Below the pieces are notes generated by a model that saw only the letters and a list, made by a program, of their open reading frames with translations, made no database searches and was not told the origin of the DNA. The position numbers and the translations under genes are program-made. 19,956 nucleotides of DNA from Planctomycetota bacterium. Lineage in GTDB: Bacteria; Planctomycetota; Phycisphaerae; WQYP01. Shown here piece by piece: positions 1-19,956 of this stretch (the stretch's first letter is position 1; each line of letters starts with the position of its first letter). Location: assembly GCA_021838985.1 (NCBI GenBank), contig JAKCCC010000003.1:1-19956 (forward strand), written 5' to 3'.

Positions 1-1312
1 TATAAGTGAAAATGTTGTCACCATTTTCGCCCACATAAGGGGAAGTTTCCCACGTCACGTGATCATCGCCAAAGCCCACATTCTGGCCGTCGCCGGCATG
101 GTTGCCGGAATTGTAAATGTACGGGCCATAGGTGTTGGCGGTGGGCAGCGTGGTGGTGATACGCTCAAACGCGCCGCTGCCGGCCCCGTCACCATCGGTG
201 GCGTTGCCGTCGCGCGGCGCCATGTCGCTGACCAGCGGAACCTCCGTAGTGGCGCCGTCGGTGCACCACCACCGGCCGACGGTCGGGCCAACCAAATCGT
301 TTTCCCAAGGCCAAGGAAAGGCGACAGAGTAGCTCAGGCCCGCGCCGAGGTTACCGCTGGATGATCCGCCGGTGCTGTAAGGGCCTCCGCTCCACGGAGC
401 TCCGCCGGCCGGAACGTTCTCGAAGTTGCCGCCGTAAATGAGCTGGGCCCCGTTTTGGAAGTATTCCAGCGCCGGTCCCACCGCGAGCGGATCCGACGGG
501 CAGATGAAGCTCGCCGGCGTGTCGTAGCCCTGGAGGACCAAAATCCACATGGAGAAATCCGGTGAGTTGTCATTATTCCAGGGGGCAACCCCCGCGGTGC
601 CGTTGTACATTTCCTGCACCACCTCCTGCGCCGTGGTCTCGGTACCGCTGTACGTTTCGGGGGTGTAGTAGGAGTTCATGTACCAATTCCATGAGCTCCA
701 TGGGACGGAGTCAATGCCGGCCGGGAACGTACCGTCGTTCGATTGAGCATACGTCACCATGGACTGGATGATCCCGCGGATGTTGGCCATACAGACGGCG
801 CGGTTGGCCAGTTCCCGGGCTTTAGCCAATGCTGGTAGAAGTATAGATATCAATATAGCTATTATTGATATCACGACCAGCAGCTCGATCAGCGTAAACG
901 CCGCCACCGCTTTGAAGCGGGCCTTCCACGACCGGAAACCGCACGGGTTCAATGCCATCTGGAAGCCCGCCAGCACTCCCAGCGCTTCGCCGATGGAAAG
1001 GACCCCGATGGCGAATGCCGTAAGCCCCACGTTCAAAATGGCGCCCATCCCTGCAATCACTTTCTCCGCGGCCAGCACCACGCTCTCGGCCAATACGCTG
1101 GCCAGGGCAAGCAGGGAGGACCATAACGATCGAAGACCTGCCACGGTGAGATTGATACCTTCTTGCGCTTTCATGGGAAACTCCTGTAACAAATGGACCA
1201 CAACCTTTACACCAGCCATCGAGGGCGACGGCTCTACACGGCGCGACGACGCCACGGAGGGCGACGGCGCCACAAGGGGACCGAAGAAAGACGTTGAACT
1301 ATTGCGTGCCAT
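1..1312 (-). CDS. Type II secretion/pseudopilin-like protein with prepilin N-terminal methylation motif (C-terminus cut by window edge)
   Basis: The frame is open from an ATG at 1312 to the left edge, so the last residues are missing. From that start the prepilin segment FTLIELLVVI begins at residue 139, followed by a hydrophobic helix and LLPALAKARELANRAVCMANIRG, the usual planctomycete pseudopilin start. The C-terminal part carries HAGDGQNVGFGDDHVTW, a variant of the H-X9-DG signature of this family. Such proteins are cleaved by prepilin peptidase and assemble into envelope pseudopili or related structures. The start is uncertain: 1312 has a perfect AAGGAGGT five bases upstream, 1174 has AGGAG, and 958 would give a conventional 20-residue leader but has no clear ribosome site. 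The residue before the cleavage point is Ala, not the usual Gly. The upstream 138 residues contain a Ser/Pro/Arg-rich part and then about 70 hydrophobic, helix-prone residues. Confidence 0.85.
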   Translation of the reverse strand, partial: MARNSSTSFFGPLVAPSPSVASSRRVEPSPSMAGVKVVVHLLQEFPMKAQEGINLTVAGLRSLWSSLLALASVLAESVVLAAEKVIAGMGAILNVGLTAFAIGVLSIGEALGVLAGFQMALNPCGFRSWKARFKAVAAFTLIELLVVISIIAILISILLPALAKARELANRAVCMANIRGIIQSMVTYAQSNDGTFPAGIDSVPWSSWNWYMNSYYTPETYSGTETTAQEVVQEMYNGTAGVAPWNNDNSPDFSMWILVLQGYDTPASFICPSDPLAVGPALEYFQNGAQLIYGGNFENVPAGGAPWSGGPYSTGGSSSGNLGAGLSYSVAFPWPWENDLVGPTVGRWWCTDGATTEVPLVSDMAPRDGNATDGDGAGSGAFERITTTLPTANTYGPYIYNSGNHAGDGQNVGFGDDHVTWETSPYVGENGDNIFTY

Positions 1313-1317
1313 AGGGC

Positions 1318-1325
1318 ACCTCCTT
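1318..1325 (-). promoter_or_regulatory. Strong Shine-Dalgarno deciding the pseudopilin start
   Basis: The minus strand reads AAGGAGGT, a full anti-16S complement, five bases before ATG 1312. This is the best ribosome site of the three possible starts and is in frame with the pilin motif. It therefore supports the long leader. Confidence 0.6.
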
Positions 1326-1350
1326 ATCATGCGCCCCGCAAGAGCTGGCC

Positions 1351-1368
1351 CCGGGTCACACGACCCGG
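1351..1368. other. 7-bp perfect hairpin upstream of the pseudopilin gene
   Basis: CCGGGTC, a loop of ACAC and GACCCGG form a perfect stem about 25 bases upstream of the pseudopilin ribosome site. No T-run follows on either strand, so it is not an obvious intrinsic terminator. It may be a 5' leader structure or an operator-like dyad. Confidence 0.4.
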
Positions 1369-1410
1369 TGTAAGCCCGCATCCACTGGGGCGAAACAAAT
1401 ACCGTTTCCT

Positions 1411-1437
1411 CACGCGAAGCCGCGAAGGCCGCGAAAA
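1411..1437 (-). repeat. Nonanucleotide dispersed repeat, CTTCGCGGC type
   Basis: On the minus strand this reads as three imperfect 9-base units (TTTTCGCGG, CCTTCGCGG, CTTCGCGTG). It is in opposite orientation to the related CTTCGTGTY units at 1572-1593 that hold the IS element. Repeats of this type are widely dispersed in intergenic DNA of several bacterial phyla, as I recall. Confidence 0.55.
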
Positions 1438-1531
1438 CACCCTTTCCATGATCCCTTAACATCCTTGCCGAGTTCACTCCGCTGCGACCATTGTCCCGGG
1501 GTTCTCTAACTCGTCTTTCGCGCTCTCCGCG

Positions 1532-1556
1532 GCGCGGTTTAGTCGCCACAGCGACC
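1532..1556 (-). repeat. GTCGCC/GGCGAC palindromic dispersed repeat, copy 1
   Basis: The plus strand reads GCGCGGTTTAGTCGCCA followed by CAGCGACC, an imperfect dyad. The same GCGCGGTTTAGTCG start and GCGACC end recur at 4528-4553. Inverted and related copies lie at 4595-4614 and 11694-11713. Confidence 0.6.
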
Positions 1557-1645
1557 GTGATCCATCGGTCGCCTTCGTGTTCTTCGTGTCCTTGTATGTT
1601 GGAAAAGTATGCGTAATTCACAACCAGCTTTCGTTGAGGTATCTT

Positions 1646-1830
1646 CCGCTGTGCGTCCGAAGCGGAGGTGCAGCCGGAGCGTAGGACGCACAGCGGCGCG
1701 TGCTCGATTGTGTTACGGCGGTGTCCCTGCCGACGCAGAGTGTGAGCCACGTCGCTGTGCCGGGCCAAGATCCGAACGGTCCACTGAGTCGCCTGCCTCC
1801 CAGGCGTGCTCGCATTTGCAAGGACGGGTT
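1646..1830 (+). ncRNA. Candidate IS110 bridge RNA
   Basis: The 5' noncoding part of the IS folds into three modules by eye. First is a perfect 13-bp stem-loop (1646-1658 with 1684-1696). Second is an internal loop closed by ACGGCG 1715-1720 and CGCTGT 1753-1758 (one GU), capped by hairpin CTGC-cgac-GCAG (1727-1738). Third is a loop closed by GATCCG 1769-1774 and CGGGTT 1825-1830 (two GU), capped by CGCCTG-cctcc-CAGGCG (1790-1806). A 5' stem-loop followed by a target-binding and then a donor-binding loop, about 180 bases long and ending near the recombinase gene, is the known order in IS110/IS621 bridge RNAs. Short matches to target and donor sit at the expected loop positions. No expression evidence is available; the exact ends are guessed. 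Confidence 0.6.
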
Positions 1831-2817
1831 ATGACCCCATCACACGCTCCCACCACCGCTTTCGCCGGACTCGATGTCGGCAAGGCCTTCTGCCAACTGG
1901 CCATCCTTCTGCCGGAGGGGACCACGGTGCAACGACCGATCCCCACCACCCCCGACGGGTTCGCCCAGATGGTCGAACTATGCCAAAAGCACCAGGTCGC
2001 GCTGGTGGTCATGGAATGCACCGGTCGGCTAGAAATCCCCCCGGCGGTGGAATTGTGGCACGCCGGCATTCCGGTCTCCATCATCAGCCCCAGGCAATCC
2101 CATGCTTTCGCCAAAGCCTTGGGCCGCGCAGCCAAAACCGATCGGTTAGACGCCGACCTTCTGGCCCGCTTCGCCCAGCGGATTCGCCCCAATCCCACGG
2201 AAAAACTCTCCGAATATCATCTGGAACTGCGGGAATGGGCGACCCGCCGCCGCCAACTCATGGGGATGCTGATCCAGGAGAAAAATCGCCTGGCCCAGGC
2301 CAGGGCCCAGAGCCTCCAGGAAAATATTCAACGCCACCTCAGGCTCCTGACCCAACAGCTCGACGCCGTGGACCAACAGATCCATGACCACCTCCAACGA
2401 GATCCGCAACTCCACGCGGCCGTCGCACGGCTCGAATCCGTCCCCGGCATCTCCCGTATCGCTGCGACGCAACTGATCGTGGCGCTGCCGGAACTGGGCA
2501 CCCTGACCCGCCGCACCGTGGCCAGCCTGGCTGGCTTAGCCCCGATGGCCCACGACTCCGGCACCCTGGCAGGCCCGCGAGCCATTCGCGGGGGACGCGC
2601 CAACGCCCGCACCGCACTCTTTATGCCCGCCCTGTGCGCCACCCGTTTTAACCCGGTTATCAAGGCTATGTACACGCGCTTACGTGCCGCCGGCCAGCGA
2701 CCTATCGTCGCCTTGATCGCCTGTATGAGGAAGCTTTTAATCATACTTAACAGTATGTTGAAACAACATAAAACCTGGGACCAATTTATCCTGAAAAGTA
2801 CGTCCCCATCAGCTTGA
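1831..2817 (+). CDS. IS110-family transposase (DEDD/Ser recombinase)
   Basis: The protein of 328 residues has the two IS110 domains. An N-terminal RuvC-like DEDD_Tnp_IS110 domain has D15 in GLDVGK, E62 in VVMECTG, and D104 and D107 in KTDRLDADLLA. After a coiled-coil linker (about 140-200), a Transposase_20 domain contains SVPGISRIAATQLIVALPE and ASLAGLAPMAHDSGT, where S243 is the expected catalytic serine. All five catalytic positions are present, so the enzyme looks intact. It should excise and insert its own element, guided by the upstream structured RNA. The start at 1831 was chosen because AAGGAC lies shortly upstream and family proteins begin just before the first Asp. A longer in-frame start at 1609 would translate the RNA region and has no family similarity. 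Confidence 0.95.
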   Translation: MTPSHAPTTAFAGLDVGKAFCQLAILLPEGTTVQRPIPTTPDGFAQMVELCQKHQVALVVMECTGRLEIPPAVELWHAGIPVSIISPRQSHAFAKALGRAAKTDRLDADLLARFAQRIRPNPTEKLSEYHLELREWATRRRQLMGMLIQEKNRLAQARAQSLQENIQRHLRLLTQQLDAVDQQIHDHLQRDPQLHAAVARLESVPGISRIAATQLIVALPELGTLTRRTVASLAGLAPMAHDSGTLAGPRAIRGGRANARTALFMPALCATRFNPVIKAMYTRLRAAGQRPIVALIACMRKLLIILNSMLKQHKTWDQFILKSTSPSA

Positions 2818-2829
2818 CTTTTAACACGG

Positions 2830-4212
2830 TCACTTTGTGGTGAAATCTCCCGCCGCGCCCGGCGCGGGACCGATGGATTCCCCATCCTGCCAAGTCACAG
2901 GCAACACGCGGTGCCAGACGCCGGGTTGGTTTCTGGATTCCTTCAGAGCGGCGAGTGGGGCCTCGGTCTCCATGGGGGCGACTCTCCGACCGGCTAGGGA
3001 AACCTCGTGTCCGCCTGCCTGTCCCCCTGTCGCCGTGTCGGCAGGTGCGTCTCCCGCTGCATCCGCGTGTCCGTTGCCCCCCAACCCGTCGCTTACGCTC
3101 CGGGCTATGAACTCTTGCCCGCTTTCTTCCGCTCTTCGCCTGGATTTCGCCCACCGCGGCGACCCATCATCCTTCCGGCTGCCCGCCATCAGGGCGAGCA
3201 GCATTTCCATGGCGACAACGCCCATTTCACGGATCGGCTGGCGGACCGTCGCCAGCGTGGGGACCAACAGCCTGCAGATTTCTCCTCCGTCAAACCCGAC
3301 GGCGCTGATGTCGCCGGGGATGTGCAGCCCAAGGGAGCGAATGAGGCGACAACCCTCTGCCGCAAACGCGTCGTTGCCAAAAAAGACGGCGGTCGGGGGA
3401 TTTGGGCGGCCGAGCATGCTCCTGACGGCGCTGTCGATTTCGCCTCGCGTGCCCATCCCCAGGGTATCCCGCACACCCTTGACGAGGGAGCGGTCGAGGG
3501 GCACTGCGGCGTCGGCCATGGCGTCGCGCAGACCATCCAGGCGAGCGTGGGACGTGTCGGCACCGAGGTACGCCAAGAAGCCGATCCGCCGGTGCCCGCG
3601 CTCAATCAGTTTTTGCCCCGCGAGGTAGCCGCCCCGGTAGTTATCAGCCACTACGCTGGGGATTTCCAAGTCGTGCAGCGTCTCGTCGACAAGCACGAGG
3701 GGGTACCGGGCCGCCCTGAGTCCGTAGAGTGCTTCCGCAAAACGTTTGCGGTGAACGGAAATAATAACGGCGCCTCGCACGGAGGTCATGGGCAAGTTGC
3801 GAATCATCTCCAGATCCGCGGCCAGGCCGGCGTCGGTATCGTAGATCTGCACTCGCGAGCCCACTTGCAGCGCCGCCGCCTTTGCACCCCGAGCGGCCTC
3901 GGCCCATAGCCCACCCGCAAAGTTTACTACGGCAATCTGGACCGGCGTCGGTGTGGGATCGGCGGTGCCGGTTCCTAGGCTGCGGAGGTACACGCCCTTA
4001 CCTGGCCGGCGCTCCAATTTGCCCTCGGCAATCAGCACGTCCACCGCCCGGCGGGCCACCATGCGGTTGACTTTTTCACTCCGCGCCAAGTCGTATTCCG
4101 AAGTGATCAATTCGCCGGGCCGGGCCTTGCCGTCTTCAAGTTGTCGGCGCAGCTTGGCCGCCAGCAGCTCGACCACCGGGACACCGTTTCTGAGCACTCG
4201 CGCTCGGCCCAT
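2830..4212 (-). CDS. GntR-type transcriptional regulator with LacI-like ligand-binding domain
   Basis: The 460-residue protein has a GntR winged helix (about residues 13-77, ELLAAKLRRQLEDGKARPGE and LIAEGKLERRPGKGVYL) fused to a periplasmic-binding-protein-like sensor of the LacI/GalR type (about 91-345). Sensor hallmarks are VVADNYRGGYLAGQKL, RRIGFLAY, AVFFGNDAFAAEG, GDISAVGFDGG and LATVRQPIREMG. This matches AraR-like regulators, which usually respond to sugars; the ligand here is unknown. The start at 4212 has GAGG nine bases upstream and lies downstream of a near-perfect promoter. The TTG at 4269 is excluded because it is the -35 element. Residues 346-460 form a low-complexity tail that matches no family. 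The tail includes translated dispersed repeats and ends with a TGA (2830-2832) inside the IS110 right end, so the C-terminus is probably altered. Confidence 0.9.
   Translation of the reverse strand: MGRARVLRNGVPVVELLAAKLRRQLEDGKARPGELITSEYDLARSEKVNRMVARRAVDVLIAEGKLERRPGKGVYLRSLGTGTADPTPTPVQIAVVNFAGGLWAEAARGAKAAALQVGSRVQIYDTDAGLAADLEMIRNLPMTSVRGAVIISVHRKRFAEALYGLRAARYPLVLVDETLHDLEIPSVVADNYRGGYLAGQKLIERGHRRIGFLAYLGADTSHARLDGLRDAMADAAVPLDRSLVKGVRDTLGMGTRGEIDSAVRSMLGRPNPPTAVFFGNDAFAAEGCRLIRSLGLHIPGDISAVGFDGGEICRLLVPTLATVRQPIREMGVVAMEMLLALMAGSRKDDGSPRWAKSRRRAEESGQEFIARSVSDGLGGNGHADAAGDAPADTATGGQAGGHEVSLAGRRVAPMETEAPLAALKESRNQPGVWHRVLPVTWQDGESIGPAPGAAGDFTTK
3085..3110 (+). repeat. Dispersed repeat, copy within regulator 3' end
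   Basis: A 26-base sequence (core GTCGCTTACGCTCCGGGCTA) matches 4652-4677 at 24 of 26 positions. Read on the minus strand in the regulator frame it encodes the peptide IARSVSDG. It marks the point where the protein stops resembling its family. Confidence 0.7.
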
Positions 4213-4240
4213 TGCCGAAATCCTCAAGCCTACACCAACA

Positions 4241-4269
4241 AGTATATACGCCGTCGCATCGCGTGTCAA
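4241..4269 (-). promoter_or_regulatory. Sigma70-type promoter of the GntR/LacI-like regulator
   Basis: The minus strand has TTGACA (4264-4269), a 17-base spacer and TATACT (4241-4246). This is a near-consensus pair, about 30 bases upstream of the chosen ATG. Short GTG/CAC half-sites around it (GTGCTACAC just upstream) could be an operator, but this is weak. Confidence 0.75.
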
Positions 4270-4527
4270 CTAGTGTAGCACCGGTTTATCACCAGTTCAA
4301 ATATAGCGGAGTTCGGCCGCGAGGTCAAGGGCTGGTCTGGCGCGCTGCAAGTGGAGGGCGCCTAAAAGATTTTGCGGCATAACGCCGAGGCGGCCGTACC
4401 GGCGGCAGGAGGGTGATTAGGAACCCGGCATCACCGCCGCGACCCCATCCGGATAGCGCTTTGGTGCGGGCAGGACGCAGCGGATAACCGCTCACGGGAC
4501 CGAGCAGCTGGCGCTCGGCCAACCGTC

Positions 4528-4553
4528 GCGCGGTTTAGTCGGCAGGGGCGACC
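4528..4553 (-). repeat. GTCGCC/GGCGAC palindromic dispersed repeat, copy 2
   Basis: The plus strand starts GCGCGGTTTAGTCGGC and ends GGGGCGACC. It matches 1532-1556 in the same orientation and is inverted relative to 4595-4614. Confidence 0.6.
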
Positions 4554-4555
4554 TC

Positions 4556-4592
4556 CGGGCTATGAAGGGGAGCGTGTGCATTTCGTAGCCCC
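4556..4592 (+). repeat. 37-base direct repeat, copy A
   Basis: The sequence begins CGGGCTATGAAGGGGAGCGT and ends CGTAGCCCC. It matches 4668-4704 except for a few transitions. Confidence 0.7.
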
Positions 4593-4594
4593 AA

Positions 4595-4614
4595 GGTCGC
4601 CGTGGGCGACTAAA
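4595..4614 (+). repeat. GTCGCC/GGCGAC palindromic dispersed repeat, copy 3
   Basis: The sequence GGTCGCCGTGGGCGACTAAA contains the perfect arms GTCGCC and GGCGAC around GTG. It is the reverse orientation of the copies at 1532 and 4528. Confidence 0.65.
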
Positions 4615-4651
4615 CTCCAGCGCGGGGATGGGGCTTCGGGCGGCACTGGGC

Positions 4652-4677
4652 CCCGTCGCTTACGCCCCGGGCTACGA
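4652..4677 (+). repeat. Dispersed repeat, second copy of the 3085-3110 sequence
   Basis: This matches 3085-3110 at 24 of 26 bases; both differences are T to C. It runs directly into direct repeat copy B. Confidence 0.7.
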
Positions 4678-4704
4678 GGGGGAGCGTATGTATTCCGTAG
4701 CCCC
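4668..4704 (+). repeat. 37-base direct repeat, copy B
   Basis: The sequence begins CGGGCTACGAGGGGGAGCGT and ends CGTAGCCCC. It is a direct repeat of 4556-4592, 112 bases further on, with transitions only. Confidence 0.7.
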
Positions 4705-4724
4705 GTGTGGGCCCCCGCCCGGCG

Positions 4725-4752
4725 TGTTCCCAACGCCTGCTGCCGGTATAAT
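4725..4752 (+). promoter_or_regulatory. Probable ftsK promoter
   Basis: A perfect TATAAT (4747-4752) lies about 80 bases before the ftsK ATG. The best -35 candidate is TGTTCC (4725-4730) with a 16-base spacer, which is poor. The call rests on the -10 element and position. Confidence 0.4.
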
Positions 4753-4833
4753 GCCGGAATTGCTAAACGCCCCTAGCGCCGAGCGCTTTCGGCCCAGCGC
4801 TGAAAGCTCCGGCAACGGCAAGGAAGGCTGGCC

Positions 4834-7332
4834 ATGGCTGACAAGAAGTCCGCCCGACACCGCAGAGTGCTGCGCTTTTGTCTGGTGCCCATCGGGTGGG
4901 CCGCTTGGTTGTTTCTGACTCTGGCCATAGCGTCATTCCACGCTTCCGACGCCACGTTATTGCCCAGCTCGCCCTCGTTCGGCGGCCAGACCTTGAATTG
5001 GTGCGGTCCGGTCGGCGCTTCCCTGGCCTGGGCTTTGCTTAACAATATCGGGCCGGGCATGTGGGCGCTGATCGCCATGTTTGCCGCGACGCTGTTCATC
5101 TGGACCTTTGGCGGTAACGTCACGCAAATGATTTTTCGCCTGCTGGGCGGGGTGATTCTGGTCGCGGCGATCAGCAGCGCGGCGTACCTGACCGGACTCG
5201 GCTACGGCTTACCATCGGGATCGGGCGGTCTGCTCGGACTGGCGATTGGACACTATTTGAAAAGCGAATTCGCCGGCGTCGGTTCTTACTTGATTCTGAC
5301 GTTGGCCTTGATCGTCGGTCTGCTGCTGGCAGCGGACGAACTGGTGTTGCTGATACCGGTCCTGCTCTGGCGGATCGCTGAAAAGCTGCCCACCCGGCGA
5401 ATGGTCGACGGGATGGGGCGCGGCCTCGGCTCAAGTATCACGCTCGCCGGGGCTGGCTTGCTTCGTGGGCTTAAGTGGTTGGTCGTTGGCAAACCCCCGG
5501 TGGCGGGGCGGGGGCGGCTGAATACTCTGGAGCCAAGGAAAAATATTTCCACGGCGCCTGTGCCGCCGGCGGTTAATGCGCGTAATGGCCGCGTTGCCGC
5601 CGTCGCCGCCACGCCCCATCCGGTGACGCCAACTCCGGAACCGCCGCAGGCCGCCCCGCCGGCCGAATCGACGCCGGCGGTCGGGGCGGCGCCCGCGGTG
5701 CCGCCAGCGCCCCAGCCCGTCCTGGTGCGCCGGCCGCGACCGCCCACAGCGGATCCCATGTTGCCGTTTAAGCCGCCTCCCATCCAAAAGCAGGATTTAG
5801 GCAATTACCGTCTGCCCGACCTGGATTTGCTGGCGGATCCTGAACCGCTTAGTACCGATGGCCAGGAAGACCGGGTGCGCGAAAAAGCCCGAGTGCTGGA
5901 GGCGTGCCTAACCAGTTTCGGCATTGATGGGAAAGTGGTGGCGATCGACACCGGGCCGGTGGTCACGCTCTACGAATTGGAACTCGCCCCCGGCGTGAAA
6001 AGCTCCCAGGTCAGCAGCCTGTCCAAGGACATCGCCCGCGCGTTGATGAGCCCACCGGTGCGGATGATTGACAATATTCCCGGCAAGTCCACCATGGGGG
6101 TGGAGGTGCCCAATATGGACAAGGAACGTGTGCGGCTTAAGGAATTGATGCAACTGGGCCATTCGGCCATCGCGCACATGGCGCTGCCCATGTGTCTGGG
6201 AAAGGACGCCTCCGGCAATCCGCTGATTGAAGATCTTACCACCATGCCGCATCTGCTGATCGCCGGCACCACCGGTTCCGGCAAATCCGTGTGCATCAGC
6301 TCCATCATCGTGACCTTATTGCTCACGCAGCGCCCGGATCATGTCAAACTGATCATGATTGATCCGAAAATGGTGGAAATGCAGGATTTTAAGCAGATTC
6401 CCCACCTGATGACGCCGATTATCGACGAGATGGGTAAAGCGGAAAGCGTGTTGGAGTGGGCCACGCAAAAAATGGATGAGCGTTATGAAACGCTCGCCGA
6501 GGCCGCGGTGCGGCACATTCGGCAATTCAACCGTCTGACGCGCGAGCAGATTCTGGAGCGCTTCCAGCCCAGTACGCCGGACGAAGAAGCCCGCATTCCC
6601 TTCCATATGCCCTACATTATCATCGTCATCGACGAGTTGGCCGATCTGATGATGACCAGCAAGGAAGTGGAAGGCCACATCGTGCGCATCGCGCAAAAGG
6701 CCCGGGCGGTAGGCATCCATTTAATTTTGGCCACACAGCGGCCGGAGGCGCAGGTGGTCACCGGGCTGATTAAATCGAACATGCCGGGCCGGATTTGTTT
6801 CCAGGTGCGTTCCCGCCTGGATTCGCGCATCATGCTGGATCAATCCGGCGGCGAGTTGCTGCTCGGCCAGGGTGATCTGCTGATGCTTAAACCCACCGGC
6901 GGCACGCTGGTGCGTGGGCAGGGAACTTTTGTCGACGATGCCGAGATTAAGCGGGTCTGCGGATTTCTCAAAGAGATCGCCGAGCCGGAATTTCACCCGG
7001 AATTGCTGCAGTTGGGCGCTCCGAGCAACCTGGGCGAGGCGGAAAAAGATCCGCTGTTCGATGACGCCGTCCAGATCATCCTGGAAACCAAGCGCGGCTC
7101 CGTCAGTCTGTTGCAACGGCGTTTGACCATCGGATACTCCCGCGCCAGCCGGCTGATCGACCAGATGCGGGCGGTGGGCATCGTCGGGGCGTATAAGGGC
7201 AGCCAGGCCAGCGAGGTGCTGATCACCCCGGAAGAGTGGGAATCCCTGAAGGCTTCACAAGCGGAATCCGTCGGCGAGGGCGCCGATGAGGAGAAAGCCT
7301 CCGCCGCCGCGGAAGATGAAAAGCAGCCGTGA
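4834..7332 (+). CDS. ftsK: DNA translocase FtsK/SpoIIIE
   Basis: The 832-residue protein pumps chromosomal DNA through the closing division septum and activates dimer resolution at the terminus. The N-terminal part (about 12-190) has several hydrophobic membrane segments. It is followed by a Pro/Ala-rich linker (about 225-320) and the alpha-beta motor. Walker A is GTTGSGKS at 478-485; Walker B is IIIVIDELADLM with D600 and E601. The motifs LILATQRPEAQVVTG and GRICFQVRSRLDSRIMLDQSG are typical of the family. A C-terminal winged-helix gamma domain (about 739-802, DDAVQIILETKRGSVSLLQR) should read polarity sequences on DNA. The start has AAGGAAGG upstream. The length resembles SpoIIIE more than the long-linker E. 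coli FtsK. It is transcribed alone; the next gene is convergent. Confidence 0.97.
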   Translation: MADKKSARHRRVLRFCLVPIGWAAWLFLTLAIASFHASDATLLPSSPSFGGQTLNWCGPVGASLAWALLNNIGPGMWALIAMFAATLFIWTFGGNVTQMIFRLLGGVILVAAISSAAYLTGLGYGLPSGSGGLLGLAIGHYLKSEFAGVGSYLILTLALIVGLLLAADELVLLIPVLLWRIAEKLPTRRMVDGMGRGLGSSITLAGAGLLRGLKWLVVGKPPVAGRGRLNTLEPRKNISTAPVPPAVNARNGRVAAVAATPHPVTPTPEPPQAAPPAESTPAVGAAPAVPPAPQPVLVRRPRPPTADPMLPFKPPPIQKQDLGNYRLPDLDLLADPEPLSTDGQEDRVREKARVLEACLTSFGIDGKVVAIDTGPVVTLYELELAPGVKSSQVSSLSKDIARALMSPPVRMIDNIPGKSTMGVEVPNMDKERVRLKELMQLGHSAIAHMALPMCLGKDASGNPLIEDLTTMPHLLIAGTTGSGKSVCISSIIVTLLLTQRPDHVKLIMIDPKMVEMQDFKQIPHLMTPIIDEMGKAESVLEWATQKMDERYETLAEAAVRHIRQFNRLTREQILERFQPSTPDEEARIPFHMPYIIIVIDELADLMMTSKEVEGHIVRIAQKARAVGIHLILATQRPEAQVVTGLIKSNMPGRICFQVRSRLDSRIMLDQSGGELLLGQGDLLMLKPTGGTLVRGQGTFVDDAEIKRVCGFLKEIAEPEFHPELLQLGAPSNLGEAEKDPLFDDAVQIILETKRGSVSLLQRRLTIGYSRASRLIDQMRAVGIVGAYKGSQASEVLITPEEWESLKASQAESVGEGADEEKASAAAEDEKQP

Positions 7333-7540
7333 ACGTCGCCCGATAACCATGGCTTCGGCCAGGGCGCCACCAACGGGCGCCTGTGGAGAGCGGCTACGGG
7401 GCGTCGGCTTCGAGCCTGGCTGATGGTATTCCGCATTGCCCCGTTCCACGCCGGGGCGCCATGTAGCCGGCGATGTCCCTATCGCCGCTGCGCTTAAGAC
7501 CTGGTACCCGCTCCCGCTGAATCCGTCACGTACCTCGTCA

Positions 7541-8146
7541 TCAACGGTACAGGCGGTGGCGAATAATGTACGCTTCCACGGGCAGCGGCGTTAGATAATG
7601 AATGGACTGGCCACATTTGATCCGTTGACGGATTAGGCGTGAAGACAGGCCCAGGGCGGGTGTATCCAGCACGCCGCGGCGGATTTTTTGCCAAACGTCA
7701 TCCGGAAAGTTCGGCGGCGGCCAGGGAGAGATGATATACCCCGGCCGCGGCAGCACCGCCACCCCTACGCTTGCCAGCAGTTCCGCCCCGCGCCGCCAGG
7801 CATCCAGTCGCAGCAGTTGGTCGGCGCCGAGCAGCAGCGTGAATTCTTCTCCGGGTTGCTGTTGGCGCAGCGTTTCGACGGTGTCAATGGTGTAACTTGG
7901 CGGGGGGCGGTGCACCTCGATATCGCACGCCGCAAAAAGCGGGTCCTCCTCGGCGGCCAACTTCACCATGGCCAGCCGATGCCGGCCATCCGCCGTCGGC
8001 GGGGCCTCGGGCTTATGCGGTGAAACCTGGGCGGGAATAAAAAGCACCCGGTTTGCCCCCAGTATCTCAGCGGCGCAGCGCGCAGTAATCACGTGCCCAA
8101 GATGGATGGGATCAAACGTGCCGCCGAATAAGACCGTATGCGCCAT
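7541..8146 (-). CDS. nadD: Nicotinate-nucleotide adenylyltransferase
   Basis: The 201-residue protein has the nucleotidylyltransferase start VLFGGTFDPIHLGH, including the HxGH motif, and the late motif LGLSSRLIRQRI, equivalent to the ISSTxIR signature. It transfers AMP from ATP to nicotinate mononucleotide, the penultimate step of NAD synthesis, in the cytoplasm. Other family motifs are FIPAQVSPHKPEAP and FTLLLGADQLLRLDAW. The ATG at 8146 begins directly before the first beta strand, as in homologues. A GTG eight codons upstream (8170) is preceded by GAGG and cannot be excluded. The gene is divergent from folA and convergent with ftsK. Confidence 0.95.
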   Translation of the reverse strand: MAHTVLFGGTFDPIHLGHVITARCAAEILGANRVLFIPAQVSPHKPEAPPTADGRHRLAMVKLAAEEDPLFAACDIEVHRPPPSYTIDTVETLRQQQPGEEFTLLLGADQLLRLDAWRRGAELLASVGVAVLPRPGYIISPWPPPNFPDDVWQKIRRGVLDTPALGLSSRLIRQRIKCGQSIHYLTPLPVEAYIIRHRLYR

Positions 8147-8187
8147 AAACCGCTGGCATTGTAGCAGCACAACCTCGCGCAGGGTAT

Positions 8188-8217
8188 AGTGTAAAAGCGG
8201 CGCCGGCTTTTACTCAA
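8188..8217 (-). promoter_or_regulatory. Possible nadD promoter
   Basis: The minus strand reads TTGAGT (8212-8217), an 18-base spacer and TACACT (8188-8193). The spacer contains most of the 8191-8213 dyad. It is moderate by sequence only. Confidence 0.35.
8191..8213. promoter_or_regulatory. Perfect 8-bp dyad between divergent nadD and folA
   Basis: GTAAAAGC, a 7-base centre GGCGCCG and GCTTTTAC form a perfect inverted repeat. It lies in the roughly 90-base divergent promoter region, between the candidate -35 and -10 of nadD and beside TATAGT (8185-8190) on the other strand. It could be an operator for a dimeric regulator of both genes. Confidence 0.5.
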
Positions 8218-8238
8218 AGGCGCGCGGAGAGGCCGTTT

Positions 8239-8730
8239 GTGCGTATCAGCATTGTCGTGGCCATGACGCCGCAGGGATTAATTGCCGCAGGCGGCAAACT
8301 CCCTTGGCATATGCCGGAGGATTTAAGGCACTTTCGCCGGCTTACCACCGGCCATACGGTTCTGATGGGGCGCAAGACGTATGACACGCTGCGTCGGCCC
8401 TTGCCGCATCGGCGCAATATGGTGCTAAGCCGACGCGGATTGCCGGATGTGACCGGAGTCGAAGTCTTCGCCGATCTCCAGCCGGCCATCGTCGCGGCCC
8501 AGGCGGCTGGCGAAACCGAACTATTCATTATCGGCGGCGCCGAAATCTACACCCTGGCTTTGCCTTTAACCCAGCGCATGGTGGTAACCTTTGTGCATAT
8601 CCAAGAGCCGCCGCCCGATAGGGAAACGCTCACCTGGTTTCCACCTTGGAACCGCCAGGAATGGCGCCAGGTGGAGCAGCTCAACCATCCACCGCTGGAA
8701 TTTGTGACTCTCGAACGGGTCGCTTTCTAA
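8239..8730 (+). CDS. folA: Dihydrofolate reductase
   Basis: The 163-residue protein reduces dihydrofolate to tetrahydrofolate with NADPH. Visible family features are the N-terminal strand ISIVVAMTPQGLI, the substrate-loop motif GGKLPWHMPEDLRHF with W23 and the acidic residue D28, the NADPH-binding GRKTYDTL (44-51), and the cofactor motif FIIGGAEIY with the Gly pair 99-100. The start is GTG at 8239, supported by GGAGAGG six bases upstream; no ATG fits. Length is normal for chromosomal DHFR. No thymidylate synthase gene is adjacent. A degenerate heptanucleotide repeat begins ten bases after the stop codon. Confidence 0.95.
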   Translation: MRISIVVAMTPQGLIAAGGKLPWHMPEDLRHFRRLTTGHTVLMGRKTYDTLRRPLPHRRNMVLSRRGLPDVTGVEVFADLQPAIVAAQAAGETELFIIGGAEIYTLALPLTQRMVVTFVHIQEPPPDRETLTWFPPWNRQEWRQVEQLNHPPLEFVTLERVAF

Positions 8731-8740
8731 CGTTGCGCCC

Positions 8741-8768
8741 AGTAACCCGTGGCCAGTGGTAAGTGGCC
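8741..8768 (+). repeat. Degenerate heptanucleotide array, AGTGGNN type
   Basis: Four 7-base units (AGTAACC, CGTGGCC, AGTGGTA, AGTGGCC) start ten bases after the folA stop. The array is short and imperfect, but it fits the pattern of heptad arrays at other gene edges in this window. Confidence 0.45.
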
Positions 8769-8892
8769 GGATATGGGGAACATCAGCGGCATGTTACCTG
8801 CGGGTCCGCCTCCTCTATCGAATGTGGCAGCGTAACGGGGGGCCTGGAATTGACGGCTATGGCGTTCCCCGTCTGGTGGCTATTGGGTCCGG

Positions 8893-9204
8893 TCACCTTC
8901 TCTGGCACCCGGCCGGTGGCGGGGGTTGAAGCGCAGAGGGTAATCTTCCCGGCGCCATGATTCGCACCAGCTTGCGGCTCTGGAATGCGCCGCGCACGAG
9001 TTGCACCGCCGCGGGTCGCACGGCAAATTCCTCCGCCAGGCGTTTGAGCAGTTCTTCCGTGGCCCGGCCTTCCCGGGCCGGCGCACGCAGGTTCACGCGC
9101 AAGGCGTCGCCCAGTACTGGGCCTAAGGAAAACGCCCTGGCCCCCGCGTGCACCTTTACCTGCAGCCAAAGGGTATTACCGTCCCAGCGATAACAGTTGG
9201 CCAT
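8893..9204 (-). CDS. DUF167 / YggU-family protein
   Basis: The 103-residue protein fits the small conserved DUF167 fold: LWLQVKVHAGARAFSLG, then LRVNLRAPAREGRATEELLKRLAEEF, then VQLVRGAFQSRKLVRI. These correspond to the family pattern of a strand, ApPveGkANeaLl helix and sGetSRrKxv strand. The molecular role of the family is not established. The ATG at 9204 gives the full domain without extra residues. The start is seven bases from a heptanucleotide array that occupies its 5' region. The last 15 residues are Pro/Gln-rich and outside the domain. Confidence 0.85.
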   Translation of the reverse strand: MANCYRWDGNTLWLQVKVHAGARAFSLGPVLGDALRVNLRAPAREGRATEELLKRLAEEFAVRPAAVQLVRGAFQSRKLVRIMAPGRLPSALQPPPPAGCQRR

Positions 9205-9210
9205 GTCAGT

Positions 9211-9245
9211 CTTCGGCGATCAGCTATCAGCGGTCAGCTTCCAGC
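9211..9245 (-). repeat. Heptanucleotide array, GCTGATN type, five units
   Basis: On the minus strand the units are GCTGGAA, GCTGACC, GCTGATA, GCTGATC and GCCGAAG. The last two units recur at 15123-15136 with one difference. The array ends seven bases from the DUF167 start codon. Confidence 0.7.
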
Positions 9246-9274
9246 AAATAGCCACAGGCTCCTGATCCCCGACA

Positions 9275-9295
9275 GCTGATGGCTGGATGCTGACC
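9275..9295 (+). repeat. Heptanucleotide array, GCTGATN type, inverted partner
   Basis: Three units (GCTGATG, GCTGGAT, GCTGACC) read on the plus strand, opposite to the array at 9211-9245 and 29 bases away from it. Confidence 0.5.
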
Positions 9296-9362
9296 ACGGA
9301 AAGCTGGCGGTCTGGGTCGTGTTGACATTCTGGCCGGCCCGGGGGCAGGCGTATGCGTCGTC

Positions 9363-9420
9363 ATAGCGCGGACTTCCAAGTCTGCGGCAGGGATCGCGCC
9401 GCGGGCTGGAAAGCCCGCAG
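9363..9420. repeat. REP-like pair of hairpins
   Basis: Two palindromes lie side by side. The first centres on GACT-tcca-AGTC (9371-9382) and extends to an 8-bp stem with one GU. The second is a perfect GCGGGCT-ggaa-AGCCCGC (9401-9418). Paired palindromes with TTCCAAGTC and GCTGGAAAGCC are a recurring type of dispersed intergenic element, as I recall. Lying between two genes on the minus strand, it may also stabilise or end the ptsN-like transcript. Confidence 0.6.
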
Positions 9421-9444
9421 TACAACGTTGAATATCACCACGAC

Positions 9445-9918
9445 CTATACCGTCACCGCCAGGTTTTTTTCCTGCGCGACAATGGCATCGTACACCGCCT
9501 GGCTGGTCGGGCATTGTCGCAGATTACTCCGAAAGGACTCCAGGGTCATCAGGCGGCTGATCTTGGCCAAAGCCTGAATATGCGCCCCCGTTTCCTTGGG
9601 TGGACTGACCAGCAACACAATCAAAAATACCGGCTGGCCGTCAATGGACTGAAAATCGATCGGTTCAACCGGCTTGCCTACCGCCATGGTTAAATGGGTT
9701 GCGGCTGGACATTTGCTATGCGGAATGGCCAGGCCGTAGCCTACCCCGGTCGTTCGCGTCGCTTCGCGTTGCAGAACACTGTCCAACACGCGTGGCACGT
9801 CCTGGATATCCCCGGTTTTAGCCAGCAGTTCCACTAATTCTTTGATCGCCGTCGTTTTGTCGGTGGCGGCCAATGGCACTTTAACATGGTTGGATTGGAG
9901 AATATCCGCCAGCAACAT
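9445..9918 (-). CDS. ptsN: PTS EIIA (PtsN/EIIA-Ntr-like) protein
   Basis: The 157-residue protein is a single EIIA type-2 domain. The phosphorylated histidine is H67 in GYGLAIPHSKC; GVGYGLAIPH and the helix EPIDFQSIDGQPVFLIVLLV are characteristic. EIIA-Ntr proteins take a phosphate from NPr and act as regulators rather than sugar transporters; no membrane domain is encoded nearby. The gene symbol is by similarity to PtsN; a fructose-type EIIA role is less likely without EIIBC. The ATG at 9918 has a GGGGG ribosome-site-like stretch upstream, and a good promoter lies 45-75 bases away. Confidence 0.88.
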   Translation of the reverse strand: MLLADILQSNHVKVPLAATDKTTAIKELVELLAKTGDIQDVPRVLDSVLQREATRTTGVGYGLAIPHSKCPAATHLTMAVGKPVEPIDFQSIDGQPVFLIVLLVSPPKETGAHIQALAKISRLMTLESFRSNLRQCPTSQAVYDAIVAQEKNLAVTV

Positions 9919-9962
9919 TGGATCCCCCTGAGCTTTGGCGCATTGGCACCCAAACCAAGCAT

Positions 9963-9991
9963 ACTTTAAGTGCCTCCACCACGTTATTCAA
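9963..9991 (-). promoter_or_regulatory. Promoter of the ptsN-like gene
   Basis: The minus strand has TTGAAT (9986-9991), 17 bases, then TAAAGT (9963-9968). Spacing is ideal and the position is right for the gene starting at 9918. Confidence 0.5.
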
Positions 9992-10094
9992 GCCTGCGCT
10001 TGACCCTGGGGCGGGCGCTTTGGATGCACCAGGTAACTTCCGGTTAGAATAAAGAGGAGTTAACGGTAAGCGGTACAGTCTAGCAGGAGTCTCT

Positions 10095-11216
10095 GTGTCT
10101 AACTTCCTGGGGAGTTTCTCTGAGGATGCCCTGGCGGCGCCCGGGCAGGCCCCGCCGGCGCTGGGCGCCGCGGTTACGCCCGTTGGCGTTACCGCGCGGG
10201 GTGCGCATGTGGCTGTTTCCGACGTCCAGGCGGTGGAAAAGCTCGCCCAGGCGTATCGCACCATGTGCGAACAACTCGGTAAAATAATTGTCGGTCAGCA
10301 CGCAGTGATTGAGCAGGTGCTTACGGCCATGTTCTGCCAGGGCCACGCGCTGTTGGTGGGGGTGCCCGGGCTGGCGAAAACCATGCTGGTAAAGGTGATC
10401 AGCGAGGTGCTGAATCTGCAGTTTAAGCGGGTGCAGTTCACACCAGACCTGATGCCGTCGGATATCACGGGCACCGACGTGCTGGAGGAAGACCACACCA
10501 CCGGCAAGCGGGCGTTTCGTTTCGTGCGCGGACCGATTTTCGCCAACATCGTGTTGGCTGATGAAATCAATCGCACGCCGCCGAAAACGCAGGCCGCTTT
10601 ATTGGAGGCCATGCAGGAGCACCGCGTCACCGCCGGTGAAATTACCTACAGCCTGCCGGAGCCGTTTTTTGTCTTGGCCACGCAAAATCCCATTGAGCAG
10701 GAGGGAACCTATCCGTTACCGGAGGCACAGCTTGACCGCTTTATGTTTATGACCGTGGTGGACTATCCCCAGCCGCAGGAAGAAATTCAGATCATGAAAC
10801 AGGCCACCTCCCATTACCAGCCGGCGTTAAGCCGCCTGCTCGACGGTGAAACGATCTTGTATCTGCAACAGATTGTTCGGCGCGTGCCCGCTGCGGATCA
10901 CGTGTACACTTTTGCCCGGGATCTGGTGCGGGCTTCGCGTCCGCGGCAAAAGGAATCACCGACCTGGATCAATGATCTGGTGCAATGGGGCGCCGGGCCG
11001 CGGGCGTGCATTTATCTGATCTTGGCCGGCAAGGCCCGGGCGATTCTCAATGGGCGCATGCACGTCACCACCGATGATATTGTGCAGGTGGCCCATCCCG
11101 TGCTGCGGCATCGCATTTTGACTACGTTCAGTGCGGAGGCTGCCGGCATGACCAGTGATAAGATTATCGATCGGCTGCTGCAGGAAGCCTTGCACGCGGT
11201 GGCGGCTGGAAGTTAG
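10095..11216 (+). CDS. MoxR-family AAA+ ATPase
   Basis: The 373-residue protein is a MoxR AAA+ ATPase with Walker A GVPGLAKT (89-96), Walker B IVLADEINR (152-160), sensor-1 LATQNPIEQ (194-202) and the finger segment EAQLDRFMF (210-218). The C-terminal lid contains RPRQKESPTWINDLVQWGAGPR. MoxR proteins act as chaperones for metal or envelope proteins and almost always sit beside DUF58 and vWA proteins, as here. The start is GTG 10095 with AGGAG five bases upstream. The first 40 residues are a non-conserved Ala/Pro-rich lead. TAGAAT at 10045-10050 could be its -10 element but I see no good -35. The expected tight link to the DUF58 gene is broken by about 630 bases. Confidence 0.95.
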   Translation: MSNFLGSFSEDALAAPGQAPPALGAAVTPVGVTARGAHVAVSDVQAVEKLAQAYRTMCEQLGKIIVGQHAVIEQVLTAMFCQGHALLVGVPGLAKTMLVKVISEVLNLQFKRVQFTPDLMPSDITGTDVLEEDHTTGKRAFRFVRGPIFANIVLADEINRTPPKTQAALLEAMQEHRVTAGEITYSLPEPFFVLATQNPIEQEGTYPLPEAQLDRFMFMTVVDYPQPQEEIQIMKQATSHYQPALSRLLDGETILYLQQIVRRVPAADHVYTFARDLVRASRPRQKESPTWINDLVQWGAGPRACIYLILAGKARAILNGRMHVTTDDIVQVAHPVLRHRILTTFSAEAAGMTSDKIIDRLLQEALHAVAAGS

Positions 11217-11221
11217 CAGCG

Positions 11222-11270
11222 AGAAGCCAGAAGTTAGGAGTTAGAAGTCAGAAGTCAGAAGTTAGAATGC
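11222..11270 (+). repeat. Heptanucleotide array, AGAAGTY type, seven units
   Basis: Seven exact-phase 7-base units: AGAAGCC, AGAAGTT, AGGAGTT, AGAAGTC, AGAAGTC, AGAAGTT, AGAATGC. The array begins five bases after the moxR stop and its last unit contains the start codon of the pseudogene. Bases 11229-11254 pair with 11790-11815 at 25 of 26 positions as an inverted repeat. Confidence 0.85.
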
Positions 11271-11621
11271 GGAGACCGGTGAGATCGTTTCAGAATTTGA
11301 CCGTTTGGCAGAAGGCGCATACGTTCGTGCTGCCGGTTTACAGTTTGAGGCGAAGCTTTCCGTGGTCAGAGCGGTACGGGCTTACCGCGCAGTTGCGGCG
11401 CGCGGCCGTTTACGTTCCGGCGAACATCGCGGAGGGTTTTCGGAAGCAATCCAAATTGGACCAAACGCCTAGTCGAAGGTTCCCTGGAGAAGTGCCGATA
11501 TTTTCTGGTCCTCGGCCACGATTTGGGCTATATGGAAGAGGAAACCGTATGGAGGTCAAGCGAAGAAGTTGGCCGGCTGCTTAATGGCTACCACAGCGCC
11601 ATCCCGGCTTCTAACTTCTAA
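11267..11621 (+). pseudogene. Four-helix-bundle protein (S23 / 23S rRNA intervening-sequence type), frameshifted
   Basis: The first part, FQNLTVWQKAHTFVLPVYSL followed by LTAQLRRAAVYVPANIAEGF and RKQSKLD, is a clear four-helix-bundle (S23/IVP) start. After SKLD the frame breaks. The remaining family sequence, EGSLEKCRYFLVLGHDLGYM and EEETVWRSSEEVGRLLNGYH, continues in another frame to a TAA at 11619. The usual stretch between the Asp and the GSLE motif is shorter than normal by roughly 14 bases, which explains the frameshift. Uninterrupted translation from 11267 instead ends at 11584 with unrelated residues. The family's role is unclear; members occur in 23S rRNA intervening sequences and as stand-alone genes. 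Here it lies between inverted heptad arrays. Confidence 0.85.
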
Positions 11622-11627
11622 CTACAA
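11607..11627 (-). repeat. Short heptanucleotide array after the pseudogene
   Basis: Three units (GCTTCTA, ACTTCTA, ACTACAA on the plus strand) are the reverse of the AGAAGTY type. The pseudogene's shifted-frame stop codon falls within it. Confidence 0.65.
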
Positions 11628-11693
11628 GTGCTTTGTCACCACGTAGCTTTCGGGTACCCCGTCCGCCGCCGTTCACCGGGTCGCCGCGGGCGA

Positions 11694-11713
11694 GTCGCCG
11701 CCGGCGACCTAAA
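11694..11713 (+). repeat. GTCGCC/GGCGAC palindromic dispersed repeat, copy 4
   Basis: GTCGCCGCCGGCGACCTAAA contains perfect 6-base arms and ends like copy 3 (GGCGACTAAA) with one extra C. A partial copy (GTCGCCGCGGGCGA) lies just upstream. Confidence 0.6.
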
Positions 11714-11788
11714 GCCCGGTGCTTCGGGTTCGGTGGCGCGTCCGGGGCTCTTTCGCCAACCAGAAATTTACCGCTTGACAATGCACTA

Positions 11789-11823
11789 GCTTCTGACTTC
11801 TAACTCCTAATTTCTAACTTCCA
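11789..11823 (-). repeat. Right-hand heptanucleotide array, inverted partner of 11222-11270
   Basis: Five units on the plus strand: GCTTCTG, ACTTCTA, ACTCCTA, ATTTCTA, ACTTCCA. The reverse complement matches the left array over 26 bases with one mismatch. It ends 22 bases before the DUF58 start, next to that gene's ribosome site. Confidence 0.85.
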
Positions 11824-11845
11824 ATGCCCCGCAGGAGTTATTCGC

Positions 11846-12802
11846 ATGCCCGCATCGCCTTCCACCCTGCTTCCCACGCCGGCTATCGCATCGGTCCCAC
11901 GCGGTCTGGACCTGCTGGCCCCGGAGGCGCTGGCCAAAATCAGTCGCCTGGAACTGGTGGCGCGCCAAGTTATGGATGGTTACATTCAGGGCCTGCATCG
12001 CTCCAGCCAGCTTGGATTCGCCACCGATTTCGCCCAGCATCGACCATACGCTCCCGGCGACGACATCAAACGTCTCGACTGGCGGCTCTACGCCAAGGCG
12101 GACCGCTATTACGTGAAGCAGTATGAAGTGGCCACCAGCCTGCAGGCGCACCTTGTTTTGGATGGCAGCGGATCGATGGCGTACCAGGGCCGCACCGATC
12201 CACTTTCCAAGTTCCGCTATGCCCAGTTTCTGGCGGCGTGCCTGGCCTATCTGATTCTGCATCAGCAGGATTCGGTGGGATTGGTCACGCTCGACCGCAC
12301 CATCCGGCAGGCTATTCCCGCCCGCTCGACTCCCGCTCATCTGCTGCACATCCTCGAGATGCTCGATCGCACCCAACCGGGCGGGGAGGCGCCGCTGGCC
12401 GCTCTGCTGCACCGAATCGCGGAACAATTGGCCCACCGCGGCATGGTCATCATTATCAGCGATCTGTTCGCCCCCGTGGGTGATCTGATTGAAGCGCTGC
12501 ATCATTTCCGCCACCGCCGCCACGAAGTTATTCTGCTGCACGTGATGGCGCAGGACGAACTGACCTTTCCGTTTAACCGTTGGACGCTATTCCGCAATCT
12601 GGAACAGGCGCAGCATCGCGTCCGCGGCGATCCGGCTCTGCTGCGCCGGCTCTACCTGCAAAATGTCGCGGCGCATCTGGCGGCTTTGCGCCGGGCCGCC
12701 GGTTCCCTGTACGTCAGTTACCGCCTGCTGCGGACGGCGCAGCCGTTCCATGAGGCCCTGACCGGCTATCTGGCCAGACGCATGCAGAAGCGGGGGCTGT
12801 GA
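11846..12802 (+). CDS. DUF58 / vWA-like protein of the MoxR cluster
   Basis: The 318-residue protein shows the DUF58 hallmark FAQHRPYAPGDDIKRLDWRL (62-81) followed by ADRYYVKQYE. It then has a von Willebrand A fold with an intact metal site D106-G-S-G-S110 in LVLDGSGSM. Later vWA strands are DSVGLVTLD and MVIIISDLFAP. No membrane segment is seen, so it is probably cytoplasmic, working with the MoxR ATPase. The start has AGGAG nine bases upstream. The stop overlaps the start of the BatA-like gene (TGATG), indicating translational coupling downstream, while the link to moxR upstream is interrupted. Confidence 0.95.
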   Translation: MPASPSTLLPTPAIASVPRGLDLLAPEALAKISRLELVARQVMDGYIQGLHRSSQLGFATDFAQHRPYAPGDDIKRLDWRLYAKADRYYVKQYEVATSLQAHLVLDGSGSMAYQGRTDPLSKFRYAQFLAACLAYLILHQQDSVGLVTLDRTIRQAIPARSTPAHLLHILEMLDRTQPGGEAPLAALLHRIAEQLAHRGMVIIISDLFAPVGDLIEALHHFRHRRHEVILLHVMAQDELTFPFNRWTLFRNLEQAQHRVRGDPALLRRLYLQNVAAHLAALRRAAGSLYVSYRLLRTAQPFHEALTGYLARRMQKRGL

Positions 12803-15120
12803 TGTTCGCGATCCCTCTACTGCTGACGGGTTTGGGCGCCGCCCTGATTCCGGTGGTTATCCATCTGCTGCATCGGAACCGCACGGTTCCACTGGATTGG
12901 GGCGCCATGTTGTTTCTGGAGCCGGGCGCGGTCCGGCAACGGCGCAGCCAACGGCTGGAACACTGGCTGCTGATGCTGCTGCGCATGGCTCTGCTGGCGC
13001 TGCTGGCCCTGCTGCTGGCGGAACCGATTTTACCCGCCGGGAAGTTCAATCCCCTGGTCGGACGGGCCGCCCGCGACGTGGTGGTGGTGCTGGATCATTC
13101 CCTCGCTTCGGGTTGGCGCAGCGGTCGGGAAACGGTATTTCAGCGCGGCGTGGCTCTGGTGCGGCGCCTAGCCCGCCACCTGGGCCCGGCGGATACGCTC
13201 GGCGTGGTGTTGGCCCAGCGGCATCCTGTTGCGCTGACCCCGGCGCCGGTTCCGGCACGGGATAAGGCGGCCCTGCGGCGGCGTCTGCTGGCGCCGCTGC
13301 GCCAGATGGCGCCGGGCTTGACCGGCTCGTCCCTTCCCGCCGCCATCGCCTATGCCCGGCGCTACGCGCGGCGGGGCGATAATTTCCAAAAAAGCATCTT
13401 CGTTATTTCCGATGATCGCACGGAGGCGTGGCGGATCAATCAACCCGGCTTGTGGCGGGCCATGCTCGGCTCTTCCACGGCGGGCGCCTCCGCGCCGCCC
13501 GTGTTTGATTTGCCGACCCCACCGGACCGCGGCGCCGACGATATCGCGGTCGGCGGACTGCGGGTGGAACCGGCCATTCCCGGCGTCGGCCGGCGCGTCC
13601 GTATTCTCGCGCCGGTTTCCAATGCCGGGCCGCTCGCGCCGACCAATGTTCCGCTGCGGCTGATTGTGGACGGCAGGCCGCTGGGAGTAAAAAGGCTCAC
13701 CCGCCTGTCGCCGGACCAAACTCAAAATGTGGTCTTCCATTGCCGTTTTACCTCCGCTGGGTCGCACTGGGTCAAGGTGGTGGCGTTGGTTCACGACGCC
13801 CTGGCCGCGGACAACTGGTCGTTGGCGGCGGTGCAGGTATGGGGGCGTATGCCGGTGTTGATTATTGACAGCGCCCTGACCAATCCCCTGGGTTCCCTCG
13901 CCGCGCTGCGTTCCAGCCGTTTCCTGCGGACGGCGCTTCAACCGTGGGCGGTGGGGGGGGGAGATCAAGTCGCCGGAGAAGGCAACTCGACAAGGCGAGC
14001 GGGGCGAGCTGGTCACGCGGCGCCCACGGTGCTGACCGTCAGCGCTGCCGCCGCAGCGGATCTGTACGCTTATGATGCGGTGATTGTCAATGATCCGCCG
14101 CTGCTGCCCGAAACCCTGCTGCGCCGCCTGTACACCTATGCCGCCGCGGGCCATGGGGTCTGGTTTATCCTGGGGCGACACACAACGCCGCCGTACCTGC
14201 GCGCTCTGGATCACGCCGGTTTTACCGTGGGCGCTCTTGGCCGGCTGGCCACGGCCACCAAGCCTTTCCCGTGGCTGGTGATCCGGCGTCCGCACAATCC
14301 TATCTTTCGCCCATTGGCGCGGCTCAAACAAAACACCCTGCTGAATGTCACGTTAACGCACTGGTGGCGTTGGCAAGACCTTGATCCGCGGGCCCGGGTC
14401 CTGTTGACCACCAACCGCGGCGCTCCCCTGGTCCTGCAGCGCTCCATCGGCAACACGGGCGGGGCGATGGTGCTGTGGACCACCTCCGTCGATGGCCGCT
14501 GGAATGACTGGCCCCTGCAAGGCGGCAGCTTTGTGCCCGTGGTGAATCAGACCGTTTACACCCTGGCCTTGGGACGCCGGCGACTCCTGGATCGGCACTA
14601 TTTGCAGCCGTCGGACCCGATCGTCTGGACCGGCCCGACCCACCCCACCATTCTTTCCGCCTCCGTCATCGGCCCCCGCGGCGCTGTGCATAAGGTCTCA
14701 CCCCGTCTGACAGTCAATAACCGTTATCTGGTCGCGTGGAATCACACCACCCGGCCAGGTTTGTACGAATTGAAATTTGTCCCCGCCTCCATCCCCCAAC
14801 CGGTTTACTACAGTGTCAGCATCGATCCACGGCAGCTTAACTCCCAAACCTTGTCCCGCGCCCAACTGGCCTGGCTGATGCATCATGGCTATATCCGCGC
14901 TCGGATTACGCCGCGCCAGATCACCGCGGCCCTGGGTGTAATCAGCCGGGGTGTGAATTTGTGGCCTTTACTTGCCGTGATCGTGCTGCTGCTCCTCGTG
15001 GCGGAGACCTTCTGGTGTCGTCGGATGAGTTATTGGCACACCGGCGACGATGCCGAACAACTGGTCGCTGCAGCCGGGGCGAGCGCACCATCCAGCGGGC
15101 CGCTGATCGACGAGGGCTGA
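12802..15120 (+). CDS. BatA-domain / vWA membrane protein
   Basis: The protein (772 residues) starts with the BatA N-terminal motif IPVVIHLLHRNRTVPLDWGA, followed by a membrane helix LLMLLRMALLALLALLLAEP (57-76). A vWA domain follows from about residue 92. Its metal site reads D98-H-S-L-A, so the second serine of DxSxS is replaced by Ala. Strands such as SIFVISDDRTEAW follow. A CARDB-like beta region and a glutamine-amidotransferase-like region come next (YDAVIVNDPPLLPETLL and nearby). A final helix (about 720-739, LWPLLAVIVLLLLVAETFW) anchors the C-terminus. It is likely an inner-membrane protein with a large outward domain. ATG 12802 overlaps the DUF58 stop; a GTG one codon earlier is also possible. 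Confidence 0.92.
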   Translation: MFAIPLLLTGLGAALIPVVIHLLHRNRTVPLDWGAMLFLEPGAVRQRRSQRLEHWLLMLLRMALLALLALLLAEPILPAGKFNPLVGRAARDVVVVLDHSLASGWRSGRETVFQRGVALVRRLARHLGPADTLGVVLAQRHPVALTPAPVPARDKAALRRRLLAPLRQMAPGLTGSSLPAAIAYARRYARRGDNFQKSIFVISDDRTEAWRINQPGLWRAMLGSSTAGASAPPVFDLPTPPDRGADDIAVGGLRVEPAIPGVGRRVRILAPVSNAGPLAPTNVPLRLIVDGRPLGVKRLTRLSPDQTQNVVFHCRFTSAGSHWVKVVALVHDALAADNWSLAAVQVWGRMPVLIIDSALTNPLGSLAALRSSRFLRTALQPWAVGGGDQVAGEGNSTRRAGRAGHAAPTVLTVSAAAAADLYAYDAVIVNDPPLLPETLLRRLYTYAAAGHGVWFILGRHTTPPYLRALDHAGFTVGALGRLATATKPFPWLVIRRPHNPIFRPLARLKQNTLLNVTLTHWWRWQDLDPRARVLLTTNRGAPLVLQRSIGNTGGAMVLWTTSVDGRWNDWPLQGGSFVPVVNQTVYTLALGRRRLLDRHYLQPSDPIVWTGPTHPTILSASVIGPRGAVHKVSPRLTVNNRYLVAWNHTTRPGLYELKFVPASIPQPVYYSVSIDPRQLNSQTLSRAQLAWLMHHGYIRARITPRQITAALGVISRGVNLWPLLAVIVLLLLVAETFWCRRMSYWHTGDDAEQLVAAAGASAPSSGPLIDEG

Positions 15121-15136
15121 TTGCTGATCGCTGAAG
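15116..15136 (+). repeat. Heptanucleotide array, GCTGATN type, at gene junction
   Basis: Three units (GCTGATT, GCTGATC, GCTGAAG) contain the BatA-like gene's TGA stop in the first unit and the start of the next gene's GAAGG ribosome site in the last. It shares 13 of 14 bases with two units of the 9211-9245 array. Confidence 0.65.
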
Positions 15137-15144
15137 GCTACGCC

Positions 15145-18081
15145 ATGTCGCCTAGTTCACCACTTTATGCCGTCCACACCACGGGCTGGGGCCTGGCTTG
15201 GCGCCCCGCCTTGCCGCCCTGGTTGCTCGCCATCGGTCTGATCCTGGCGGTGGCTTTGGTGGTGCATCTTTACCGCGCCCAGCGCGCCCTGGCGCCGGTC
15301 TGGACCATTCGGTGGCTGACTTTGCTGCGGCTGGCCCTGGTCGCACTGCTCATCGTATTGCTGGCCGACCCGGTGCTGCGCTGGGTGCGCGTCGTCGACT
15401 CGCCCGGTCAGCTCTGGCTGGTACTCGATGGCAGCCAATCGATGGCCTTTAAGGATCCCCAGGCTGGGGCGGTGGAGCGCTTGCGTTGGGCGTGTGCGCT
15501 GGGGCTGATTCCCAAGGACCTTTTCTCCGACGCTTGGGACCGTGATGCGGCCAGACTGCTGCTATTACGCGAGCAGTTGCGGCGCTATCGCACGCTGAGT
15601 CGGCGCCTGGCTTCGCGTTTGACCCGCCGCGGTCCCAGCCGGGCGCTGCTGCGTGATCTACGCGTCTGGCTCAGGCGCCTGCGCGCCGCTACGGGCCGGC
15701 TTGGCGCCGCGGCGCCTCTGGCCCCGGCGCGCTCTGCACTGGCGGAGCTGGCCGCCACCACCGTGTCGGCTATCAACGGCTGGCAAAACGGCCAACCCCC
15801 TCCCTTTTCGAGCTTGTTGGCCGCGCTGAATTTGGCGCTAAGACGATTGGCGGCGGCCGCCCGCGACCGGGATCAGCTGTTTCTGGCGGCGCATGAAGCG
15901 CAAGGCAACGTGCGCCTGGCGCTTAACCGTGTGGCCAGTATGAGCCGCAGCGACCTGGCGGTGGCGCTGCTGACCGGTCGCGGCCCGGCGGCACGCCGCG
16001 CCGGCGCGCTGGCGGCGTTGGTGCGGCGGAAACGCGTGCGTCTGGTCCGTTTTGCCGGGAAAGGCATGGTGCTGCCCCCGCTGCCGCGGGCAGCGCTTTC
16101 CGACCGTATTTCCGATGCGCTAAGGCCGGCCGGCAACGCCACCAATATCGCCGCGGCGATCACCGCAGTGGCCCGGCATGTGTCCCCGCGGCGGGCCGCC
16201 ACCGTGCTGCTGGTATCGGACGGCCGGCAAAATGTGGGTCCAGATCCTTCGCCCCTGGCCCGTTGGCTGGCCGAACGCGGCGTGCGCACGTATGCGATTT
16301 GCCTCGGTTCGGACCGTTCTCCACCGACGTTGTCCATCCAGGCCCTGCAGGCCCCGCATTGGATTTTCCAAGCGCAGCGGGTCAAGGCGGTGGCCTTGGT
16401 TCATCTGCGGCAACTGAAAGGCAAAACGATTACCGTGCAGTTTTGGCGCGGCGGCAAGTTGCTGCACACGCGCCTCCTGACCGCGACCCGCGGCGATCAA
16501 CTCCAACGTGTGACGTTCACCAATCGTCCGCCGGGCGCCGGAATATACCATTACGCACTGCGCATCCCGCCCGTGGCCGGAACATTTAATCCGCACGTGG
16601 TTCAGCGGCGCTTCAATGTCGCGGTCCGGCGCGACAAACTGCAGGTGCTCTATATCGCCGCGGACCCCACCTGGCAATATCAATATCTCGTTGACGTTCT
16701 TTCTCGCAGCCCCCGCGTGCATCTCCAGGCGCTGCTGTTGCATCCGGCGCGGATCGCGGGGGTGAAGCCTCCCGCTCCCGTGCGAGCTTCGCCCCAAAAC
16801 CGCGGCTATGTGGTTCAGAAAATGCCGGCCACCCCCACGGCGTGGGCGGCCTACGATGTGATCATCCTGGGCGATGTCGCGCCGGACGCCTTCACGGCCA
16901 TGGATCTGCAAGGCCTTGCCGCCGCCGTGCGTAATCACGGCGCCGCTCTGGTGGTGCTGGCCGGTCCCAACCATATGCCCGGCCAATGGCGCCACACCCC
17001 CCTGCAGTCGCTGCTGCCGGTCAAGCTCAGCCGACCCGGCGCCACCCCGATGCTGGCGTTGCAGGATCGCACTGGATTTGTGCCCATCCTGACGCCGGAA
17101 GGCGTCAACGCTCCCCTTTCACAGCTGGCCCTTGATTCCAGGAACAACGGCACGCTCTGGCGGGATATGCCACATTGGTACTGGCACAGCCCGTACACCC
17201 AGGCCCGGTCGGTGGCCCGCGTGCTTTGGAGTATGGAGTCCTCCAGTGCGGCCGCCGGCGGAGCCTCCTTCGGGTCTTTTAGCCGGGCGCGGCGACGGGC
17301 CTTGCTGGCCACGCTGGCGGTCGGCGCCGGCCGCGTTTTGTACTTGGCCGGCGAGGGAACCTGGCGGATGCGTTACGTGGATGGCCGCAATATTGAGGAT
17401 AATTTCTGGGCCCAGGTGTTGCGCTGGGCCGTCGGTGTGCAATTGCCCGCAGGGGGTAAATACATCCGGTTCGGCACGAACCAATCCACCTTCACGCCCG
17501 GGCAGACGGTTCACGTCCGCGCCCGCGTGCTCCAGGACAACCTGCTGCCGCAAACGGGTCTGCATTTCCGCGTGCTGGCGGCGGCCGCGGCCGCAGGCCA
17601 TCCCGCCGGCTTACCGGCCCAGGTGGTCCGCTCCTACGCTGCCATGCGCGCGACGCCCGGTTCGCCCGGCTATTACGAGGGGGATCTGGCCGGCTTAAGG
17701 CCGGGAACGTACACCATCACGTTGCAAGGAGATGGCGTGCGCCGCCGTCTGAAAAACGATCCCACCGCCGTGGTGCGTGCTTTAACCGTTCGGGTGCGAC
17801 CGCAGCCGGACCTGGAGCTTTCCGATCCGCGCAGCGATCCGAAAGCCCTGGCACGCCTGGCCGAAGCCGGCGCTGGCCTGATGCTTCCGGGGCCATTTGC
17901 GAATCTCCTGGCCCGCCGCATTCCCACCCTCACCCGGCCTTTACGCCTGCCGGAGCAAACCGGATTCTTCGTCCATCCACACCGGGCGGTTACTCGTGCA
18001 CTGCACGTCAGCTTTCTACTGGTCTTCGTCCTGCTTATTACCCTGGAATGGCTCCTCCGCAAGCGGGCCAACCTGATTTAA
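15145..18081 (+). CDS. Large vWA / glutamine-amidotransferase-like membrane protein
   Basis: The 978-residue protein begins with two membrane helices (25-43 and 57-76), then a vWA start with an intact metal site D95-G-S-Q-S99-M. The vWA fold resumes at about 353 with TVLLVSDGRQNVG. Between them lies an Arg/Leu/Ala-rich helical stretch of some 200 residues, an unusually large insert. A class-I glutamine-amidotransferase-like region follows (KLQVLYIAADPTWQYQYLVD, then YDVIILGDVAPDAF, LVVLAGPNHMPGQW), probably structural. Next come Ig-like beta segments and a C-terminal helix (ALHVSFLLVFVLLITLEWLL). Proteins of this type follow BatA-like genes in planctomycete MoxR clusters. ATG 15145 has GAAGG seven bases upstream; a TTG at 15121, directly after the preceding stop, is an alternative. 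Confidence 0.9.
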   Translation: MSPSSPLYAVHTTGWGLAWRPALPPWLLAIGLILAVALVVHLYRAQRALAPVWTIRWLTLLRLALVALLIVLLADPVLRWVRVVDSPGQLWLVLDGSQSMAFKDPQAGAVERLRWACALGLIPKDLFSDAWDRDAARLLLLREQLRRYRTLSRRLASRLTRRGPSRALLRDLRVWLRRLRAATGRLGAAAPLAPARSALAELAATTVSAINGWQNGQPPPFSSLLAALNLALRRLAAAARDRDQLFLAAHEAQGNVRLALNRVASMSRSDLAVALLTGRGPAARRAGALAALVRRKRVRLVRFAGKGMVLPPLPRAALSDRISDALRPAGNATNIAAAITAVARHVSPRRAATVLLVSDGRQNVGPDPSPLARWLAERGVRTYAICLGSDRSPPTLSIQALQAPHWIFQAQRVKAVALVHLRQLKGKTITVQFWRGGKLLHTRLLTATRGDQLQRVTFTNRPPGAGIYHYALRIPPVAGTFNPHVVQRRFNVAVRRDKLQVLYIAADPTWQYQYLVDVLSRSPRVHLQALLLHPARIAGVKPPAPVRASPQNRGYVVQKMPATPTAWAAYDVIILGDVAPDAFTAMDLQGLAAAVRNHGAALVVLAGPNHMPGQWRHTPLQSLLPVKLSRPGATPMLALQDRTGFVPILTPEGVNAPLSQLALDSRNNGTLWRDMPHWYWHSPYTQARSVARVLWSMESSSAAAGGASFGSFSRARRRALLATLAVGAGRVLYLAGEGTWRMRYVDGRNIEDNFWAQVLRWAVGVQLPAGGKYIRFGTNQSTFTPGQTVHVRARVLQDNLLPQTGLHFRVLAAAAAAGHPAGLPAQVVRSYAAMRATPGSPGYYEGDLAGLRPGTYTITLQGDGVRRRLKNDPTAVVRALTVRVRPQPDLELSDPRSDPKALARLAEAGAGLMLPGPFANLLARRIPTLTRPLRLPEQTGFFVHPHRAVTRALHVSFLLVFVLLITLEWLLRKRANLI

Positions 18082-18103
18082 CCGCCTGCCCCTCCGCCTC
18101 TTC

Positions 18104-18131
18104 TTGACATTTCAAATAAACGTTTTAAAAT
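18104..18131 (+). promoter_or_regulatory. Promoter and possible operator of the TetR-HlyD operon
   Basis: TTGACA (18104-18109), 16 bases, then TAAAAT (18126-18131) form a near-consensus promoter in an AT-rich patch. An 8-base palindrome AAACGTTT (18118-18125) lies in the spacer, where a TetR repressor could block polymerase. Confidence 0.65.
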
Positions 18132-18181
18132 CATATTTAGACAGCGCCCGTGGAAGCTGGCGCTGGGAATCGGGGGGCGGC

Positions 18182-18850
18182 ATGCCACGCCGCACGGGGG
18201 ACATGCTTCGGGACGAATCAACCCGCCAGCGCCTGCTGGAGGCGGCGGGAGAGCAATTCGCCGCCGCGGGTTTCGCCCGCACCACGGTGCAAAGTATCTG
18301 CCGTCAGGCACGGGCCAATATTGCCGCCGTGAATTACTACTTTGGCGGGAAGGAAAACTTATATTATGAGACCATCAAGTGGGGACGTAAATGCTGCTCC
18401 GGCATCGACGAACTCCAGGGGCGGGAACTGGCGGACCTTCCGCCGGAGCAGGCGCTGCGCCGGTTTATCGCCGAGTCGCTCCGCGTGCTCGTGTCGACGA
18501 AGAATCCGGAATGGGTCTTCCGGATCATTTCCCGCGAAATGGCCGATCCGACCCCGATCCTGGACCGTTTCATTCGCGAGGTGGTGCGGACGCGGCGGCG
18601 GTGTCTGCACGCCATTATCGAGCGGTTAGGCCAGGGCCAGCTCACGCCGCGGCAAATTGAGCTGATTGGCCTCAGTATCGTGGGCCAATATCTGTATTAC
18701 CACCATTGCCGGGCCATCGTTGTGCGCTTATATGGGAAAGACGCCTATACGCCGCAGGCCATTGAGGAACGGATCGACCACATTACGGCCTTTTCCCTGG
18801 CGGCCATACGGGGCCTGATCGCCGAACCAGAAAGAGTGTTTTCGTCATGA
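18182..18850 (+). CDS. TetR/AcrR-family regulator, CecR (DUF1956) type
   Basis: The 222-residue protein has a TetR helix-turn-helix (about 12-60; RQRLLEAAGEQFAAAGFART and then NYYFGGKENLY). The C-terminal domain (PEWVFRIISREMADPTPILD) resembles the CecR/DUF1956 group. In enterobacteria CecR controls an operon encoding an HlyD-like protein and an ABC exporter, which fits the HlyD-type gene downstream. The ATG at 18182 follows a GGGGGG stretch; the TTG at 18104 is rejected because it is the -35 element. The stop overlaps the next start as ATGA. It probably represses its own operon through the spacer dyad and is released by a toxic ligand. Confidence 0.93.
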   Translation: MPRRTGDMLRDESTRQRLLEAAGEQFAAAGFARTTVQSICRQARANIAAVNYYFGGKENLYYETIKWGRKCCSGIDELQGRELADLPPEQALRRFIAESLRVLVSTKNPEWVFRIISREMADPTPILDRFIREVVRTRRRCLHAIIERLGQGQLTPRQIELIGLSIVGQYLYYHHCRAIVVRLYGKDAYTPQAIEERIDHITAFSLAAIRGLIAEPERVFSS

Positions 18851-19956
18851 GCCCGTCTGACTTTACTCCGGCCGCGGGTGCGGCCCCGGAATCACCTCCG
18901 CGTAATGGCAACGGTAATGGGAGCGGAGCGCGGCGAAAGAAAATATTCCTGATCGGTGGGGCCATCCTCCTGCTGGTCGGTCTGGGGGTCGGTCTGCCGT
19001 GGTACTTGCACGCGCGGCATTACGTTTCCACGGATGATGCCTTCATTCGTGCGCACGTGGTTTACATCAGCCCACGGGTCGCGGCGCAGGTTCGCCAGGT
19101 GCTGGTGCTGGACAACCAGTTTGTCGCCAAGGGCGCTCTACTGGTGAAATTGGATCCGCGCGACTACCAGGCGCAGGTGGATAAGATAAAAGCCCTCGTG
19201 CAGGAGGCCCAGGCCGGCCGGCAGGGCAGTAAATATGCCCTGGCTATGACCCGGCGTCATTCCGTCGCCTTGCTCGATGAGGCCAAGGCCCAGGTGGCTA
19301 TCGCCCAGACCACGATCGCCACCGCCCAGGCCGCCGTGGCCCAGGCCCAGGCGCAGGTGCAGGCCGCCCGCGCCGCGGTGGCCCAGGCCCAGGCCCGGTT
19401 GCGCGCGGATCAAGCCAATGCGGTCAAAGCCGTCGCCGACTATCATCGTTACGCATCCCTGCTAAAAACGGGCGATGTGACCCCCAATCAGGTGGATAGC
19501 TACCGGGCTGCGGCGATCAGCGCCCGGGCCTATGTGACGGCGGCGAAAAAAAATGTCCGGGCCAAAGTGGCCGATGTCGCCGCCGCCCAACAGGCGGTTT
19601 TAGCCGCCCACGCCCAGCTCCACCAGGCCCGCGCCGAACGGATTAAAGCCCAGGCCCAGCTCGCCGCGGCCAATATCGTGCCGGAGCAGGTCGGCCAGAA
19701 GCAAAGCAATTACAGCTCCAGCGCCGCCAAAATTGAACAGCTGAAAGCTGAACTGCGGCAGGCCGAGTTAAACCTGTCCTATTGCACCATTCGCGCTCCG
19801 GCCGCCGGTTATGTCACCAAGAAAAGCGTGGAACCCGGCGATTATGTGGCCGTGGGCCAGGACTTGCTGGCCATCGTGCGACCGAAAATGTGGGTGATCG
19901 CCAACTTTAAGGAAACGGATCTGACCTACATGCGGCCCGGTGATCCGGCCTGGATC
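18847..19956 (+). CDS. EmrA/HlyD-family membrane fusion protein (C-terminus cut by window edge)
   Basis: The first 370 residues are visible and the frame runs off the right edge. A Gly/Asn-rich cytoplasmic lead is followed by one membrane helix (33-54). Then comes the EmrA-type start VSTDDAFIRAHVVYISPRVA and the first lipoyl half (LVLDNQFVAKGALLVKLDPR). Next is a long Ala/Gln coiled-coil hairpin (about 105-315, with AVAQAQAQVQAARAAVAQAQ), and the second lipoyl half (YCTIRAPAAGYVTKKSVEPG). The end reached, MWVIANFKETDLTYMRPGD, is the beta-barrel typical of EmrA. Such adaptors link an inner-membrane exporter to the outer membrane; an EmrB-type or ABC transporter gene is expected just beyond the window. 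Confidence 0.94.
   Translation, partial: MSPSDFTPAAGAAPESPPRNGNGNGSGARRKKIFLIGGAILLLVGLGVGLPWYLHARHYVSTDDAFIRAHVVYISPRVAAQVRQVLVLDNQFVAKGALLVKLDPRDYQAQVDKIKALVQEAQAGRQGSKYALAMTRRHSVALLDEAKAQVAIAQTTIATAQAAVAQAQAQVQAARAAVAQAQARLRADQANAVKAVADYHRYASLLKTGDVTPNQVDSYRAAAISARAYVTAAKKNVRAKVADVAAAQQAVLAAHAQLHQARAERIKAQAQLAAANIVPEQVGQKQSNYSSSAAKIEQLKAELRQAELNLSYCTIRAPAAGYVTKKSVEPGDYVAVGQDLLAIVRPKMWVIANFKETDLTYMRPGDPAWI

Follow-up and report, generated by a model that had tools for sequence, protein, structure and literature searches.

An insertion sequence in the window (the whole stretch of 19,956 bases analysed here) carries a structured non-coding region directly upstream of its recombinase gene. The question raised by this locus is whether that region encodes a guide RNA belonging to the element itself, as a preliminary description of the sequence had inferred. 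Covariation of stems, a covariance-model match and loops that read as guides support the inference at the level of sequence, and the region very probably encodes the bridge (guide) RNA of an element of the IS110 group. The borders of the element, the conservation of the structure, the pairing in a conserved register and the family of the recombinase can each be read from sequence comparison.

Element, insertion site and recombinase

The borders of the element are set by an unoccupied copy of its target repeat within the same genome (G000:C316, L002), in which both flanks are joined as TTCGTGTC-CT-TTGTGGTG. This copy differs from the flanks of the element at 7 of 150 bases on the left and 5 of 140 on the right; it is another copy of the repeat and not the same locus from another strain. 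The core CT, the target as just written and the element span of 1593-2834 all follow from this empty copy. The element so delimited has a non-coding left end of 238 bases and a right end of 17, with the guide-RNA region lying upstream of the gene (Table 1).

The target is a dispersed extragenic repeat, TTCGTGTC-CT-TTGTGGTGAAATC. A 23-base form of this repeat, with up to 3 mismatches, is present at 7 places in the element's own genome, against 0 for a reversed control. Window positions 1500-1592 and 2833-2900 group with L002, L004, L005, L007 and L008 into a composite extragenic repeat family that hosts the element and whose motifs include TTCGCGCTCTTCGCGG and GTCGCCACGGCGAC. A literature search for five short strings of the target repeat gave two papers, both on unrelated subjects as judged by their titles.

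Compared with solved structures, the recombinase matches ISCro4 best (9t56, E 4.2e-37) and also matches IS621 (8wt6, E 6.8e-35). Its residues D15, E62, D104, D107 and S243 align with D11, E60, D102, D105 and S241 of IS621, as these residues are named in the available part of PMC11208158; the offset of two in the numbering of the IS621 chain in this alignment is our own reading. A cluster of at least 14 protein sequences (P0001), 99% identical to the recombinase, is present among the 8000 best-word-sharing candidates that were scored. The longest contig of that cluster, at 1210 bases, is about the length of the element, and the cluster may hold further near-identical copies. Two other proteins among these candidates, P0002 and P0003, are 66% identical to the recombinase.

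Table 1. Coordinates of the element, its target and donor sites, and the predicted parts of its bridge RNA in the window.
Feature	Position	Strand	Basis or detail
Left target TCGTGTC plus core CT	1584..1592	+	comparison with unoccupied repeat copy
CT core copies	left 1591-1592, right 2833-2834	+	comparison with unoccupied repeat copy
IS110-group insertion sequence	1593..2834	+	1242 bp, CT core counted once; borders from unoccupied repeat copy
-10-like TATGTT, half of putative circle-junction promoter	1595..1600	+	17-nt spacer to TTGA
5' stem-loop	1646..1696	+	13-bp perfect stem 1646-1658 / 1684-1696, 25-nt loop; not in unconstrained optimum
Two-loop body of bridge RNA	1688..1831	+	covariance-model match, 68.6 bits, E 4.3e-14
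Target-binding loop	1699..1751	+	closing stem CGTG-CTC / GAG-C-CACG, 1699-1705 / 1744-1751, one unpaired base
Left target guide UUGUGUU	1708..1714	+	7/7 pairs with left target (2 G-U); next letters AC unpaired with CT
Capping hairpin, target-binding loop	1717..1731	+	stem 1717-1721 / 1727-1731, one G-U pair
Right target guide CGCAGAG	1734..1740	+	7/7 pairs with CTTTGTG (2 G-U)
Donor-binding loop	1769..1830	+	closing stem GATCC / GGGTT, 1769-1773 / 1826-1830
Left donor guide ACGGUC(CA)	1776..1783	+	positions 1-6 pair with right end ACGGTC; 7-8 unpaired
Capping hairpin, donor-binding loop	1786..1811	+	stem 1786-1795 / 1801-1811; one G-U, 1-nt bulge
Right donor guide AUUUGCAAG	1814..1822	+	7/7 with CTTGTAT, IS621 discontiguous register; two U skipped, one G-T
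DEDD recombinase, 328 aa	1831..2817	+	Pfam DEDD_Tnp_IS110 (PF01548) and Transposase_20 (PF02371)
-35-like TTGACT, other half of putative promoter	2814..2819	+	overlaps recombinase stop codon
Short right end, holding left donor ACGGTCA plus core CT	2818..2834	+	17 bases
Core CT plus right target (CTTTGTG)	2833..2839	+	comparison with unoccupied repeat copy

Structure read from the window alone

The preliminary description had proposed a perfect 13-bp stem-loop followed by two closed internal loops, each capped by a perfect hairpin, the whole ending at the base before the recombinase ATG. The stem-loop is as described, and the last closing base is indeed position 1830. Both closed and capped loops lie where they had been placed, but their hairpins are not perfect, as they include G-U pairs and a 1-nt bulge. 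The second closing stem, that of the donor loop, has 5 pairs, 2 of them G-U.

Folding of 1591-1831 provides modest evidence for this arrangement (z = -2.04, equalled by 8 of 200 shuffles), and folding of 1646-1830 gives z = -2.34, with 3 of 200 shuffles as good. In the unconstrained optimum of 1606-1838 the capping hairpins (5/5 and 10/10 pairs) and the second closing stem (5/5) are complete, the first closing stem retains 3 of its 7 pairs, and the 5' stem retains 0 of 13. Positions 1688-1696, within the 3' strand of the 5' stem, pair instead with 1752-1760, and forcing the 5' stem costs 4.7 kcal/mol (-96.5 versus -101.2). No match at Rfam gathering scores occurs in the window, just two matches are found below threshold across 1200-3100 (E 0.75 and 4.5), and a tRNA search returned none.

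Single-sequence folding of the region is modest evidence and gives the structure thin support. With z-scores of only -2.0 to -2.3, and with matches to guide sequences common when the register is left free, the arrangement could be a chance structure of G+C-rich sequence combined with chance site matches. It rises above chance because of comparative evidence, namely a covariance model and the covariation of stems among relatives.

Relatives and conservation of the structure

Relatives were collected by searching proteins at three taxonomic levels, with overlapping sets of 28 genomes for the order, 397 for the class and 392 for the phylum, and by one genome-contig scan. These yielded 80 recombinase-matching loci, of which 72 were distinct after removal of 8 duplicate fetches of the same place. 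Both ends were set for 50 of the 72 by an end finder that demanded left ends like CTTGTA or CTCGTA (or the Gluconobacter form), ACAG-like right ends and an ACAG-like anchor in the donor guide; three variants, those of the window, L011 and L053, were added by eye. Because the finder required them, the conserved ends among relatives are partly conserved by construction. The poor fits L105, L101 and L011 were retained. Viral contigs gave 7 stretches matching a pattern, none of them a relative, and a plasmid search by DNA gave one partial match.

A covariance model built from 20 relatives, with the window excluded, has a single match in all 19,956 bases, at 1688-1831 (E 4.3e-14, the E-values of this model being rough). 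The preliminary description had named a better-scoring match of a bridge-RNA model elsewhere in the element as grounds for refutation; this model gives no such match. This window-excluded model is the independent test of the structure. It also matches 15 of the 31 other loci given to it, including 2 of Gluconobacter, and 3 of 3 plasmid elements tried, one of which is annotated as ISEc32 family (E 1e-5).

The stems themselves covary among relatives; the preliminary description had named a lack of such covariation as refuting. An alignment of 21 distinct left ends gives 30 consensus pairs, of which 20 show one or more compensatory changes. Five of the 30 pairs, one of them among the 20, join the left-end CTTGT to the right donor guide ACAAG and are not part of an RNA stem; because this count included those five guide-donor pairs, an analysis of 26 pairs in four RNA stems was used in its place. 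Over the 21 left ends, 86.4% of cells in these stems are paired against 67.6% when shuffled, and in 109 cells, against 37.8, both partners are changed. The stems reach a covariation score of 0.524, compared with 0.192 for shuffled alignments and at most 0.146 for slid controls, which favour the structure because it was derived from the same alignment. Pairs with a double change number 18, a figure that 61 of 500 shuffles also reach. Of the four stems, the one closing the donor loop is weakest (71% paired). In the 5' region, a Watson-Crick stem of 7-17 bp is present in 19 of 20 relatives, and L011 has 4 bp. In 16 of 20 this stem is longer than any found in 30 mononucleotide shuffles; it is no longer than the shuffles in L011, L051, L063 and L064, and exceeds them by one base in L102 and L097.

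Several related loci are incomplete or altered. Three stretches, two of 65 bases and one of 39, in three genomes of one genus (L079, G004:C17:11247-11311; L080, G006:C17:19963-20027; L081, G007:C21:24471-24509), apparently the same locus, are 78-90% identical to 1635-1699 and by eye carry CTTGCATGTTGG about 47 bases upstream, as at the left end. The window-excluded model does not match them, and they are perhaps a solo left-end remnant. A truncated and frame-broken relative of the same family (L038/L048, G006:C108:16229-16862) is 60% identical over residues 148-326, and its right end also bears the ACGG variant. In L074 and L057 (G082) the first 13 bases of the left end, CTTGTATGATTAA, are tandemly doubled; they are single in L108 and L109.

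Guides, targets and donors

The register in which the loops were read as guides was drawn from the alignments of relatives and from the window-excluded covariance model. In this fixed register, with the core positions of the left guides uncounted, the window's element pairs with its target at 14 of 14 positions (four G-U) and with its donor at 13 of 14, and 0 of 1680 CT sites outside 1200-2900 reach either score. The register from relatives is essential because matching in a free register is too weak: across a 240-nt RNA, 18 of 1680 CT sites (1%) equal the target match and 228 of 300 equal the donor match, which is not above chance, and free-register matching was dropped as evidence. The fixed-register controls, the E-value of the window-excluded model and the covariation of stems refute chance structure with chance site matches, which is left with a negligible probability. 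One of 20 foreign targets pairs equally well with the window's guides, because several relatives use the same repeat type.

Pairing between guides and neighbouring DNA is maintained across relatives as the sequences change. For 28 guide types, representing 47 elements, pairing with the own target reaches 342 of 392, whereas none of 20,000 permutations exceeds 306; with the window left out the score is 328 against a permutation maximum of 295. A test of 39 elements in 21 groups gives 259 against a maximum of 232 (0 of 20,000). Eight of the 50 loci with set ends lack the anchor; they were left out of the 39-element test and restored with a second anchor for the 28-group test. Neither test includes the 3 Gluconobacter loci, which have a different type of left end. 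The window for the right guide, 37-39 bases before the donor guide, was chosen after a first look at the data, and the range for the left guide was widened from 24-32 to 22-32 between the 39-element and 47-element tests, with permuted targets scored identically. Pairing of donor guides scores 155 of 168 over 21 types against a permutation maximum of 148, in a test biased in the same way as the conserved ends because the finder required ACAG-like ends and anchor. Individual co-changes agree: ACGG stands in the right end and again in the guide of the window's element, whereas 18 of 20 relatives carry ACAG at the two places, and in L068 and L104 CTC co-occurs with GAG.

These co-changes bear on a further explanation, in which the structure acts at the level of DNA or mRNA, as a binding site for the recombinase or a leader of its gene, and not as a guide. 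Structured leaders directly upstream of genes are common, and the structure here immediately precedes the gene, reaching as far as the start codon. However, from element to element the loops vary in step with target and donor DNA, and the stems covary as RNA pairs. A leader or a fixed binding site is very unlikely, since neither would be expected to produce the co-changes of the guides, and a bridge RNA is the preferred reading.

Six loci in four genomes (L083, L084, L085, L087, L095 and L103) have near-alike left ends with differing left target guides. By eye, the adjoining left target changes along with the guide in L083, L084, L087 and L103, and has one mismatch in L085 and L095. From their sequences this looks like natural re-targeting among close relatives. 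The window's left guide consists entirely of U and G and is compatible with 18 genome sites, against 7 for the reversed pattern, in this one case. The idea of a degenerate guide, with U or G where targets vary, is not supported, as U or G stands at 16 of 26 variable positions and 37 of 58 constant ones.

Core pairing of the left guides

Core pairing is strongly preferred in IS621, according to the part of PMC11208160 that was available (section 8). Such pairing in all four guides is not found in the window's element: both right guides pair with the core CT, and the left target guide (AC) and position 8 of the left donor guide do not. Among 28 left target guides, that of the window alone is unpaired at core C8. 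Position 9 of this guide is unpaired in 14 of 28, the window included, and because this position is so often unpaired in relatives, full core pairing does not define the clade. For the left donor guide, 6 of 21 types, the window's included, lack a pair at position 8, and only the window's lacks one at position 7. Judged by these pairings, either the copy may be slightly decayed, or the core may be read by the right guides alone.

Were the copy partly decayed, the region would be a bridge RNA by descent, made weak or inactive by mutations in the core positions of its left guides. The singular gap at C8, the unpaired positions 7-8 of the left donor guide and the one copy of the element found by protein search of its own genome (69.5% complete) would fit such decay. 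Yet the frame of the recombinase is whole and all five aligned catalytic residues are kept, target guide positions 1-7 and both right guides are fully paired, and the gaps at position 8 and position 9 occur mostly in otherwise well-paired elements. Furthermore, a genome of the same genus contains the right end of a second copy, 97% identical over 112 bases; by eye its right target, CTCTGTG, also suits the window's right guide. On balance, decay of the copy seems unlikely.

The other explanation is held no more firmly: it is a tentative, rather doubtful proposal that CT is read by the right guides only, which would give this bridge RNA a variant pairing rule, and that the element belongs to a group of IS110 elements, half of them specialised on one widespread type of extragenic repeat. 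The repeat type so used might be Y-T-Y-N-G-Y-G..CT-Y-N-G-Y-G-G, in a manner resembling the use of REP by IS621, and this too is offered with considerable doubt. Right targets of the form CT-Y-(C/T/G)-G-Y-G occur in 14 of 28 guide groups versus 18 of 944 CT sites in the window background, a count that is a description and not a test, because the motif was picked post hoc and the groups are related. The unpaired core positions of the left guides are what differs from known bridge RNAs and are a lead only.

Predicted circle junction and proposed mechanism

Joining the two ends of the element would place the TTGACT of the right end 17 bases before the TATGTT of the left, giving a promoter-like TTGACT-17-TATGTT; in the inserted state the place of the -35 on the left side reads CCTTCG. 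Outside Gluconobacter, TTGA with 17-nt spacing is present in 40 of 47 elements with the window included (39 of the 46 others). By subset it is found in 39 of 39 anchored elements, many of which are mutual copies, and in 1 of 8 anchorless ones (L085). The junction -35 is absent from the remaining 7 of 47 and from 3 of 3 Gluconobacter loci.

By analogy with IS621, from which the circle, its transcription, the complex and the strand exchange are all taken, the element would excise as a circle with its ends joined. The RNA transcribed from the junction promoter would then begin at about 1606, take in the 5' stem-loop and the two loops and end near the start of the recombinase gene, and the recombinase would bind this bridge RNA. 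In the first loop, UUGUGUU could pair with the bottom strand of the left target and CGCAGAG with the top strand of the right target; in the second, ACGGUC and AUUUGCAAG could pair with the two strands of the joined ends. Strands would be exchanged at CT by the recombinase.

Comparison with known systems

The locus is a well-supported new example of the mechanism described in 2024 and not a new kind of system. It provides a natural bridge-RNA system whose target, donor, guides and borders are defined from sequence, along with 27 other guide types and their targets. This set of 28 types could be used for testing pairing rules outside IS621, in particular the need for core pairing by the left guide, and it raises the question of why one type of dispersed repeat hosts half of the guide types. 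Bridge RNAs were predicted in 2024 for 85.7% of IS110 elements, as given in section 12 of the portion of PMC11208160 at hand.

ISCro4 (PDB 9t56), the closest of the solved structures, was compared by protein only. The ISEc32-family element on E. coli plasmid NZ_OP331340.1 has a recombinase 38.7% identical to that of the window, and its left end is matched by the covariance model at 27.8 bits, the weakest of the three plasmid matches. IS1111 elements and their seekRNA resemble the present element in that a DEDD recombinase is combined with a guide RNA derived from non-coding sequence, according to the accessible text of PMC11187229. In that same text the IS1111 RNA is usually downstream and accompanied by subterminal inverted repeats, whereas the right end here has 17 bases, and a downstream guide region of the IS1111 type is not found, the covariance model having no match downstream of the gene. 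A long left end and a short right end agree with the IS110 group and differ from IS1111 (PMC11208160, section 12, as excerpted).

The nearest parallel is IS621, for which the comparison draws on the parts of PMC11208160 and PMC11208158 available. Common to both are the DEDD recombinase, an RNA in the long left end, the CT core and the order of 5' stem-loop, target loop and donor loop. In both, the right donor guide reads AU[UU]GC..G, skipping two letters and including a non-canonical pair; both also have a promoter-like sequence at the circle junction and a dispersed extragenic repeat as target (REP for IS621). The two differ in the target itself and in the right target guide, of 7 nt here against 4 for IS621. 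The left guides of IS621 span 9 letters for the target (7 plus CT) and 8 for the donor, whereas both left guides of the window's element are unpaired with the core.
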